From: Cryobacterium arcticum
GTDB lineage: Bacteria > Actinomycetota > Actinomycetes > Actinomycetales > Microbacteriaceae
Direction: 5' to 3'
Length of the DNA stretch: 64,000 nucleotides
NCBI RefSeq assembly: GCF_001679725.1
Contig: NZ_CP016283.1
Location: 1 to 64,000, forward strand
Each line of letters begins with the position of its first letter. Position 1 is the first letter of the stretch. Shown one piece after another: positions 1 through 64,000 of the stretch. A program made the translations under genes and the position numbers. Below the pieces are notes generated by a model. That model was not told the DNA's origin, did not search any database, and was given only the letters and a program-made list of their open reading frames with translations.

Positions 1-268
1 ACCAGAAGTTCACGACGAGGACCGAGCCCCGGTAGTCGGCGGCATCGACCACCGTGCCGTCTTCAAGGGTTCCCGTGAATTCCACCGGATCACCCCGGTT
101 CTCCATCGCCCATTCTGCGACCGTGCCGTCGCCGGCAATGTAGTTCTTGTTAGACCCCTCTCGGTACTGCTCAGAGAGCCCGCCTTCGGGCGCGCACGCG
201 GCGAGGACCAATGCGGCAAGCACGAGTGGCAGCGCCGTACGGAGGACCCGCTGGCCTGAGCGAGTCAC
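1..268 (-). CDS. TlpA-like thiol-disulfide lipoprotein, C-terminus off the window
   Basis: The gene reads from a GTG at 268 to the left edge, giving 89 visible residues. A lipoprotein signal ends in the lipobox LVLAAC with the lipidated Cys at residue 25. The mature part has the N-terminal pattern of TlpA/ResA redoxins (a TGTLEDGTVVDAADYRGS-like strand, then VLVVNFW); the CxxC would follow directly but is cut off. The start overlaps the stop of the upstream DsbA-like gene by 4 bp (GTGA), so the two are translationally coupled. It probably works as a membrane-anchored extracytoplasmic disulfide reductase. The family is fairly sure; the redox role is inferred from the family. Confidence 0.75.
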   Translation of the reverse strand, partial: MTRSGQRVLRTALPLVLAALVLAACAPEGGLSEQYREGSNKNYIAGDGTVAEWAMENRGDPVEFTGTLEDGTVVDAADYRGSVLVVNFW

Positions 269-918
269 TGGGCGAGCGCGGCGTCGAGTGCTGCCGTAAT
301 GTCTTCAGGCTTCTCCAGCAGGATCTTCTCGTCGTTGACGAAAATCGTGGGTGTTCCTTCCACCCCGAGTTCGCGGCCGGCAGCGAAGTCCGATTGCACA
401 CGTTCGACGGTCGTGGGGTCAGCGACGTCGGCGTCGTACTGTGCCATGTCCAAGCCGAGTTCCTCCGCGTAGGTGCGGAACAGATCCGCCTTCGAGTCCT
501 GGCTCTCGCCCCAGGTTGCCTGGGTTTGGAACATCTTGTCGTACATGGCCTCGAATTGATCCTGCTGGGCGGCTGCCTCCACGGCGACCGCTGAAGTCTC
601 TGAGTTGCGGTGCCCCGGGATTGGAAAGTAGCGGGTGGCAAAAGTGACCCGGCCCTCGTAATCCTCGCGGGCCTGCTCGATGTAGGGGTAGACAGCGCCG
701 CAGACTTCGCATTCGAAGTCGAGGAACTCCACCAGCGTGACCTTGCCGTCCGGTGCGACGTCAAGGCGGTGGGTGTTCTCTTCTAAAACCGAGGCAGCGG
801 CCCCGGCCGAAGTGCCCTGAGGTTCGGCCGCCGGCTGTGCAGTGATGATGATGACTGCGGCGATCGCGAGAAGGACAGCGGCCCCAACGCCGAGATTGAT
901 TTTTGTGATGGTTTTCAT
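265..918 (-). CDS. DsbA-family thioredoxin-fold protein, membrane anchored
   Basis: This is a 217-residue protein with an uncleaved signal anchor at about residues 8-28 and a DsbA/DSBA-like thioredoxin domain after it. The active site is CEVC (Cys70 and Cys73) and the cis-proline loop is EGTPTIF (Pro190). The length matches actinobacterial periplasmic DsbA-like oxidoreductases. It should oxidise or isomerise cysteines of secreted proteins, together with the TlpA-like lipoprotein encoded 4 bp downstream. Copper damages extracytoplasmic thiols, so the pair fits the metal-resistance setting, but the physiological substrate cannot be read from the sequence. Confidence 0.85.
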   Translation of the reverse strand: MKTITKINLGVGAAVLLAIAAVIIITAQPAAEPQGTSAGAAASVLEENTHRLDVAPDGKVTLVEFLDFECEVCGAVYPYIEQAREDYEGRVTFATRYFPIPGHRNSETSAVAVEAAAQQDQFEAMYDKMFQTQATWGESQDSKADLFRTYAEELGLDMAQYDADVADPTTVERVQSDFAAGRELGVEGTPTIFVNDEKILLEKPEDITAALDAALAQ

Positions 919-984
919 TGTGGTGCTTTCTGTCAGGCCGATGGTCGGCAGAAGTGTGTGCAGGGTACTACGGCATGCTGTGTC

Positions 985-3081
985 CTACGCGACGGTCGCC
1001 TCCAGAACAGGGCGGTGACGGGCGGCGCGGATGCCGTTGGCGATGATGACAACTTCCGCGAGCTCATGCACGAGGACGACGCCGGCTAGTCCGAGCACTC
1101 CAGTGAGGGCTAGGGGAAACAGGACGACAATCACGCCGAGGGCGAGCGCGATGTTCGCGGTCATGATCCGGCGGCCGCGTCGGGCATGCAGGAGCGCGGC
1201 GGGAATGAGACGCAGGTCGGTGCCGGTGAAGGCGACATCGGCTGATTCGATGGCTGCGGCGGAGCCGGCCGCACCCATCGCGATACCGACGTCAGCCGTT
1301 GCCAGCGCCGGGGAATCGTTGATGCCGTCGCCGATCATGGCGGTGTGTCGGTGTTTTTGGAAGTCGACGATGGCCTGGGCCTTGTCGGCGGGTTTCTGCT
1401 CGGCGCGAATCTCGGAGATCCCGACCTGGAGGGCGAGAGCGTGCGCGGTACGGGTGTTGTCGCCCGTGAGCATTGCCGAGCCTATGTGGAGTCGCTTGAG
1501 TTCGGCGATCGTCTCGGCGGCTTCGGGCTTGAGCTCGTCCCGGATCCCGATGAGACCGAGGACCGTGCCGGAGCGCTCAACGACGACGACCGTCATCCCG
1601 CTCTCTTCCATACTGCTCAGCTGATCCGCCAGGGCGCCAGCGGGTACCCAGCGCGGGTTCCCAATCCGGATCGGCTCACCGTCCAGCACGCCGGTGACGC
1701 CATCTCCTGGATATTCAGTGACGTCGGCGGCCTGCTCGGCGGCAGGAACGGCGGCGAGGATCGCCGCAGCAAGCGGATGCGTGCTGTGCACCTCCAGCGA
1801 CGCCGCAACACGGAGGGCCTCGTCCCGGTCGTCGGGAGTCGCGGCGGCCACCTCGGCGACGGCTGGCCGGTTGCGGGTCAACGTTCCGGTCTTGTCGAAG
1901 GCGACCAGCTGGACAGTCCCGAGACGCTCGAAGGCCGCCCCGGATTTGATGATCAACCCGAACCGGCTCGCGGCGCCGATGGCCGAGATCACCGTCACGG
2001 GCACCGCGATGGCCAACGCGCAGGGTGACGCTGCGACCAGCACGACCAGTGCACGTTCTGTCCAAGTGTCGGTATCGCCGACCAGGATGCCAAAGAGAGC
2101 GATGAGCCCAGCCGCAATCAGGACGGCCGGCACGAGTGGTTTGGCGATGCGGTCCGCGAGGCGGGCCCGGGCGCCCTTTTGGGCATGAGCCTGCTCAACC
2201 AGCTTCACGATCGCGGTGAGGGAGTTATCGGTGCCGTCTGCGGTCGCTTCGACCTGCAGCAGCCCATTGCCGTTGATCGACCCAGCTGCGACAAAGTCTG
2301 CCGGGCCCACTTCGACCGGGATCGACTCGCCTGTAATTGCCGAGGTGTCCAGGCTGCTTCGCCCCGACACGACGATGCCGTCGGTGGCGATCCGGTCGCC
2401 AGGGCGGACGACGAGGATGTCCAGCTCACGCAACTCGTGCGCCGGGATGGTGACCTCGCCGCTCAGGCGAGACACGATTGCTGTGTCAGGCATGAGACCG
2501 AGCAGCGCACGCAGCCCGCCGCGAGCCTTGTCCATCGCCCTGTCCTCAAGTGCTTCTGCAATCGAGAACAGGAAGGCCAGCGCTGCAGCTTCGCCCACGT
2601 GACCGAGCAGCACGGCACCCACCGCAGCGATCGTCATCAACAGACCCACACCCAGCCTCCGGCGCAGCAGACGCCGGACCGCCCCGGGAACGAACGTCGA
2701 TGCTCCAGCGACCAAGCTCGCGCCCAGCACGATAGTGCCAGCCAATTCGAACCCAGACCACTCCAGCCCATAGCCGATCAGCAGGAGAACACCGGCAGCT
2801 AGCGGGATAAGGACGTTCAGGTCGCGCCACCACGGTTGGTGTTCTTCATCGTCTGCGCCGTGATCGTGCTCGCCGGCTGCAGGACCGTGCTCGCCAGGAG
2901 CTGCCTCGTCGTGTTCGTTGTCGTCGCCGACGCGGGGTGGTCGTGCGCCCAGGGCCAGTGCGCCCGGCGCGTCATCCGCCGCGCGGCAGGCATCATTCGC
3001 TCGGGTGGCTCGCATGGCGAGCATCCGGCGGGGCGCGGGCGTGGTGGAGGTGTCATCCTCGCCGCAGCACTCGGCGCTCAC
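985..3081 (-). CDS. P1B-type heavy-metal ATPase (Cd/Zn/Pb type)
   Basis: A metal-exporting P-type ATPase of 698 residues if started at GTG 3081. That start overlaps the cmtR-like stop by 4 bp (GTGA) and puts VSAECCGEDD at the N-terminus; an ATG at 3129 would overlap the regulator by 52 bp and is less likely. Residues 1-85 lack a folded HMA domain but are rich in Cys, His, Asp and Glu, suiting soft-metal binding. Core motifs are TGES (about 250-253), SPC in the metal-binding helix (352-354), DKTGTLT with the phosphorylated Asp (396-402) and GDGINDSPALA. The last helix has HELAEV instead of HEGST. Cotranscription with a CmtR-like Cd/Pb sensor suggests cadmium, lead or zinc export. Confidence 0.88.
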   Translation of the reverse strand: MSAECCGEDDTSTTPAPRRMLAMRATRANDACRAADDAPGALALGARPPRVGDDNEHDEAAPGEHGPAAGEHDHGADDEEHQPWWRDLNVLIPLAAGVLLLIGYGLEWSGFELAGTIVLGASLVAGASTFVPGAVRRLLRRRLGVGLLMTIAAVGAVLLGHVGEAAALAFLFSIAEALEDRAMDKARGGLRALLGLMPDTAIVSRLSGEVTIPAHELRELDILVVRPGDRIATDGIVVSGRSSLDTSAITGESIPVEVGPADFVAAGSINGNGLLQVEATADGTDNSLTAIVKLVEQAHAQKGARARLADRIAKPLVPAVLIAAGLIALFGILVGDTDTWTERALVVLVAASPCALAIAVPVTVISAIGAASRFGLIIKSGAAFERLGTVQLVAFDKTGTLTRNRPAVAEVAAATPDDRDEALRVAASLEVHSTHPLAAAILAAVPAAEQAADVTEYPGDGVTGVLDGEPIRIGNPRWVPAGALADQLSSMEESGMTVVVVERSGTVLGLIGIRDELKPEAAETIAELKRLHIGSAMLTGDNTRTAHALALQVGISEIRAEQKPADKAQAIVDFQKHRHTAMIGDGINDSPALATADVGIAMGAAGSAAAIESADVAFTGTDLRLIPAALLHARRGRRIMTANIALALGVIVVLFPLALTGVLGLAGVVLVHELAEVVIIANGIRAARHRPVLEATVA

Positions 3082-3431
3082 GCTGATGCCCCACAGCATA
3101 GTGAGACGTCGCAGTTTTCGTCCGCGCATTCGACACCGTCATCGACAGCGAGAACGACATCGAGCATCGCAAGCAGCGCCTTCGCGAGGTGCGGATCTGC
3201 GATCTCGTACCGGGTGCTGCGTCCCTCCGGGATCGCGGCCACGATCCCGCATCCGCGCAGGCAGGTCAGATGGTTCGAGACGTTCGACCGCGTTAGCTCC
3301 AACGATCTCGCTAACTCCCCCGGGTGTCTCGGTTGCTCGATCAGCGCTAGCAAAATGCGCGACCGAGTGGGATCGGCCATTGCCCGGCCGAGGCGATTCA
3401 TCACATCAAGACGAGAAGCAATAGTCAGCAT
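3078..3431 (-). CDS. cmtR: CmtR-like ArsR/SmtB Cd/Pb-sensing repressor
   Basis: A 117-residue winged-helix repressor of the ArsR/SmtB family. The recognition region reads LTRSNVSNHLTCLRGCG, very close to mycobacterial CmtR. Cys57, Cys61 and Cys102 sit at exactly the residue numbers of the three Cd/Pb ligands known in M. tuberculosis CmtR, and the tail adds further cysteines (Cys107, Cys112, Cys113). It should repress itself and the ATPase gene it overlaps by 4 bp, and release DNA on binding Cd or Pb. An inverted repeat spans its own start codon. I use the gene symbol because the ligand set is complete. Confidence 0.88.
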   Translation of the reverse strand: MLTIASRLDVMNRLGRAMADPTRSRILLALIEQPRHPGELARSLELTRSNVSNHLTCLRGCGIVAAIPEGRSTRYEIADPHLAKALLAMLDVVLAVDDGVECADENCDVSLCCGASA

Positions 3432-3439
3432 GAACTGAC
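3424..3439 (-). promoter_or_regulatory. Candidate CmtR operator over the cmtR start codon
   Basis: GTCAG and CTGAC arms separated by 6 bp form a perfect inverted repeat that includes the cmtR ATG. A second CTGACATT copy lies 17 bp further upstream, near 3452-3459. The position suits ArsR-type autorepression; binding is inferred. Confidence 0.45.
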
Positions 3440-3588
3440 ATTACAGCATCGGCTGACATTCTTCTCCGGATCCATCGCTGATGACTTTTTTGCTCTCCAT
3501 ATGCGCGGCTGAATGGAACCGCACCCCGGCCACCCCGGGCTCGCAACAGGCCTAGACAGATTGGGTGGTCGCGAGCCCGCGCCTGCAA

Positions 3589-4773
3589 CTATGGACCTTC
3601 CACAACACTATTCGCACTCGAGGGGACGTTTGACCGGGCGCCAGGGGCCCGGGCAATGAGCGGGAGCTCTATCGTGAAGATCGCGCCTTGGCCAATTCCT
3701 GCGCTTTCTACGCGTATGGTTCCGTCGTGGGCTTCCGTGATGGATTTAGCGATCGCGAGCCCTACGCCGGAACCGCCGTGGGCGCGGTCACGGCTTGCAT
3801 CAACGCGGTAAAACCGTTCGAAGACGTGGCCAATATGGTCGGCCGGGATGCCATCGCCCTGATCCGCTATCGAGATCGCTGCATGGGTGCCGGTGACAAA
3901 GGCCGAGATAACGACTTCGCTGCCTGACGGAGTATGTCGGACAGCGTTATCAAGAAGGTTGGTCATGACCTGGCCAATCCGATCGCTGTCTGCATCAACC
4001 ACGGCGATGTTTGCCGACGCGCTCGTGCGCACCCTCAGAGTCACGCCGTGGGCGGCGTATTGAGCCGTGGCGTGCGCTTCAGCTTCAGCCACGATGCGTG
4101 TGACGGCTAGGTCCTGCCGGTGCATGGTGAGCCGCCCCTCTTCCGCGGTCGTCACAACGGAGATGTCCTCGCTCAGCCGAGACAGCCGGGTGACCTGGTC
4201 ACCCAGCACGGCAAGTGTCGCCGAGTCCGCCTCCCGCACACCGTCTGCGATTGCCTCGAGGTAGGCACCGATCGTTGCGACGGGCGTACGCATCTCGTGG
4301 GCCAGGTCACCGAGCATCTTGGTTCTCGTCGCTTCGATCCGGCCAAGATCGGTGGCCATCGTGTTGAACGCGGCGGTGAGGTCGTCAAATTCCGCGCCCA
4401 TTCCCACCGATGGGATGCGCGCCGTGTAGTCGCCGAGAGCAACGCGACCGGCCGCTGCGGTCACGGGTATCAGGGACCGGGTGATCCGGCGTGCGAGAAA
4501 GAGACTGACGCCGACTGAGGTGCCCAGGGCCGCGATGAGGGCCACGGCGAGGGAGAGAGTGGACGCTGTCCGGAACGCTTCTTCGGCATGAACTGTGGTG
4601 TTGGCGTTCGACCCGCCCATCTGCATCATGTGCACGTGGAAGATGGCTGGACCGATTCCCGCGACGACGACCCACGCGGTGGCGACCCCCACGAGGACAA
4701 CCACCAGTATTGCGCCGAGCAAGCGCGTGCTGAGGTCACGCGGTCCAGGGATCCGATGTGGGCCTCTGGTCAC
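3589..4773 (-). CDS. Sensor histidine kinase with His/Met-rich outer loop
   Basis: A 394-residue membrane kinase. TM1 is at about residues 17-43 and TM2 at about 71-94. The loop between them is short and contains HVHMMQMGG, a plausible copper or silver ligand set. A HAMP domain follows (about 95-147), then HisKA with the phosphoacceptor in LAHEMRTP (His159), and HATPase_c with an N-box (DNLLDNAVRHTP-like), G1 DQGDGIPA and G2 GGSGVGLAIAK. Its start overlaps the response-regulator stop by 4 bp, so the two form one operon. Copper sensing is inferred from the loop and from the copper island beside it. Confidence 0.85.
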   Translation of the reverse strand: MTRGPHRIPGPRDLSTRLLGAILVVVLVGVATAWVVVAGIGPAIFHVHMMQMGGSNANTTVHAEEAFRTASTLSLAVALIAALGTSVGVSLFLARRITRSLIPVTAAAGRVALGDYTARIPSVGMGAEFDDLTAAFNTMATDLGRIEATRTKMLGDLAHEMRTPVATIGAYLEAIADGVREADSATLAVLGDQVTRLSRLSEDISVVTTAEEGRLTMHRQDLAVTRIVAEAEAHATAQYAAHGVTLRVRTSASANIAVVDADSDRIGQVMTNLLDNAVRHTPSGSEVVISAFVTGTHAAISIADQGDGIPADHIGHVFERFYRVDASRDRAHGGSGVGLAIAKSITEAHDGTIRVESAGIGQGAIFTIELPLIARAPGARSNVPSSANSVVEGP

Positions 4774-5507
4774 TTTCCGACGCCCATCTGGTAACCCACT
4801 CCGCGTACCGTCCGAATGAAAACCGGTGAAGCCGGGTCATCACCGATCTTGCGTCGAACGTGTCCCATATGCACATCCACGAGATGCGGATCGCTCATCC
4901 AGCCCTCGCCCCACACGGCATCGATGAGTTGCTGACGAGAGAAAACAACACGCGGTTGGCCAGCCAGCGCCGCCAAGACCTCGAACTCCGTGCGCGTAAG
5001 GTCTACCGGCTCACCGTTTCGGTGGACTTCCCGGCCAGCGACGTCGATTCGGAGGGACCCGAAGACGAGAGGCGGTTTGCCCACGAATTCAGGCTGTTCG
5101 CTGGGACGCGGCCGGCGGAGCATGGCGCGCACTCGCGCTACCAACTCACGGGGGCTGAAGGGCTTGGTCATATAGTCGTCCGCTCCGACCGAGAGGCCGA
5201 CGAGTTTGTCGATCTCTTCGACTCGGGCGGTGAGCATGACGATGTAGCAATCGGTGAAGGTACGGACGCTGCGACATACCTCGATGCCGTCCACCCCCGG
5301 CAGGCCCAGGTCCAGGACGATGACGGCCGGGGCCCATTCTCGTGCCTTCGCGACCGCCGCCAGCCCATCAGTAGCCGTCGCTACCTCGAAACCGTCTCGT
5401 TCCAAGTAACCGGCCACCAACTGGAGTAGCGGGAGTTCATCGTCAACTACCAAGACTCTGGGCCGCAATTCGGCCGAAGATTCTGGGTTGGTAGTAGGCG
5501 GTGTCAT
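4770..5507 (-). CDS. OmpR-family response regulator
   Basis: A 245-residue regulator with an N-terminal receiver domain (about 17-130; acidic DDE pocket, phosphoacceptor in VLDLGLPG, conserved Lys in MTKPFSP) and a C-terminal winged helix (about 150-243, ending in RTVRGVGYQM). It is the partner of the downstream sensor kinase. Likely targets lie in the copper island; the direct repeats at 23477-23508 are one candidate site. Confidence 0.88.
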   Translation of the reverse strand: MTPPTTNPESSAELRPRVLVVDDELPLLQLVAGYLERDGFEVATATDGLAAVAKAREWAPAVIVLDLGLPGVDGIEVCRSVRTFTDCYIVMLTARVEEIDKLVGLSVGADDYMTKPFSPRELVARVRAMLRRPRPSEQPEFVGKPPLVFGSLRIDVAGREVHRNGEPVDLTRTEFEVLAALAGQPRVVFSRQQLIDAVWGEGWMSDPHLVDVHMGHVRRKIGDDPASPVFIRTVRGVGYQMGVGK

Positions 5508-5684
5508 GGCTTCATTGTCCCTCCGCGTTGGCTACCCGGCTGCGAGATGAGGCACGGAGGCCTGCATACTCAGCAAACCTTTGTCAAAAGCTTCATTGCG
5601 TTCGGCGATTTCTGCATCTATCTCACCTGCGGTCCCCCACTGCTGATGGGGCCCTGTTGAAGACACGGGCTCCCGACGTCAGCG

Positions 5685-8108
5685 TCAGTGGTGGTTACTC
5701 ACCGCTGGCTTCGGGCCAAGCACGGCCGCAGCATCAACTGGAGCGGGCAGGCGCAGACTCTTCAACAGCAAGGCGTTGACTGCCACGATGACGCTGGATC
5801 CGGACATTGAGATCGCGGCGATCTCCGGGCTGAGCTTGATCCCGAACGTGGGGAAGAAAACACCGGCCGCAATCGGCAGGGCGATCACGTTGTACCCGAT
5901 AGCCCACCCGAGGTTCTGACGCATCTTGCGTACGGTGCCTTTCCCGATGCGCAAGGCGACGGGAACGTCGAGCGGATCGGAGCGCATGAGGACCACGTCC
6001 GCCGTTTCGATAGCAACATCCGTACCCGCCCCGATCGCGATTCCCAGGTCGGCTTGGGCCAGAGCGGGAGCATCGTTTACTCCGTCGCCGACCATCGCGA
6101 CTCGCCTTCCCGCTTGCTGCAGCTCAGCGATCTTCGCTGACTTCTGCTCCGGCAAGACCTCCGCGATGACGGTGTCAATCTCGAGCAGGGATGCGATCCG
6201 TTGCGCGGTGGCCTCGTTGTCTCCCGTCAACATCACAACCTCGATATCCGCGTCATGAAGAGCTGCGACAGCGGCGAATGCGGTTTCACGGACCGCATCG
6301 GCCAGGGCGATGACCCCTACCGCTCGACCGTCCACAGCAACGAGTACTGCCGTTCGCCCGGTCGCCGCCAATCCCTGCCTTTGCTTGGCGACCGGCGCCA
6401 CATCTACTCCCTGGTCCATGAGCAGCTTGCGGTTACCCACGAGCACCTGTCGCCCGTTTACCGTGGCACCGGCGCCGTGACCCGGAACGTTGCGGAAATT
6501 TGACGCTTCCAGTGTTGGAATGTGTCGGGTCGTCGCGTAGGTCACGACCGCACCGGCGAGGGGATGTTCTGATTCACGTTCGACCGCGGCAACCAGCGCC
6601 AACAGTGCTGCCTCGTCGTATCCGATGGTGACGAAATCTGTGACCTCAGGCTGCCCCTTGGTGAGGGTCCCGGTCTTGTCCAGGACCACGGTGTCGATTC
6701 GCGCCGCGGTTTCCAGAGCGGTGGCGTTCTTGAAAAGAACGCCACGCTTGGCGCCGAGGCCGGTGCCGACCATGATGGCTGTTGGAGTGGCCAACCCGAG
6801 CGCGTCAGGGCAGGTAATGACAACAACCGTGATGGCGAAGAGAATGGCAGTCGGGAGGCTCGCTCCGGTGAGCACCCATGCCGCCAAGGTCACTCCACCG
6901 CCGATGAGGGCGACCAGGACAAGCCAGAATGCGGCTCGATCGGCCAGGCGTTGACCGGGTGCCTTTGAGTTCTGGGCTTCCTGAACGAGAGCGACGATTT
7001 GGGCCAGGGCGGTATCCGCGCCGACCTTGGTCGCCCGCACTCTGAGGGTTCCTGTTGTGTTGACTGTTGCGCCGATGACGGCTGATCCGACGGTTTTTGC
7101 GACTGGCAGGCTCTCGCCGGTGACCATGGATTCATCAATGTCGGAGTCGCCCTGTTCGACGACTCCATCGGTCGGGATCTTCGCTCCGGGCCGCACCATC
7201 ATCAGGTCGCCGGGCAAAACTTCAGCGGTAGGTACTTCGATCGTCTCTCCATCGCGAATGACGACCGCCATGGATGGTGCGAGCTCCAACAGGGTGCGGA
7301 TGGCGTCGTTCGCGCCGCCGCGGGCCCGCATTTCAAACCAGTGGCCCAACAAAACGAAGCTGGCCAAAACGGTGGCCGCTTCATAGAAGACTTCTCCGCC
7401 GCCCGTGAGGGTGACAACGACACTGTAGAGCCACCCCGCTCCCACGCCGACTGCAACAAGCACCATCATGTCCAAAGTTCGAGCCCGGAGCGCCCGGAAC
7501 GCACCATCGAAGAAGATCCATGCGGAATAGAAGATCACGGGAAGGGACAGAATCAACGAGAACACGTCATCTCGCAGGCCGAACGGGGCGGGGACGGTGA
7601 ACCCGATCACGTCCCGTCCGATCGGCGACCACAGGATGATCGGGATCGACAAGCCCGCGGCCACGACGAACCGGTTGCGCATGTCCCGCACCATGGCATC
7701 CATCGACATCCCGGCGTGAGCCCCGCCGTGTCCCATGGTCTCCTGCGAGGTCCTTGGGGCGTGCTCGTCATGCGTTACAGATGGACCCATCTCCATCGGA
7801 TGAGTCTCGGCGCTCGTTTCCTCGAGCAGAGGTGCCGGGGCGTCCATGTGACTCGCTTGCGGGTCACAAATGTGGTCGGGTACCGAACGGCCCGCGCAAT
7901 GATATCCACAGTCCCGGACCCAGCTCGTCAAGTCAGCGATGGACGTTTGGTCAGGGTCGTACGTGACAATCGCCGTCTGGGCGATGGGGTTTGCCTCGAC
8001 CCGGATGACTCCCGGACGGCGGCTGAGCATGGATTCAGCGACAGCCTTAGACGACGCCCACTGAACTCCTCCTACCTCCATCACAACGGATGCCGGCTTG
8101 ATGCTCAT
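5685..8108 (-). CDS. P1B ATPase with CPD metal site (copper-exporter-like)
   Basis: An 807-residue P1B ATPase. I start it at ATG 8108 because AGGAAGGA lies 9 bp upstream; the in-frame ATG at 8159 has no such site. The N-terminal HMA-like fold (about 7-70) has lost its CxxC (VGGVQWASS where GMTCxxC is expected). A His/Met-rich stretch follows (about 79-140; [21 protein letters not shown]). The catalytic motifs are intact: TGES (330-333), DKTGTLT (477-483) and [11 protein letters not shown]. The helix that normally holds CPC reads CPD (433-435). A CsoR-type operator lies 62-78 bp upstream, so it belongs to the copper regulon. Ion specificity beyond copper is uncertain. Confidence 0.85.
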
Positions 8109-8169
8109 GGGTACATTCCTTCCTAGAAATCCAGACGGGATCACAATTGCTCCCCTCACGATCGACGAT

Positions 8170-8186
8170 ATACCCCCTAGGGGTAT
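8170..8186 (-). promoter_or_regulatory. CsoR operator upstream of the CPD ATPase
   Basis: ATACCCCCTAGGGGTAT is a near-perfect 17-bp inverted repeat matching the CsoR operator pattern (TACCCC and GGGGTA arms). It lies 62-78 bp upstream of the ATPase start codon and matches the two sites near 9.3 kb. Confidence 0.8.
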
Positions 8187-8229
8187 CTGTCAACGCGGGT
8201 CGACCAGCGTGCACGCGATACCGGAGCAG

Positions 8230-8247
8230 GTACTCTAGGGGGGGTAT
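8230..8247. promoter_or_regulatory. Degenerate second CsoR-like site
   Basis: GTACTCTAGGGGGGGTAT keeps the GGGGTAT half and the GTAC edge, but the left half is degraded. It lies 43 bp from the first site, so tandem CsoR binding is possible. Confidence 0.4.
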
Positions 8248-8659
8248 GCGCCGAAGGCGCTTCGTTTCGCCCGTCCCGGGCGCTGTTCCGATCAACAGGT
8301 CTTCGCCTGTCGCATTCAGGGCGGAGCACCCAGATCCAAAAGAGCGCAGGGCCCGTTCGACGTGCGCCTGGCTCTTGGTGTCCAGTTCCTAGTACCGTCC
8401 GCCTCGCCCTCGCATCTACAACGTGGAAGGTAAATCACACGTGCCTGGTTTCTTCGCTGCCCGACCGTCCTCGACCTTGCCTGTCCCGTGCCGCTGGGTC
8501 GTGGCCGCCCTGGGGCACCCCGTGGGGCACACCGTGGTCGGCGGTTCAGGCTCAGATCCGTCGCGGCGCAGCAGTGATCGGGGCGCATAGTTGCTAACCC
8601 GAACTGATGACATACGCGTCCGGGGACCACTTCAGTGGGGACATCCACTCGGGCGAAAG

Positions 8660-8749
8660 CGGCCACCGATCTGGCTTGCCGCCATCCTGGCGGTGAGCGG
8701 TGGGGTGGTGAATGCCTTGGCGTTTCCCGGGCTTGGCTGGTGGCCGCTA
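8660..8749 (+). pseudogene. Remnant of an apolipoprotein N-acyltransferase (lnt) N-terminus
   Basis: Thirty codons read like the first helix of Lnt: the segment from IWLAAILAVSGG to ALAFPGLGWWPL matches the family's conserved GLLLALAFPPxGWWPL-type start. No Lnt sequence follows in any frame, so this is a deletion scar. The rest of the 8190-8839 gap holds no gene I can support. The remnant suggests this island once encoded lipoprotein maturation beyond the Lgt that still exists at 16.5 kb. Confidence 0.5.
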
Positions 8750-8839
8750 ACCCATCGCATGGCCGCAGGTCCCTCCTGTGCAGACGTTGCAGGAGCTAAA
8801 GACATCGGCGGGCGCTGGGTAGGGCATCACTGAGAAAGA

Positions 8840-9175
8840 CTACGAACGCACCAATCGGGCGATCGCGCTCGACGCTTCTTTCATCTTCAGGTCTGCTTCA
8901 TCGCCGCCGGCTTCGACGGCCGCAACCACGCAGTGGTTGAGGTGCTCATCCAGCAGACCGAGCGCCACCGACTGCAGAGCGCTCGTCATGGCCGATATCT
9001 GGGTCAGGATATCGATGCAGTACTTCTCGTCCGCGACCATCCCCTGGAGGCCGCGAGCCTGGCCCTCGATGCGCCGCAATCGATTGAGGTATTCATCCTT
9101 GTTAGAGATGTAGCCATGTGACTCAGCCTGCGCCATCCCTGTTGCCTTGCGTGATTCGGTCATGAGATTTCCCAT
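8840..9175 (-). CDS. csoR: CsoR copper-sensing repressor
   Basis: A 111-residue DUF156/CsoR-family protein. The copper ligands are Cys53 (KYCIDILTQ), His78 (DEHLN) and Cys82 (HCVVAA); the Cys-25-His-4-Cys spacing is that of M. tuberculosis CsoR. It represses copper-efflux genes and dissociates from DNA when Cu(I) binds. Four CsoR-type sites occur nearby, two of them in its own divergent promoter region with copZ. The start is either ATG 9175 or ATG 9163; the purine-rich AGAAGAAAG directly before 9175 does not settle it. Confidence 0.92.
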   Translation of the reverse strand: MGNLMTESRKATGMAQAESHGYISNKDEYLNRLRRIEGQARGLQGMVADEKYCIDILTQISAMTSALQSVALGLLDEHLNHCVVAAVEAGGDEADLKMKEASSAIARLVRS

Positions 9176-9295
9176 CTTTCTTCTGAGGCTCCTGGTGCAG
9201 TCAACTGGGCCAGCCCGCGCACGGCTACCGGTTCCGCCAGTGCTGTCCGGCGGAGGGAGTGGCCTAATGCTAGCTGCCCGGCTTCGCTTGACTTA

Positions 9296-9312
9296 ATACC
9301 CCACGGGGGTAT
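9296..9312. promoter_or_regulatory. CsoR operator 1 in the csoR/copZ divergent region
   Basis: ATACCCCACGGGGGTAT is a 17-bp inverted repeat with the ATAC...GTAT edges of the other sites. It lies 121 bp upstream of csoR and 71 bp upstream of the copZ-like gene. Confidence 0.8.
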
Positions 9313-9321
9313 AACTTGAGC

Positions 9322-9338
9322 GTACCCCCCTGGGGTAC
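9322..9338. promoter_or_regulatory. CsoR operator 2 in the csoR/copZ divergent region
   Basis: GTACCCCCCTGGGGTAC is a near-perfect 17-bp palindrome, 26 bp centre to centre from operator 1. The pair can bind CsoR in tandem and control both directions. Confidence 0.8.
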
Positions 9339-9382
9339 AACCTGCACGGTTATCGACCGTCTGGAATGAAGGGAACTACCTA

Positions 9383-9724
9383 ATGTTCACTGGTACGCAG
9401 AAAGACCTCGGCCTCACGGACTCGTCCTGCTCATGCAGCTCACACGCCGGCTCACACTCCGGCGAGTCCGAGGCGTCACCCGCAATCGTTCAGTCGAGCA
9501 GGACAACGAGCACGTTCCATGTCGCTGGAATGACCTGCTCTCACTGCGTCTCGAGCGTGACCTCCGAAGTGGGCCAGGTTGCTGGTGCTGAGAGGATCGA
9601 TGTCGACCTCGTGCCCGGCGGCCTCTCTGTGGTCACCGTGTCAGGCAGCAATCCGGTCGACCACGCGGCAGTTGTCGCCGCGATCGACGAGGCTGGATAC
9701 GAATGGGTCGCAGAGACCCCATGA
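9383..9724 (+). CDS. copZ: CopZ-like copper chaperone with Cys/His-rich N-terminus
   Basis: A 113-residue protein. The C-terminal HMA domain (about 45-110) has the Cu(I) site GMTCSHC. The N-terminal 40 residues carry [11 protein letters not shown], an extra Cys/His cluster not usual in CopZ. It should pass Cu(I) to the CopA whose ATG overlaps its stop codon (ATGA at 9721). A purine-rich GAAGGGAA sits about 9 bp before the ATG. Two CsoR operators lie directly upstream. Confidence 0.85.
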
Positions 9725-12018
9725 GCGGCGTCCAGATCGACCTCATCGTCGGAGGGATGACGTGCACCTCGTGTGCCGCGCGGATCGAGAAGAAGCTCAA
9801 TCGTATGACGGGTGTCGAGGCGACCGTCAATTACGCGACAGAGAAGGCGAGCGTGTTCATCCCTGACGGTACGACTGTCGAGGATGCAATCGCGACCATC
9901 GAGGCGACCGGATATACCGCCGCTCTCCCCCGCCCGGTCAAGGCCGTAGGAGCCGATTCAGAACCGCCCACCGAGGCCGAGAGAGATGTTGAGAGCCTGC
10001 GTCAACGGCTCGTGCTCTCCGCAGTGCTGGCCGCACCGGTTGTGGCAATGTCGATGATTCCTGTCCTTCAGTTTTCCAACTGGCAGTGGCTTGCCCTTGC
10101 GCTGGCCGGTCCCGTCGCGATCTGGGGAGCCTGGCCCTTCCACCGGGCCGCCTGGGTCAACCTGCGGCATGGAGCAGCGACCATGGACACCTTGATCAGC
10201 ATGGGGGTGCTCGCCGCCCTCGGCTGGTCGCTATACGCACTGTTCTTCGGTACCGCCGGGATGCCCGGCATGACCATGCGCTTCACCTTCACGGCCGCGC
10301 CAGGAGGCGGCGCACACGAGATCTACCTTGAAGTCGCCTCAGCCGTCACAGTCTTCATCCTGGCCGGCCGGTACTTCGAAGCACGCGCGAAGAAGCAATC
10401 CGGCGCGGCCTTGCGGGCCTTGCTCGAGCTGGGGGCGAAGGAAGCAACCCTGCTGCGCGATGGTGTGGAAACCACTGTGCCGACGTCGTCCCTCCTCGTA
10501 GGTGACCGCTTCGTTGTGCGCCCCGGAGAGAAAATCGCCACAGACGGCACCGTCGTCGACGGCAACTCCGCGGTCGATGAGAGCATGCTCACCGGCGAAT
10601 CCGTTCCGGTCGAAGTCGGCCCCGGCGATGCCGTTGTCGGAGCCACCCTGAATTCCGGTGGCCGCCTCATCATCCAGACAACACGCATCGGTGCCGACAC
10701 CCAGCTGGCCCAGCTGGGTCGCCTGGTAGAACAGGCCCAAACTGGGAAAGCTGAGGTGCAACGACTCGCTGATCGAGTATCCGCAATCTTCGTTCCCATC
10801 GTGATTGCCCTGTCACTGGGCACTCTCGTCGTGTGGCTCCTTGTCGGAGCTGGCCCTGTCGTCGCATTCACGGCAGCTGTGGCAACTCTGATCATCGCCT
10901 GCCCCTGCGCACTCGGGTTGGCCACGCCGACCGCGTTACTCGTCGGGACCGGTCGTGGCGCTCAATTGGGCATCCTCATCAAAGGCCCGCAGATTCTCGA
11001 GTCCACTCGACGAGTTGACACCATTGTTCTCGACAAGACCGGGACCGTTACGACAGGTCACATGACTCTTGTCGCTGTCCATCCGAATCGGAACGTCACC
11101 GAAGAGGAACTCCTCGCTTTCGCCGGAGCCGCCGAGTCGGGATCAGAACACCCGATCGCCAGGTCGATCGTGACGGGCGCACAAACACGCGTTGTCTCGC
11201 TCCCCAAACCGGAGTCGTTCTCGTCCACAGCCGGGCTCGGTGTGCAGGCCGTCATTGACGGACGCATTGTTCTGGTCGGACGCCCCAGCTGGCTCAGCGA
11301 GCACTGGTCTATCGAGCTTCCCGCCAACCTCCAGTTCGCACTGTCCGCCTGCGAGAGCCAGGGCCAGACAGTCGTTGCCGTCGCGTGGGACGGTCAGGCG
11401 CAAGGCATCCTGGCCGTGTCCGACGTTGTTAAGGGATCCAGCGCCGCAGCTATTGAAGAATTCCGTCGGCTGGGGTTGCAGCCGGTGCTCTTGACCGGTG
11501 ACAACGAAACCGTGGCGCGCGCCGTGGGCGCCGAGATCGGGGTCACCGATGTCCGCGCCGGGGTCCTCCCCGCAGAGAAAGCCGCAGTGATCCGGGAACT
11601 CCAAAGTGAGGGTCGGGTCGTGGCCATGGTCGGCGACGGAGTGAACGATGCGGTGGCTCTTGCTACCGCCGACTTGGGCATCGCCATGGGAACCGGTACC
11701 GATGTCGCCATCGAGGCCAGCGACCTGACGTTGATACGAGCTGACCTGGTGGCCGCCGCCGATGCCATCCGGCTCTCCCGGCGCACCCTGGCAACCATCA
11801 AGGCCAACCTCTTCTGGGCGTTCGCATACAACGTGGCCGCGATCCCTCTCGCCATGCTGGGACTGCTCAACCCGCTGATCGCCGGCGCCGCCATGGCTCT
11901 GTCTTCAGTCTTCGTCGTCAGCAACAGCCTGCGTCTGCGCGGTTTTCGGGGACTCAACATAGGAGTCGCGCAGACAACCGCACCCAACCTGAGCGCCCAC
12001 CCTGTTGGGATCCGCTGA
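9721..12018 (+). CDS. copA: CopA-type Cu(I)-exporting P1B-1 ATPase
   Basis: A 765-residue ATPase with one N-terminal HMA domain (GGMTCTSC, Cys15 and Cys18), TGES (291-294), the Cu(I) site CPC (394-396), DKTGTVT (438-444) and [11 protein letters not shown], where the usual Pro of DAPALA is Val. The start is set at ATG 9721 by the 4-bp overlap with copZ; an upstream in-frame ATG at 9703 lies inside copZ. It exports Cu(I) across the cytoplasmic membrane using ATP and is the main CsoR-controlled exporter here. Confidence 0.93.
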
Positions 12019-12061
12019 ACTGCGCTTGCTCGCATTCTCAGCTGAACTTTGTCGAGTTCCG

Positions 12062-12078
12062 ATACGGTAGCGGGGTAT
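12062..12078 (+). promoter_or_regulatory. Possible weak CsoR half-operator before the DUF6153 gene
   Basis: ATACGGTAGCGGGGTAT keeps both outer edges and the GGGGTAT half in a 17-bp frame like the proven-looking sites, but the left half is poor. It lies 41-57 bp upstream of the next start codon. Confidence 0.35.
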
Positions 12079-12118
12079 CCACGTTCTCAACCCGAGCCTG
12101 ACCGACACTGGAGGTGAC

Positions 12119-12598
12119 ATGAACCCGCACGATAATTCCGCTGCCGGCCGTCGCCGAAAGCCTCTTTACTCGAACGTGTTCACGGCAGTTTTGGTATTGG
12201 CAGCGATGCTGGTGGGCCTTCTGGCCATGCACTCCATGGTTGGCGGGCACGACACGGCATCAGCAGCAGCCGAATCCGCCCATGTCGATGCCACACCAAG
12301 CGTCACAAATGTCGGAGCCGCCACAGCCGTCGGAGTTGTCGCGGCGGCAGTGATACCTCTTGTGGTGCACGCCGAGGTCGGATTGTTGGGCTGCGCCGAT
12401 TGCATGCTCGAATGCGCCGTGTGGGCGATGACCTGCGCGATTTTGCTGGTGCTGGCGGCTCTGATCCTCCTCGCCCGATCGCCGTCCACCTATCGGCGGC
12501 TCCTCGAGGCGGGCGAGCGCGTCGTCTCTGTCTTCCGTGGCCCTGCGCTTCATCTTTTCCGGCCTAGCTTGGTCGTTCTTTCCATCAGTCGCACCTAG
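12119..12598 (+). CDS. DUF6153-like membrane protein
   Basis: A 159-residue protein with a strong GGAGG four bases before its ATG. It has a signal-like TM at about residues 20-42 (LAMHSM then GGHD), a second hydrophobic segment near 68-85, and a third at about 95-122 holding CADCMLECAVWAMTC. The pattern resembles the small DUF6153 proteins found beside copper genes in actinobacteria. The Cys/Met/His content of the exposed parts suits copper handling, but the function is unknown. Confidence 0.65.
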   Translation: MNPHDNSAAGRRRKPLYSNVFTAVLVLAAMLVGLLAMHSMVGGHDTASAAAESAHVDATPSVTNVGAATAVGVVAAAVIPLVVHAEVGLLGCADCMLECAVWAMTCAILLVLAALILLARSPSTYRRLLEAGERVVSVFRGPALHLFRPSLVVLSISRT

Positions 12599-12690
12599 AA
12601 CCGGCATTGGCCTTCGCGTCACTTGACGCCTGCCTTCTTTACGCCGTATGGCGAACCGGTTTCTTACGCCTGACTCTGAATGGATTAACA

Positions 12691-13302
12691 ATGCCCAAGC
12701 CACGTACCTACCTGCTTACTGCCGCGGCCATCGCGACAGCACTCACGCTCAGCGCCTGCGCCGGCGGAACCACCGATACCGGTTCATCCGCCGCACCCAG
12801 CTCCCCCGATTCCTCCGCCTCCTCGGTCGATTTCGCCGACGCGGACGTCGAGTTCGCCCAGATGATGATCCCCCATCACGAACAGGCCGTTGAAATGAGC
12901 GACGACCTCCTTGCGAAAGACGGCATCGACCAGCGCATCGTGGATCTGGCCACCGAGATCAAAGACGCCCAAGAGCCCGAAATCAAGCAGCTCGAATCGT
13001 GGCTGACAGCATGGGGCATGGATGACACCAGCTCCAGCGAGATGGACATGTCCGAGATGGATCACGGCACGGACGGCATGATGTCCGATGACGACATGAA
13101 CGCCCTCAAGTCCGCGTCCTCAGAGGACGCTGGGAAGCTATTCCTCGAACAGATGATCGTTCATCACCAGGGCGCCATCGCGATGGCGCAGACCGAGATC
13201 GATAAGGGACAATTCCCGGACGCGGTGGACATGGCCACGAACATCGTGGAGAGCCAGACCGCTGAGATTGATGTCATGAACGACATCCTCGCCACACTGT
13301 AG
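12691..13302 (+). CDS. DUF305 copper-associated lipoprotein
   Basis: A 203-residue lipoprotein with a signal ending LTLSAC (Cys at about residue 20). Two DUF305 halves follow: MMIPHHEQAVEMS and MIVHHQGAIAMAQTEI, each with paired His and nearby Met, and a Met/Asp-rich linker (SEMDMSEMDHGTDGMM) between them. DUF305 proteins are common in copper and silver islands and probably bind metal outside the membrane. I use ATG 12691, which starts the signal peptide; the longer reading frame from 12607 would bury it. Confidence 0.85.
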   Translation: MPKPRTYLLTAAAIATALTLSACAGGTTDTGSSAAPSSPDSSASSVDFADADVEFAQMMIPHHEQAVEMSDDLLAKDGIDQRIVDLATEIKDAQEPEIKQLESWLTAWGMDDTSSSEMDMSEMDHGTDGMMSDDDMNALKSASSEDAGKLFLEQMIVHHQGAIAMAQTEIDKGQFPDAVDMATNIVESQTAEIDVMNDILATL

Positions 13303-13320
13303 AACTACTCCACCAGGAGC

Positions 13321-13341
13321 GGGGCCGCGCATCGCGGCCCC
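13321..13341 (+). terminator. GC-rich hairpin after the DUF305 gene
   Basis: GGGGCCGCG and CGCGGCCCC form a perfect 9-bp stem with a CAT loop, 18 bp after the stop codon. There is no T tract, so it may slow transcription or protect RNA rather than act as a classic terminator. Confidence 0.6.
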
Positions 13342-13430
13342 GATCTGCGGCGTGCCCAACTCGGTCACCACTTCCTCGCCTGCCTGAGGCGCAGATGGAG
13401 CGCGCCATTGTGATCGCAAGGACCATCTTC

Positions 13431-14273
13431 ATGACCGCATCACCCGATCTTTCCCGCAAACAACTGCGCCTGGCCGAGAAACACCGTGCCAGTCGCCGCC
13501 GACCACGACGGCCGCTCCCCGCGCCCGGTCGACCAGCCCGCCGCATGAAAGTCAGCGTTCGTAAACAACTCTCTTCCGCCGTCGCTTTAGCGTTCGCTGC
13601 CCTGCTCGCCGTCAGCGTGTCGGTCCCAGCCCTCGCGGTGAACCCTTACGCGCAGACCCTCGCTGCGCCCGCGGAGCGATCCGATGTCGGAGTGCAGAAC
13701 TTGACAGCGTCGGGAAACGGAACCATCACCGTCGCCCAAGACACGTTCTCGTCCCAGGCCATCCAGGAGACGCTGCGGACTGAGGACTCGCTCCCGGGCG
13801 TCTACTCCCAGACCGCCAATACCTACGTGAATTATCTCGGCTCTGCGATCCAATGGCCCTTCCTGGTTGGCGTCCCCATCACCACTGACTTTGGCCCGCG
13901 GATTCCGCCGTGCGATGGATGCTCCAGTTTTCATAAGGGAATCGATATGAACCCGGGCGTGAATACTCCGATTCAGGCGGTCGCGAATGGCGTCGTGAGA
14001 GAAGTCTCGAGCACTGACAAAAGCGGGCTGGGGGTGTACGCGATCATCGATCACATGATCGAGGGGCGTCTGGTCAGCAGCCTGTACGCCCACATGACGG
14101 AAGGCACCCTGGCACTTGCTGTCGGCGACCCCGTCCTCGTCGGCCAGCTGGTGGGAAATGTCGGCAATACCGGCCAAAGCACCGGCCCACACCTCCACTT
14201 CGAGATTCTCCTCGACGGCGTCACCCCCGTTGATCCGTACGCCTGGCTGACAGAAAAGGTGAGCACGCAATGA
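13431..14273 (+). CDS. Secreted M23-family peptidase (LytM domain)
   Basis: A 280-residue protein started at ATG 13431, with AAGGA 8 bp upstream. A basic N-terminal region (about 1-50) leads to a TM or signal segment (SSAVALAFAALLAVSVSVPALA). The C-terminal M23 domain has the zinc ligands in FHKGIDMNPG (His, Asp) and HLHFEILLDG (HxH). It should cut peptidoglycan cross-bridges. The next gene, also M23, overlaps by 4 bp. Its place between metal-handling genes suggests cell-wall remodelling linked to copper stress or to export of the neighbouring proteins. Confidence 0.85.
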   Translation: MTASPDLSRKQLRLAEKHRASRRRPRRPLPAPGRPARRMKVSVRKQLSSAVALAFAALLAVSVSVPALAVNPYAQTLAAPAERSDVGVQNLTASGNGTITVAQDTFSSQAIQETLRTEDSLPGVYSQTANTYVNYLGSAIQWPFLVGVPITTDFGPRIPPCDGCSSFHKGIDMNPGVNTPIQAVANGVVREVSSTDKSGLGVYAIIDHMIEGRLVSSLYAHMTEGTLALAVGDPVLVGQLVGNVGNTGQSTGPHLHFEILLDGVTPVDPYAWLTEKVSTQ

Positions 14274-15559
14274 CGAACTCCAAACGTGATCAACGTCGCA
14301 CGCCGCGCTGGAACCACACAGCCGTCTTGTCCGCGGCCTTGGTCCTCACTTTGGTGTCAGGCGCGGGCTGGATCGCCCAACCGGCAGTAGCAGCCGAGTA
14401 TCCTTCCTGGTCTGATGTGGAAAACGCGAGAGCGAACGAAGCGGCCAAACAAGGCCAGATCAGCACGCTCAATACCCTCATTTCCGGCCTGACAGCCGAT
14501 GTCGCCGCCGCCCAGGAAGAGTCCACACGCCGCAGCGCCGAATTCGAATATGCCCAGGGCGCTTTCGACGAGGCCACCTACCGCGCCACAACTCTGCAAG
14601 CCCAGGCTGACGAGGCCGGCGCGCAAGCAGCACTTTCCAGCGAACAAGCCGGCCGGCTCGCGGCAGGGCTCGCCCGCAGTGGAGGGCCCGACCTTTCTAT
14701 GGCGATCCTTCTGGCGGGGGACGAGACGGATGCTCTGTTGTATCAACTGGGCGCCATGAGCAAACTCACGGAACGTTCCGCCGCGGTCTATGATCAGGCC
14801 GCATCTGACCGGAATTCTGCTACCGCCCTCACCGATCAAGCGAAGGTGGCACAAGAAGAGCTCGGCACCTTGGCCAGGGAGGCCGAGACGGCCTTGACCA
14901 AGGCCATAGCTGCGAGCACTGCAGTAGAAGTCGCGCTAGCCGAGCAGCAGGCGAACTCGAGCACCATGCAAGCCCAACTAGCTGTGCTGACCGAAGGACG
15001 CGCTGCCACTGAAGCGGACTTCGCCACAGGAGAGGAAGCCCGACGGGTTGCCGAGGCTGCGGCTGCGGCCGCCGCGGCAGCAGCGAAGGCATCTACGGGC
15101 GGTTCGGGAGGGTCGAGCGGGTCAGGCTCAGACTCCGGCCAGCTCAGCGGACAGGGCTGGGCACTTCCCGTGTCCGGGTGGATCAGCGACAACTTCGGTC
15201 CGCGCCCCGACAAACCCGTCGCCGGAGTGGGCGCGTTCCACTACGGCACAGACCTCGCCGCCGGGTGCGGCGTTCCGGTCAAGGCCGCAACGGGAGGCAC
15301 AGTCATCTACTCCGGGTACCTCGGCAGCTATGGCAACTGGGTGCTCATCGATCACGGCAATGGTGTCCAGACCGGGTACGCCCATAACAGCGAGATCCTG
15401 GTCAGCAACGGCCAGCAGGTGTCCGCCGGACAGACCATTTCGTTGGTCGGGACCACCGGAGCATCCTCCGGCTGCCACCTGCACTTTGAAACTCGAGTCG
15501 ATGGCGCCCGCATCGATCCGGAGCCGTTCATGAGCGCACGAGGCATCACCCTTGGCTAG
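14270..15559 (+). CDS. Secreted M23 peptidase with coiled-coil N-terminal region
   Basis: A 429-residue protein. A signal peptide (about 17-45, ending PAVAA) precedes an Ala/Glu-rich coiled coil (about 50-270, broken near 135-160), a Gly/Ser linker, and an M23 domain (about 295-420) with FHYGTDLAAGCG and GCHLHFETRVDG as zinc-ligand motifs. The layout matches CwlO/RipC-type or EnvC-like hydrolases and activators whose coiled coil is governed by FtsEX-type partners. It keeps all zinc ligands, so it is likely active. ATGA overlap with the previous gene shows an operon. Confidence 0.86.
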   Translation: MTNSKRDQRRTPRWNHTAVLSAALVLTLVSGAGWIAQPAVAAEYPSWSDVENARANEAAKQGQISTLNTLISGLTADVAAAQEESTRRSAEFEYAQGAFDEATYRATTLQAQADEAGAQAALSSEQAGRLAAGLARSGGPDLSMAILLAGDETDALLYQLGAMSKLTERSAAVYDQAASDRNSATALTDQAKVAQEELGTLAREAETALTKAIAASTAVEVALAEQQANSSTMQAQLAVLTEGRAATEADFATGEEARRVAEAAAAAAAAAAKASTGGSGGSSGSGSDSGQLSGQGWALPVSGWISDNFGPRPDKPVAGVGAFHYGTDLAAGCGVPVKAATGGTVIYSGYLGSYGNWVLIDHGNGVQTGYAHNSEILVSNGQQVSAGQTISLVGTTGASSGCHLHFETRVDGARIDPEPFMSARGITLG

Positions 15560-16508
15560 GCGGTTCCGGCCTTATTCGGCCGGCACTGTGCTGATCGCTG
15601 CGGGAGTAGCCGTTACCTTTGCTGGCTGCTCCACGGCCGAAGATTCATTGAGTCCGTCGACTCCGAGTATCGCGTTTGAGCATATTCACGGGCTTGGCGC
15701 TGACCCCGCGAGCGGAAACACTTATGTGGCGACACACCAGGGCGTGTGGTTAATCCCGACGGATGGTTTGCCCGATACCTATCTCACCGGTGCACCCCGG
15801 TCCGCCGCCACAGAGCTGACCCAGATCGGTGACCGCGCCCCAGACGCCATGGGGCTCACGGTCTCCCCCTCCGGCGATCTCTTCATGTCCGGCCACCCGG
15901 ACCCCACAGAACAATCTGCCTCCACGGCACCGAACCTCGGGCTAGTGTCCAGCAGCGACCAAGCACAGACCTGGAACACGGTATCGCTGGGCGGACAGAC
16001 GGACTTTCATGACCTTGACACCGTGACCCTGCCCACCGGCGAGCTCCGCGTATATGGGTATGACGCGCAGCAAGGCGTCCTCTTGGTCAGCGACGACAGC
16101 GGGTCCACCTGGACCATGGGTGCGACCGCCCCGATTCGGGACCTGACAGCAGACCCTTCCGACCCTGATCGGGTCATCGCGACAACGGCGGACGGACTCA
16201 TTGAGAGTGCCGACGGTGGCCGTACCTTCGACGGCGCTTCCGACTCGCCCGTCCTGCTGCTTGTGGACATCTTCGATGAAAGCGCCGGGGGCCAGCTTGT
16301 TGGCGTCGACCCCGCCGGTGCGCTGTGGAGACAGGAAGAATCCGGCCTCTGGACGCAGACCGGCGAGGCGAACGGAGCACCCGAAGCCTTTAGCGCCGTC
16401 GACGGCAGCTCCCCCTGGATCCTGGTCGCCGACCAGCGCGGTATCAGCGCCTCCCCGGACTTCGGCGCTACCTGGACACCAGTCCTCAGCAACGCTGCCA
16501 ACCAATGA
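15552..16508 (+). CDS. BNR-repeat lipoprotein (F510_1955 glycosylhydrolase-like)
   Basis: A 318-residue lipoprotein starting at TTG 15552, 8 bp inside the previous gene. The signal ends VTFAGC (Cys at about 26). The mature part opens with FEHIHGLGADPASGN and holds repeated blades of the sialidase/BNR type (SDDSGSTWTMG, ESADGGRTFDG, SPDFGATWTPV). Proteins of this kind are named F510_1955 family glycosylhydrolases and recur next to copper genes, but no glycosidase activity is evident from catalytic residues. It may be a propeller scaffold. Confidence 0.75.
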   Translation: MARRFRPYSAGTVLIAAGVAVTFAGCSTAEDSLSPSTPSIAFEHIHGLGADPASGNTYVATHQGVWLIPTDGLPDTYLTGAPRSAATELTQIGDRAPDAMGLTVSPSGDLFMSGHPDPTEQSASTAPNLGLVSSSDQAQTWNTVSLGGQTDFHDLDTVTLPTGELRVYGYDAQQGVLLVSDDSGSTWTMGATAPIRDLTADPSDPDRVIATTADGLIESADGGRTFDGASDSPVLLLVDIFDESAGGQLVGVDPAGALWRQEESGLWTQTGEANGAPEAFSAVDGSSPWILVADQRGISASPDFGATWTPVLSNAANQ

Positions 16509-16551
16509 CGCTCCCACGCACCCCAACATTCCAAGAAACGACACCGAGCCC

Positions 16552-17478
16552 ATGAACGTTCCACTCAGCATCCCCAGCCCCGACATCAGCTCCTTCCAAC
16601 TGGGGCCCTTCCAAATCCACTTCTATGCCCTCTTCATCCTCGCTGGGATCGCCGCGGCCGTGATTCTCACGTCGCGGCGTCTTACGGCACGGGGAGGGGC
16701 GCCCGACACGGTGCTCGACATTGCCCTCTGGGCTGTGCCGTTCGGCATAATCGGCGGCCGATTTTACCATGTGATCACCCACCCCACCGATTACTTCTTC
16801 CCCGGCGCTGACCTCTGGAAGACGTTCTACGTATGGGAAGGCGGCCTGGCCATCTTCGGCGCCATCCTATTCGGCAGCCTGGGCGCATACATCGCCTGCC
16901 GCCGAGCAGGACTGCGTTTCCTGTCCTTCGCCGACGCCCTTGCACCGGGGATGTTGTTGGCGCAAGCCTTCGGACGGCTCGGGAACTACTTCAACCAAGA
17001 ACTCTTCGGCACTCCAACAACTCTCCCCTGGGGACTGCAAATAGATCCAACCCAGCCCGCATTTCCCACCGGCCTGCCCGAGGGCACGCTGTTCCATCCC
17101 CTCTTTCTCTACGAAATTGTCTGGAACCTGCTCGGGGTGATGATCATCCTGCTCGCCGAGCGACGTTTCAACCTCCGGTGGGGAAAGGCTCTTGGCCTCT
17201 ACCTGATCATCTACGGGATGGGCCGCACCTGGTTCGAGTCCTTCCGACTCGACCCCACCGAGTTCGAACTCGGCGGTTTCAAGATCAACATGCTCATCGC
17301 CACTCTCGTCGCCGCGGCAGGCATCATTCTGATCATTGTGCAATCCCGGCGCCACCCCGACCCGGAGACCGATCCCACTCGGCCGGCCAAGCAGGACGGA
17401 GGAGAGTCGCCATCCGCATCTGTAGCGGTGCCGGCCCTCGCCGACGCACCCGCACCCCATCTTCAGAAGGACTCGTGA
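16552..17478 (+). CDS. lgt: Prolipoprotein diacylglyceryl transferase
   Basis: A 308-residue multi-pass enzyme (about seven TMs), started at ATG 16552 where the conserved Lgt N-terminus begins (PSPDISSFQLGPFQIHFYA). It contains the signature GRLGNYFNQELFG and the conserved YVWEGGLAIFGAI and FHPLFLYE segments. Lgt transfers diacylglycerol from phosphatidylglycerol to the lipobox cysteine. A dedicated copy here can mature the many lipoproteins of this island. The last 45 residues are a charged tail. Confidence 0.93.
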   Translation: MNVPLSIPSPDISSFQLGPFQIHFYALFILAGIAAAVILTSRRLTARGGAPDTVLDIALWAVPFGIIGGRFYHVITHPTDYFFPGADLWKTFYVWEGGLAIFGAILFGSLGAYIACRRAGLRFLSFADALAPGMLLAQAFGRLGNYFNQELFGTPTTLPWGLQIDPTQPAFPTGLPEGTLFHPLFLYEIVWNLLGVMIILLAERRFNLRWGKALGLYLIIYGMGRTWFESFRLDPTEFELGGFKINMLIATLVAAAGIILIIVQSRRHPDPETDPTRPAKQDGGESPSASVAVPALADAPAPHLQKDS

Positions 17479-17524
17479 GGCGCGCGAGGGCGGTCTGCAG
17501 CGTCGCCGAGCGAGTTGTGCAGAT

Positions 17525-18124
17525 ATGACCGTCATCGGTTACGCGCGGGTTGGAACGCGCAAGCTGAGCGTTGATGAGCGAGAGATCGCGTTGACCGCGG
17601 CCGGCGCCGAGCGCCTCTATGTGGACCACGGCGAGTCGAGGAATAAGGCGTCGCTGCCGCGGTTTTCGGCCTGCCTGGACTACTTGCGGGCTGGTGACCT
17701 CTTGCTGGTGTGCCAGCTAGGTCAGTTGGATCGGTTGGGTCGTGACGATCGTTTGATTGCGCTGCTTCATGAGCTCGGCGCACGCGGCATCGGACTTCGT
17801 TCGCTAGCGGAACCGGCGATCGATACGACCGGCCCCTCAGGCCGGGCCCTTTTCGACATCATCGCCGTTTTCGCTCAGCTACGTTCTGAGTCGATCCAGG
17901 TGCACCGGCGTGATGGCCCCGCACCAGCTCGAGCGCACGGGCGAGAGGGCGGGCGCCCCACGGCGATGACAGCTGAACGGATCGCTGTTGCTCTCGATAT
18001 GCGCGAGAAGGGCGCAACGATTGACACGATCGCGACCACGCTCGGCGTCGACACCGTGACCGTGCAACGCGCACTGTTGAGCAACCCGGACAGTCCGCCA
18101 GACACGGGGCGTGGTGGTCGCTGA
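17525..18124 (+). CDS. Serine-recombinase family protein lacking the catalytic serine
   Basis: A 199-residue resolvase/invertase homologue. The N-terminal catalytic domain is recognisable (IGYARVGTRK, then DRLGR with a three-residue insertion before it, then FAQLRSESI) and is followed by the GGRP hinge and a C-terminal helix-turn-helix (about 150-190). The nucleophile position reads Gly10 where active members have Ser (YARVST). The rest of the frame is open and aligns without gaps near the hinge, so it is a diverged, probably catalytically dead protein and not a simple frameshift. It could still bind DNA. Confidence 0.7.
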   Translation: MTVIGYARVGTRKLSVDEREIALTAAGAERLYVDHGESRNKASLPRFSACLDYLRAGDLLLVCQLGQLDRLGRDDRLIALLHELGARGIGLRSLAEPAIDTTGPSGRALFDIIAVFAQLRSESIQVHRRDGPAPARAHGREGGRPTAMTAERIAVALDMREKGATIDTIATTLGVDTVTVQRALLSNPDSPPDTGRGGR

Positions 18125-18152
18125 CGCGCAGCGTCGGGCCCGCGAGGGCACC

Positions 18153-19634
18153 TCACCTCACGTAGGAGACCAGGCCGATCATCCCGCGGGCAGCGTGGTA
18201 CGCGTTGTGACAGTGGGCGAGCCATTGGCCGGGATTGTCAGCGTCGAATTCGACGGTGACGGTTTTGCCGGGGCGGACGATGACGGTGTCCTTGCGCGCT
18301 CCGTTGCCCGCGATCTGAAAGGTGTGACCGTGCAGGTGCATCGGGTGCCACATCATGGTGTCGTTGATCATCGTGATCTGCACTCGATCGTTGAGACCGA
18401 TATCGAGAGCACCAGCGTAGGGGTCATCCATGTTGAAGGTCCGCCCGTTGATACTCCAGTCGTAGGAGTGCATCCCTCCCGTCAGTCGCATCTCGTGTCG
18501 CCGGTTTAGCGTCCGTGATGGGAGACGCACGGATTCATCGGCTCGCAACTGCCCGCCGTCGGTGACGACACCCGTCAGGACGGACGGCATTTGATCCACC
18601 GAGGGCGGGGTGCCGGAACCCGTGCGAATCAGCCCATAGGCGCTTCCGCCCTTGCCTTCGGGGAGAGCGAGAACTGGGGAGTAGCCGTCAACGACGGTGA
18701 CAAGCGCATCGATGCGTTCGCCCATTCCGAGGACCACGGCGTCCACCACCTGATGCTGGACGGCAAAGCCGTCGGCGTGGGTGAGGGTCAGCTTCTGCCC
18801 GGGGATGCCCACCCTGTAGGCGGTGTCCCCCGCCGCATTGATGATGCGCAAGCGGATCCGATTGCCAGGTCGGCTCTCGAACACTTCGGCCGTTTGTGGT
18901 GCTTGCCCGTTGAACAGGTGGACAGGGAATGGCACGTCGCCGGCATCGCCGCCCAAGTACGGGCTGGTGAAGCGTGACCCCATTCCGCTCATACCCGAGC
19001 CCTCGGCCACGCTGTTGAGAGCGTCGTTGGGGGTGCCCGGGAGACCGTCGAGCCAGTCGTCGAGGAGGATGACCCATTCCTGGTCGTACGCCATGGGTTC
19101 GTTGGGGTCTTCGATGATGAGCGCACCCGACAGTGCACGCTCGCGTTGCATGTCCACGTGGGAGTGATACCAGTAGGTGCCTGGTTGGTTGAGCAAGAAT
19201 TGATATCCGAAGTCGCTGCCCGGGGCTATGCCCTTCTGGGTGACGCCCGGTACACCGTCAGCGTCGTTTCGCAAGGCGAGGCCGTGCCAGTGGATGCTCG
19301 TCGGCTCTGCCAGGGCGTTGGTCACCTGCACGTTCAGAAGGTCGCCCGTTTTAGCGCGGATGAGCGGCCCGTTGAGTGTCCCGTTGTATCCCCAGGTCGT
19401 CAGAGCAGTGCCGGCGACTAGAGCGTCGAAGGTACCGGCGGTGAGGTTGTGGGTGACGGTGGCACCGGTGGCCGCACGGCGCCCCTCGTACTGGGCGACC
19501 AAGGGATCGGTCGACAGTATCCGGTCAGCCCCAGCACGTGCGTCAGGGCCAGTCGTGCAGGAAGCAAGGGCCATTGTCGCCGTCGCAGCCAGGGTCGCGC
19601 CGAGGAAGGTCCGCCGGGTGAGATAGTTGACCAC
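18153..19634 (-). CDS. Tat-exported multicopper oxidase
   Basis: A 493-residue oxidase. Translation most likely begins at GTG 19634 (GGAG 7 bp upstream), giving a Tat signal TRRTFLGATLAATATMALASC with a lipobox-like end. Copper motifs are present in order: HWHGL, YHSHVD, HPMHLHGH and HCHNAYHAARGM, covering types 1, 2 and 3 copper. It probably oxidises Cu(I) to the less toxic Cu(II) outside the membrane, like CueO or CopA-type oxidases. The gene for a glutaredoxin-like protein precedes it. Confidence 0.92.
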   Translation of the reverse strand: MVNYLTRRTFLGATLAATATMALASCTTGPDARAGADRILSTDPLVAQYEGRRAATGATVTHNLTAGTFDALVAGTALTTWGYNGTLNGPLIRAKTGDLLNVQVTNALAEPTSIHWHGLALRNDADGVPGVTQKGIAPGSDFGYQFLLNQPGTYWYHSHVDMQRERALSGALIIEDPNEPMAYDQEWVILLDDWLDGLPGTPNDALNSVAEGSGMSGMGSRFTSPYLGGDAGDVPFPVHLFNGQAPQTAEVFESRPGNRIRLRIINAAGDTAYRVGIPGQKLTLTHADGFAVQHQVVDAVVLGMGERIDALVTVVDGYSPVLALPEGKGGSAYGLIRTGSGTPPSVDQMPSVLTGVVTDGGQLRADESVRLPSRTLNRRHEMRLTGGMHSYDWSINGRTFNMDDPYAGALDIGLNDRVQITMINDTMMWHPMHLHGHTFQIAGNGARKDTVIVRPGKTVTVEFDADNPGQWLAHCHNAYHAARGMIGLVSYVR

Positions 19635-19644
19635 GTTCGCTCCG

Positions 19645-19926
19645 TCAGTACTTTCTCGTGGGCACGGTTGTGGCGGGCCACTCCAGCGAGGAAAGATGCC
19701 GCCGCAGTTTCTTTTCGGACAGGCGGCCATAGCTGAACAGCTCGCCGTCGATCAAGATGCCCGGGGCGAAAACGATGCCGACCCGGTTCGCAAGCTCGCG
19801 CCCCTCGGCTGATGCCAACGGAACCTCCACAACGTCCAGGGGGTACTCGTCGCTGAGCTGCGCCAGGGTGTTCTTGGCGTTCACGCAGGACGGGCATGAT
19901 TCCTGGGTCAGGACGGTGATCATCAT
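19645..19926 (-). CDS. Glutaredoxin-like small redox protein
   Basis: A 93-residue thioredoxin-fold protein. It starts at ATG 19926, overlapping the TlpA-like stop (ATGA). The active site is ESCPSCVNAK (CxxC near residue 10), and a cis-Pro lies in VFAPGILIDG. No signal peptide, so it is cytoplasmic. It resembles the short glutaredoxin-like proteins that sit beside CcdA genes and could supply electrons or metal-thiolate chemistry for the neighbouring redox relay. Confidence 0.75.
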   Translation of the reverse strand: MMITVLTQESCPSCVNAKNTLAQLSDEYPLDVVEVPLASAEGRELANRVGIVFAPGILIDGELFSYGRLSEKKLRRHLSSLEWPATTVPTRKY

Positions 19927-20618
19927 GATCCGCTCACCCCGGCAGCCTTCATGTCGGCGAGCAGGTCGGTTATAGACACGTACATTGTGTAATCCGGTGC
20001 GCCGCCGTAGTCGGCGCGCCACTGAATCGTGCCGTCGGGCCCGACGAGGATGAAGCTGTGTCCGGCGCGGGAGTCGCCCATCATGCCGTAGTCGTTCGCC
20101 CCGTACTCCTTGATGACGTCCATCTTCGTGTCCGCCAGGGCGACGGAGGCGAGTTTGTCGTCGTCCATTTTCTGCGCGATCAGCTCTACCGGTCCGCTGG
20201 TGATCGTGAGCACATCGTCGACTCCGGCGGCAGTGAGCTGGTCGGATGCGGCGTCCAGGTCACGCATCTGGTCCCAGCATGGCTGGCAGCCCAGTCCCTC
20301 ATGGAAGTACAAGAGCACCGATTTGCCCGAGTAGTCGCTCAGATCCACGGTGTCCCCCGTGGTGGACTCCATCGCGAATCCAGGGGCCATCTCTCCCACC
20401 CCCGGAGATCCCACTGCGTAGTCGGCCGCATCGGCGCTCCTGCCCATAGGAGCGGACTGGGCCGTCTGGGCGGGCGCGGAGGGCTGCTGGGCGAGAACGA
20501 GGAAAAAGGCACCGAAAATAGCCACGACCACGCCGGCACCGATCAACACGGCAAGGCGGTTGGTGTTCTTCCTCAGCGGCCGCATCGCTGCAGCCGACTT
20601 CTTTTTGCGTGATGCCAT
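19923..20618 (-). CDS. Membrane-anchored redoxin (TlpA/AhpC-TSA type)
   Basis: A 231-residue protein with one N-terminal TM (about 22-47) and an extracytoplasmic redoxin domain. The pattern is EMAPGFAMESTTGDTVDLSD, then LLYFHEGLGCQPCWDQM with a CxxC. The start is ATG 20618, which shares a base with the ccdA-like stop (TAATG). It likely receives electrons from that CcdA-like protein and reduces secreted thiols or a peroxide. Confidence 0.8.
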   Translation of the reverse strand: MASRKKKSAAAMRPLRKNTNRLAVLIGAGVVVAIFGAFFLVLAQQPSAPAQTAQSAPMGRSADAADYAVGSPGVGEMAPGFAMESTTGDTVDLSDYSGKSVLLYFHEGLGCQPCWDQMRDLDAASDQLTAAGVDDVLTITSGPVELIAQKMDDDKLASVALADTKMDVIKEYGANDYGMMGDSRAGHSFILVGPDGTIQWRADYGGAPDYTMYVSITDLLADMKAAGVSGS

Positions 20619-21565
20619 TACTGTGATTCCTTTGCATTGTCGTGACAGGCCGGAGTGGTCGCACCGGCCGTAACCTGCTCTGACGTATCTGGCTCTGTCG
20701 CCGAAGCGGTGTGACCGGCCTGTTGGCGTCGGGCTCGCAGCGCCTTCCACACCAAGGTGGCCAGGGCAGCGAAGACCACGAGGGCCGAGAGCCAGCCGGG
20801 GATGAAGCCGATGGACTGCTGAATAACCACAGCTGCGTGGTTGAGCCAGGCGGTGACTCGCACCTGCCAGCCGTCGGGCGCCATGCCGATGCCGCGAACC
20901 GCGATGATCATGGTGACGATACCCATCCCGAGCATCAAGCCACCGGACAACAAGCTCGACAGCGGCAGCCGACGTCCGCCGGGCCACAGGGCGACAGTGC
21001 GCGCCGTGAGCAGCCGGCTGTTGCTCCAGTCCTTCCGATCCCACACCAGCGCAAGGACGCAGAGCGGGGCGACCATGCCGAAGACGTAAGCAATTCCCAC
21101 CAGCGCAGCGGTAGAGATGGACGACGCTGCCCCAGACATGGCGGCGACTCCGGCCAGGACTGGTGCACAACAGGCACTGGCCGCGCCAGAGAACACGCCC
21201 AGGCCGTATACGGAACCGATGCCTGACCCGGAACTTTTCCCTGATGGCATCGGGAGCATCAACTTCCACCCCACCAGCGTGGCGACGCCCACAACGACCA
21301 TGGCGATTCCCACGACGCTGAAGATCCAGAAGTGGTACTGCGCCAGGGCTCGGCTCACGATCGCGGCCCCCAACGCAATGGGCAGGATGATCGTGCCGAC
21401 ACCTGCAGCGAAAACCAATGTCATGCCCAGGATCTGACCACGACGGCGGAAGCTGGACGCGAAAAACGCCGGCAACATCACCGACACACAACACGGGGCC
21501 AACAGGGCGACGATACCGCCTAAGAACGAGGCGAGAATCGTGGTGGAGAGCAGGACCTGCTCCAT
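20618..21565 (-). CDS. CcdA/DsbD-like thiol-electron transport protein
   Basis: A 315-residue membrane protein with about seven TMs. Conserved cysteine sites are LLAPCCVSVMLPAF in the first helices and SAACCAPVL-like (SACCAPVL) in the fourth, matching the CcdA/DsbD electron-transfer pair. Start ATG 21565 is preferred because AAGGAG lies 6 bp upstream; an earlier ATG exists at 21589. It moves reducing power across the membrane to the redoxin encoded next. Confidence 0.82.
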   Translation of the reverse strand: MEQVLLSTTILASFLGGIVALLAPCCVSVMLPAFFASSFRRRGQILGMTLVFAAGVGTIILPIALGAAIVSRALAQYHFWIFSVVGIAMVVVGVATLVGWKLMLPMPSGKSSGSGIGSVYGLGVFSGAASACCAPVLAGVAAMSGAASSISTAALVGIAYVFGMVAPLCVLALVWDRKDWSNSRLLTARTVALWPGGRRLPLSSLLSGGLMLGMGIVTMIIAVRGIGMAPDGWQVRVTAWLNHAAVVIQQSIGFIPGWLSALVVFAALATLVWKALRARRQQAGHTASATEPDTSEQVTAGATTPACHDNAKESQ

Positions 21566-21705
21566 GTATTGCTCCTTCAAGGGCTGCACGGGCTACTACC
21601 GTGCCGTTGGACGGGCACTGCGGATTACGGCAAAGCGGCCGGTGTGTCCCGGCCATCACTTCTAAAGTGCTGGCCAGGCGACCGACGGTGAGACGCCCGG
21701 GAGCA

Positions 21706-21972
21706 TCAGGCCTGGGTCGTAGTATTTGCGGCTTCTTTAGAGCCGGTGTCACCGTGGACGTGGGATTCCTGCGGGGTGTCGGTGTTCTTGTTCTTGCTGC
21801 GCATCATCATGAACATCATCCCGATCATCATCACGGGGCACGCCAAAACCGCTGCGAGGGGAAGCGCCTCACCGATCGATCTTCCGGCCACAAGCAGCCC
21901 GCCCAGGATGACGACACCGATCACGATCATGCCGATGAGATGAGACTTGCCGCCGTGGTTGTGCCCGTTCAT
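21706..21972 (-). CDS. DUF2933 small membrane protein
   Basis: An 88-residue protein opening with MNGHNHGGKSH, then two TMs (about 12-30 and 36-56) with the loop MMIGMMFMMM, and a His-containing tail. The His and Met clusters fit the DUF2933 proteins of metal islands. It overlaps the stop of a 54-codon gene by 4 bp, so both are made from one message. Function unknown; metal binding at the membrane is a guess. Confidence 0.75.
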   Translation of the reverse strand: MNGHNHGGKSHLIGMIVIGVVILGGLLVAGRSIGEALPLAAVLACPVMMIGMMFMMMRSKNKNTDTPQESHVHGDTGSKEAANTTTQA

Positions 21973-22133
21973 GGACCTTCTCTTTTCTGGGGTTCGGATT
22001 GGTGGACTGCGTCTTTCGGTGGTGTGTCACTCCCTCGGCTATTCACGGGGAAGATCTGAGCGATCGCCCACACCCCGAGGATGACGAACACCACACAAAT
22101 TCCGGCGAGAATCGGCCACGCACTCATGACCAT
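21969..22133 (-). CDS. 54-residue single-TM peptide co-translated with DUF2933
   Basis: The frame runs from ATG 22133 to a TGA that overlaps the DUF2933 start (ATGA). GGAGG lies 5 bp before the ATG. The peptide has one TM (about 5-27; WPILAGICVVFVILGVWAIA) and a hydrophilic tail. It is too short for default gene finding, yet the ribosome site and coupling make it credible. No family recognised. Confidence 0.65.
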   Translation of the reverse strand: MVMSAWPILAGICVVFVILGVWAIAQIFPVNSRGSDTPPKDAVHQSEPQKREGP

Positions 22134-22245
22134 TACTTCCTCCTACCGGAATGTCTTGTCCTGACTGTGGTCCCTCTACCCGCGCCTTCCGGTGCAGGTT
22201 TGACGAAGAAACGATAAAGAATGCTCCTCATCTCGGAGGGAGCTC

Positions 22246-22881
22246 TCAGCCTTGGATCCCTCCAGAGCAGGGAGCGCCAGGTTCGGGGGTTTGTGGGCCC
22301 TGCAGGTAGGTGGAGAGGAATTCGCCCAGTCGCGGGTCGCTGGCGCTTTTGATCTGGAGTTGCTTACCCCATGCTGTCGCGATGATCGGTGCCGGCAGGT
22401 CGGGATACGGGCTCAAGATCTCATACGAGTTCGCTGCTGCGTTGGAGGCGAGGACCTCAAGCTCAGATGCGGGCAGGTCACTTCGGTACGTCACCCACAC
22501 GGCACCGTGCTCAAGGGAATGGACGGCACGCCACGTGTCCACCGGCTGCGTGTATACCCCACAGTTAGTGAGATCCTCGGAATGGTCCCCACCTACCGGT
22601 GGCAACTCCGGGAAGGCGACCGTGCTGAGCACGTGCTCGCGGCTGAGCCCTGAAAAGCTCTCCACTCCCTCGATTGTCGAGCCCGCCGCAGAGTTGTCAT
22701 CTGACTCTGCCTGCGGGCTCCCGAAGACAACGACTCCGACCGTCGCTAATACGGCGGCAACGAGGACGGCACCTGACCCGAAAACCAAGATCTTCCGGCG
22801 CCGCTCGTCCTTCTTGATTTGCCCCCGAGCCGCTTCTACGATCGCCTGACGGCCAGCATTTCTTGCGCTATTCAATTGCAT
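22246..22881 (-). CDS. DUF3105 membrane-anchored protein
   Basis: A 211-residue protein started at ATG 22881, with a basic cytoplasmic region (about 1-30), one TM (about 31-55) and an extracytoplasmic DUF3105 domain. Conserved features are HSEDLTNCGVYTQPV, AVHSLEHGAVWVTY and a late Cys in APCSGG. The His/Cys/Tyr-containing domain is common in actinobacterial copper loci but has no known activity. Confidence 0.8.
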   Translation of the reverse strand: MQLNSARNAGRQAIVEAARGQIKKDERRRKILVFGSGAVLVAAVLATVGVVVFGSPQAESDDNSAAGSTIEGVESFSGLSREHVLSTVAFPELPPVGGDHSEDLTNCGVYTQPVDTWRAVHSLEHGAVWVTYRSDLPASELEVLASNAAANSYEILSPYPDLPAPIIATAWGKQLQIKSASDPRLGEFLSTYLQGPQTPEPGAPCSGGIQG

Positions 22882-23029
22882 GCTTGATTGCTTCTTTTCT
22901 GTCGGTGCTGATGGGTCAAGTGCGGGACGGTGGGTGCCCCTGGGGAAAATCCGAGTCCCCGCACACTGGCTACACATCGTCCGGGGTGACGTTCTAGAAC
23001 TGTGAGCGTGGGTCTACCAAGCGCCAGGC

Positions 23030-23446
23030 TCAGGGATGATGCGCTTCGTGATCCACTTGCGATGATCCCGAAGAGGGTTGCGGAGTTGGCCCGCTTATCA
23101 GTGGGCCAACGACATAGGACGAAACTAAAAACATCACGACGAACAGTGCCAGGGCAATGCCAGGAGCCCACCAGTTCGCGAACTTGCGGCGTAGCGAAAT
23201 GAGCATCGGCACCGACGCTACGAAGCCGAGAACACCGAAGAGGACAGTTCCGCCGCTACCGGCCACGAGGGCCGAACCGACGAGAGGGCCGATGTGATGA
23301 AGGACGTGCGGGGCCAGGCCGGCGATCCCTCCCAAACTCCCGGTGATTACTGTCCGTACAGTGCGGGGTCGGCGTGCGGCAGGCGCGGTGGCGGGCCCTG
23401 GGCCGACGACTGAGACATCGTCAAGGCTGACTGGTGGAGTGCTCAT
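23030..23446 (-). CDS. Small polytopic membrane protein of copper islands
   Basis: A 138-residue protein started at ATG 23446 (GGAGG 11 bp upstream). It has a Pro/Arg-rich head, then GLAPHVLHHIGPLVGSAL, and three hydrophobic segments (about 38-55, 58-78 and 90-112). The HxxHH-like pattern at the membrane edge and a His-rich end (HEAHHP) suggest metal contact. I know similar proteins only as hypothetical neighbours of copper genes. Confidence 0.6.
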   Translation of the reverse strand: MSTPPVSLDDVSVVGPGPATAPAARRPRTVRTVITGSLGGIAGLAPHVLHHIGPLVGSALVAGSGGTVLFGVLGFVASVPMLISLRRKFANWWAPGIALALFVVMFLVSSYVVGPLISGPTPQPSSGSSQVDHEAHHP

Positions 23447-23476
23447 CGTTCTAATTTCCTCCGCCCGCTCCTCGAA

Positions 23477-23508
23477 AACGATCAAGCCCCAGTAAAGGAA
23501 CGATCAAG
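23477..23508. promoter_or_regulatory. Direct repeats AACGATCAAG in a divergent promoter
   Basis: AACGATCAAG occurs at 23477-23486 and again at 23499-23508, 22 bp apart (two helical turns), between a minus-strand gene starting at 23446 and the SHOCT gene at 23615. A 9/10 match lies near 22213. They may be sites of the OmpR-type regulator at 4770-5507. Confidence 0.4.
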
Positions 23509-23614
23509 TATCGAAATAACCACATGGAAACTTCACAGTTCCTTCGACAGTTCAATATCCGAGCGCAGAAGACTCGACGTATGAGCGCCACTGGCGCAGA
23601 CGAAAGGAAACACC

Positions 23615-23872
23615 ATGATGGGAAATTATGCGGGCGGAATGGGCGGGGCTAGTTGGATCCTGATGGGTCTGCTTTGGGTGACATTGATCGTCGCCATTGT
23701 CTGGATGATCGTGGGAATGGTCACTCAGCCCAGGCACGCAACTACGTCGGCAGCGGCACAAGAATTTAGGACCGACTCTCCAGCAGACATCCTGAAGCGC
23801 CGGCTGGCCCGAGGTGAGATCGACACCACTACCTACGAAGAACTGAGTTCCGTGATGGGCAAGGTGCGCTAA
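23615..23872 (+). CDS. SHOCT-domain membrane protein
   Basis: An 85-residue protein: a Gly/Met-rich N-terminus (MMGNYAGGMGGASW), one TM (about 15-37), and a C-terminal SHOCT motif (DILKRRLARGEIDTTTYEEL). AGGAAACACC precedes tandem ATGs at 23615 and 23618. SHOCT proteins of this size are usual companions of metal-export genes, with unknown function. Confidence 0.82.
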   Translation: MMGNYAGGMGGASWILMGLLWVTLIVAIVWMIVGMVTQPRHATTSAAAQEFRTDSPADILKRRLARGEIDTTTYEELSSVMGKVR

Positions 23873-24008
23873 GCGCGCTCAGGGGTACGGCGCCGCAATG
23901 GGCGGCACGAGAAATTACTCCTCTTCGGCTCCGCTGCGGCCATTGCCGGCGGAAATTTGGCCGCGCGTGCAGGATCCCACGCCTGAAACCGGCGACAGGA
24001 AATACCAA

Positions 24009-25121
24009 ATGAAAGTACTCATGAAGAAACGCACTCTCTTAACTGCTGCAGTCACAGCCGGCGTCGCGGCCGTTGTCGCCACGACGGTAGTCGTTGCAAG
24101 CACCTCCGGAAATTCTGACGCGCTAGCGGCCACTCACAACAACATGGTCGCCGGCACCATTTGGGTCGCGAACGAAGACAGCGCCAGCCTCACCGCCATC
24201 GACGCTGCGACCAACACCGTGGCTACGACCCTCACCGGCATCGACAGCCCTCACAACGTGCAAGCCACGCAAGATGGTCGCTCCATCTGGGCGGTGAGCG
24301 GGACAACAGCGATGGCTGTAGAAATCGATTCAAAATCCAATGAGGTACGTGGTGCAGTGCCTACAGGTTCTATGCCGGCCCACGTCATCGTGACCCCCGA
24401 CGAGACCCGCACATACACAACCAACAACGCCGACGACACCGTGTCAGCCTTCGACATCGCCACAATGACGACGATCGCCACGATCCCGGTAGGCGCCGGG
24501 CCTCACGGGCTGAGGTCAAGCCCAGACGGCACCAGCATTTACGTGGCGAATAACAAGGGAACCACGCTCAGTGTCATCGACACCGCTACCAACACCCAAA
24601 TTGACGAGATCGAGGTGGGCAAATTGCCCGCACAGGTAGCATTCTCGCCCGATGGAAAGTTCGTTTACGCATCACTAAACGGCGACAACGCTGTAGCTAA
24701 GATCGACACCAATACCCGTAAACGCGTTTCCACACTTCCCGTGGGCGTAGGTCCAATCCAAACGTTCGTCAGCCCCGATGGTCAATACCTTCTGGTCGCC
24801 AACCAAGGCACAGAAGAGTATCCCGGCACAACTGTTTCCGTCATCGACACCGACACATTTGATTTTGTCCGCACCGTCGAGACCGGCGCCGGCGCGCATG
24901 GTGTCACCATCGACCCGACGAGTCGACACGCCTACATCACCAACACCTTCGACGACACGGTCTCGGTGCTCGACCTGAAAACGTTGAAAGTCGTTGCCAG
25001 TATCCCCGTCGGGTCAATGCCGAACGGGATCACCTATTCAACCCAGGCCGCGGGAATCGCGCCGACCGTAGAACTGGACCTGAAAATGAACGGCACCGAT
25101 GGGGGCGGCATGGGGCACTGA
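24009..25121 (+). CDS. Secreted YVTN beta-propeller protein
   Basis: A 370-residue secreted protein started at ATG 24009 (AGGA 8-9 bp upstream; a second ATG four codons on). The signal covers about residues 5-35 (ending DALAA). About six YVTN-type blades follow, with repeats such as IWVANEDSASLTAIDAATN, TYTTNNADDTVSAFD and IYVANNKGTTLSVID. These propellers bind partners or surfaces. The end is Met/Gly rich (GTDGGGMGH), possibly metal-binding. The 245 bp after it, to the next gene, hold no gene I can support. Confidence 0.82.
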   Translation: MKVLMKKRTLLTAAVTAGVAAVVATTVVVASTSGNSDALAATHNNMVAGTIWVANEDSASLTAIDAATNTVATTLTGIDSPHNVQATQDGRSIWAVSGTTAMAVEIDSKSNEVRGAVPTGSMPAHVIVTPDETRTYTTNNADDTVSAFDIATMTTIATIPVGAGPHGLRSSPDGTSIYVANNKGTTLSVIDTATNTQIDEIEVGKLPAQVAFSPDGKFVYASLNGDNAVAKIDTNTRKRVSTLPVGVGPIQTFVSPDGQYLLVANQGTEEYPGTTVSVIDTDTFDFVRTVETGAGAHGVTIDPTSRHAYITNTFDDTVSVLDLKTLKVVASIPVGSMPNGITYSTQAAGIAPTVELDLKMNGTDGGGMGH

Positions 25122-25366
25122 CGGATACGGCTTCGTTCCATTGCAGTGATGGCGGCGTGCGCGAGCAAAAAGCCTTCTCTGCTTCGACGAGTACCGGCCG
25201 ATCTCGCGTTAAATGGCCGTTAAGACGTCAGTGGTTAGACCTGGCGATGTGCTCGACGACCGCGCTCTCGAGGTCGTCGAGCACCACACCAACGGCTGCC
25301 TTCCGCTAGCCGGAGGACGGCTGGGCAATGAGGCAGCCGTCGAGGTCGAGGTGCGGAAGGAAATGG

Positions 25367-27328
25367 TCAGCGCTGCTTGATCGCTGCGGTGGGAGAGGAC
25401 TCCTTAGCCCGCGGCCTGAGTGAGTCAGGCCACGCTTTTGCGCGGAGAAGCCGTAGTCCGTTGAGGCCGACGATGACCGTGGAGCCTTCGTGGCCGGCAA
25501 CCGCCAGGGGCAAAGGCAGGGTAGAGATGAGGTCCCAGGTCACAAGGACCGCAATGAAAGCACCCGCGATGACGAGGTTGGCCACGATAAACCGGTGTGC
25601 CCTGCGGGAGAGTTCGATAGCTCCGGGAATGGTGGAGAGGTCGTCTCGGATGACGACAGCGTCGGCTGTTTCGAGGGCGAGGTCGGAGCCGTGGCGTCCC
25701 ATGGCAACACCGATGGTCGCCGACGCGAGAGCTGGCGCGTCGTTAACCCCGTCGCCGACCAGGAGCACCGGGATACCGTCGCTTTCGAGCCGGCGGACGG
25801 TTGCCGCTTTGTCCTCCGGAAGCAGGCGCGAGTGCACTTCGGTTATGCCTGTCCGCTGGGCGATATCCGCGGCGGTGCGCCCGTTGTCGCCGGTGAGCAG
25901 GTGCACCGGATGGGCGGTGATCGCGGTGGTGTGAGCCACGGCCGCCGCTGCGTCGGCGCGGAGTGCGTCTTCCAGGGTGATTGTCCCGGCAAGGTGTCCG
26001 TCGACGAATACCTCGACGACCGTGCCGATGATGTCCGCGTGCTCGTCACCCGCCTGGATCACGCGCACCAGCTGACCGGCGACGATTCCCTCGACACCGT
26101 GTCCAGGGAGGGCACGGAAGTTCGCTGCGGGAGTCACATCCGCCCCGGCAGCGCGACCGATAGCGCGGCCGAGCGGGTGCTCACTGTGCTGCTCGACCGC
26201 AGCCGCGAGATCAAGCACTGTAGTCGAATCGCTCCCCAAGGCGGGGGTGACGCCGGTGACGACCGGTGCTCCTTCGGTCAGGGTTCCGGTCTTGTCGAAA
26301 GCAACCAGCTGTGTTCGCCCCATGGCCTCCATGACCGTGGCGGACTTGATAAGAATGCCGTGGCGGGCGGCGTTGGCAATAGCCGCAAGCAGCGGCGGCA
26401 TCGTGGAAAGTACAACGGCGCAGGGCGAGGCAACGATCATGAACGTGATCGCCCGCAGAAGAGAATCTCGGAAGTCCTCCCCGAGCACCAGGGGAAGGGC
26501 GAAGACGATGAGGGTGGCGATCACGACGCCGAGCGAGTACCGCTGTTCCACCTTCTCGACGAACAGTGCTCGCGTCGACTTGGTCTCCGAGGCTTCCGCG
26601 ACGAGGGACACCATCCGGGCGACGACAGACTCACTCGCCGGACTGGTGATCCGCACCGTCATCGCTCCCGTGCCGTTGACAGTCCCGGAAAGGACGTCCT
26701 GCCCCGGTCCCCGGCGCACGGGCACAGATTCGCCAGTCATCGCTGCTTGGTCGACTTCACTGATCCCATCGACGACGACGCCGTCACCACCGATACGCTC
26801 GCCCGGACGGACAAGGATGAGGTCCCCCACGCCGAGCTCCGCGGTATCGACGATCTTCAGCGCGTCGCCCGTGGCAGTCCGGGTGAGCCGGGTCGCTTGT
26901 TCGGGGGCGAGGGAGAGGAGGCTGGTCACCGAGTCAGCAGTTCGCTGGGTGACGAGGGCTTCTATGGCACCGCTGGTCGCGAAGATGACGATGAGCAGCG
27001 CCCCGTCGAAGACTTGCCCAATTGATGCCGCGGCGATCGCCGCGACGATCATCAGTAAGTCGACATCGAGTACTTTGTTTCGCAGCGCGGTGATGCCTGC
27101 CCAGGCCGGCTCCCAGCCGCCCGCGAGATAACAACCCAGGAAAATCGTCCACCAGACCGGTGCCGGAGCGCCCGCAAGCTGCAGTGGCCACGCGACCAGG
27201 AAGAGTAGTAGCGACAGTCCCGCCCAGCGCACTTCCGGCAGGCGTGCACCGGTGCGGAAAATCGACGGCGGCTTGGCGAGGACGCGGCCACCGGTTCGGA
27301 TGGGCGCTGAGGCGATGGTGCTCGTCAT
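25367..27328 (-). CDS. P1B-4 type ATPase (Co/Ni/Fe, CtpD/CoaT-like)
   Basis: A 653-residue ATPase without an N-terminal metal-binding domain. Motifs are MTGES (about 197-201), SPC (301-303), DKTGTLT (345-351) and [11 protein letters not shown]. The final helix holds GHEGSTVIVGLNGLRL. SPC plus HEGST is the P1B-4 signature, known for Co(II), Ni(II) or Fe(II) export. It overlaps the upstream KmtR-like gene by 4 bp, which supports Ni/Co as signal and substrate. Confidence 0.9.
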   Translation of the reverse strand: MTSTIASAPIRTGGRVLAKPPSIFRTGARLPEVRWAGLSLLLFLVAWPLQLAGAPAPVWWTIFLGCYLAGGWEPAWAGITALRNKVLDVDLLMIVAAIAAASIGQVFDGALLIVIFATSGAIEALVTQRTADSVTSLLSLAPEQATRLTRTATGDALKIVDTAELGVGDLILVRPGERIGGDGVVVDGISEVDQAAMTGESVPVRRGPGQDVLSGTVNGTGAMTVRITSPASESVVARMVSLVAEASETKSTRALFVEKVEQRYSLGVVIATLIVFALPLVLGEDFRDSLLRAITFMIVASPCAVVLSTMPPLLAAIANAARHGILIKSATVMEAMGRTQLVAFDKTGTLTEGAPVVTGVTPALGSDSTTVLDLAAAVEQHSEHPLGRAIGRAAGADVTPAANFRALPGHGVEGIVAGQLVRVIQAGDEHADIIGTVVEVFVDGHLAGTITLEDALRADAAAAVAHTTAITAHPVHLLTGDNGRTAADIAQRTGITEVHSRLLPEDKAATVRRLESDGIPVLLVGDGVNDAPALASATIGVAMGRHGSDLALETADAVVIRDDLSTIPGAIELSRRAHRFIVANLVIAGAFIAVLVTWDLISTLPLPLAVAGHEGSTVIVGLNGLRLLRAKAWPDSLRPRAKESSPTAAIKQR

Positions 27329-27711
27329 GCGCTGGCGGTCTCCGAGCCTGTGGTGGCGAGATCGAGGTGGTGGTGGCGGGGGGTGCCCCCCAGGCTGTGC
27401 TCAGCTTGGAAGATCGCATCGCGAACCAGCTGGGAGGCGTGCTCGTTCTCGAGGCGGTAGAACACCTTGGTCCCTTCCTGGCGGGTGGAAACAATTCGGG
27501 CCAGACGCATCTTGGCAAGATGCTGAGACACCGACGCCGGAGTCTTATCGACAATCTCGGCAAGGCTGTTCACCGACAACTCGCGGGCATCGTTGAGCGC
27601 CAGAATCAGGCGCACCCTCGTGGCATCTGCCAGCATCGTGAAGATCTCCACTGCGAGCTCCACGAAGTCGCTCTCGGGCAACCGTCCACAAATCTGCTTG
27701 TCTGCATCCAT
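27325..27711 (-). CDS. KmtR-like ArsR-family Ni/Co sensor (with the P1B-4 ATPase)
   Basis: A 128-residue repressor. The winged helix reads TPASVSQHLAKMRLARIV. His91, Glu104, His105, His113 and His114 are exactly three residues on from the Ni/Co ligands described for M. tuberculosis KmtR (88, 101, 102, 110, 111). It should repress its own operon, including the P1B-4 ATPase, until Ni or Co is bound. No Shine-Dalgarno sequence precedes the ATG; a -10-like TACTAT ends 6 bp before it. Confidence 0.88.
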   Translation of the reverse strand: MDADKQICGRLPESDFVELAVEIFTMLADATRVRLILALNDARELSVNSLAEIVDKTPASVSQHLAKMRLARIVSTRQEGTKVFYRLENEHASQLVRDAIFQAEHSLGGTPRHHHLDLATTGSETASA

Positions 27712-27719
27712 ACGCAGAT
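27700..27719 (-). promoter_or_regulatory. Operator over the start codon of the first KmtR-like gene
   Basis: ATCTGC and GCAGAC flank 8 bp that include the ATG. TACTAT at 27718-27723 overlaps the left arm. The same arrangement occurs before the second KmtR-like gene. Confidence 0.5.
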
Positions 27720-27777
27720 AGTAGCAGACTCAGTTATCGATCCCTATAACCTGCATCGCGCTGGTCGTGAGCGGGTG

Positions 27778-29028
27778 TCAGCGCCCCGTCGTGGACGGTG
27801 CGGGCTGCGTCTTGGCGCCCTGAACGGGCTCCGCAGATTTCCACTGCCGCATCGCGACTGCTCCGGCACCCACTGCGATGGCCGCCAGTATCAGTGCCGT
27901 CGGGGCTAGGCCCAGCGTCGCGCCCAGGAGCCCGGCCAGCGGGTAAGTGAGAATGAAGCAGGCATGGGAAAGCGAGAATTGTGCCGCGAACACGGCGGGC
28001 CGGTTGCCTGTATCAGAGTAGCGTCGCAACAACCGGGACGATGGGGTGAGGATTAGCGAAGTCGCAGCGCCCAGAACAAACCAGAGAGCCAGCACACCCA
28101 GCCAGGACACCGGCGAATCCGGCGTTGACGCCAGGATTGCGACGAGGACCAGCGCGACCGGCAGGATCGCACACCCGGTCAGCATCACCCGGCGGTCGGG
28201 GTAGCGGTCCAAGACCGGCGGCAGCAATAGAGCCACAAGCATGGACCCCAAGCCGTAGCAAGCGAGTGTCAGGGCGAAGTCGACTTGACTGCGGCCCAGT
28301 GTGTTCTGCACGAGGATGACGGTGTTGACGATCACCATGGCCGTCGCCGCGGCGACAACCAAGTTCATCGCCAGCAACGCGCGCAACGGCCGACTACCCC
28401 AAAACACTCGTACGCCCCGGGTCAGACGCTCCAAGAATGGGGTGACTGGGGACGATTTCAGTTGCGGAAGCTGGGTCGAAAGTACGAGCACCGCGGAGCC
28501 CACGAAGCCCAATGCGGTCCCCATGAATAGTGAGTGGTAGCTGATTACGGTGAGTAGGGCGGCGGCGAGTATTGGGCTGAGCAACGATTCCAGATCGTAC
28601 GCCAGGCGCGACAGGGATAGAGCGCGTGTGTATTCGCTCTCCTTGGGCAGGACTTCCGGGATCAGGGCTTGGAACGCTGGGGTGAAGGTAGCGGACGCGG
28701 CTTGCAGGACGAAGATCAGCACGTAGATCTGCCACGCCTCCGTGACGAATGGCAGCGAGAGCGCGACCCCGGCGCGGAGAACGTCCGAAGACACCAGCAG
28801 GACCTTCCGCGGCACGCGGCTGGTCAATGCAGACACGACCGGGGCCACACCGACGTAGGCGAGCATCTTGATCGTTAGTGCGACACCCAAGACAACTCCG
28901 GCGTCTCCGCCGGCCAGGTCGAACGCTAACAGACCCAAAGCGATAGTGAGCAGGCCCGTGCCGACCAGCGCAACGACCTGAGCACTGAACAGTTTGCGGT
29001 AAGCCGGATTCCGCAGCACCTCACGCAC
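27778..29028 (-). CDS. MFS exporter under a KmtR-like regulator
   Basis: A 416-residue transporter of the MFS (DHA3/ENTS-like) type with about 12 TMs. Recognisable parts are VALVGTGLLTIALGLLAF in TM1 and RVPRKVLLVSSDVLRAG in the conserved loop 2-3. Translation probably begins at GTG 29028, 8 bp inside the regulator gene; a frame from 29325 would run through the regulator and is spurious. Nickel or cobalt efflux is a reasonable guess from the regulator, but the substrate is unknown. Confidence 0.8.
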   Translation of the reverse strand: MREVLRNPAYRKLFSAQVVALVGTGLLTIALGLLAFDLAGGDAGVVLGVALTIKMLAYVGVAPVVSALTSRVPRKVLLVSSDVLRAGVALSLPFVTEAWQIYVLIFVLQAASATFTPAFQALIPEVLPKESEYTRALSLSRLAYDLESLLSPILAAALLTVISYHSLFMGTALGFVGSAVLVLSTQLPQLKSSPVTPFLERLTRGVRVFWGSRPLRALLAMNLVVAAATAMVIVNTVILVQNTLGRSQVDFALTLACYGLGSMLVALLLPPVLDRYPDRRVMLTGCAILPVALVLVAILASTPDSPVSWLGVLALWFVLGAATSLILTPSSRLLRRYSDTGNRPAVFAAQFSLSHACFILTYPLAGLLGATLGLAPTALILAAIAVGAGAVAMRQWKSAEPVQGAKTQPAPSTTGR

Positions 29029-29410
29029 GCGAGTTCCGCTCCAACTCGGTCGCGGCGCTCTGTGGCGCTCGGTGGTGGGCGGGTATTCCGTCGAGAGCGT
29101 GTTGCGCCTGGAAGATGGCGTCGGCAACCAGTTGGCGGGCGTGCTCGTTCGTGAGTCGGTAGAACACCCGGGTGCCGTCGCGGCGGGTGGTGACGATGTG
29201 GGCCAGGCGCAACTTTGCGAGATGCTGCGACACTGCAGCCTGGGACTTATTGACTCTTTCCGCGAGCTGGTTGACTGCGAGCTCCTGCTCGCGAAGGGCC
29301 AGGATAATCCGAAGGCGCGTGGCATCGGCGAGCATCGCGAACACCTCTACGGCTAGTTCGACGTATTCACTGTCGGGGTCCACTGCGGAACCATTCGCAT
29401 CTGCATTCAT
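29021..29410 (-). CDS. Second KmtR-like ArsR-family regulator (with the MFS exporter)
   Basis: A 129-residue paralogue of the gene at 27325. It keeps His90, His104, His112 and His113 but has Gln103 where KmtR has the Glu ligand, so its metal preference may differ. The ATG at 29410 is preferred because it lies in the same promoter layout as the paralogue; the longer frame from 29497 lacks that support. It overlaps the MFS gene by 8 bp. Confidence 0.85.
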   Translation of the reverse strand: MNADANGSAVDPDSEYVELAVEVFAMLADATRLRIILALREQELAVNQLAERVNKSQAAVSQHLAKLRLAHIVTTRRDGTRVFYRLTNEHARQLVADAIFQAQHALDGIPAHHRAPQSAATELERNSRA

Positions 29411-29418
29411 ACGCAGAT
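29399..29418 (-). promoter_or_regulatory. Operator over the start codon of the second KmtR-like gene
   Basis: ATCTGC and GCAGAT arms with an 8-bp centre containing the ATG. The -10-like AATAAT ends 6 bp before the ATG, as at the paralogue. The element is almost base-for-base the same as at 27700-27719. Confidence 0.5.
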
Positions 29419-29784
29419 TATTACACACGATCCGGTTCTGCGGGTCAGTGGCCCCGTCACGAAGATACCTGGCAGCTAAGGAGACGCCAGGCGACATGGT
29501 CGGCCCTTGTCGATGCCAGGGCGACGAGCGATCATTGGTGCCTCACCTGAGATGTTCAGCAGCACCACACCGTCGCAACCTTTTTTGGTTGCTCGGAGCG
29601 CCCACATCGAGTCTCTCGGGTGGATAGGTCGCCTTACCTATGCCAGCCCAGGGCCGGGCTCACAGCCTGCGCGGGAACAACAGCTACACCCCGGGCTCCC
29701 ATATGTGGAACAGAAGTCCGCGGTCTGCACGCGTCCCGAGTGGGAGTGCGCGGTCGACCCGGTGGGCTGGCAAGACCGGGCGCC

Positions 29785-29819
29785 AAACTGCGCGAGGTCA
29801 GAATGACCTCGCGCAGTTT
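29785..29819. terminator. Strong 16-bp stem-loop terminator
   Basis: A 16-bp perfect stem (arms 29785-29800 and 29804-29819) with a GAA loop and T-rich sequence on the plus side. It lies 8 bp from the end of the next minus-strand gene. The stretch 29411-29784 holds no gene I can support. Confidence 0.8.
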
Positions 29820-29826
29820 TGTGTTT

Positions 29827-30114
29827 TCAGTCCTGGGTGCCGTCTTCCACTGCGACTCCGTTGATGTCGTCGCTGGTGTCTTCGGTGGTTGATTCGGTTC
29901 CCGTCTCGTCGGCGGTTTCGCCGTCGTTGGTGCCGTCTTCCACTTCGGTACCTGCGTCGTCAGCGGTTTCGCCGTCGCCGTCGCTCACGACTGAGTGGGT
30001 CGATGTCGGTGCGCTCGGTGTAGCGAGCGCGGCGCCGGTCAGGCTTAGCCCGCCAGCGAGAGCGAGAGCGATGATCGCAACACTGCCACCGACGATTTTG
30101 GTTTTCTTCTCCAT
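29827..30114 (-). CDS. Secreted acidic low-complexity protein
   Basis: A 95-residue protein with a signal peptide (about 1-32; GLSLTGAALATPS) and a tail made almost only of Asp, Glu, Thr and Gly repeats (DDAGTEVEDGTNDGETADE). AAGGCG lies 8 bp upstream of the ATG. It could bind cations or act as an anionic surface peptide. No family recognised. Confidence 0.65.
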   Translation of the reverse strand: MEKKTKIVGGSVAIIALALAGGLSLTGAALATPSAPTSTHSVVSDGDGETADDAGTEVEDGTNDGETADETGTESTTEDTSDDINGVAVEDGTQD

Positions 30115-30311
30115 GGTTGGAACGCCTTTCGTCTGGTTAGAACACGCTATTTGCGAGTTCTTATTGCGAGGTTAGGTCGGGGTGCATGAGATGACCGTGA
30201 GAGCGAACATGCCGCTGACAATGCTTCCCTCCAGTCGTGCCCGGGCGCAAAGCACTCCTGGCTGTCCCGCCAGTGGGTGGAAGGGTGGCCTTGGCCTCGT
30301 TGGAGCCATTT

Positions 30312-30333
30312 CTTAGTAATCTCTGTGACAGCG
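30312..30333 (+). promoter_or_regulatory. CTTA-type direct repeat before PAP2
   Basis: CTTA at 30312 and CTGT at 30323, 11 bp apart, at -39 and -28 from the ATG at 30351. The same layout occurs before DedA and the GT39-like gene. Candidate site of the regulator at 31046-31720. Confidence 0.5.
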
Positions 30334-30350
30334 GAGGGCACGCTGGGGGG

Positions 30351-31049
30351 ATGATCAGCGAAACTCACCGGAGCAGCATGCTCGTGCGGGTGGCTCTCCT
30401 TGCCACGGCCGTGCTCCTCGTGGTGGTGGGTGCCGGGCTGGTACTAGCCGCGCAAGGTGGGTGGACGGCCGCTGAGATGAATTTTCTTCGTCGGGTAAAT
30501 CTCGCTCATACCCCGCAGCTCGACAGCGTCGCAATGGGTATCAATTGGTTGTTCGGCCCCGCTGTTGCTCCCGCGCTCGTGGTGCTCGGCTGCGGCGTGG
30601 TCTTCTTGGTCGAACGGAGAGCCCTTTCAGCCCTCCAGTTTCTCGTGATCGTGACACTCCCCTGGATGGGCAATGAGGCGGTTAAAGCACTAGTCGGCAG
30701 GCCCCGCCCCGATATCGTGTCACTGCCTCATATCCTGGTTCTCGAGCCCGGCGGCCTGAGTTTCCCCAGCGGACATACCAGTTTCGCCGCCTGTCTTCTG
30801 CTGGGCATGATTCTCACTATCCGCGGCCGGCGGTGGCGCGCGCCGCTCATCGCCACGGCCATTGTCGTGGTCCTCGCCACTGCAGGTTCGCGTGTCTATC
30901 TGGGCGTGCACTATCCAACCGATGTTGCCGCTTCGATCGTCTACTCGGTCGCCGCAGTCACTTTGATCAATGTCGTGTGGCTGCTGTTGATGACACACTG
31001 GGCTAGACGCCGTCCCGGCGCAGCCCGTCGTTCGAGGAGCTTCAGATGA
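30351..31049 (+). CDS. PAP2-superfamily membrane phosphatase
   Basis: A 232-residue protein with about six TMs, started at ATG 30351 behind a G-rich ribosome site. The three PAP2 phosphatase motifs are complete: KALVGRPRP, PSGH and SRVYLGVHYPTD. It likely removes phosphate from a lipid pyrophosphate such as undecaprenyl-PP, or from phosphatidic acid. Its stop overlaps the response-regulator start (ATGA), so a phosphatase and a two-component system are made from one message. Confidence 0.88.
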   Translation: MISETHRSSMLVRVALLATAVLLVVVGAGLVLAAQGGWTAAEMNFLRRVNLAHTPQLDSVAMGINWLFGPAVAPALVVLGCGVVFLVERRALSALQFLVIVTLPWMGNEAVKALVGRPRPDIVSLPHILVLEPGGLSFPSGHTSFAACLLLGMILTIRGRRWRAPLIATAIVVVLATAGSRVYLGVHYPTDVAASIVYSVAAVTLINVVWLLLMTHWARRRPGAARRSRSFR

Positions 31050-31720
31050 CCGCTGAAGGCAAGGACCGTGCCCGGCTGCTCTTGATCGAGGACGACGCAA
31101 AGTTGGGCCCACTGATCAAGCAGGTGCTGACCGAAACTTATGAGGTCACGTTGATTGCCGATGGCGCGGAGGGACTTGCCGTCGGGGCGATTGGTGATTT
31201 CGAGGTCATGGTCATTGACCGGCGACTGCCGTCCTTGGATGGCCTGAGCGTTGTGGACGCTCTTCGACGCAAGCTCGTGACCACCCCGATCCTGTTGCTC
31301 ACAGCCTTGGGTACCACCAGAGACAAGGTCGACGGACTTGACGCCGGCGCGAACGATTACCTAGTCAAGCCGTTCGAGTTCGACGAGCTCTTCGCCCGGT
31401 TGCGTGCTATCCGCAGGGTGTTCACGGGAGAGGGTCGCACCCTGGTCGTGGGCGGGTGGGCGTACTACCCGGACAGCCGCACAATCTACTCCCCGTACGA
31501 CGGCCGAATCCTTCTCACCGTCAAAGAGAACGACCTGCTCAAGCTGCTCGCCGAAGCGCCTCACCGCACTTTTAGCCGCCAGCAAATCCTGAGCGCAGTC
31601 TTCAACACCGACGACACCGCTGGCACGGTGGACACGTACGTGCACTACCTTCGACGCAAAACCGAAATTGACATTGTCCTGACCGTGCGCGGACAGGGCT
31701 ACCGTCTGGGACAACCGTGA
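31046..31720 (+). CDS. OmpR-family response regulator of the lipid-carrier block
   Basis: A 224-residue regulator with a receiver domain (acidic pocket EDD at 15-17, phosphoacceptor Asp58 in VIDRRLPSLD, Lys in YLVKPFEF) and a winged-helix output domain (VDTYVHYLRRKTEID, then TVRGQGYRL). It overlaps PAP2 and the kinase by 4 bp on each side. I propose it binds the CTTA-N7-CTTA elements found before PAP2, DedA, DUF347, GT2 and GT39. Confidence 0.88.
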   Translation: MTAEGKDRARLLLIEDDAKLGPLIKQVLTETYEVTLIADGAEGLAVGAIGDFEVMVIDRRLPSLDGLSVVDALRRKLVTTPILLLTALGTTRDKVDGLDAGANDYLVKPFEFDELFARLRAIRRVFTGEGRTLVVGGWAYYPDSRTIYSPYDGRILLTVKENDLLKLLAEAPHRTFSRQQILSAVFNTDDTAGTVDTYVHYLRRKTEIDIVLTVRGQGYRLGQP

Positions 31721-32730
31721 CACACCGCCCCATCCTCGACAGCGACACCCTCGCGATCCGACGCGCCTCACGGCTCGTCGGCACCCGGATCGCCCTCACC
31801 TGCGCAGCCGTAGTTGCGGTGGTCATCCTCGCCGTGTTCTTGTACATCCTTTCGGAGATCCCAGCTGCTGAACTCTTTGAACCCGTGCCTGACCCCGACA
31901 ATTTACGGCTCAGCGCCGTTGAGCTACTACGCGCAGCTGCCGTGCTGGGCGTGGCCTTGATCGTACTCGCTGGGGTGATGAGTTGGTTGGTCACCCGGCG
32001 GGCAGTCCAGCCGCTGGGCGAGGCGTTGCGTATTCAGCGCGCGTTCGTCGCCGACGCCAGTCACGAATTGCGCACTCCGTTGGCCGTGCTGGATGCCCGA
32101 TTGCAGATCCTGCAACGATCGCTACCGGCCGATGACCCGTCGGTTCCCGCTGTAGCCGAGCTGCGGAGCGATGCGAAAGAGTTGATCAACATCGTGAATG
32201 ATCTTCTCGAGTCCGCGGAAGTTGGCAGTTCCGCAGCCCACGACGCCGAAGTCGTCGACGTGAACGCGGCCGTCGCCACTGCCGTGCGGTCGATGTCACT
32301 AATCGCCGTTGAGAAACAGGTCAGTGTGAAGTTCGATGCCGCCGGCCCCGCGTCCGTGCACGTGCCAGCGGCCAGCATCGTCAGGTGTGTGGTGGCCTTG
32401 CTGGATAACGCGCTGCGCTTCGCACCTACACACTCAATTGTCCGGGTGGACCTGGCGGGGACGAAGAAGACAGTCTCGGTCACAGTCCGCGACAGTGGCC
32501 CTGGCATTCAAGGCATCGATCCGGCTCGAGTCTTTGATCGTTTTGCGCATTCCGGGCACGCCGTAGACGGCGGCGGGGACGCCCGAACCGGTTTCGGTAT
32601 CGGGCTCTCGCTGGTGCGGGAAATCGCTGTGCGCTATGGCGGAAGCGTTACCGTACTGGCCAGTTCCGACGAGGGCACCGCCATCCGCTTCACAGTGCCC
32701 CGAGCAAAGCAGTCATCGCGCACTGCGTAG
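31717..32730 (+). CDS. Sensor histidine kinase with ExxE loop
   Basis: A 337-residue kinase starting at GTG 31717 (GTGA overlap). TM1 is at about 23-46 and TM2 at about 72-93. The short outer loop is acidic (EIPAAELFEPVPDPD) and includes an ExxE motif (Glu52 and Glu55) like the iron-binding motif of PmrB. HisKA has SHELRTPL (His116), and HATPase_c has VVALLDNALRFAP, DSGPGI and GFGIGLSLV. The signal is unknown; ferric or other cation sensing is inferred from the loop. Confidence 0.85.
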   Translation: MTHRPILDSDTLAIRRASRLVGTRIALTCAAVVAVVILAVFLYILSEIPAAELFEPVPDPDNLRLSAVELLRAAAVLGVALIVLAGVMSWLVTRRAVQPLGEALRIQRAFVADASHELRTPLAVLDARLQILQRSLPADDPSVPAVAELRSDAKELINIVNDLLESAEVGSSAAHDAEVVDVNAAVATAVRSMSLIAVEKQVSVKFDAAGPASVHVPAASIVRCVVALLDNALRFAPTHSIVRVDLAGTKKTVSVTVRDSGPGIQGIDPARVFDRFAHSGHAVDGGGDARTGFGIGLSLVREIAVRYGGSVTVLASSDEGTAIRFTVPRAKQSSRTA

Positions 32731-32757
32731 CCGCTGATTGAACAATGCGGGTAGAAC

Positions 32758-33408
32758 CTACGCCACCTGTCGGCGACGAGTTATCACAGTGCGAATCAGC
32801 ACGGGGACAACCGAAATCACCACGATCCCAATCAGCACAACGTCGATGTAGCGGGCAGCGAATTCGGATACCCCGGGAATGTGCGCCAGAGCGTATCCCA
32901 GCAAGACCACGCCCGTCGCCCATACCGTCGCGCCTACAACGTTGAACAGTGTGAAAAGCCCCCGGCGCATCTTGCCGACCCCTGCAGCAACCGGGGCGAA
33001 GGTGCGAACTACGGGGACGAACCGGGCGACCATGACGGCAGCCGGTCCGAAACGATCAAAGAACGCTTGCGTACGCCGGACGCTATTTCGGCTGAATAGC
33101 CCAGATTCTCGGCGCTCAAAAATTGGTGGGCCGGTTCGGTGACCGATGGAGTAGCCGAGCTGATCACCGAGGGCGGCGGCGAGCACAATCGCAGGAATGA
33201 CCACCCACAGTGGCTGGCTGATGACGCCGCTGAGGGTGAGCACCCCGGCGAAGAAGAGGAGGGTGTCCCCCGGGAGGAAGAATCCGATGAGGAGCCCGGT
33301 CTCGGCAAACACGATGGCGCAAATAGCGACGAGCCCCCAGGCACCCGCACCCGAGATGAGCACTTGAGGGTCAAGGAAACCGGAGAGCGGCAGCATCGAG
33401 TGAATCAT
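32758..33408 (-). CDS. DedA-family membrane protein
   Basis: A 216-residue polytopic protein. Conserved DedA segments are visible: ETGLLIGFFLPGDTLLFFAG, then ALGDQLGYSIGHRTG, then FGPAAVMVARFVPVVRTFAPVAAG. Members of this family have been shown to return undecaprenyl phosphate or other lipids across the membrane. GAAGGG precedes the ATG. It lies next to PAP2, UppP and glycosyltransferases, consistent with lipid-carrier recycling. Confidence 0.9.
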   Translation of the reverse strand: MIHSMLPLSGFLDPQVLISGAGAWGLVAICAIVFAETGLLIGFFLPGDTLLFFAGVLTLSGVISQPLWVVIPAIVLAAALGDQLGYSIGHRTGPPIFERRESGLFSRNSVRRTQAFFDRFGPAAVMVARFVPVVRTFAPVAAGVGKMRRGLFTLFNVVGATVWATGVVLLGYALAHIPGVSEFAARYIDVVLIGIVVISVVPVLIRTVITRRRQVA

Positions 33409-33425
33409 CCCTTCACTCTCACAAC

Positions 33426-33447
33426 CCGTTTCTAAGAAACGGCCAAG
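33426..33447 (-). promoter_or_regulatory. CTTA-type direct repeat before DedA
   Basis: On the minus strand CTTG begins at 33447 and CTTA at 33436, 11 bp apart, -39 and -28 from the DedA ATG. This is the same spacing as at PAP2 and the GT39-like gene. Confidence 0.55.
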
Positions 33448-33542
33448 AAATGCGGCAGCCCCCAGCTGAACCGGGGCGTCCGAACCATTGCCCAGCGGAC
33501 CGTTTCAGCTGTCCTGAAAAAACTTCGGCAAAAGCGGCCCTT

Positions 33543-33564
33543 CTGTGAGAAGTCTTAGACCCGG
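33543..33564 (+). promoter_or_regulatory. CTTA-type direct repeat before the DUF347 gene
   Basis: CTGT at 33543 and CTTA at 33554, 11 bp apart, 69 and 58 bp upstream of the ATG at 33612. Confidence 0.4.
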
Positions 33565-33611
33565 GCCGTTTCGCTGGGCACTGATAGTCCCATTCAGAAG
33601 GAGCGTCTCCC

Positions 33612-34409
33612 ATGAACTCAGCGCATTCCAGCACCCTGTCATCCACCCGCCAAATGCTCAACAAAGTGCCAGAGGTCACCCTCGTCTTCTGGATAATCAA
33701 GGTCCTTGCTACCACGGTCGGCGAAACCGCTGCGGATTACCTCAACGTCGACCTGGGTCTCGGACTCACCGTCACCTCGATCATCATGGCCCTGCTCCTC
33801 GTCGCGGCCCTCGTCGCCCAGTTCAAGCTCCACTGCTATATCCCCGCCGTCTACTGGCTCGCCGTCGTACTTATCAGCGTCGTGGGCACTTTGATCACGG
33901 ACAACCTCACCGACAGCCTCGGTGTGCCGCTCTGGCTCACCACAGCCGTGTTCGCCGTGATCTTGGCCGTGACCTTCACGGCGTGGTTCTTGTCAGAGAA
34001 AACCCTCTCCATCCACTCGATCTTCACCACTCGTCGGGAGACGTTCTACTGGCTCGCCGTGCTCTTCACCTTCGCGCTCGGGACCGCAGCCGGCGACCTG
34101 GTAGCCGAGAGCCTTAATCTAGGTTTCTTCGTCGCTCTGCTGGTCTTCGCCGGTGCGATTGCACTCGTGACGGTCGCGTACTTTGTCTTCCGCATCAACG
34201 CCGTCCTGGCGTTCTGGATCGCGTACATCCTCACCCGCCCCCTCGGGGCGTCCACCGGCGACCTCCTCTCCCAGCCCACCGCCGACGGTGGCCTCGGACT
34301 GGGCACGACAGGAACGAGTGCCCTGTTCCTAGCCGTCATCCTCATCCTGGTGACAGTCCTCTCTGTCCGATCGCGTAGGGCCAACGTCCAGCTCACAGCG
34401 ACCGTCTAA
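33612..34409 (+). CDS. DUF347 (COG4705) repeat membrane protein
   Basis: A 265-residue protein with about eight TMs arranged as repeats of unknown function (DUF347). Each repeat has an aromatic helix followed by a (G/E)xxAxD motif: [27 protein letters not shown], then [21 protein letters not shown] as further units. GGAG precedes the ATG. No transport activity is known with certainty. It is probably cotranscribed with uppP. Confidence 0.85.
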
Positions 34410-34467
34410 ACCGACGCCCTACCGCCGGATACCGGAGCACATCATCGACACTGTCAACGCAATCATC

Positions 34468-35298
34468 TTGGGCATCGTCCAAGGACTCACCGAATTCATC
34501 CCCGTCTCCAGCAGTGCGCACATCCGCATCGTGGGCTCACTGCTGGGCACGGGGGCGGACCCAGGCGCCGCGTTCACCGCGATCACCCAACTCGGCACCG
34601 AAGCGGCCGTCCTGCTCTACTTTTGGCGCGACATCGCCCGCATCATCAGCCGGTGGTTTCTCTCCCTGACAAAGCGGGTACCCCGTTCAGATCCCGATGC
34701 ACGCCTGGGCTGGTTCATCATCCTGGGCTCTGTCCCCATCGTGATCCTCGGTGTGGCGTTGCAGACGCTGATCGAGTCCACCTTCCGCTCCCTCTGGATC
34801 GTCGCCGTCACTTTGATCGTCTTCGGAGTCGTGCTCGGTGTCGCCGACGCCATCGGAGCAAAGAGACGCCGCCTCGCCGACCTCACCGTGGGCGACGCCG
34901 CCATCTTCGGCGGCGCCCAAGCCCTCGCACTCATCCCGGGAGTTTCGCGGTCCGGCGGCACGATCACCGCGGGCCTATTGATGGGATACGAACGGACCGC
35001 CGCTGCTCGCTACTCGTTCCTTCTCGCCATTCCCGCCGTTTTCGGCAGCGGCCTGTACGAGCTCTACAAAACCGTGCGCACCTCCTGCGGCAATGTCAGT
35101 GGAGCGTGCACGCCCGAGGTCTTTACCGGCGCTCAGACGGCGCTGGCAACCGGTATCGCCTTCGTCGTCGGCCTCGCTGTAATCTCGCTCCTGATGCGGT
35201 ATCTGGCTACCCGCAGCTTTCTACCGTTCGTCATCTACCGCATCGCCCTCGGGGTGGGACTCATCGTCGCACTCACCACGGGTGCCCTGACGCCCTAA
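34468..35298 (+). CDS. uppP: Undecaprenyl-diphosphatase (first copy)
   Basis: A 276-residue (or longer) BacA/UppP enzyme. Signatures are [14 protein letters not shown] and PGVSRSGGT, which line the active site. It dephosphorylates undecaprenyl-PP for cell-wall precursor cycling. The family's conserved N-terminus continues upstream in frame ([11 protein letters not shown]), but no ATG, GTG or TTG lies there. Either TTG 34468 is used or a rare ATC codon about 34441, which has GGAG 4-6 bp upstream. I list the TTG as the conservative start. Confidence 0.85.
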
Positions 35299-35304
35299 CC
35301 CGGC

Positions 35305-36435
35305 TCAGCGTTCCTGCGCCATGCCGTCGAGCGCGATCAGCGACACCGACGGGTGAGGTGACGTGCTGCGCGAGGGCCTGTAGACGACGCGGGAGTGATA
35401 TACAAAGCGGACCACAAAGCCCACGGCCAGCAGCAGTGCTTGCGCCAGCAAACTCGACACCGGTAGGGATTCGACAAGCAACCAGAGGGCGGTCGTTCGG
35501 AGGGCCGTCTCGCTCCCGTTGAACACGAACGACTGAGCGAAGCGAATCCACCCGGAACGGCCGCCCTCACGCAAATCGTGAAACACGAAATGCTCGAGAA
35601 GCACAAAATTGCCCACGATGGTGACGAGCGCAGCGGCCAAGGCAGCCGTCAAGTACCAAACTCCCACGGCCTGAAGCCCGGCCATGATCGCCACGTTCGC
35701 GATCGCGCCGATCGCCCCCACGGCGGCGAACCCGGACAGACGACCGAATCGCAGCGCGCCCAGCTGGGTGACGAAACGCAGACCCTGCCTGAGGTCGGCC
35801 TTCGAGGAGCCAGCCACACGCTTGCCGAAGACGAAAGGTTCCTCGACGATCACCAGGCTGCCTCTGGCGAGGATCTCAAGGAGAATCTTGAACCCGCGAG
35901 GGCGCAGGCCTGCGAGATCGACGGAGTCGCGCCGTAAAGCGAAAAACCCTGTCATCGGATCGGTGACGTTGCGGAGCTTGATGGGAAACATTGCCCGGGT
36001 AAGCAAGATGCTCCCGTTGGATATGAAGCGGCGCAGCCGGTTGTCCAGACCCGTTGACGATCCGCCGTGAAGATGGCGGGACGCGACCACGATGTCGGCA
36101 TGCTGCTCCGCACCGCTAGCCAGCAGCACAGGGATAAGTTCGGGCGGGTGTTGCAGGTCGCCATCCATCACCACGCACCAGGTGCCGGTACTTGACGAGA
36201 TACCCTCGCGCACTGCACCGGACAGCCCGCCGACCGGATCGTCCCGATGGATTAGGCGCACCGGGATCGTCGATCGAGCAGCCACCTGACGGATGATATC
36301 CGGGGTGTTATCGGTCGAGTCATCAACAAACACAACCTCCACTCCCCCGCTGTTCATCACTGCGACAATCCGGTCAACAAGGATTTCGATATTCGGTGCC
36401 TCGTTGAAAGTGGGGATGATGATCGTGACGTCCAT
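35305..36435 (-). CDS. GT2 dolichol-P-type glycosyltransferase fused to GtrA domain
   Basis: A 376-residue protein. The GT2 domain (about 1-225) contains VTIIIPTFNEAPN, FVDDSTDN and VMDGDLQHPPE (DxD). A GtrA-like four-TM domain follows (about 240-360). It likely makes polyprenyl-phosphate sugar from undecaprenyl phosphate and helps flip it. Start ATG 36435 opens the GT2 fold directly; the longer frame to 36546 runs into the promoter. It is divergent from the GT39-like gene. Confidence 0.88.
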   Translation of the reverse strand: MDVTIIIPTFNEAPNIEILVDRIVAVMNSGGVEVVFVDDSTDNTPDIIRQVAARSTIPVRLIHRDDPVGGLSGAVREGISSSTGTWCVVMDGDLQHPPELIPVLLASGAEQHADIVVASRHLHGGSSTGLDNRLRRFISNGSILLTRAMFPIKLRNVTDPMTGFFALRRDSVDLAGLRPRGFKILLEILARGSLVIVEEPFVFGKRVAGSSKADLRQGLRFVTQLGALRFGRLSGFAAVGAIGAIANVAIMAGLQAVGVWYLTAALAAALVTIVGNFVLLEHFVFHDLREGGRSGWIRFAQSFVFNGSETALRTTALWLLVESLPVSSLLAQALLLAVGFVVRFVYHSRVVYRPSRSTSPHPSVSLIALDGMAQER

Positions 36436-36479
36436 GGCCCTCACCGTTCGATTTAAATTCGTGATCCCACTCTCGCCCG

Positions 36480-36501
36480 GCCTTTGTAAGAAACGGCTAA
36501 G
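36480..36501 (-). promoter_or_regulatory. CTTA direct repeat before GT2-GtrA
   Basis: On the minus strand CTTA begins at 36501 and at 36490, a perfect repeat at 11 bp, -66 and -55 from the ATG. Confidence 0.5.
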
Positions 36502-36551
36502 GATAGACAGTCCCTCCTGCCGGTGTAATTTCGCTCGCACCAGCAAACATT

Positions 36552-36573
36552 CTTAGATACTTCTGAGGATTGG
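36552..36573 (+). promoter_or_regulatory. CTTA-type direct repeat before the GT39-like gene
   Basis: CTTA at 36552 and CTGA at 36563, 11 bp apart, -39 and -28 from ATG 36591. A TGTAGT 7 bp before the ATG could be a -10 of a leaderless transcript. Confidence 0.5.
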
Positions 36574-36590
36574 AGCGCTGTAGTTGCACT

Positions 36591-38129
36591 ATGGCGATCT
36601 CACCGAGTAGCGCGGACGCCACCGAGCGGCGGGCCCGTACGGTATTCCCTTCGACAGTGGCTGTGGTCGCCCTGGCCGCGACGCTCGTGTCGTTGGCCGG
36701 CTCCTGGATTCCTTCGCTCTGGGGCGATGAAGCGGCCAGCATCATGTCCGCCAGCCGGAGCCTTCCAAGCTTGATCGCTATGCTCGGAACCGTCGATGCC
36801 GTGCACGGCGCCTACTACCTGGGGCTGCACGCGTGGATTGCCGTTTTCGGCGCCTCCCCGTTCTCGGTGCGCCTGCCCAGCGCCCTCGCCGTTGGCGTCA
36901 CTGTCGCCGCGGTGATGATCATTGCGCGGCGCTTGGGTAACATGCGCGTGGCGGTCGCCGCCGGGGTCATCTGTGCGGTAATTCCCCGGGTCACCTACAT
37001 GGGCTCAGAAACGAGGTCCTCGGCCTTCGCTGCCGCCATCGCCGCCTGGCTCACAGTGGTCCTCTTGTCCCTCATCGGTCAGCAGACGCCAGCTCGCCGT
37101 TGGTGGGTCGCCTACGGCGTCCTCCTCACAGTCGGCCTCTACGTATTCATATATGTCGTGCTAATCGTTATCGCGCACGCACTGATTCTTTGGAGCGTCC
37201 GGGTGCCTCGCCGCCGTCTCATCGGCTGGGTGAAAACCGTCACGGTAGCAGTTGCCGCTGCCCTACCGGTCTTCGTCTGGGCCGTGCTCGAACGTGGCCA
37301 GGTCGCGTTCCTCGGGCATCGAAACGAGGTCACCCCTCATAAGCTTCTGGTGTCGCTATGGTTCGGCCAACCGCTCTTCGCCGTGGTGGCCTGGACCCTT
37401 CTGGTGTTGACGTTGGTCGCGGGTACGACCATCCGGTTGCGCGGTCACCGGGCGCCGATGGCGACGGTCCGCTTGCCTCAACTCACTGTTCTGGCAACAA
37501 GCTGGTTGCTGGTTCCCGCCGTACTCCTCATCGGCGGGTCATCGCTCGTGCCCGTCTACACGGCCAGGTACCTCTCGTACTGCGCCCCTGCCGCAGCCCT
37601 GCTGATGGCGCTCGGGTTGGAGTGGGTGACCCGCCGTCGCCCGCGGGCCATGGCCGCAGGCCTACTAGTGATCGTGCTGTGTGCGACCCCGGCCTGGCTC
37701 GCGCAGCGGCAGCCGACCGCGAAGAACAACAGCGACTTCGCACAGACCAGCGCGATCATCGCCGCGCACGCCGCACCCGGAGACGCAATCGCCTTCGACG
37801 AGTCGGTGCGCCCATCTCGAAGGCCCAGGCTTGCGCTTCACCTGTACCCCACCGCTTTTACCGGGCTCAACGACGTCACCCTCCGGGTCCCCTACACGGA
37901 CGGCACCAGCTGGCATGACTTGGCATACTCACTGTCAGACGCGGCGACGCTTGGTCGGTTCGACGGAGTGCACCGCCTGTGGCTGATTGAGCGCTCCAAC
38001 GCCGGCACTCCTGACACCTACGGCCAGGCGACCCTTGCGGCGTTGGGATACACCGCAGTTCACCGCCATTACACCCACCGCAGCGTCATTTTCGAGTTCG
38101 TCAACCGTCGAACTATTGCGACGCGGTGA
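36591..38129 (+). CDS. GT39-like polyprenyl-P-sugar glycosyltransferase
   Basis: A 512-residue membrane protein with about ten TMs (to residue about 375) and an extracytoplasmic C-terminal domain. The first outer loop has WGDEAASI with the catalytic Asp-Glu pair expected in GT39/ArnT-like GT-C enzymes. It should move a sugar from undecaprenyl-P (made by the GT2 protein across the divergent promoter) to an external acceptor. The start ATG 36591 fits the -39/-28 regulator spacing of its neighbours; no clear Shine-Dalgarno is present. Confidence 0.82.
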   Translation: MAISPSSADATERRARTVFPSTVAVVALAATLVSLAGSWIPSLWGDEAASIMSASRSLPSLIAMLGTVDAVHGAYYLGLHAWIAVFGASPFSVRLPSALAVGVTVAAVMIIARRLGNMRVAVAAGVICAVIPRVTYMGSETRSSAFAAAIAAWLTVVLLSLIGQQTPARRWWVAYGVLLTVGLYVFIYVVLIVIAHALILWSVRVPRRRLIGWVKTVTVAVAAALPVFVWAVLERGQVAFLGHRNEVTPHKLLVSLWFGQPLFAVVAWTLLVLTLVAGTTIRLRGHRAPMATVRLPQLTVLATSWLLVPAVLLIGGSSLVPVYTARYLSYCAPAAALLMALGLEWVTRRRPRAMAAGLLVIVLCATPAWLAQRQPTAKNNSDFAQTSAIIAAHAAPGDAIAFDESVRPSRRPRLALHLYPTAFTGLNDVTLRVPYTDGTSWHDLAYSLSDAATLGRFDGVHRLWLIERSNAGTPDTYGQATLAALGYTAVHRHYTHRSVIFEFVNRRTIATR

Positions 38130-38294
38130 CCTCGTTGAAATCAAGTTCGCGAACCGGGATAGAGCTCGGCAACATGGTTGGGCGAGGTCGATGAGCGCCG
38201 ATAGCCCTGTCAGCTGCTCGAGTTGGTGGTCCCGCAGTCGCTTTGGGCAGTTGACCATCAGGTTAGCCATGGAGCGTCGGGGGCATGGGGTCAG

Positions 38295-39239
38295 TCACGG
38301 CTGCCACTCCGGCACAGTCAGTGTGACGGTTGTTCCGGACCGGGGTTCGGAGGCGATACTCACCTTTCCATGGTGCGCTGAAATAATCTGTTTCACTAAC
38401 GGGAGGCCTAGTCCGAAGCCGGGTGTGTTTCTGGCGTCCTGTGCGCGCCAAAAGCGATCGAAGGCCTGGGCGGATTCTGTTGGGGTCATACCCACGCCGT
38501 CGTCCTCGACCAGTACCTGGGCGAACCTGCCGCCGGCGGAGACAACGATCTGAATGCTTCCGGATTCGTCGGTGAACTTGGCTGCATTGTCGACGACATT
38601 AGTCAGCGCGCGAGTGAGCAGTTCCGCTGATCCATTGACAAGCACAGGCCGCGTTTCAATCACAGTGATTCTGGCCCCAGATGCCTTGTGGTTCTGGACG
38701 ACATTGTGAGCCAGTTCGTTGAGCGAGACGGGCTCAAAGGTTACTTCAAGTTCGTCAGCGCTCTCTCGGGTCAGCAGGAGCAGGTCGTTGGTCAACCTGG
38801 TTAGGCCTTCGGCGGCTTCCAACGCTGTCGTCATTGCTGCTTGATACTGAGCCGGTGTTCGTGATCGCGAGAGGGCAAGTTCGAGTTCACCCTGGATAAC
38901 GCTCAGCGGGCTGCGAAACTCATGTGATGCTCCGTCGACGAACCTTTGTTGGAACTCGTAGCTGCGCCGGATAGGGGCTAGCGCACCCCGGGCCATGAGG
39001 TAGCTCGAAATAGGCAGGAGGATGACGAGAATCGCGTATCCGGTGATGAGCCCCATGCGCAGGTTGGCGAAGCCTTGTTCGGCGGCGTTGAGTGATGACT
39101 GGCCGTCCAGTTCGGCAGCATCAAAGTCGAATGCTCCGGTGACAAAAGAGTAGATGCCCAGAGCGAAAACGCCGAACAAGATCAGCTGTACGAGGGTGTA
39201 AGTGAGGGTCAACCGGATCAGCGCGCGGCGGAAAATCAT
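38295..39239 (-). CDS. Sensor histidine kinase of the ABC exporter block
   Basis: A 314-residue kinase with two TMs (about 8-32 and 58-82) and a short acidic outer loop. HisKA has SHEFRSPLSVI, and the ATPase domain has ALTNVVDNAAKF, EDDGVGM and GFGLGLPLVKQI. There is no clear HAMP. It overlaps the response-regulator stop by 4 bp. Because the stimulus domain is small, it may read the state of the adjacent ABC transporter, as in bacitracin-type systems. Confidence 0.85.
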   Translation of the reverse strand: MIFRRALIRLTLTYTLVQLILFGVFALGIYSFVTGAFDFDAAELDGQSSLNAAEQGFANLRMGLITGYAILVILLPISSYLMARGALAPIRRSYEFQQRFVDGASHEFRSPLSVIQGELELALSRSRTPAQYQAAMTTALEAAEGLTRLTNDLLLLTRESADELEVTFEPVSLNELAHNVVQNHKASGARITVIETRPVLVNGSAELLTRALTNVVDNAAKFTDESGSIQIVVSAGGRFAQVLVEDDGVGMTPTESAQAFDRFWRAQDARNTPGFGLGLPLVKQIISAHHGKVSIASEPRSGTTVTLTVPEWQP

Positions 39240-39916
39240 GTGTCTGCCACGATCACGTAGCCGGCCCCGCGACGAGTTTGAATAATCTCGACCTCACCCG
39301 ACAAGGTCAGTTTCTGTCTCAGGTAGCGGATGTAGGTCTGCACGACGTTGCTATAGCCTTCGTAGTTGCTATCCCAGGCGTGCGTGATCAGTTCGGACGA
39401 GCTGATGATGTGACCTGCGTTACGCATGAGATATTCCAGAACGGCAAACTCCTTGGCGGTCAACACAATGGTTCGCCCATTTCTGGTAGCGGTGCGTGTT
39501 GCGGGATCGAGCGCGACTCCTTGAGCTCTCAAGATGGGTGCTTGGGCCCGGGGCGCCCGCCGCAGCAGCGCCCGAACACGAGCTAAGAGCTCAACCAGGT
39601 GGAAGGGTTTAACAAGGTAATCGTCTGCTCCGGCATCCAGTCCTTCCACTCTTTTTCGTGTCGAATCCAGTGCGGTCAGCATGAGTATCGGGATGTCTTG
39701 GTTGAGGTCGCGAATGCGGGCGCAGACGTCCATCCCGCCACGAGGAAGGCCGGGCAGCATCAGGTCGAGGACGACGAGATCGTACGTCTCAATTTCGAAC
39801 GCCTCCACACCCGCCGGGGCGGTGTGGACGACATCCACGGCGTACCCACCTTCTTGGAGCGTGCGTCGGACGACGTCCGCGATCCGGACGTCGTCCTCCA
39901 CCACAAGTAGTTTCAT
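39236..39916 (-). CDS. OmpR-family response regulator of the ABC exporter block
   Basis: A 226-residue regulator: receiver domain (EDDVRIADVVRR, phosphoacceptor in LVVLDLMLPG, YLVKPFHL) and winged helix (NVVQTYIRYLRQK, ending RRGAGYVI). Probable target is the ABC operon promoter, where a repeat with 11-bp periodicity lies at 43131-43152. Confidence 0.88.
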   Translation of the reverse strand: MKLLVVEDDVRIADVVRRTLQEGGYAVDVVHTAPAGVEAFEIETYDLVVLDLMLPGLPRGGMDVCARIRDLNQDIPILMLTALDSTRKRVEGLDAGADDYLVKPFHLVELLARVRALLRRAPRAQAPILRAQGVALDPATRTATRNGRTIVLTAKEFAVLEYLMRNAGHIISSSELITHAWDSNYEGYSNVVQTYIRYLRQKLTLSGEVEIIQTRRGAGYVIVADT

Positions 39917-39937
39917 GGAAGGTCCTCGCCGGCCGGG

Positions 39938-40513
39938 TTAATCTGCCGCATCTCCTGCTCCAGATCCCTTGGTCGCTGTGGCGTTGGCCACCTGAGCCCC
40001 GGCAGCGCTTACTTCAATGGTGAAGTCCACTTGATTCTTGGAACTTCGGTAGATGCTGAAGGTGTTTTCCGGGAAGTGACCAGGGCCGCTTTCTCCGTCA
40101 AACGACAGCGTACTCGTCGCACCCGGAGCGAGAGTGAACCCAGTCAACGCCTGATAGTAGGCCTCGCTTTGACCAGTCGTCACGTCTGTCATGACGTAAT
40201 AGGTCTCAAAAGATGACAGCTCACTGGTCGTGTCGTTACGCACGGTCACTTGAAGTCGGTCGTCGATCGCCGCCTTGGTTGCGGGATCCACGTTGTCTTC
40301 CGCGGCCGCGGACAGGATCGTTAATCCCGGAGCGGTGCTCGCATTGACAATCGGGTTCGAGTTCACAGGCAGCACGGTGGCCGTTGAGGTTCCTGAGCCG
40401 GCCGCCAGGGAGCTGGCCGGAGTCGGTGCAGAGGTAGCTGCTTGGCAGCCGGCCAGTCCGAGGACTGATAGAGACGCCACCAGGGCAACGGGAATGAGCA
40501 GTTGTCGTTTCAT
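39938..40513 (-). CDS. Lipoprotein of the ABC exporter operon
   Basis: A 191-residue lipoprotein started at ATG 40513 (ATGA overlap with the permease). The signal ends LGLAGC (Cys at about 23). After a Thr/Ser-rich linker comes a beta-rich domain (LQVTVRNDTTSELSSFETYYVMTD, then FTLAPGATSTLSFDGESG), which resembles an extracellular immunoglobulin-like fold. Possibly a substrate-binding or sensor accessory. No named family. Confidence 0.7.
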   Translation of the reverse strand: MKRQLLIPVALVASLSVLGLAGCQAATSAPTPASSLAAGSGTSTATVLPVNSNPIVNASTAPGLTILSAAAEDNVDPATKAAIDDRLQVTVRNDTTSELSSFETYYVMTDVTTGQSEAYYQALTGFTLAPGATSTLSFDGESGPGHFPENTFSIYRSSKNQVDFTIEVSAAGAQVANATATKGSGAGDAAD

Positions 40514-41481
40514 GAGATTTTCCTTTGCAGATTGCGTCGGGTGGTGAACCCGACGGCGAATGTCACGGAGGCGACGGTCGCCGCCGCGAGTGTGATGGCG
40601 TAGCCCCACATGTCAGCCCACACCAGTCCCAGGGGCTGCTGGTTGTACTTGTCCTTGATGCCCAGGAAAGCGAATGAGAGTCGCTCGAAGTGCTTCGTTA
40701 TCGATGAGACCTCCAGCCCATTGCGGATGCCGTCGAAAACGGCGAAGTTCGCGAGTACTTTCAACTCGTCGGGCTTTTGGATTTGAAGCGCGGCGAACAA
40801 CCCACCGGGGACCTGGTTGTCGGGGTCCATGGTGTCGCCGATCTGGGGAATGATCAGCACGAACACGAGCCACACCACAATGGCCACGATGAGGCCGGTG
40901 CTGAGTCTGTGTGACAGTGCAGTGATACCGATCGCCAGCACGCTCCAGAACAGCAGATACAGCCAGGCCACCACAGCGGCAATGAGGATGCGTGCGATAT
41001 CGATCCCCTGCAGCGTCGCATTCCCGATCACCAGGATGGCAACCGTGGTCGTCACCGTCAGCAGGGCGACGACAACGAACCAGACAACCGAAAGGCCCAG
41101 CACCTTGCCTGCGGGAATCGCGAAACGACCTACTGGCCGGCTCAATAGAAGCTGAAGGGTGCCCCGGTACTTCTCCTTGGCCACAGTTCCGTATCCCAGG
41201 ACAATGGCGAACAGTGCCCCGAGGATTTCCAGGTACTCGACGCCGCCGCGCAGCAACTGCAGCGGAAAGAGTTGAGGGGCCGCCGGCACGGTCGTGCTGC
41301 CGCTTGCAGCCAGCTGCTGCACATACAAGTTGTAGGCGTCCAGTTGGGTGCGGAAGCTTGCCGCCGCCACGCCCACCGAGATCAGGGTCGCCACCGCAAG
41401 AAAGGCGATGAGTACCGCAAAGAGTCGGTCGCGGCGCAGGTCGAGAAGTTCTTTCTGCGCGATCACCCATGTGCTACTCAT
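40510..41481 (-). CDS. ABC-2 type permease (second)
   Basis: A 323-residue permease with about six TMs and a long loop after TM1. Start ATG 41481 is chosen because GAGGAG lies 8 bp upstream. It has the conserved segment KEKYRGTLQLLLSRPVGR, as in NosY-like permeases. It pairs with the previous permease, overlapping it by 8 bp. Confidence 0.85.
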   Translation of the reverse strand: MSSTWVIAQKELLDLRRDRLFAVLIAFLAVATLISVGVAAASFRTQLDAYNLYVQQLAASGSTTVPAAPQLFPLQLLRGGVEYLEILGALFAIVLGYGTVAKEKYRGTLQLLLSRPVGRFAIPAGKVLGLSVVWFVVVALLTVTTTVAILVIGNATLQGIDIARILIAAVVAWLYLLFWSVLAIGITALSHRLSTGLIVAIVVWLVFVLIIPQIGDTMDPDNQVPGGLFAALQIQKPDELKVLANFAVFDGIRNGLEVSSITKHFERLSFAFLGIKDKYNQQPLGLVWADMWGYAITLAAATVASVTFAVGFTTRRNLQRKIS

Positions 41482-42373
41482 TGAGACCACTCCTCATTCG
41501 GCTGCGCGGGGTTGCCACGACGATGACCGTCATTACCGCGAGGACCCCTACCAGGATGAGAATGCTGAAGGCAGCGTTCCCGGTCACGGCAGTGTCCTGC
41601 AGGATGATGCTGGATGCGGACTTGAACTGCTCCGTCACCGATACAGGACCGGTGACCATGGACACAATGTCGAAGTAGCCACCCGTTGAACTCACAGCTG
41701 GGACAGGGTTGAGCAGCGAAACCGGTCGCGCCGCCGTGCCGATCTGCGGGAGCACGAAGGCGACCGCGCTCCAGATCACGAACGGCACCAGAAGCGCGGT
41801 TGTTTCCTGCTTGCTTCTGAGGCCGGTGAGCATTCCCAATAACGCAAACGTCGTGAGTAGAACCCAAGACAGCAGAGCAAAGATAATCACACGCCCGGTA
41901 TCAGCCGAGCCCAGTGGTGCTCCATTGATGACGCTGATGATCACCCAGCTGACGAAAAAGCTGATCCCAATCGCCGCTGCGAGCACCACCCCAAGCCCGG
42001 CCAGCTGTCCTAAAAGTCGGCTAACAGATCCCACGGGCCGGCTAAGGACCAGGTCAGTGGTCGCCGCTTTGCGATCCCGCAAAGTCGCCTGGACTCCCAG
42101 AACGATGGCCATCAGAGAACCAATCAACACCACGTAAATGACGGCGTTACGCAAGTAGTACAGCGGAGTCACCCCGGCAAACGGGTTCGGCGCGGTTGTC
42201 AATCCGTCCGCGACGACTTTTTCGTAAACGCCGGTGACAGTTCGGTTGGTAACCCACCCGATGATGGACGACGCGATGATCATCCCAATGAATACGAAGA
42301 GCAGCAGATGTGCGGTGCGGGCACGGCGAGTGTTGAGCATCTCGTGTCCAGCGCTGACCAGGAATGTGTTCAC
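41474..42373 (-). CDS. ABC-2 type permease (first)
   Basis: A 299-residue permease of about six TMs, started at GTG 42373 (GTGA overlap with the ATPase stop). The segment RDRKAATTDLVLSRPVGS aligns with the equivalent stretch in the second permease, so the two are diverged paralogues forming one channel. Confidence 0.83.
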   Translation of the reverse strand: MNTFLVSAGHEMLNTRRARTAHLLLFVFIGMIIASSIIGWVTNRTVTGVYEKVVADGLTTAPNPFAGVTPLYYLRNAVIYVVLIGSLMAIVLGVQATLRDRKAATTDLVLSRPVGSVSRLLGQLAGLGVVLAAAIGISFFVSWVIISVINGAPLGSADTGRVIIFALLSWVLLTTFALLGMLTGLRSKQETTALLVPFVIWSAVAFVLPQIGTAARPVSLLNPVPAVSSTGGYFDIVSMVTGPVSVTEQFKSASSIILQDTAVTGNAAFSILILVGVLAVMTVIVVATPRSRMRSGLNE

Positions 42374-43107
42374 GATACGTGCCCCGACTCCAACCGAAAG
42401 TAGATCTCCTCCAGCGATTCCTCGCCCGGGAAGTCCGCCAGGGTTCTGGCCAGAGTGTCCTGGTGCACGAGCTTCCCATTTCGAAGGATTCCGATGCTTG
42501 TGCACGTCTTAGTCACCTCAGAAAGAAGGTGAGTGTTCATGAAGATCGTCATGCCGAACTCGGCGTTCAACCGCACAATCGTCTCGCGCAGGGTACGCAC
42601 CCCTTCTGGATCCAACCCCGACGTCGGCTCGTCGAGAAACAGCACCGACGGTGAGTGGAGTATCGCCTGGGCGATGCCGACACGCTGACGCATGCCCTTA
42701 CTGAACGTCCCCACCCGCTGCCGATCATGTCCTTCGAAATCAAGGATGCGCAACACATCATGGATGCGCTGATCCGGACGCCGCAGGCCCGACAGTTGGG
42801 CGAAAAACCTTAGGTTCTCCATCAGGGTCAGATTGTCGTAGAACTGGACGCTCTCCGGTAAGTATCCAATCGCTGCCCGCACACCCTTGGCGTCAGCGGT
42901 CACGCTGTGACCAGCCACTTCCGCGTTTCCCTGAGTCGGCTCCAGCAGAGTAGTCAGGACGTTGACGGTGGTTGTCTTGCCGGCACCGTTGTGGCCGAGC
43001 AGCCCGAATACCTCGCCGATCCCGACTTCCAAGGACAGCGCATCAAGCGCTACCTCGGAACCGTACGACTTCGACAGATTGTCGGTCGCGATTGCTGAGT
43101 TTGTCAT
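42370..43107 (-). CDS. ABC transporter ATPase
   Basis: A 245-residue ATPase with Walker A GHNGAGKTTT, Q-loop YLPESVQ, signature FSKGMRQRVGIAQ, Walker B VLFLDEPTSGLDP and switch His in NTHLLSE. The short drug- and lipid-exporter type (CcmA/NosF class). It is the first gene of the operon. Exported compound unknown; antimicrobial or lipid export is plausible. Confidence 0.9.
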   Translation of the reverse strand: MTNSAIATDNLSKSYGSEVALDALSLEVGIGEVFGLLGHNGAGKTTTVNVLTTLLEPTQGNAEVAGHSVTADAKGVRAAIGYLPESVQFYDNLTLMENLRFFAQLSGLRRPDQRIHDVLRILDFEGHDRQRVGTFSKGMRQRVGIAQAILHSPSVLFLDEPTSGLDPEGVRTLRETIVRLNAEFGMTIFMNTHLLSEVTKTCTSIGILRNGKLVHQDTLARTLADFPGEESLEEIYFRLESGHVS

Positions 43108-43130
43108 ACCACCGACCGTATTCAGGCCAT

Positions 43131-43152
43131 CGTGAGACCACGATGAGAACAC
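43131..43152 (-). promoter_or_regulatory. Possible regulator site before the ABC operon
   Basis: CGTGAGACCAC and GATGAGAACAC are successive 11-bp units with 8/11 matches, 24-45 bp upstream of the ATPase start. An inverted repeat (CATCGTG and CACGATG, 43128-43145) overlaps them. The rest of 43153-43389 shows nothing I can support. Confidence 0.35.
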
Positions 43153-43389
43153 CTATCTACGGCCGCCGGACCTCACCACCTGTAGCCAGAACCACTTCTA
43201 AACTGGAGCACGTCCCGCCGGCACCCCGCCTCGAGGGCTCTCAGCCACATGCGAAAAAATCCCCAGGGCAAGACGAATCAAAGCGAACACGGAAGACAGC
43301 CTCTGCACTGCGTACCGGTTTCAGGCTTCAACGCTCGCCTCCTCCATCATGACGGCACGGCCAGCAGGATGTGACCTAGCGTTAAGTAC

Positions 43390-43800
43390 ATGGAATGGTG
43401 GCAGGTACTGATCAGTGTTCTCGGCGGACTCGTCCTGCTGTGGCTCACACTCATCGGAGTTCTCATCTGGACCTCTCGCGGTCAGGCCGAGAAAATCAAA
43501 CTGGTCGACGCCCTCCGCCTCGGTCCCGACGTGGTACGGGTCATCCAACGCCTCGCCGCCGACCCGACCGTCCCCCGGGGCGTCCGACTCTGGCTGCTCG
43601 TGGTCGTGGTCTACCTACTGCTACCAATCGACCTGATACCCGATTTCATCCCAGTGATCGGATACGCAGACGACGCTATTGTCATTGCTCTAGCCATCAG
43701 GTTCGCGACCCGTCACGCCGGCGCCGGGGCCATAGACCGGCACTGGCCCGGCACACCACAGGGACTCAACGCTCTACGCACCCTCGTAGGCCTCGACTAA
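43390..43800 (+). CDS. DUF1232 (YkvA-like) membrane protein
   Basis: A 136-residue protein: TM1 (about 5-28), a soluble stretch, then the DUF1232 core LLPIDLIPDFIPVIGYADDAIV. The function is unknown in spite of wide distribution. Its stop overlaps the tail of a resolvase remnant on the other strand. Confidence 0.85.
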   Translation: MEWWQVLISVLGGLVLLWLTLIGVLIWTSRGQAEKIKLVDALRLGPDVVRVIQRLAADPTVPRGVRLWLLVVVVYLLLPIDLIPDFIPVIGYADDAIVIALAIRFATRHAGAGAIDRHWPGTPQGLNALRTLVGLD

Positions 43801-43952
43801 CCAAGTTCACAAGACAACTGGCCGCGTGCATCCGCGTCTTTACCTGAGGCCTTGTCCTCAAAAACCTTGTCGACGTCCACACCGTCGAGCTGACGGGCAA
43901 TGCTCTGATCGAGGGTGCTTACGCGCACGTAGCCGATTCGCTGACCTGTCAT
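43797..43952 (-). pseudogene. N-terminal remnant of a Tn3-type resolvase
   Basis: Fifty-one codons start exactly like TnpR (IGYVRVSTLDQS, then RQLDGVDVDKVFEDKASGKD) and then leave the family consensus and stop. The catalytic Ser of RVST is present, but the rest of the catalytic domain and the helix-turn-helix are lost. It marks the left edge of the mobile segment. Confidence 0.7.
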
Positions 43953-44063
43953 GCTCCCACCGCCCGATCTGTCAGGTTGGACTCTAAAAGCCAGGCAAGA
44001 GCGGTGTCAACAAATGCAAATTCGATTCCAACCGGACGGGTTTCGCTGTGGAGTTGATCGGTA

Positions 44064-44094
44064 CATGGCGGTGTTCTGTGGTCGCTCGGTGGCG
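44064..44094 (+). repeat. Left inverted end repeat of the mobile segment
   Basis: CATGGCGGTGTTCTGTG (44064-44080) is repeated exactly in reverse complement at 51764-51780, and the match extends to 27 of 31 bp (44064-44094 against 51750-51780). A second weaker CTGTG-centred unit lies just outside. The rest of 43953-44244 has no gene I can support. Confidence 0.6.
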
Positions 44095-44244
44095 GGGATC
44101 AGGAGTCGGGCTGTTTTGGATCGCATGCGTTTTGACACGCATTGGTTGAAGACATCTCGAGCGGGCGAGGGCGTCCGCGTTGGGTATCTCCGCGCGCCGC
44201 GCGACGACAGAAACCGAATCGTCAGCAGACCCGATGGCGTCGAC

Positions 44245-44859
44245 TCAGCGAAGTGATCGGCGCAGCGCGTTGACCGCGCGCACGTGGTTCTCGGCCCGCC
44301 GGTGCCCGTTCGCGGGTGATGGGTGCGGCGCCGCCAACACGGGCACGATGACCGGTTGAGCATGCAGGGTGTAGTACCGCATGATCCCGGTCAGCGCTGT
44401 CGCACCAAACGTCACGATCGAGGTCAGGCTCGGCATCAAAGCGATGACGGCAGCAAGAGCAGGTTGCGCGTCGTCGAGGTCGTCGGCGTTGGGTACGCGG
44501 CGCCCGCCGGCTGCGTCGAACAGTGGCCAAGGGACCACGTTCCACCGCACGTAGTCGCCACGCGACATTCCAGCCTCTAGACGCGCGGCTTTGAATGACC
44601 GCGACGTAGGGTTCACGTTGTCTTCTGAACTGAAAGCCGAAGAGTTGGCGCTCGCCGTCAGATTCGCCGGGCTCTCGAAGAGCACCAGCACTCGTGCTTG
44701 CACTCCACCACTGTCGGGGTCGACCCATGGCACTACCCGGGCGCCGTGGTCGGCTGTGCGCAGCCGTCGAACGAGTGCGTTCAGGGCTGCCACATGCGGT
44801 TCTTCCAGGCGATCAAGCTTCGATGCTCTCCCCGCGACCCCTGTCGTTTCAGCGTGCAT
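44245..44859 (-). CDS. Uracil-DNA glycosylase superfamily protein
   Basis: A 204-residue protein. UDG-fold motifs are VLVLFESPANL (at the place of the GxxPGxxE loop), RWNVVPWPLF (an N-V-P-W strand) and HPSPAN (late catalytic loop). The first motif has ESP instead of the usual PG, so activity is uncertain. It probably removes uracil or damaged bases from DNA. It begins 11 bp inside the end of the LysR gene. Confidence 0.72.
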   Translation of the reverse strand: MHAETTGVAGRASKLDRLEEPHVAALNALVRRLRTADHGARVVPWVDPDSGGVQARVLVLFESPANLTASANSSAFSSEDNVNPTSRSFKAARLEAGMSRGDYVRWNVVPWPLFDAAGGRRVPNADDLDDAQPALAAVIALMPSLTSIVTFGATALTGIMRYYTLHAQPVIVPVLAAPHPSPANGHRRAENHVRAVNALRRSLR

Positions 44860-45769
44860 GCGTCCGGGCGATCAGAAGCAGTCGCTCGGCGTTCTCCGGC
44901 AGGCCGGTTGTGCTGCGCGCCCACACCGCCGTGAGCGGACGCTTCAGCGCCAGTCCCGCAATACGAACCCGAACGAGGCGACCGAGCGTCACGTCGTCGC
45001 GGATGGCGAGTGAGCTCAGCACCGCGGGCGCACTACCCGAGGCGGCGGTGGAACGGATCGCGGTCGTTGTTGGCAACACCAAAGCGGGAGCATCCGGAAC
45101 CAGCGGCGACTCGAGCGCTCCGAGGGCGAGTTCGAGCGTGCGCCTCGTGCCGGAACCCTCTTCACGGACCACCAGGGCGGTCGAGGCGAGCTCTGCTGCG
45201 CTGACCGCGCGTCGACGCCGCGCCCATGGATGGTTCACCCCGACCACGACAACAAGCTCGTCGAACCCGATGACCCGCGATTCGAGGTCGGAAGGCACGT
45301 CGGGGGTCTCGATGAACCCGATGTCGCGGGCACCCGCGCGCACCTGCTCAACAACACTACGACTGTTCGCCACGGCCAGATCGACGGCAGCCGGATGCCC
45401 GCTCCCCGCCTGGAACGCAACCAACCACTCCGGCATGAGGTGCTCGGCGACCGTCAGACTCGCGCCGACCCGCAGCTGCAAATGACGTGCGTCTCGGAGA
45501 GCTCTGACCGCCACCTCGAACCGGTCGGCAGCATCCAGCACATCCTGCGCCCAACCGGCCACCAGCATGCCCGCCTCGGTCAACTGGGAACCACGGGCCG
45601 ACCGGGTCACGAGCTCGGATCCGGTGCGGACTTCCAGGGCGCGGATGCGCGAGGAGACCGCCTGCTGGGTCACCCCGAGGTTCGTGCTAGCAGACGTGAG
45701 ACTGCCGAACTCTGCCACGGCCGCGAGAGTCTGCAGACTTTTCAGATCAGGCAGTTCGAAGTCGCTCAC
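44849..45769 (-). CDS. LysR-family transcriptional regulator
   Basis: A 306-residue regulator: N-terminal helix-turn-helix (about 8-66; LTSASTNLGVTQQAVSSRIRALE) and a substrate-binding effector domain (about 95-300). It is divergent from a TDT transporter with 86 bp between them, which hold a matching operator. It likely activates the transporter in response to sulfite or a small anion. Confidence 0.88.
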   Translation of the reverse strand: MSDFELPDLKSLQTLAAVAEFGSLTSASTNLGVTQQAVSSRIRALEVRTGSELVTRSARGSQLTEAGMLVAGWAQDVLDAADRFEVAVRALRDARHLQLRVGASLTVAEHLMPEWLVAFQAGSGHPAAVDLAVANSRSVVEQVRAGARDIGFIETPDVPSDLESRVIGFDELVVVVGVNHPWARRRRAVSAAELASTALVVREEGSGTRRTLELALGALESPLVPDAPALVLPTTTAIRSTAASGSAPAVLSSLAIRDDVTLGRLVRVRIAGLALKRPLTAVWARSTTGLPENAERLLLIARTHAR

Positions 45770-45783
45770 GATCGTCCCGTTCC

Positions 45784-45811
45784 CACAAGCTCTGCTTGTG
45801 ACCCCACAAGC
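45784..45811. promoter_or_regulatory. LysR-type operator between LysR and the TDT transporter
   Basis: CACAAGCTCTGCTTGTG is a perfect inverted repeat (7-bp arms, 45784-45800), followed by a third CACAAGC half-site at 45805-45811. The spacing fits a LysR binding plus activation site. Confidence 0.6.
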
Positions 45812-45855
45812 CTAACGGTCTTCTGCGGTCGCCCATCGAAGAGGAGGGTTGAAGC

Positions 45856-47004
45856 ATGTCAACCGCCCAGGCCGTCCGACCCGCCACCCCGTCACGGATG
45901 CTTATGCGCGAGCTCGAACACCCGATGCACATGTTCCGGAACATCACGCCGAACTGGTACGCGTCGGTCATGGGCACAGGAATCGTAGCCAACGCCGCCG
46001 CCACCCTCCCCCTGCAGTTCGCCGGCCTTCGCGCTGCGGCGACAGTGGTGTGGGTCATCGCCAGCGTGCTGCTCGTCGCGCTCACCGCCGCGACGGTCAT
46101 GCACTGGGTCACGAACAGGGAGACGGCCCGCACCCACCACTTGAACCCCGTCATGGCCCACTTCTACGGGGCGCCCGCGATGGCCCTCCTCACCGTCGGG
46201 GCCGGAACCATCCTCCTCGGCCGGGACGTTCTCGGCGAACAGACCGCCGTCGCCATCGACGCCGTGCTCTGGGCCCTCGGCACGATCATGGGCCTGGCAA
46301 CCGCTGTCGCGGTGCCGTACCTGACCTTCACGAAGTTCACGGTCTCGGCCGACAGCGCCTTTGGCGGCTGGCTGATGCCCATCGTGCCGCCCATGGTCTC
46401 TGCGTCGACAGGCGCCCTGCTCATCCCGTACCTGCCCGAGGGCCAGGCCAGGCTCACCATGCTGCTGGCCTGCTACGGGATGTTCGGCCTCAGCCTCCTC
46501 GCTTCTCTCATCGTCATCACCCTCATCTGGTCGCGCCTCACCACGCACAAGATCGGTGCGGCCGCGATGGTTCCGACGCTCTGGATCGTGCTTGGCCCGC
46601 TCGGCCAATCCGTCACCGCCGTGAACCTGCTCGGCGGCAACGCCCACCTCGCTACCACCACATCCCTCGCCGACGCCCTTCAGGCCTTCGGCGTGATCTA
46701 CGGGGTACCCGTACTCGGTTTCGCAGCCCTCTGGGCAGCACTCGCCCTAGCGATCACCGTGCGAACCGCACGCGAACACCTCCCGTTCTCGTTGACATGG
46801 TGGTCGTTCACCTTTCCCGTCGGTACCTGCGTCACCGGCCTCACCGGGGTAGCCCTGCACACCGGATCAGTCGCGTTCCAGGTCGCCGCCGTATTCGCCT
46901 TCGCCGCACTTCTCACCGCCTGGGCAGTCGTGGCCGTCCGCACATTCCACGGCAGCGCCCTCACCGGCGTTCTCTTCATGCCCCCTGCAGCGAAGACCGT
47001 CTGA
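45856..47004 (+). CDS. TDT-family transporter (tellurite/sulfite exporter type)
   Basis: A 382-residue membrane protein with about ten TMs (C4-dicarboxylate/TehA/SSU1 type). The N-terminus has ITPNWYASVMGTGIVANAAA, a conserved TDT start with the TM1 Phe/Gly pattern. GAGGAGGG lies 7 bp before the ATG. Known members export sulfite or give tellurite resistance; which applies here is not clear. Another frame from 45849 is a shadow. Confidence 0.85.
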   Translation: MSTAQAVRPATPSRMLMRELEHPMHMFRNITPNWYASVMGTGIVANAAATLPLQFAGLRAAATVVWVIASVLLVALTAATVMHWVTNRETARTHHLNPVMAHFYGAPAMALLTVGAGTILLGRDVLGEQTAVAIDAVLWALGTIMGLATAVAVPYLTFTKFTVSADSAFGGWLMPIVPPMVSASTGALLIPYLPEGQARLTMLLACYGMFGLSLLASLIVITLIWSRLTTHKIGAAAMVPTLWIVLGPLGQSVTAVNLLGGNAHLATTTSLADALQAFGVIYGVPVLGFAALWAALALAITVRTAREHLPFSLTWWSFTFPVGTCVTGLTGVALHTGSVAFQVAAVFAFAALLTAWAVVAVRTFHGSALTGVLFMPPAAKTV

Positions 47005-47049
47005 ACCACCCCGCACCACACCTCACCTCACTCTGAAAGAGACCTCCCG

Positions 47050-47556
47050 ATGAAATCGAAGATTGCCCTCACCCTTGCGGCAGCCACATTCGCCACGCTT
47101 GCACTGGCAGGTTGCTCGGCCAGCAATACCTCCGCGGCCTCAGGCTCGGCACCATCGAGCATCCCCACTTCATCTGTGCCGACAGTGGCGGAGTCGGACG
47201 CTGCAACCGCGACAAGCAGCCTCGGCACGATCATCGTCAACGGCGAAGGACTCACCGCCTACGCCTTCGACACCGATGTACCCAATTCCGGAACCAGCAG
47301 CTGCACCGACGTGTGCGCAACTACCTGGCCCGCCATCACCACCACCTCAGCTTCCCCGACCGTCACCGGCATCACCGGCACCATAAGCACGATCACCGGC
47401 GTGAACGGTGCCAAACAGATCACCGTCAATGGCATGCCGATCTACACCTTCTCTAAAGACGCCGCCCCCGGCGACGTCGAAGGACAAGGTGTCAAAGGCA
47501 CCTGGCACGCGCTCACACCCGCGGGCGAAAAGGTAATCACACCCGCTGCAGGCTGA
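47050..47556 (+). CDS. Lipoprotein_15 (secreted repeat) protein
   Basis: A 168-residue lipoprotein (signal ends LALAGC, Cys at about 22). Two secreted-repeat units follow: GLTAYAFDTD then CTDVCATTWPAIT, and MPIYTFSKDAAPGDVEGQGV. The Y-x4-D motif and the CxxxC are typical of this family. The function is unknown; some relatives bind metals or cofactors. Confidence 0.85.
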   Translation: MKSKIALTLAAATFATLALAGCSASNTSAASGSAPSSIPTSSVPTVAESDAATATSSLGTIIVNGEGLTAYAFDTDVPNSGTSSCTDVCATTWPAITTTSASPTVTGITGTISTITGVNGAKQITVNGMPIYTFSKDAAPGDVEGQGVKGTWHALTPAGEKVITPAAG

Positions 47557-47574
47557 TATTCAGGCTTTGGCTTT

Positions 47575-47606
47575 GTGCCTCATCTAACTAAAGCTTTTCG
47601 AGGCAC
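47575..47606 (+). repeat. Inverted repeat before the resolvase gene
   Basis: GTGCCTC and GAGGCAC arms enclose 18 bp (total 32 bp), 129 bp before the resolvase start. Size and position suit a resolvase crossover site, but the arms are short. Confidence 0.35.
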
Positions 47607-47734
47607 GCGGGACCCCTTCCGAGCCTCGATGAGAAGCTGCGGATTTCCAGGGCGTGATTTGTCTTGGAAACATGTCTCGCCGCAAAGTGTCTTTGGTCCG
47701 TCACTTCTAGCATTTTCTGAGGCAGAATGGTCTG

Positions 47735-48331
47735 GTGAGATATCTCGGATACACGCGGGTCAGCACCAGAAGCCAAGACGCACGGTTGCAGGTCGACGCC
47801 CTGGTCAAATCTGGCGTGCAGGAGCGGGATATTTTCGCCGACGTCACATCGGGGAGTCGGACCGCGATCTCCCGCCCCGGCATGAAGAAGCTACTCGAGT
47901 ACGCCAAGCCCGGTGACACCGTCGTGGTGTGGCGGGTCGACCGCCTCGGACGGTCCCTCATCGATGTGCTCAACACGGTGAAGCTGCTCCGAGAGCGTGA
48001 CATACACGTGAAGAGCATCTCGGATGGCATCGACCCGTCGACGACCTCCGGCCGGCTCATGCTGAACATGCTCGCGACCTTGGCCGAGTACGAACGCGAG
48101 CTGATTACAGAACGGGTGAACGCAGGAATCACAGCCGCCCGGAACGGCGGCACCAAGTTTGGTCGGCCCCTGTCCGATCCCGTGGTCGTAGCCGACAAAC
48201 TTAGGCTCGTCACGGAAGCCCGGGCGAAGGGCCGGACTGCGGAGGATGCGGCAAGGCTCGTCGGTTGGAGCCGGGCCACCCTGTACCGGCATCAGCAGGC
48301 CGTCGCGGCGCGCGAGAGCACCACCGTGTAG
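47735..48331 (+). CDS. tnpR: Serine resolvase (TnpR type)
   Basis: A 198-residue resolvase started at GTG 47735. The catalytic Ser10 is in YTRVSTRSQ, with VWRVDRLGRSL, then ATLAEYERELITERVNAGI, and the C-terminal helix-turn-helix has RTAEDAARLVGWSRATLYRH. All catalytic parts are present. It probably resolves cointegrates of the mobile segment. The transposase remnant begins 7 bp later. Confidence 0.88.
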   Translation: MRYLGYTRVSTRSQDARLQVDALVKSGVQERDIFADVTSGSRTAISRPGMKKLLEYAKPGDTVVVWRVDRLGRSLIDVLNTVKLLRERDIHVKSISDGIDPSTTSGRLMLNMLATLAEYERELITERVNAGITAARNGGTKFGRPLSDPVVVADKLRLVTEARAKGRTAEDAARLVGWSRATLYRHQQAVAARESTTV

Positions 48332-48338
48332 GTGACTT

Positions 48339-48770
48339 GTGGACGCGGCCGAGCGGTGGCGTGTTCTTCGGCTGCATGTCGAAGACCAGATACCGCTCGC
48401 GGTCCTCGCCCGGGAGACCGGGATCTCTGCACGGACCCTGCAGCGCTGGAATCGGCTCTACCGCACTGGCGGCGTCGCGTCCCTGGACCTTCACGCGCGC
48501 TTAGACAAGGGGGTCCGCCGAACTTCGGTCGAGACGGTCGCGTTCATCGAACGGTTGGCGCTCACTCGGCCGCGCCCGAGTCTTGCCACGCTGCACCGTC
48601 TCGCTGCCACCGATGCTCAGGCGCGTGAGCTGCCGGCGCCGAGCTATGCGACCGTGAGAGAGATTGTGCTCTTCCCTCAGATCAACCGGGTCCTCAAGAT
48701 CAACCAACTGGACACCATCACGGACGACGTCATCGAGGCCGCCGCCAGCATCCTCGTCATCGGCAACTAG
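48339..48770 (+). pseudogene. Transposase helix-turn-helix fused to an ATPase-like tail
   Basis: A 143-residue frame from GTG 48339. Residues 1-107 match the N-terminal DNA-binding part of Mu/Tn552-type transposases (LAVLARETGISARTLQRWNRLYR, then RTSVETVAFIERLALTRPRPS, then PSYATVREIV). The DDE domain is missing. The last 35 residues (NQLDTITDDVIEAAASILVIGN) look like the end of a companion AAA ATPase (TniB/MuB type). I read this as an internal deletion that joined tnpA to tnpB. Confidence 0.6.
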
Positions 48771-48796
48771 CGACACAAAGCGATCACAGAACACCG
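48768..48796 (+). repeat. Inner copy of the transposon end repeat
   Basis: This 29-bp stretch matches 51747-51775 in the same orientation at 25 of 29 positions, including ATCACAGAACACCG. It begins at the stop of the fused transposase remnant, where a transposon right end is expected. The following 48797-49002 shows nothing else. Confidence 0.6.
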
Positions 48797-49002
48797 GAGC
48801 TCTCCCCTCGCGGTAGCGAACAGCTGAGGAGCTCAGTTGCCCAGCGGGCGGGTTTCGCGCCAGAGAGTTGTCGGCGAAGTGAACGTGTCCAATGATTTGC
48901 GTGGCCTACCCGTTCATCGTGACGGAGTGGACCTAACAAAATGCATCACGCATTCATGGAACGTTAACGCATTTCGTTATCGACTTCCGATATAAAGGAA
49001 CG

Positions 49003-49341
49003 ATGGCTAACGAACCTCCTCTTGATGAGTTAGATGAGTATCGAGATCTGCTGGTCGGGCTCGTGCGGATGCATGTGCTCCACCACGCCGCGCAGGAGGA
49101 GATCTACGGAGTCTGGATGATCGACGAGTTGGCCAGCCACGGCTACCGGCTGTCGGCTGGGACTCTGTACCCGATGCTGCACAAGATGGTGCGGGACGGC
49201 TACCTGACGGTCAGGAGCGAACGGGACGGGCGCACGGTGCGCAAGTTCTACGCCGCCACGGACAAGGGTCGCCGCGGACTTGCGGTCGCCCGGGAACGCA
49301 TGCAGATCTTCACCCGGAAAGGCACGGCCGATGACAGCTGA
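49003..49341 (+). CDS. PadR-family regulator
   Basis: A 112-residue winged-helix protein (EEIYGVWMIDELASHGYRLSAGTLYPMLHKMVRDGYL). It is the PadR type often coupled to chromate transporters. AAGGA lies 4 bp before the ATG. Its end overlaps the ChrA start by 11 bp, so it probably controls that gene. Confidence 0.88.
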   Translation: MANEPPLDELDEYRDLLVGLVRMHVLHHAAQEEIYGVWMIDELASHGYRLSAGTLYPMLHKMVRDGYLTVRSERDGRTVRKFYAATDKGRRGLAVARERMQIFTRKGTADDS

Positions 49342-50551
49342 ACCCACGGCTTCCCCCCTCGCGAAGCAGGGCACCGCATGGGAGGCGCTCCGGGTGTTCG
49401 CCAAGCTGGGCGTGACGTCGTTCGGCGGGCCGATCGCCCATCTGGGCTACTTCCGCGACGAACTGGTGCAACGCCGTCGCTGGGTCGACGACACGGAGTA
49501 CGGCGATCTCGTGGCGCTCAGCCAATTCCTCCCCGGCCCGGCGTCGAGCCAGGTCGGTTTCGGCCTCGGGCTCTTCCGTGCCGGGCCAGCCGGAGCGATC
49601 GCCGCCTTCCTGGCCTTCACCCTGCCCTCAGCCGCTCTCATGGTCGCGTTCGCCTACGGTGCGCCGCTGTTCGTGGGGATCGTCGGCGGGGGCCTCCTCA
49701 CCGGCCTGAAGATCGTTGCCGTGGCGATCGTGGCCCAGGCGGTGTGGGGCATGGCCCGTACTCTCACCCCGGACAGGACGCGCGCCTCCATCGCCGTGCT
49801 CGCCGCGCTCAGCGCTCTGCTCCTCACCGGCTCCGTCGGGCAGATCGGCGCGATCGTGCTCGGCGCCCTCGCCGGGTTGATCTTCTGCCGTAGCGCCGTC
49901 GCACCGGCGGCGGCGATGATCCGTTTCCCGGTCACGCGGGCCGTGGGTGTGGCCTGCCTGGTGCTGTTCATCGTGCTCCTGGTCGGGCTGCCGATTCTCG
50001 CCACGACGACACAATTGGGTGCCCTCGAGCTGTTCGACGCGTTCTACCGCGCGGGCGCCCTCGTCTTCGGCGGCGGCCACGTTGTACTACCGCTGCTTCA
50101 AGCCGGTGTGGTCGACACCGGATGGGTCACATCCGATCAATTCCTGGCCGGCTACGGTGCCGCCCAAGCCGTGCCCGGTCCGCTGTTCACATTCGCCGCC
50201 TACCTCGGCACCCTCTCCACAACAGGACCTGGCGGCATCGCCGGCGCGGCCATCGCCCTCGTAGGGGTGTTCCTGCCCGGCTTCCTGCTACTAACTGGGG
50301 TACTGCCGTTCTGGAACACCTTCCGGTCACGCCCGTGGGCACAAGCACTTATGCGAGGAGCCAACGCAGCCGTGGTCGGCATCCTCGCAGCCGCCCTCTA
50401 CGACCCCGTCTTCACGACCGCGATCATTGGGCCGGCACCATTCGTACTTGCCTTGATCTGCTTCGTGCTCCTGATCGCGTGGCGCACTCCCGCGTGGGCA
50501 GTCGTCATTATCGGCGCAGCAGGAGGAATTCTGGTAGCACTCACGACCTGA
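49331..50551 (+). CDS. chrA: ChrA chromate transporter
   Basis: A 406-residue transporter with two ChrA halves. Motifs are FGGPIAHLGYFRDELVQRRRWV, then SQFLPGPASSQ in the first half and FGGGHVVLPLL, then GYGAAQAVPGPLFTFA in the second. It should export chromate by anion antiport. The ATG 49331 opens the conserved start; the frame from 49280 lies inside PadR. Confidence 0.92.
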   Translation: MTAEPTASPLAKQGTAWEALRVFAKLGVTSFGGPIAHLGYFRDELVQRRRWVDDTEYGDLVALSQFLPGPASSQVGFGLGLFRAGPAGAIAAFLAFTLPSAALMVAFAYGAPLFVGIVGGGLLTGLKIVAVAIVAQAVWGMARTLTPDRTRASIAVLAALSALLLTGSVGQIGAIVLGALAGLIFCRSAVAPAAAMIRFPVTRAVGVACLVLFIVLLVGLPILATTTQLGALELFDAFYRAGALVFGGGHVVLPLLQAGVVDTGWVTSDQFLAGYGAAQAVPGPLFTFAAYLGTLSTTGPGGIAGAAIALVGVFLPGFLLLTGVLPFWNTFRSRPWAQALMRGANAAVVGILAAALYDPVFTTAIIGPAPFVLALICFVLLIAWRTPAWAVVIIGAAGGILVALTT

Positions 50552-50697
50552 CCGACTCAGCGCCGTACCCCGCAAACGGTGGTCGACGTCCTTCCCCTGA
50601 CCCCGACGAACCAGATCAACCTGGAAGGCAGCACCTGACGGTGCCTGCGCCTCCCATCCGCGACTACCATCAACCTTCGCAAGAAAGAAAAGCCGCC

Positions 50698-51534
50698 GTG
50701 AACATCCTCCACGCCATCATTCTCGGGATCATTGAGGGACTGACCGAATTCCTCCCCGTTTCCAGTACCGGACACCTCACGATCGTCGAGAAGCTCCTCG
50801 GACTCTCGATCGATGACCCGGGTGTGACTGCGTTCACCGCGATCATCCAGTTCGGCGCGATCGTCGCCGTCATCCTCTACTTCCGTTCAGACATCGGCCG
50901 CCTGCTTGCCGCGTGGGGGCGAGGACTACTCAACCGGCCGGCACGTCAGAACGACGACTACTGGTTCGCCTGGTACATCATCGCCGGCTCAATCCCCATC
51001 GGCATCGTGGGATTCCTGGCCCGCGGACTGATTTCCGGGCCGCTCCGCAACCTCTGGATCGTTGTGGCCGGCCTGATCCTGTGGAGTGTGGTCATGGTTG
51101 TCGCCGAACGCCTCGGAAAACAGACCCGACCAGAGAAGGCCCTCACCCTGAAAGATGCCCTCATCATCGGTCTCGTTCAGTGCATCGCTCTGATTCCCGG
51201 GGTTTCTCGCTCTGGTGCGACGATCAGTGCCGGGCTATTCCGCAACCTGGACCGTGTCGCTGCGACTCGACTGTCCTTCTTCCTCGCCATTCCGGCCCTC
51301 GTGGGTGCCGGCGTCTACGAAGGCGTGAGTGAAGGCGGTGCTGTCAGTTCCACGGTCGGCTGGGTTCCCGTCCTTATCGGCACGGCAGTGAGCTTTGTCG
51401 TCGCCTATGCCTCTATCGCCTGGCTTCTTCGCCTCGTCGCCCGGCATCCCATCACCGTGTTCATCTGGTATCGCGTCGCCCTCGGCCTTGTCGTCGCAGC
51501 GTGCCTTACAACTGGCGTGCTGGCCGCGACCTAA
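50698..51534 (+). CDS. uppP: Undecaprenyl-diphosphatase (second copy)
   Basis: A 278-residue UppP/BacA started at GTG 50698. Motifs are EGLTEFLPVSSTGHL and PGVSRSGAT. Compared with the first copy it has the full N-terminus (VNILHAIILGIIEG), which is evidence that copy one is shortened. Within a transposon-like segment it is probably acquired cargo that raises carrier recycling or bacitracin tolerance. Confidence 0.9.
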   Translation: MNILHAIILGIIEGLTEFLPVSSTGHLTIVEKLLGLSIDDPGVTAFTAIIQFGAIVAVILYFRSDIGRLLAAWGRGLLNRPARQNDDYWFAWYIIAGSIPIGIVGFLARGLISGPLRNLWIVVAGLILWSVVMVVAERLGKQTRPEKALTLKDALIIGLVQCIALIPGVSRSGATISAGLFRNLDRVAATRLSFFLAIPALVGAGVYEGVSEGGAVSSTVGWVPVLIGTAVSFVVAYASIAWLLRLVARHPITVFIWYRVALGLVVAACLTTGVLAAT

Positions 51535-51749
51535 TCCAATGGCCGTGAAACCTGAGCAAGAGCTTGGTCCGGCTAGACAGTTGTCGTGCTAATGAGGTGT
51601 AGTACGCCAACTCGGCGAGCCTCGCACGACTTCCGCCGCATCGGCGCCCACGAACAAATTGCACTCATGAACAACGGCCCGGGGGTGGGCCAATGGCACG
51701 ACGCCGCCCAAATTGCGAACCGGTAAGGGACTCAAGCTGCCGACGATAG

Positions 51750-51780
51750 CGCCAGAGAGCAATCACAGAACACCGCCATG
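51750..51780 (-). repeat. Right inverted end repeat of the mobile segment
   Basis: Reverse complement of 44064-44094 (27 of 31 bp), with a 17-bp exact core at 51764-51780. A second CAATCACAGA unit lies about 30 bp further on (near 51790), as expected of paired transposase sites. The other bases of 51535-51859 hold no gene I can support. Confidence 0.6.
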
Positions 51781-51861
51781 AAGCGCTAACAATCACAGAG
51801 TTGGGCATCCCTCTCGACTTCCATCACGCAAGCTAAATTGCTAACCTTTGCAACACGCAGA

Positions 51862-51883
51862 ATAAATGACGGGATAAGTGACA
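51862..51883 (+). repeat. Accessory resolvase half-sites
   Basis: ATAAATGAC at 51862-51870 and ATAAGTGACA at 51874-51883 are direct copies of the half-site found in the 28-bp crossover site downstream. Likely an accessory part of the res region. Confidence 0.4.
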
Positions 51884-51914
51884 AGTTCTGTTTTCAGCGG
51901 AGTCGTCACCGCGT

Positions 51915-51942
51915 TGTCACGTAATCGAACGTATAAATGACA
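51915..51942 (+). repeat. Resolvase crossover site (res site I)
   Basis: A 28-bp imperfect dyad with TGTCA and TGACA at the ends and an AACG/CGTA-like centre, directly before the resolvase gene. The length and the dyad fit site I of a Tn3-type res region. Confidence 0.6.
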
Positions 51943-51952
51943 GGAGTCGATC

Positions 51953-52579
51953 ATGCTCGTCGGATACATGCGAGTCTCGAAGGCTGACGGGTCACAGAGC
52001 ACCGATCTGCAACGAGACGCGCTCCTATCCGCCGGGGTCAAGACCGATCACCTTTACGAGGATCAGGCCTCCGGGAAGAAAGACGATCGCCCACACTTGG
52101 CGGCCTGCCTGAAAGCACTTCGAAAAGGCGACACCCTCCTCGTCTGGAAGCTCGACCGGCTCGGTCGTAACCTGCGCCACCTCGTGAACACGGTCCACGA
52201 CCTCACCGACCGTGGCGTCGGCCTCAAAGTCCTCACCGGGGAGGGCGCAGCCATCGACACCACAACCGCACCCGGCAAGCTCGTCTTCGGCATCTTCGCC
52301 GCCCTCGCAGAGTTCGAGCGCGCGCTCATCTCCGAACGCACCATTGCGGGACTCGCGGCGGCGCGTGCGCGAGGCAGGAACGGCGGGCGCCCGTTCAAAA
52401 TGACGCCGGCCAAGGTTCGCTTGGCGATGGCCGCCATGGGGCAAAAGGAGACGAAGGTGGGCGAGCTCTGCACCGAACTTGGCGTCACCCGGCAAACGCT
52501 GTATCGGCACGTGTCGCCATCCGGAGAACTCAGACCCGACGGCGAGAAAGTCATCTCAAAGCGAAAGATGTATTCCTAA
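51953..52579 (+). CDS. tnpR: Serine resolvase (Tn3-type), intact
   Basis: A 208-residue resolvase. Catalytic Ser9 in GYMRVSKADG, then VWKLDRLGRNLRHL, AALAEFERALISERTIAGL and a helix-turn-helix (ELCTELGVTRQTLYRHVS). AGGAG is 6 bp upstream of the ATG, and its res site lies 11 bp upstream. All catalytic motifs are intact, so it is probably active. The 52580-52900 stretch after it has no gene I can support, apart from one arm of a 40-bp repeat. Confidence 0.9.
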   Translation: MLVGYMRVSKADGSQSTDLQRDALLSAGVKTDHLYEDQASGKKDDRPHLAACLKALRKGDTLLVWKLDRLGRNLRHLVNTVHDLTDRGVGLKVLTGEGAAIDTTTAPGKLVFGIFAALAEFERALISERTIAGLAAARARGRNGGRPFKMTPAKVRLAMAAMGQKETKVGELCTELGVTRQTLYRHVSPSGELRPDGEKVISKRKMYS

Positions 52580-52821
52580 GCTCACCGGCACCGGCACCGC
52601 TCACGTGCACGGGCAAAGCGAAGCAGGGATATTGCTCCGCCCGTGCTTGAGATGCTGTAGTTGTCTCATCGGGCATAATGACGGCGGGGCAAACGCGACA
52701 CCCAGGTTTGCGGTACGCGACGAAAGCCACGACGACACGGGAGTGCCCGCTGGGCGCACGGGGGATCAACCGCTTCCGGAATCGCACTCGGGCTTTACTG
52801 GACGGGTTTCGCTGCGCGATC

Positions 52822-52861
52822 TGACGTCAAGCTGGCGTGTACTCCAAAATGGCACGTTCAG
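52822..52861 (+). repeat. 40-bp direct repeat, left copy
   Basis: Matches 55178-55217 at 33 of 40 positions in the same orientation. The core GTGTACTCCAAA is exact in both. The copies bracket the MerR-SulP pair and look like ends or target scars of an insertion element. Confidence 0.6.
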
Positions 52862-52900
52862 TCGGTCAGGCCGCCTCAAAAGCTAGGGCGGGTTTGTGGC

Positions 52901-53311
52901 TCATGCCCCTGCGAACGCCGCCTGCTGCTGGCGCAGAAGGTCAAGAAATTCGTCGGCCATCGCCAACTGCTCCTGCAATTTCTGTCGTCGTTCGTCGGCT
53001 TGGGTGATGAAGGACTCCAAGTCGGATTTCACGGTAGCGGCATCGGAGCCCTCGATCACGCCGTCCAAAGTATCGATGGTCCTGAGGAGAGACATCATCT
53101 CGTCGAGCGAGAAGCCCAGCGGCTTCATACGGCGGATGAGGATCAACCGCGCCTGGTCTTGATCTGTGTAGAGGCGAAAACCGCCGTCAGTTCGACCTGA
53201 GGGCTTCAAGAGGCCGATTTCGTCATAGTGGCGAATCGTTCGGAGCGACAGCCCTGTCCGCTCGGCCAGCTCACCGATGTGCATCGTTGCTACCGCCTCA
53301 TCCTGAGCCAT
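52901..53311 (-). CDS. MerR-family regulator
   Basis: A 136-residue regulator with an N-terminal MerR helix-turn-helix (about 8-78; GELAERTGLSLRTIRHYDEIGLLKPSGR) and a coiled-coil effector region. No Cys metal ligands of the MerR/CueR type are seen, so the inducer is probably organic or redox. It is divergent from the SulP gene and shares an operator with it. The ATG 53311 is favoured over the frame from 53344, which overlaps the operator. Confidence 0.85.
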   Translation of the reverse strand: MAQDEAVATMHIGELAERTGLSLRTIRHYDEIGLLKPSGRTDGGFRLYTDQDQARLILIRRMKPLGFSLDEMMSLLRTIDTLDGVIEGSDAATVKSDLESFITQADERRQKLQEQLAMADEFLDLLRQQQAAFAGA

Positions 53312-53343
53312 GTGCAGACCTCTCCTACCAAATCGATTAACCA

Positions 53344-53359
53344 ACCCTTACGTTAGGGT
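53344..53359. promoter_or_regulatory. MerR-type operator between MerR and SulP
   Basis: ACCCTTACGTTAGGGT is a 14-of-16 palindrome in the divergent region, 33 bp from the MerR start. It has the form of a MerR dyad. Confidence 0.6.
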
Positions 53360-53499
53360 AGTGTTGCGAACGTTGGCTGACATTGTCGATAGCCACCTTC
53401 CATCCTTGCCGTTTCGGCGGATGCTCGTGCGCAACGGCGCACGCCCCTTCTCTTTTCCTGTTCCGGCTCGCAACAACGAGCCCCGTCGCTGGAGGCCCC

Positions 53500-55020
53500 A
53501 TGGCTCTCACCACCACAAAGCCCACCCCCAACCGCTACAAGGCCGAACCGTCGGTCATAACAGCGCTCCGCACCCCGCGCATCCTCACCCGCGAGGTCCT
53601 CGCCGGCCTCGTCGTGGCAATGGCCCTTATCCCCGAGGCCATCTCGTTCTCGATCATCGCGGGCGTCGACCCGCGGGTCGGGCTGTTCTCCTCGTTCGTG
53701 ATGGCAGTGTCCATCGCGTTCCTCGGCGGCCGGCCCGCGATGATCACTGCCGCCACTGGCGCGATCGCGCTGGTCATCGCGCCCGTCGCCCGGGATTACG
53801 GCATGGACTACTTCATCGCCACGGTCATCCTGGCGGGGGTGCTACAGGTGATTCTCGGAGTGCTGGGCGTGGCCAAGCTGATGCGGTTCATCCCGCGCAG
53901 CGTCATGGTCGGCTTCGTCAACTCGTTGGCCATCCTGATCTTCATCGCCCAGCTGCCGCAGCTGCTCGGCGTGCCGTTCATGGTCTACCCGCTCGTGGCG
54001 ATCGGCATCATCATCATGGTCGTGATGCCCCGGTTCACCAAGATCGTGCCGGCGCCGCTGGTGGCCATCGTGCTGCTCACCATCGCCACGGTCACCATCG
54101 CCATCAACGTGCCCACTGTGGGCGACCAAGGTGAGCTGCCCAAGAGCCTGCCCGAGTTATTCATTCCGAACGTCCCGCTGAACTGGGAAACCCTGTCAAT
54201 CATCGCCCCCTACGCCTTCGCCATGGCCATGGTCGGCATCCTCGAATCACTGATGACCGCCAAGCTCGTCGACGAGGTCACCGACACCCACTCCAACAAG
54301 ACCCGCGAAACCTGGGGCCAGGGAGCGGCCAACATGCTCTCCGGCTTCTTCGGCGGCATGGGCGGCTGCGCCATGATCGGCCAGACCATGATCAACGTCA
54401 AGGCCTCTGGCGCCCGCACCCGAATCTCCACCTTCCTCGCCGGTGTGTTCCTGCTGATCCTCGTCGTCGCCCTCGGCGACCTGGTCGCGATCATCCCCAT
54501 GGCGGCGCTGGTGGCCGTGATGATCATCGTGTCGGTGCTCACCTTCGACTGGCACAGCATCCGCCCCTCGACCCTCAAGCGGATGCCCAAGAGCGAGACC
54601 ACCGTCATGCTCTCCACCGTCGTGGTGGTCGTCATAACCCACAACCTCGCCATCGGCGTGATCGTGGGCGTACTCGTGGCCATGGTCGCGTTTGCCCGCC
54701 GGGTGGCGCACCTCGTCAACGTGGAGCGAACCCTCTCCACCGAGGACACCGTGCCCACGGCCCGGTACACCGTGACCGGGGCGCTGTTCTTCGCCTCGAG
54801 CAACGACCTCACCACCCAGTTCGAGTACGCCGACGACCCCGACCGGGTGGTCATCGATATGTCCGCCTCGCACATCTGGGATGCCTCCACCGTGGCCGCG
54901 CTAGACGCGATCACGAACAAGTACGAACGCCACGGCAAGCGCGCCGTGATCATCGGCCTGAACGAAGCCAGCACCGACATCCACGCCCGCCTCGCCGGCA
55001 ATCTCGGCGGCGGCCACTAG
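53500..55020 (+). CDS. SulP-family anion permease with STAS domain
   Basis: A 506-residue transporter started at ATG 53500 with GGAGG 4 bp upstream. About ten to twelve TMs ([21 protein letters not shown] is the SulP signature at the start; [13 protein letters not shown] is conserved) are followed by a STAS domain (about 400-495; [25 protein letters not shown]). It probably imports sulfate or bicarbonate. Its link to the MerR regulator is shown by the divergent arrangement. Confidence 0.9.
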
Positions 55021-55177
55021 CTCCGTTGTTGCAAGATCAGCCCGCTCCGTCACACGTCGCCCAGGCTTGTGCAGACGAGTGTGAGGATTCGTGCAGCCGA
55101 GCGTGAAAAGCGACAGCGAGGAAGGCTGTCCAACAATCCGAATGCAACCCCATTCTGACGGCATGAGTATCAGTCGT

Positions 55178-55217
55178 TGACGTCTAGTTGGGGTGTACTC
55201 CAAATAGGCACATTCTG
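55178..55217 (+). repeat. 40-bp direct repeat, right copy
   Basis: Right partner of 52822-52861 (33 of 40 positions). It lies 158 bp after the SulP stop. The rest of 55021-55308 shows nothing I can support. Confidence 0.6.
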
Positions 55218-55308
55218 ATCCCGGGCAACACTTTCATTCCGGCGATGAGTTTCGAGCACTACGCCAAGGCGGAAACCCTTGGGAGCAAACTCGCAATCCC
55301 GACCTGCT

Positions 55309-55326
55309 CGATAACGATCGTTATCG
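55309..55326. repeat. 18-bp perfect palindrome
   Basis: CGATAACGATCGTTATCG is perfect and AT/GC mixed. It is a plausible dimer binding site or a crossover core. A second perfect palindrome begins 5 bp later. Confidence 0.7.
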
Positions 55327-55330
55327 GTGG

Positions 55331-55356
55331 GACGCGACGACCTAGGTCGTCGCGTC
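55331..55356. repeat. 26-bp perfect palindrome
   Basis: Two 13-bp arms without spacer, centred at CCTAGG, read the same on both strands. It lies 12 bp from the end of the gene at 55369. It can form a loopless hairpin but has no T tract. Confidence 0.7.
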
Positions 55357-55368
55357 CATCCGTGCGGG

Positions 55369-56418
55369 CTACCTAAGAGGTTCTGGACCTGCGATAGCTG
55401 GATTTCGCGACGTCGACGGGGGCTGAGCCGGTCGTTGGAAGCTGGCGCCGAGATGGCCTGTTTCGGCTTTGAACTCGGGCGATCGGCTTGCGTACTCGAC
55501 GTGACCGACGAGGTTCGGATGCGAGCTGGTCCATGAGATTGCTCCCCGGCGCCGGCTATGCACTTTTTTGAGAAACCAGTCCACGTCGACCCCTGTGTGA
55601 CTAAAGGCCACCCGCGCGACCGCATCGGCAAGGTCGAATACGACCAGGCCGACACCCACCACAAGGTCGATCACCGTGCCCGGAGCCTCCGTCTCTACCG
55701 TCGGCACGATGCTCGACAGCATCCAGCCGCGGCTGTGGGTGACACCTGAGCCCAGCTCCCACTGCCACGAGCTTCCCGGTACGTATTTTTTGAAAGCGTC
55801 GGTGGCGTTGAACTTGATGTTTTCGCGCTGTCCGTCGAGAGTCACAGCTGCCGTCAGCGTTGGCCGGCGGGTGTCGGGGGTCAGCTCGAATCCGCCTTTG
55901 GCCAGTCTTCGTTGCAGCTCGAGGATGGAGGCCTTGATTCGGACCGCTTCTTCGACGGCGTGCGAGCCGAACGAGTCGGCCGCTGCGAGATTCCCCTCGA
56001 TACTCTCGATCTGATAGGCCGCCATGCGGGCGAGGCTCCGAGCCGGCGGGACCTCTGCGTCCATGATGTAGCAAAGCCGCATCACCGCTTCGCCCAGGGC
56101 ACGCTGCAGAACGAAGAGTGACGTCCGCAGTTCACCGTTCGCATCCAACGCCAGCGCGAGCCCCGTGGTCAAATCGCGACACGAGCGCAGCAGTCGCTCG
56201 ACAGTCTCCATGTTGGTGCCGAATATCGCTCCGCGCAGGAAATCCCTGTGGGGGTGGGCCAGCATCCATTCGTCGAGTCGTGCAACGCCGGATCCATCGT
56301 TGCGCGCAGCGCCGGCGGTCAGGGCTTGATCGAGAAGTTCTTCTGCATCGGCAAGCGTTCTCCGGAGGTGCCTAGCGATATACACTCCCGGACCGAAGTC
56401 TGTTCCGTTGTCTGGCAT
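55369..56418 (-). CDS. Conserved-looking protein of unknown function beside the R-M pair
   Basis: A 349-residue protein if started at ATG 56418 (355 residues from 56436). It is soluble, with an alpha-helical N-terminal half (RHLRRTLADAEELLDQALTAG, then RLLRSCRDLTTGLALALDANGEL, then GEAVMRLCYIMDAEV) and a more mixed C-terminal half (SGVTHSRGWMLSS, then WTSSHPNLVGHVEYASRS). I recognise no family. It is divergent from the methyltransferase with 142 bp between starts, so it may belong to the same locus. Role unknown. Confidence 0.55.
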   Translation of the reverse strand: MPDNGTDFGPGVYIARHLRRTLADAEELLDQALTAGAARNDGSGVARLDEWMLAHPHRDFLRGAIFGTNMETVERLLRSCRDLTTGLALALDANGELRTSLFVLQRALGEAVMRLCYIMDAEVPPARSLARMAAYQIESIEGNLAAADSFGSHAVEEAVRIKASILELQRRLAKGGFELTPDTRRPTLTAAVTLDGQRENIKFNATDAFKKYVPGSSWQWELGSGVTHSRGWMLSSIVPTVETEAPGTVIDLVVGVGLVVFDLADAVARVAFSHTGVDVDWFLKKVHSRRRGAISWTSSHPNLVGHVEYASRSPEFKAETGHLGASFQRPAQPPSTSRNPAIAGPEPLR

Positions 56419-56560
56419 ACGAGCAGTGTGCAGCATCCCCGCGCAGTGGGAGGCCTATGTGGGCCCAAGGGCCCGCGCGGGGCGGTCGGTGCGACTGCTT
56501 TCTAACGATCGCTTTAGGACGCGGTGCGCGGGGGTCTGTGGTGCAGGGCAAGATGGACTT

Positions 56561-58219
56561 GTGAACAATGCCGCGCGGGACCCCCTCGATACAGGGGCAC
56601 TTCGTAAGGCGCGGGGTGCGTTCTTCACCCCCCCAGAAATTGCCTCTTTCGTCGCAGATTGGGCCATCCGCACCGCTGATGACGCGGTGTTGGAACCGTC
56701 CGCTGGGGACGCGGAATTTCTAGTGCACTCAGTCGCACGACTGCAGGAGCTTGGGGCAGTGTCACCGCACGTTCACGGCGTGGAACTTCACCAGTGGAGC
56801 GCCGATGCCGGGTCTGAGCGCGTTAGGAATGCTGGCGGCAACGTCGAGATGGCGGTCGGTGACTTCTTCGACACTCCGGCAGCTGGTCGCTACTCAGCCG
56901 TGGTGGGAAACCCGCCATACATCCGTTTTCAGGACTTTGCGGGCGACTCCCGCGCAAAAGCGCGCGCTGCTGCGCTCCGCGGCGGAGTCGCGCTGTCTGG
57001 CCTTGCGTCGTCATGGGCCGCGTTTACCGTTCACGGTGCGCTGAGCCTCCAACCGGGTGGGCGTCTCGGTTTCGTCCTACCGGCGGAACTACTACACGCG
57101 AACTACGCCGCACCTGTACGGCGGTTCTTGTTCGAAAACTTTTCCCAGGTTGACCTTGTCCTATTCGAAGAGCGCGTATTTGCGGAGGCAGAGACGGAGG
57201 CGCTGCTGCTGCTAGCTGACGGCTACGGCGGTTCCACCAACCACGCTCGCATCAGACAAGTGACCGACGCGGGCGCGCTGACAATAGATATGCCAGATGC
57301 CGCGAAATGGACTCCGACTGATCCGGCAGCAAAGTGGTCCGCATCTACGGTTAGCCCGGAAGCCGCCGGCATCTACGCCAAGTTGATTCTCGGTGGAACC
57401 TTTACGGCACTCAAAACTTGGGGTGAGACGACACTCGGCATGGTTACCGGGAACAACAAGTACTTCGCCCTCAGCCCCAGTCGGGTGGCGGAGCTCGGTC
57501 TGCTTTCTAGCGATGTGCTCCGTCTCTCTCCTCCCGGATCGAGCCATCTTCGTGGGCTCGAGTTCTCGACTCGTGCACATAACGAACTTGGAAGCGCCGG
57601 AAAGCGGACGATGCTGTTCCGTCCGGCGAGCGACCCGTCTGACGCAGCCCTGGCATATATCGCCCAAGGCGAGGTCGATTCGGTGCAGACCGCCTACAAG
57701 TGCCGTGTGCGGAAAGACTGGTGGCGCGTCCCCCTAGTCGCCAAGGCCGACATGCTGCTGACGTACATGAACGCAGACACTCCACGGCTCACCACCAACA
57801 GCGCTGGCGCGTTACACCTCAATTCTGTTCACGGGATCTACCTCACACCCGAACACAGAAAAGTCGGGCGCGAGCTGTTGCCCGTCGCGGCCCTGAACTC
57901 TGTCACCATGCTCGGGGCCGAATTCACGGGCCGCGCATATGGCGGCGGCATGTTGAAGATCGAGCCTGGCGAGGCTGACCTCTGGGCTCTCCCTTCCCCG
58001 GCCGTCGTCGCAGCAGCGCGCGAAGAACTGCTCGCGATCCGGCCACAGGTCGCCGGGAAGCTTCGCAACGGCAACGTGCTTGAGGCGGCGAAACTCGTCG
58101 ATGACGTTCTCCTCGTCCGAGCGCTTGGAATGCGCCGACCCGAGGTCGCCGAAATTCGCGCGGCCCGCGCTGCCCTCGCGGGACGCCGAGAATCTAGGAG
58201 CCGACGTGCCAACAGTTGA
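56561..58219 (+). CDS. N6-adenine DNA methyltransferase of a restriction-modification locus
   Basis: A 552-residue type II/BREX-like adenine methyltransferase started at GTG 56561. Motif X is GAFFTPPEIA (about 19-28), motif I LEPSAGDAEFL (44-54) and motif IV NPPY (117-120). A long C-terminal region probably recognises the target. It overlaps the next gene by 14 bp, and such pairs are normally a methylase with its endonuclease. Confidence 0.85.
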   Translation: MNNAARDPLDTGALRKARGAFFTPPEIASFVADWAIRTADDAVLEPSAGDAEFLVHSVARLQELGAVSPHVHGVELHQWSADAGSERVRNAGGNVEMAVGDFFDTPAAGRYSAVVGNPPYIRFQDFAGDSRAKARAAALRGGVALSGLASSWAAFTVHGALSLQPGGRLGFVLPAELLHANYAAPVRRFLFENFSQVDLVLFEERVFAEAETEALLLLADGYGGSTNHARIRQVTDAGALTIDMPDAAKWTPTDPAAKWSASTVSPEAAGIYAKLILGGTFTALKTWGETTLGMVTGNNKYFALSPSRVAELGLLSSDVLRLSPPGSSHLRGLEFSTRAHNELGSAGKRTMLFRPASDPSDAALAYIAQGEVDSVQTAYKCRVRKDWWRVPLVAKADMLLTYMNADTPRLTTNSAGALHLNSVHGIYLTPEHRKVGRELLPVAALNSVTMLGAEFTGRAYGGGMLKIEPGEADLWALPSPAVVAAAREELLAIRPQVAGKLRNGNVLEAAKLVDDVLLVRALGMRRPEVAEIRAARAALAGRRESRSRRANS

Positions 58220-58937
58220 CGAACGACTCGTCGCCGCAATTCGTTCTTGTGGATCAAAGCCGGGGAACGATGCCCCTCAGGCGACGAAGAAAAACTACAA
58301 CGAGAAATTGTCGGCGGCCGTTGCACTGGCGGTCTCCTCCGAACTCCGCGCACGCGGCATGGACGGCTCACGACCGACTGGGCCCGGCGAGGCGGGAGCC
58401 AGCGGCGCGGAGCGGCGCCTGGCAGGCGGCATCGGGGCCAAAAAGGTTGACGTCACCTGGGCGACGGAAGAATCCGGACTCATCCTCGCTGTCAGTGTAA
58501 AAACAATCCTGTTCCGCGACGGGAAGACGCAGAACTTCCAAAAGAACCTCACCAACCGACGTGCTGATCTGCTCAATGAGGCAGTCACGCTGCACCGCCG
58601 CTTTCCATATGCGGTGCTCGCCGCACTACTCATCTTCGATGTCGGTGCCGAAACCGATGGCACCGGAAGACGGAAGTCCACATTTTTAAACGCGGGCCCA
58701 CGCTTGAGGCTCTTCACCGGTAGGCAGGATCCCGCAGGACGGGACGAGCAATACGAGAAGTTTTACGTGCTCCTCGCCGACCTCAACGACACACTTCCGT
58801 CGATCCGAGCATTCGAGGCAAATGACCTCGCTACCGAGGTCAGTTTGACTGAGGCCTTCGACACGCTGGTAGCTCTCATCGGGGAACGCAACTTCGACCT
58901 CTATGAAGGACTCGACGGTCACGTCACAAAGACTTGA
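58206..58937 (+). CDS. Probable restriction endonuclease partner
   Basis: A 243-residue protein started at GTG 58206. It has a core like PD-(D/E)xK nucleases: an acidic residue in KKVDVTW (Asp82) and Ser97-Val-Lys99 (AVSVKT) where ExK is usual. Its text (GLILAVSVKT, then FQKNLTNRRADLLNEAVTLHRRFPYAVLAALLIF) recalls endonucleases that accompany such methyltransferases. The catalytic Glu is not clear, so activity is uncertain. Confidence 0.65.
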   Translation: MPTVDERLVAAIRSCGSKPGNDAPQATKKNYNEKLSAAVALAVSSELRARGMDGSRPTGPGEAGASGAERRLAGGIGAKKVDVTWATEESGLILAVSVKTILFRDGKTQNFQKNLTNRRADLLNEAVTLHRRFPYAVLAALLIFDVGAETDGTGRRKSTFLNAGPRLRLFTGRQDPAGRDEQYEKFYVLLADLNDTLPSIRAFEANDLATEVSLTEAFDTLVALIGERNFDLYEGLDGHVTKT

Positions 58938-58992
58938 CCATTCACACGTCCACAGCTCGCGTGCACACTGCGGCACGGATAGGTTCCCCAGT

Positions 58993-59118
58993 ATGCGATC
59001 GGACTCTCTAGGTGCTCCCCCGAACTGCGAGCGGTGCCTAGCGCCCATGCTGATCGACGGGTCAACGAGCGCACCCTTCTGGCGCTGTCCGACCTGTAAC
59101 CTGGTGCGCCTCGCCTGA
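58993..59118 (+). CDS. 41-residue zinc-ribbon-like protein
   Basis: A short frame with two CxxC knuckles (NCERCLAPM and RCPTCNLV) about 20 residues apart. It looks like a single zinc ribbon. No clear ribosome site; function unknown. Confidence 0.5.
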   Translation: MRSDSLGAPPNCERCLAPMLIDGSTSAPFWRCPTCNLVRLA

Positions 59119-59156
59119 CCTCTGGCCGCCGCGTCCAGTGTCGGATAATGGGGGTT

Positions 59157-59312
59157 ATGCATTGGGACTTGGCACACCGTTCACGGGACGCGAGCGAATC
59201 AACGCCGGCCACGGTCGAGGCTCCGGACAGCTGGGCGGCAGTCGAGCAGCTGCGCGCTGTGATCCCGGCCGATCACCTGGTGCTCTACGTGCGCCGGCAC
59301 ATCAGCCGCTAG
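59157..59312 (+). CDS. 51-residue hypothetical protein
   Basis: A short frame (MHWDLAHRSRDASES start, ending HLVLYVRRHISR). A G-rich run lies directly before the ATG. No family known, and low confidence because of size. Confidence 0.35.
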   Translation: MHWDLAHRSRDASESTPATVEAPDSWAAVEQLRAVIPADHLVLYVRRHISR

Positions 59313-59363
59313 GCGCGCTCGGAGCACATTCCGAAAGATTCGAACCTATGTTCTAATGGGTCT

Positions 59364-60059
59364 ATGGGTTCGGATACTAAGCATCCCGACACCCCGCACG
59401 TGCAGCGCTCGGTGCGGGCGGACACCCTCGAACAGATCGAGCCGTCATACGCGGCCGAGTTCGTGCCTCGCCCGTTCAGCCTGACCCCCGCCGAGCTGGG
59501 CGGGCTGCCGGCCACCCTGGCCAGCGAACCTACGTCCGTTCGTGCCTGGGTGAGATACCCAGCAATAGCTCGCCACGTCCAAGCCCTGGCCCTGGCGTGG
59601 ACTCCGCGCGCCGTGTATGTGGAGTGGGAGGACAGCGGCACTCACCGCGTCTGGGTGTGGGCGCCGGCCGTTGAGCGAGCAGCGCCGGCCCCGCCCACCG
59701 CTCCCCCGCGGCCATCGGTGGACATGCTGAGTGTGCGCTCCGCAGAGCCACTGGTCGAGCTGGTCAAGGCCCGCCTGGCCCGGAGCGGGGCCGAGTTCGT
59801 GACCTCGACGGAGCGGCCTGCGGGCCCCTTCGGCGTGGTCGTGTTCGGGTCCATCGACCAACACCATGTGCGTCTGGAGTTATCGGCCGACCCGACCACC
59901 AATACGTGCGTTGTCCAGCTGTTTGACCTGACCGCGAAGAAGGTTCTGGTCGAGCGTGTTGCAGCTCCGACCTTTCAAGAAGCCATCGAGGCTTACGCCT
60001 GGGCGGAGGCGATCGACGCCCTCACCCTGTCGGGTGAACCTGACCACGAGTTGCCTTGA
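59364..60059 (+). CDS. Hypothetical protein
   Basis: A 231-residue soluble protein. It has a mixed N-terminal half with RAWVRYPAIARHVQALALAWTPRAVYVEWED, a Pro-rich linker (about 110-120) and a beta-rich C-terminal half (FGVVVFGSIDQHHVRLELS). No family recognised. Codon use and length make it a real gene of the plasmid backbone. Confidence 0.65.
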   Translation: MGSDTKHPDTPHVQRSVRADTLEQIEPSYAAEFVPRPFSLTPAELGGLPATLASEPTSVRAWVRYPAIARHVQALALAWTPRAVYVEWEDSGTHRVWVWAPAVERAAPAPPTAPPRPSVDMLSVRSAEPLVELVKARLARSGAEFVTSTERPAGPFGVVVFGSIDQHHVRLELSADPTTNTCVVQLFDLTAKKVLVERVAAPTFQEAIEAYAWAEAIDALTLSGEPDHELP

Positions 60060-60061
60060 CC

Positions 60062-60184
60062 TCAGAGCCCCAGGACAACGGCGATAACCGCGACGATTTG
60101 AGGCAGTATCTTCACGAATGCGACTAAGACCAGCGTCCATTCAACCCGCCGGCGGTCCGGCTGGTTCTTCTTCTTTTTTTTCAT
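60062..60184 (-). CDS. 40-residue Lys-rich membrane peptide
   Basis: A short frame: a basic head (six Lys or Asn in MKKKKKNQ) and one TM (WTLVLVAFVKILPQIVAVIA). GAGGGA lies 5 bp before the ATG, which supports real translation. No family recognised. Confidence 0.55.
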   Translation of the reverse strand: MKKKKKNQPDRRRVEWTLVLVAFVKILPQIVAVIAVVLGL

Positions 60185-60367
60185 CAGGTTCCCTCGGTAT
60201 GGCGGAGTGCCACGGCGGCACCCACACCGTCCCTATGCCTCGGCGTCGCAGCCGGCTGGGGATCGGGTGTGGCCACCCGGACCTAGATCACTATCGGCAG
60301 AATCACTTTCGGCTGAAAATGAGCCGGACTCCTGGCGGATGCCAGCGAGTCGGCTCACAATGGCCCG

Positions 60368-60622
60368 ATGGAGTCGCAACGTCGCGCACATAGCCCGTGG
60401 GCGTCCTCCTGGGGTGAGTTCGCCTACCGGGCCGCTGCGTTCCTGCGCGTCGTCGCCCTCCTGGCCGGCGTCGTGATCACCGGCCTGGTACTCGTGCACC
60501 TGGTGCGCGATGGCTGGGCGCCTTACCTGCTGCAGGCGTGCGGCGAGGCGTTCGTGTTCCTGACTGTCGGGATCCTGCTGCAGCTCGTGGTGCTCGTGCA
60601 CAACCGCGCCGCGCGGCCATAG
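60368..60622 (+). CDS. Hypothetical two-TM membrane protein
   Basis: An 84-residue protein with two TMs (about 24-45 and 56-78; VVALLAGVVITGLVLVHLV and GEAFVFLTVGILLQLVVLV) and a charged head. It probably sits in the inner membrane. No function known. Confidence 0.6.
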   Translation: MESQRRAHSPWASSWGEFAYRAAAFLRVVALLAGVVITGLVLVHLVRDGWAPYLLQACGEAFVFLTVGILLQLVVLVHNRAARP

Positions 60623-60639
60623 CCGGCGCGGGCAGAGAA

Positions 60640-60675
60640 ACGCCCCCGGCCGGGAGAGAGGGCGGCCGGGGGCGT
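60640..60675. terminator. 13-bp stem-loop between convergent genes
   Basis: ACGCCCCCGGCCG and its complement form a perfect 13-bp stem with a 10-base loop, between genes ending at 60622 (plus) and 60723 (minus). It can stop transcription from both sides. Confidence 0.8.
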
Positions 60676-60722
60676 GCTTGTGGGCTCGTGACCTGGTGGA
60701 ACCTGGTCGAATCGAGGATCGG

Positions 60723-61094
60723 TTATTCGGTGGGAGCGGGGCGGTAGCCCTGTCCCCTGATCGCGCCTTGGGCCTTGTCCAGCTCGTCCGCGAGCTGGTC
60801 GGCCAGCTGCGCAGCTCGGGTGAGGTGGTCAGTCGCCGTGGCGATGCTCTGGACGGGATCCCTTCCGTCGTCTTCCTTGACGTCGTACTGGTCGAGTGAG
60901 CGGCCGAGGCCGCTGGCGAGGTGCTGCAGAGCTTCCGGGAGGCGGTGGCCAACCCATTTGAGGTTTCCCAGGACGTCATAGACGAGCGGTGCCGGCAAGT
61001 TGGCCGCATGCGTTACGTCGACGAGCGCCCGGATGGACTCGGCCGCGTCGTCGGCATGCTGGACCGCCGGGGGACGTTCGTCGTCGCTGGTCAT
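60723..61094 (-). CDS. Small plasmid-backbone protein (helical)
   Basis: A 123-residue protein, mostly helical (AADSIRALVDVTHAANLPAPL-like start, then LPEALQHLASGLGRSLDQYDV, then LADQLADELDKA). Such proteins recur in actinobacterial plasmids next to ssb. Function unknown. Confidence 0.6.
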   Translation of the reverse strand: MTSDDERPPAVQHADDAAESIRALVDVTHAANLPAPLVYDVLGNLKWVGHRLPEALQHLASGLGRSLDQYDVKEDDGRDPVQSIATATDHLTRAAQLADQLADELDKAQGAIRGQGYRPAPTE

Positions 61095-61124
61095 GTCTGG
61101 TGCTCCTGTCGATCGCGTTAGCGC

Positions 61125-61142
61125 GGCCGCCGGCTGGCGGCC
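61125..61142. terminator. Hairpin after ssb
   Basis: GGCCGCC and GGCGGCC form a perfect 7-bp stem with a 4-base loop, 9 bp past the ssb stop on the minus strand. Confidence 0.5.
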
Positions 61143-61150
61143 AGCGGGTG

Positions 61151-61519
61151 TTAGGCCTGGTCGTCGGGCTTGCTGTTGCGGCGGATCTGCGCCACGGCGC
61201 GGCTGAGGTCGGCGCCGATGTAGTCGGCGTCGATGACGCGGCCGTACGTCTTGGATCCTTCGGGGCCCCAGCTGTTGGTGTGCTCTCGTCCGACGACGAT
61301 CACGGCATCTCCCTTGTGGAGGGTGGCCGCTGCGTTCTCGCCCAACTCGAACTTGGCTTCAACGAAGTGAGTCGTTGCATCGACGTGTTCCATGTACCTT
61401 CCGGCGCGGTACTCCCCCGTGTTCTCGATGACTCGAAATTTCGTGATGTTGAGACTGCCTGCCTTCACTACGTCGACGTCGGCGGCGAGGTTCCCGGTGA
61501 TCGTGCGCTGAGTTGACAT
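61151..61519 (-). CDS. ssb: Single-stranded DNA-binding protein
   Basis: A 122-residue OB-fold protein (TITGNLAADVDVVKAGSLNITKFRVIENTG at the start, then VEAKFELGENAAATLHKGDAVIVVG). It is shorter than chromosomal Ssb and has no acidic C-terminal tip, as is typical of plasmid copies. It protects ssDNA during replication or transfer. Confidence 0.85.
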   Translation of the reverse strand: MSTQRTITGNLAADVDVVKAGSLNITKFRVIENTGEYRAGRYMEHVDATTHFVEAKFELGENAAATLHKGDAVIVVGREHTNSWGPEGSKTYGRVIDADYIGADLSRAVAQIRRNSKPDDQA

Positions 61520-61565
61520 GGGTTCTGCTCCTTCGATTGGTTGTGCGGTTAGGTAGGGGTTCGAG

Positions 61566-61796
61566 CTATTCGGCTAGTGCGGTGATGAGTTCGGGTTGGA
61601 ATCCGGACCAGCTGGTGGATGACGTCTCGACGACGGGGGCCTGCAGGTGTCCTAGCGCCCGTATGTGCTCGAGCGCGGCTTCGTCCTTGGACAGGTCGAC
61701 GACCGCGTAGCTGATGCCCTCTTGGTCAAGCTTCATCTTCGTCATTCGACACGGCTGGCACTCTGGCAACGTATAGACGACCACTGACTCACTCAT
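61566..61796 (-). CDS. NrdH-like glutaredoxin
   Basis: A 76-residue thioredoxin-fold protein started at ATG 61796 with the active site CQPC (LPECQPCRMTK), the expected place of NrdH CxxC. It could reduce ribonucleotide reductase or other disulfides. The long frame to 62282 is spurious. Between 61797 and 62055 I can support no gene. Confidence 0.82.
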   Translation of the reverse strand: MSESVVVYTLPECQPCRMTKMKLDQEGISYAVVDLSKDEAALEHIRALGHLQAPVVETSSTSWSGFQPELITALAE

Positions 61797-62055
61797 GTCC
61801 TTGTCCCTTCCCCACCAACAATTCTTTGTGCCTGTCTGGCAAAGGGAATCGATTGAGAGCGGGAGTGCCGTAGTGCAGGGTCGTGGAATACCGGAGCGAG
61901 AGCAGCGAGCGAGGATATGCCGCGAAAGCCTGGAACGGAAGGCGCGGAGCGAACTACGGTGAACGACCAGACAGGTGCAAGCATCACAGGCTCTACAGTG
62001 CCGCGCAGCGGCTCCCCTGGGTGCCGGCCTCCGTGCCGGTGACCGTCGTGCATGG

Positions 62056-62379
62056 TTATTTTGTTTGGTACTTCTCGCGTATGGCGGCCTCGACCACACT
62101 ACGAATCGTTGCCCCATCCTCCGCGGCCGAAGCCGCGTCGATGAGTTCGAGAACATCTGGTGCCAGCCGGGTACTGAACGGCACCGTGGCCTCGCGGCGC
62201 GGCCGGCCGCGCCGCGGTGCGGCGCTAGCCGTGGCTGCGGGGGGCTGTGCGGCCACAGAGGCAGCCTGCGGGGCTGGCTCACTCTGGCGGTAGTCCACTG
62301 GGTCTACGCGCTCGTCGGGTGCCGCCTGCGGCTTGCGGCGGCGGCTGAGGTCTGGGCGGTCTTGCTGCTGCTCGCTCAT
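62056..62379 (-). CDS. Partition DNA-binding protein (ribbon-helix-helix-like)
   Basis: A 107-residue protein with a Gln/Arg/Pro-rich head and a C-terminal ribbon-helix-helix-like part (ATVPFSTRLAPDVLELIDAASAAEDGATIRSVVEAAIR). It overlaps the ParA stop (ATGA). It probably binds the centromere repeats upstream of parA and loads ParA. The start ATG 62379 is used; the frame from 62451 lies within parA. Confidence 0.75.
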   Translation of the reverse strand: MSEQQQDRPDLSRRRKPQAAPDERVDPVDYRQSEPAPQAASVAAQPPAATASAAPRRGRPRREATVPFSTRLAPDVLELIDAASAAEDGATIRSVVEAAIREKYQTK

Positions 62380-63146
62380 CGAATCACCTGGTTCACGATC
62401 TTGGCGTAGGCGGCCACGACGGGTGCGCCCTTTCTGTAGTTGCCGTACCACTCCCCCGTGAGGCGGACTTCTTGAATGATGGCCCTTTCGGGCACTAGGG
62501 GCATGAGAAGCATTCCGGTAGCGCGCAGCTCGTCCGTGCTGGCTACGGCTGGGCGGGAGGGGATTGTTTCTTGGACCCTGCCGAGGACGATCCCGGCCTC
62601 TGAGAGCGTGATGGGTGCGGCGATGCGCGTTCTGCTGAGGCGGAACTGTTCGACAGTGCGCCGTGCGCCTGCAACACCATCCACGCCGTCACTGGAGGCC
62701 GTGGCGGCATAGACAATCGAGTCGGCAGCATTCAAGGCCGACAGGATGAGCGGCCCGCCCTGCCTGTTGGGGCAGTCGATAACCACCAGGTCGGCAGAGA
62801 TGCCGACAAGTGCCGTTCGTAGTCTCAATTCGGCGTGGTCTGCTCGATCAGCCTCACGGTTGGAGACGTTGCGAGCGGAAGGAATCACGCGGAGATTCTT
62901 TGACCAGGTGGACTGCACGGCCAGATCCTCGCCCCATCCTTGCGGGTCTTCGTCTCCGAGAATCGCGCCGACGTGGAGGCCTTCACCGGAGGGTTCGACG
63001 TCGAGCCATTTGGTCGCTGCTGCACGGGGGTCAAGATCAACTAGGACCGTCCGCCGGCCTTGCTCGGCGGCCGTCATTGCGATCGATACGGCGGTAGTCG
63101 TTTTCGAGACGCCGCCCGATTCGCTGTAGACCATTAATGTTTGCAT
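62376..63146 (-). CDS. parA: ParA-family partition ATPase
   Basis: A 256-residue ATPase if started at ATG 63146, where the fold begins (MQTLMVYSESGGVSKTT). The deviant Walker A reads ESGGVSKTTTA: the signature Lys before GG is replaced by Ser, while the second Lys stays. Walker A-prime is VLVDLDPR and Walker B VVIDCPN. It drives plasmid partition. Four in-frame starts lie between 63146 and 63182, some inside the upstream repeat, so the true start is open. Confidence 0.82.
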   Translation of the reverse strand: MQTLMVYSESGGVSKTTTAVSIAMTAAEQGRRTVLVDLDPRAAATKWLDVEPSGEGLHVGAILGDEDPQGWGEDLAVQSTWSKNLRVIPSARNVSNREADRADHAELRLRTALVGISADLVVIDCPNRQGGPLILSALNAADSIVYAATASSDGVDGVAGARRTVEQFRLSRTRIAAPITLSEAGIVLGRVQETIPSRPAVASTDELRATGMLLMPLVPERAIIQEVRLTGEWYGNYRKGAPVVAAYAKIVNQVIR

Positions 63147-63150
63147 GCTT

Positions 63151-63210
63151 TCAATCATTCCTGCTTGCATTCCTTCTGTCAATCATTCCTGCATTCTTTC
63201 TGTCTTTCTG
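63151..63210 (-). repeat. Tandem repeats at the parA start (centromere candidate)
   Basis: TCAATCATTCCTGC occurs at 63151-63164 and 63179-63192 (28-bp unit), followed by short TTTCTGTC repeats to about 63210. The array overlaps the parA start region, as parS/operator arrays of small plasmid systems do. An AT-rich ATTAATTAAT follows at 63221-63230. Confidence 0.5.
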
Positions 63211-63296
63211 TCTTTCATGCATTAATTAATCGACTTGAAGAACGGGCAACACTTCGTTATCGCGCTTACGGGGGAGCGTGAGGGGGCCGCCCCTCA

Positions 63297-63322
63297 CCGG
63301 CTGGCCCGCGAGGGCCAGCCGG
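63297..63322. terminator. 11-bp stem-loop
   Basis: CCGGCTGGCCC and GGGCCAGCCGG form a perfect 11-bp stem with GCGA loop, just past the stop of the 38-codon gene on the minus strand. Confidence 0.65.
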
Positions 63323-63335
63323 GAGTTGGCCCTGG

Positions 63336-63452
63336 CTAGTTCGCCTCGACCAGGCACTGGGGGCAGCCCTTGGCGATTGACAGCGCTCGCGCAAAGTCGT
63401 CCATGCGGTGCAAGCTCTGGTGGTCGGAGCAGGGGGAGAAGCGTTCGGTCAT
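63336..63452 (-). CDS. 38-residue Cys/His peptide
   Basis: A short frame: MTERFSPCSDHQSLHRM, then a helix, and CPQC near the end. GGAAGG lies about 8 bp before the ATG and a hairpin follows the stop. It may bind zinc. No family known. Confidence 0.5.
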   Translation of the reverse strand: MTERFSPCSDHQSLHRMDDFARALSIAKGCPQCLVEAN

Positions 63453-63504
63453 GATGCTGCCTTCCGGCTGGGGGAGGGGCGGCCGTGGCCGCCCCTCCGG
63501 ATGG

Positions 63505-63708
63505 TTAGTCGTTGACGCGGGTGAGAGTGTCGACGAAGGTCACGTATTCAGCACCGTCGATTGTCGCGGTGTGGCTGAGTACGTATCTGACGTGTGCGTG
63601 GCTGCTCAGGTTCTCGCTGCGGTTGGCGAGCTGACGACTGCGGGCCTGGCCTTCGTTGTCGACCTTGGTGACGCGCGTCTCGATTGTCTGGATGCTCATG
63701 GTGGCCAT
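63505..63708 (-). CDS. Small hypothetical plasmid protein
   Basis: A 67-residue protein (SIQTIETRVTKVDNEGQARSRQ, then HVRYVLSHTATIDGAEYVTFVDTL). It is hydrophilic and probably mixed alpha/beta. No family known. Confidence 0.5.
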   Translation of the reverse strand: MATMSIQTIETRVTKVDNEGQARSRQLANRSENLSSHAHVRYVLSHTATIDGAEYVTFVDTLTRVND

Positions 63709-63726
63709 TTCTCTTCCTCCCGTTCG

Positions 63727-64000
63727 CTAGATGTTGCGGAGCATGCTGACGATGGTGGGGAACGGCGACAGGCTCTCAATGAGCGTGTCGACAGTTCCCG
63801 GGTCGGGCTTCTGGGCGAAAGCCTTCTGGACCCGCGCGAACTGGCTATCGCTGAGCCCGACGGTTTGGCCCTCATGGTTGGTGCCGACTGCGATAGCGGT
63901 TCCAAAGATCACGGTCGGGTTGCCGAGCAGGTGGGCCAGCACGGTTGCGGGCAGGTTCAGGGTCGACCCGTTGATGAGTCCCTCATCGTCCACGAAAAGG
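63727..64000 (-). CDS. DUF3846-like protein, N-terminus off the window
   Basis: At least 90 residues reach the right edge; a GTG at 63993 is one possible start, but the reading frame stays open beyond it (LFVDDEGLINGSTLNLPATVLA). The pattern FVDDEGL...GNPTVIFGTAIAVG is similar to DUF3846 proteins of plasmids and phages. Function unknown. Confidence 0.6.
   Translation of the reverse strand, partial: LFVDDEGLINGSTLNLPATVLAHLLGNPTVIFGTAIAVGTNHEGQTVGLSDSQFARVQKAFAQKPDPGTVDTLIESLSPFPTIVSMLRNI

Follow-up and report, generated by a model that had tools for sequence, protein, structure and literature searches.

Paired 11-bp boxes in a putative self-regulated two-component island with carrier-lipid genes in Cryobacterium arcticum

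The window, i.e. the whole stretch of 64,000 nucleotides of Cryobacterium arcticum DNA that was analysed, contains an island that sits on a separate 118-kb contig of the genome. The genes of the island and of its right flank are the following:

30351..31049, + strand: PAP2 phosphatase, 232 aa (PF01569, 1.3e-21); ATG 30351
31046..31720, + strand: OmpR/PhoB-type response regulator, 224 aa, candidate box-binding protein
31717..32730, + strand: sensor histidine kinase, 337 aa
32758..33408, − strand: DedA (VTT domain), 216 aa, with FAETGLLIGFFLPGD and ARFVPVVRTFAP stretches; ATG 33408
33612..34409, + strand: DUF347 (PF03988) membrane protein, 265 aa; ATG 33612
34429..35298, + strand: UppP/BacA undecaprenyl-diphosphatase, downstream of DUF347; start approximate
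35305..36435, − strand: GT2-GtrA polyprenyl-phosphate glycosyltransferase-like protein, 376 aa; ATG 36435
36591..38129, + strand: GT39/PMT_2-type mannosyltransferase-like membrane enzyme, 512 aa; ATG 36591
38295..39916, − strand: second OmpR-type two-component system

The PAP2 motifs K-x6-RP, PSGH and SR-x5-H-x3-D are intact on inspection by eye, and UppP passes both UppP/BacA cut-offs (TIGR00753, 243.9 vs 217.5; NF001392, 329.1 vs 308), with no ATG or GTG at the expected start and TTG 34468 as the first common in-frame start. The COG0586 undecaprenyl-phosphate flippases are described in the available text of PMC10127716 as carrying acidic residues in re-entrant helix 1 and two arginines in re-entrant helix 2; compared by eye with this description, DedA fits the signature (FAETGLLIGFFLPGD and ARFVPVVRTF), while it remains below the cut-off of the UptA model NF052604 (66.4 bits, cut-off 250). 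The sequence-only reading had ascribed known or likely undecaprenyl-phosphate links to all genes except DUF347. The DedA signature, the UppP cut-off and the PAP2 motifs speak for such links, and the lipid-carrier reading of the island, as far as these sequences indicate, is plausible. The DUF347 protein matches PF03988 with 204.8 bits against a gathering threshold of 28.2 and consists of four repeats, each carrying one invariant aspartate. Its model has eight predicted helices and no trusted structural match, although a missing match does not make the fold new.

Read by eye, the translations adjoining the island include one P-type ATPase and a pair of ArsR-like ORFs, with another P-type ATPase-like ORF at 9.7-12.0 kb. 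Relatives of the second OmpR-type system adjoin the island also in L061, L063 and L142; none of the window's best 25 box sites lies upstream of this system. No close relatives of the island DNA (26.0-40.0 kb) were found among annotated plasmids, and regulator relatives with 44-57% identity are present on 6 plasmid records (E 1e-40).

Five paired repeats precede the genes of the island:

30312..30326, + strand: box 1, CTTA-N7-CTGT, upstream of the PAP2-regulator-kinase operon; 39/28 bp to ATG
33433..33447, − strand: box 2, CTTG-N7-CTTA, 39/28 bp upstream of the DedA ATG
33543..33557, + strand: box 3, CTGT-N7-CTTA, 69 bp upstream of DUF347
36487..36501, − strand: box 4, CTTA-N7-CTTA, 66 bp upstream of the GT2-GtrA ATG
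36552..36566, + strand: box 5, CTTA-N7-CTGA, 39/28 bp upstream of the GT39 ATG

All five had been claimed from the sequence alone, at 30312(+), 33447(−), 33543(+), 36501(−) and 36552(+), and all are present on the strand of the downstream gene with half-sites exactly 11 bp apart; the −39/−28 spacing claimed for PAP2, DedA and GT39 is likewise exact. CTTA occupies both halves at only one site (1 match of the double-CTTA pattern in the window vs 0.13 expected) and is combined with CTTG, CTGT or CTGA at the other four, so that TTCTKAG-N4-TTCTKAG describes the motif better. In the window, the model built from the five boxes gives these boxes its five highest scores. Leave-one-out ranks among 127,958 positions are 4 for DedA, 5 for GT2, 6 for GT39, 7 for PAP2 and 60 for DUF347, which makes the DUF347 box the weakest of the five. 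UppP has no visible box of its own.

In the whole genome (4.35 Mb), the pattern TCTKDG-N5-TCTKDG gives 10 exact matches and the reversed-pattern control gives 9, so that the total is not above chance; the unusual part is the clustering of 4 of these 10 within the 6.3 kb of the island. A similar picture emerges in six genus relatives, where 51 matches vs 63 in the control are again not above chance and 11 of the 51 fall at the regulator locus. In 57.8 kb of the contig beyond the window there is 1 box match. A looser pattern, CTKDG-N6-CTKDG, was abandoned in favour of the longer one, as it gave no signal in the own genome (145 vs 283 in the reversed control).

The original claim passes the conservation check proposed together with it, for which a model was built from the five window sites. 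In 48 regulator loci other than the window it finds 70 matches, compared with a mean of 3.6 and a maximum of 17 for 60 column-shuffled models, and nine other half-site periods give 1-8 matches each in the same loci. For 20 of the 70 matches a start codon lies 39/40 bp downstream (shuffled models: mean 0.12, maximum 3); 14 of the 48 loci have no box at score 15. The second sample, one genome per genus of the family, comprises 20 regulator loci, 2 of them already in the earlier set, and 18 control stretches. It yields 26 matches in the regulator loci, with 6 of the 20 lacking a box at score 15, and none in the controls.

Related genes for PAP2, DedA, DUF347, GT39 and the regulator likewise have conserved boxes upstream. 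The box 39 bp before PAP2 is found also in L061, L073, L142 and L143, the DedA box has an equivalent in L141, the DUF347 box at 69/70 bp is kept in L061-L063, L141 and L143, and the regulator gene itself is preceded by a box in L069, L073, L078, L081, L091 and L092. In L144, a box stands 39 bp upstream of an ABC transporter operon, whose ATPase (Pfam) has a large permease-like ORF, a DedA match and a peptidase-like ORF behind it (permease and peptidase named by eye). Near the regulator in the second sample, DedA occurs in 11/20 loci, DUF347 in 9/20 and PAP2 in 5/20, each vs 0/18 controls, and UppP in 3/20. The GT2-GtrA probe has a match in 1/47 loci. Genome G022 (L141) retains regulator, kinase, DedA and DUF347, with no match found for PAP2, uppP or GT39. 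Collectively, sequence comparison indicates that the two-component layout is recurrent in the bacterial family.

Downstream of each box, a hexamer can be proposed as −10 element:

30339..30344, + strand: putative −10 CACGCT, PAP2 operon promoter; offset +27..+32 from the box
33415..33420, − strand: putative −10 GAGAGT, DedA promoter
33570-33575, + strand: putative −10 TTCGCT, DUF347 promoter; T kept, A missing
36469..36474, − strand: putative −10 GAGAGT, GT2-GtrA promoter; predicted leader ~27 nt
36579..36584, + strand: putative −10 TGTAGT, GT39 promoter; T at +32 kept, A at +28 missing

Outside the window, all 17 unique sites with a start at 39/40 have A at +28 and T at +32, two positions that are not covered by the box model. 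With the three window sites included, A is present in 19/20 and T in 20/20, and at sites without a 39/40 start T at +32 is found in 21/28. These fixed bases are consistent with a −10 element, which suggests that the box stands in for the −35 and that many of the targets may be leaderless. A chromosomal site, TCTTGGTAATGTCTGAG (G000:C1:933597, also in G022), has G instead of A at +28.

The pair of proteins encoded next to PAP2 is of the OmpR/PhoB two-component type (Response_reg + Trans_reg_C regulator, HisKA-HATPase kinase), and the recognition-helix residues T197-Y201 (TYVHY) are invariant among 28 aligned regulators. The boxes had been called PmrA-like. This is appropriate for the tandem half-sites 11 bp apart, a trait of PmrA that is not diagnostic, since 11-bp direct repeats are generic for OmpR/PhoB regulators. 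The regulator itself scores 119.6 bits with the PmrA model NF007928 (cut-off 330), and five other regulator families score higher; in the alignment to 4s04, the base-specific Asn188 of PmrA falls in a two-residue gap and Asn196 is replaced by Tyr201, with His195 and Arg210 kept. PmrA-type base-reading chemistry is ruled out on these residues. The sensor has an outside loop of ~25 residues (by eye) that contains E52-L-F-E55, so that the ExxE loop attributed to it by analogy with PmrB does exist; it is not a family trait, being present in 20/39 sensors and lost in the close relative L142 (7/46 rows were skipped as having no clear H-box, and two of the 39 are flawed, L074 by a wrong reading frame and L151 by covering a different region). 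A regulator paralogue with 46% identity is encoded on the chromosome (G000:C1:2185134), and paralogues of this kind have TTTCTTCCA-type repeats in their vicinity.

Within the genus, DUF347 presence tracks the regulator: it is found in 7/7 genomes with the regulator vs 4/18 without it (Fisher 6.9e-4). In the phylum sample, DUF347 occurs in 18/296 genomes. The set derived from it (19 loci, 16 genomes) leaves out the own genome, G113 (partial, with stops) and the partial G219:C4:157597, and a second copy, G219:C14:24158, falls inside a stretch already taken. A regulator relative lies near DUF347 in 8/19 of these loci vs 2/19 controls (p = 0.03) and a kinase in 7 vs 2 (p = 0.06), and 7/8 of the regulator-bearing loci fall among the eight best DUF347 matches. 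Membership of DUF347 in a universal DedA-PAP2-UppP set is ruled out, as in the phylum loci DedA is near it in 0/19, PAP2 in 1/19 and UppP in 0/19. Nor is the box typical of DUF347 loci in general (4 matches in the 19 phylum loci, 1 in 19 controls). A DUF347 match is found in 254 plasmid records. Five hand-picked plasmid loci each have a DedA, PAP2, UppP or two-component gene within 5 kb and were not counted; one plasmid locus with a regulator was also inspected.

Iron genes are recurrent extra neighbours of relatives of the regulator. In the second sample, UPF0014/FetB-like genes are present in 6/20 regulator loci vs 0/18 controls, ferric-reductase-like genes in 7/20 vs 0/18 and VIT in 8/20 vs 1/18, and an EfeO-like gene (Pfam M75) occurs in L069 and L080. 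Five UPF0014 neighbours reach 97-123 bits with the FetB model TIGR00245, below its cut-off of 410, and the three of them checked in Pfam all pass UPF0014. In the regulator tree, VIT and ferric reductase occur mostly with groups other than that of the window, and none of five iron probes has a match in L061-L063 or L141-L145 (eight loci of the genus), a search to which the window itself did not belong. The iron reading is therefore weaker for the clade of the window.

Taking into account the box, its spacing, the −10-like positions, their conservation and the gene set, all obtained from sequence and comparison, the two-component switch very probably activates its own operon as well as the neighbouring envelope genes through the matching paired boxes. 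We infer binding by the regulator, activation, start sites, the lipid-carrier role and the trigger as follows. The kinase (31717-32730), with its very short outside loop, would sense membrane stress and phosphorylate the regulator (31046-31720), which would bind TTCTKAG-N4-TTCTKAG as a head-to-tail dimer, with half-sites one helical turn apart at the −35 position. It would thus recruit RNA polymerase to weak promoters whose sole other element is the −10 (nAnnnT) at a fixed distance. The transcript would begin ~39 bp after the first half-site; for PAP2, DedA and GT39 this is the start codon, which would make them leaderless, whereas GT2-GtrA and DUF347 would have leaders of 27-30 nt. The PAP2 box would feed back on the regulator operon, and the DUF347 box probably serves uppP too. 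UppP, PAP2 and DedA would regenerate and flip undecaprenyl phosphate, GT2-GtrA and GT39 would use it to place sugar on an envelope component, and DUF347 may move a solute or metal. The most likely trigger would be an envelope-active metal, iron first.

The same box and regulon could also respond to a peptide or carrier-targeting antibiotic (bacitracin, amphomycin/friulimicin, cationic peptides), as part of an antibiotic-stress response such as those of BceRS- and LiaRS-type systems. UppP, PAP2 and DedA suit the recycling of undecaprenyl phosphate, the short sensor loop is as in intramembrane-sensing kinases, for which a short outside loop is typical, and the L144 box before an ABC transporter operon suits peptide stress better. 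In addition, a DedA protein is linked to amphomycin and colistin in the available text of PMC12893004. However, the ABC transporter is found at one 39/40 box only and the recurrent extra neighbours are iron genes, and an antibiotic trigger is considered rather unlikely. It is improbable that the island serves lead or heavy-metal defence, where DUF347 and P-type ATPases would export the metal and phosphate released by UppP and PAP2 would precipitate it outside the cell, much as proposed for PbrB. Such a role would agree with the separate 118-kb contig carrying P-type ATPases and ArsR-like ORFs, with the one invariant aspartate per DUF347 repeat and with Frankia, in which, according to the available text of PMC4531530, three paralogous uppP + DUF347 operons are raised by lead and export plus precipitation is proposed. 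On the other hand, it has no need of DedA, GT2-GtrA and GT39, UppP is near the regulator in 3/20 and near DUF347 in 0/19 loci, and structure comparison gives no trusted match for the DUF347 model.

The boxes might also be real and bound by another OmpR-type regulator, either that of the 38295-39916 system or the chromosomal paralogue. OmpR/PhoB regulators generally read such repeats, and the 46%-identity paralogue and the TTTCTTCCA-type repeats near its kind fit this assignment; but the boxes accompany the island regulator across genera, are absent from the 18 control stretches and occur also where no second-system relative was found (e.g. L069, L073), which makes it very improbable. A self-regulated two-component island with carrier-lipid outputs and a metal trigger is, as a whole, moderately probable.

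The layout resembles metal- and antibiotic-responsive switches of Gram-negative bacteria. The half-sites of PmrA are of the CTTA type with a period of 11 bp, and its targets concern envelope lipids, e.g. undecaprenyl-linked sugar transferases. The island shares with PmrAB/BasRS of enterobacteria the OmpR-type regulator on two tandem half-sites and the kinase with a short, ExxE-bearing loop. In contrast, its host is without LPS, it has DUF347, leaderless-looking promoters and a local regulon, its regulator lies below the PmrA cut-off with Asn188 and Asn196 replaced, and ExxE is not conserved in its relatives. The ColRS binding site differs from the island box. In the available text of PMC4074579, ColRS of Pseudomonas has a metal-sensing ExxE kinase and controls partly redundant envelope-modification genes, both of which recall the island, whereas the ColS loop has 96 residues vs ~25 in the island sensor and ColRS targets Gram-negative LPS.

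The actinobacterial MprAB is, like the island system, OmpR-type, autoregulated and associated with envelope stress. In the available text of PMC12113857, however, the C. glutamicum MprA motif TKTTAAGAAM is a single 10-bp element, the targets are sigE, sigB, htrA, bla and csp, and DUF347 is not mentioned. The lead-induced operons of Frankia likewise combine DUF347 and UppP; unlike in the island, DedA, PAP2 and the term 'two component' are unmentioned in the available text of PMC4531530, where the transport role is the authors' proposal. The iron-linked paralogues of Microbacteriaceae have a related regulator and kinase and TTTCTTCCA-type 11-bp repeats near VIT/ferric-reductase-like genes, but stand apart from the window's tree group, mostly without the DedA/PAP2/DUF347 set; no paper on them was found in the literature searched. 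A system of the island type is undescribed in the titles and abstracts of open-licence literature, among the matches listed.

Tentatively, and with less confidence than the island reading itself, an actinobacterial two-component family may have evolved, by convergence, a response to iron or a similar metal outside the cell that has two kinds of output. In some regulator groups this would be iron handling (VIT, FetB-like efflux, ferric reductase, EfeUO), and in that of the window carrier supply and use plus DUF347. Metal stress would then lead Gram-positive cells to remodel their envelope in the manner of PmrAB/ColRS in Gram-negatives, via leaderless class-II-like promoters in which the 11-bp box replaces the −35.

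If correct, the island would represent a dedicated, autoregulated switch for undecaprenyl-phosphate recycling in actinobacteria and a Gram-positive parallel to the metal-envelope link of PmrAB/ColRS in a host without LPS. The box would be precise enough for genome searches of regulon members, and the promoter layout (box for −35, fixed −10, no leader) would be usable for start-site prediction in Microbacteriaceae. DUF347, a function-unassigned family with four acidic repeats, would be placed in a regulon, and its role would become testable.

All five 11-bp direct repeats described in the sequence-only reading, at 30312(+), 33447(-), 33543(+), 36501(-) and 36552(+), are confirmed, and written out together they give TTCTKAG-N4-TTCTKAG. 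In a leave-one-out model, four of the five score far above the remaining window positions; the DUF347 box, when left out, takes rank 60 of 127,958 positions. The surrounding features are as follows.

25.4-29.5 kb: P-type ATPase and two ArsR-like ORFs (translations read by eye)
30.3-38.1 kb (the island): PAP2, regulator and kinase; DedA (opposite strand); DUF347 and uppP; GT2-GtrA (opposite strand); GT39
38295-39916: second two-component system, whose relatives adjoin the island in the related loci L061, L063 and L142

The host genome comprises 4.35 Mb in three contigs, and the window sits on one of 117,792 bp, taken for a putative plasmid, which also carries a second P-type ATPase-like, a resolvase-like and a ParA-like ORF (translations read by eye). 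At uppP, ATG and GTG are absent where the start is expected (34409-34468), and TTG 34468, the first common start, would apparently truncate the first helix; the gene may therefore use a rare start, or the sequence may contain an error. The closest named relatives of the regulator belong to Cryobacterium. In genome G022, the regulator, kinase, DedA and DUF347 are grouped on a 4.1-Mb contig, with no matches to PAP2, uppP or GT39 in the 20 kb examined around the regulator locus.

A scan of named genomes returned 80 regulator loci. The first 42 (L061-L102, 46-83% identity) were taken, all actinobacterial except by the label of L073; the remaining 38, at 42% identity or less and nearly all from other phyla, were left out. 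Together with six loci from further genomes of the genus, this gave 48 loci, some of them close relatives of one another, in which the half-site model from the window (score 15 or more, 870,900 bases, window left out) found 70 sites. Sixty column-shuffled models retaining the 11-bp repeat gave a mean of 3.6 and a maximum of 17, and the same half-site at periods of 8, 9, 10, 12, 13, 14, 15, 16 or 21 gave 1 to 8 sites. At least one site occurs in 34 of the 48 loci, while 14 have none at this score. The proposed conservation of the box among relatives is thereby borne out.

In 20 sites a start codon follows 39 or 40 bp downstream (shuffled mean 0.12, maximum 3). Their targets include relatives of PAP2, DedA and DUF347, a ferric-reductase-like protein in L095, L096 and L100 (Pfam for L095), an ABC ATPase in L144 (Pfam), a VTC-protein-like ORF in L092 (by eye) and ORFs left unnamed. 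The boxes preceding the regulator in two loci (L091:7435-7450, L069:9940-9955) are near-palindromic and score on both strands; that of L091 faces a divergent ORF resembling the FTR1 iron permease (by eye). The L073 contig, deposited as Stenotrophomonas maltophilia, holds this same actinobacterial island, boxes included, and is probably a contamination of the assembly.

Promoter layout was examined at two positions beyond the box model, counted from the first half-site, in a set of 48 unique sites, those of the window among them, that are followed by a start codon at a distance of 20-130 bp; some loci are closely related. Sites with the start at 39/40 carry A at +28 in 19/20 and T at +32 in 20/20 (17/17 for both without the window's three), and T at +32 recurs in 21 of the 28 remaining sites. 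The DUF347 and GT39 promoters of the window retain the T without the A. These bases agree with a -10 hexamer (nAnnnT) spanning +27 to +32 and with transcription starting near +39, in which case the box would cover the -35 region. The predicted start would coincide with the start codon at PAP2, DedA and GT39, and lie 27-30 nt before it at GT2-GtrA and DUF347.

The exact pattern TCTKDG-N5-TCTKDG matches 10 times in the host genome versus 9 in the control, with 4 of the 10 within the island, and 51 times versus 63 in six genus relatives, with 11 of the 51 at the regulator locus. Totals are thus at chance level and the clustering at the regulator locus is not, so the regulon is read as local.

A second sample took one genome per genus of the family (60 genomes, regulator in 19 at E 1e-60), giving 20 regulator stretches, two identical with earlier loci, and 18 control stretches, of which 14 come from the genomes that supplied the regulator stretches and 4 from family genomes lacking the regulator. 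The regulator stretches hold 26 box matches; a start lies at 39/40 for 5 of them, and 9 combine A at +28 with T at +32. The box is absent from 6/20 regulator stretches and from all 18 controls. With gene probes partly drawn from the first loci, DedA (11/20, p 1.4e-4), DUF347 (9/20, p 0.001), PAP2 (5/20, p 0.03), GT39 and UppP (each 3/20, p 0.14), UPF0014 (6/20, p 0.014), ferric-reductase-like (7/20, p 0.006) and FTR1-like (1/20) genes were found versus 0/18 in controls, VIT in 8/20 versus 1/18 (p 0.015), and EfeO in neither set.

DUF347 comprises four repeats with invariant D42, D97, D162 and D217, plus E38 (38 aligned sequences); its model has eight helices, and structure comparison found no trusted relative. 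Of 25 Cryobacterium genomes, own included, 7 encode the regulator (identity 68% or higher). DUF347 occurs in all 7 versus 4/18 without it (Fisher p = 6.9e-4, genome kinship ignored), two of these four showing short frames only; in G018 it lies ~116 kb from the regulator on the same contig. Beyond close relatives, a relative of the regulator is near DUF347 in 8/19 loci, and DedA, PAP2, UppP and the box are not kept nearby in these 19. In Frankia, operons with uppP and DUF347 are reported to be raised by lead (PMC4531530). One Curtobacterium locus fuses DUF347 to an alpha/beta hydrolase (L077:6219-8102), and longer proteins of 414-429 aa have a C-terminal part without Pfam match (e.g., L069:2042-3310). 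Among the annotated plasmid loci L233, L234, L237 and L238, DUF347 adjoins DedA in Deinococcus and lies near efeUOB and DedA in Priestia and near the iron exporter MbfA and PAP2 in Bradyrhizobium; in Frigoribacterium the regulator adjoins PAP2, VTT and VIT genes. On a plasmid of the alphaproteobacterium Rhizobium, a locus that includes PAP2 and DUF347 has a response regulator preceded at 93 bp by box-like ATTCTTAGATGCGACTTAG (L235:8395), possibly by chance.

UPF0014 (FetB family; 97-123 bits versus an equivalog cut-off of 410) occurs in 13/19 family genomes with the regulator versus 8/41 without (p = 3.6e-4); in 6 of these 13 genomes its coordinates place it no more than about 12 kb from a regulator. 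Locus L314 has a box 56 bp upstream of an FTR1-like match (named by eye from the probe). A tree built from 76 regulators shows that UPF0014 and EfeO are scattered within the DUF347/DedA/PAP2 group, and that VIT and ferric-reductase neighbours fall mostly apart from it, with exceptions (for example L082, L237, L319). Given this split and the lack of matches to five iron probes in eight genus loci (L061-L063, L141-L145; window outside that search), iron is a lead for the regulator family and weaker for the island's clade. Paralogous-regulator loci (L150, L151, L153, L314, L327, L328, L330, L331) have their own TTTCTTCC(A)-type repeat with a period of 11 bp, which is found close to the kinase or in the interval separating VIT from ferric-reductase-like genes.

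The sensor's outside loop (~25 residues, by eye) does contain the proposed PmrB-like ExxE (E52-E55). Of the 39 kinases scanned, 20 show the motif, 7 further rows having been skipped, and the close relative L142 has ELFG; the analogy with metal sensing by PmrB and ColS (PMC4074579) is thus a lead. By the tests made the island, whose boxes had been labelled PmrA-like, is not a PmrA system; it may function like one.

The regulatory signal seen in the sequence-only reading is real and conserved. Best supported are the box with its spacing and a gene set that is local and probably autoregulated. Judged by protein families, the undecaprenyl lipid-carrier theme proposed there is reasonable.
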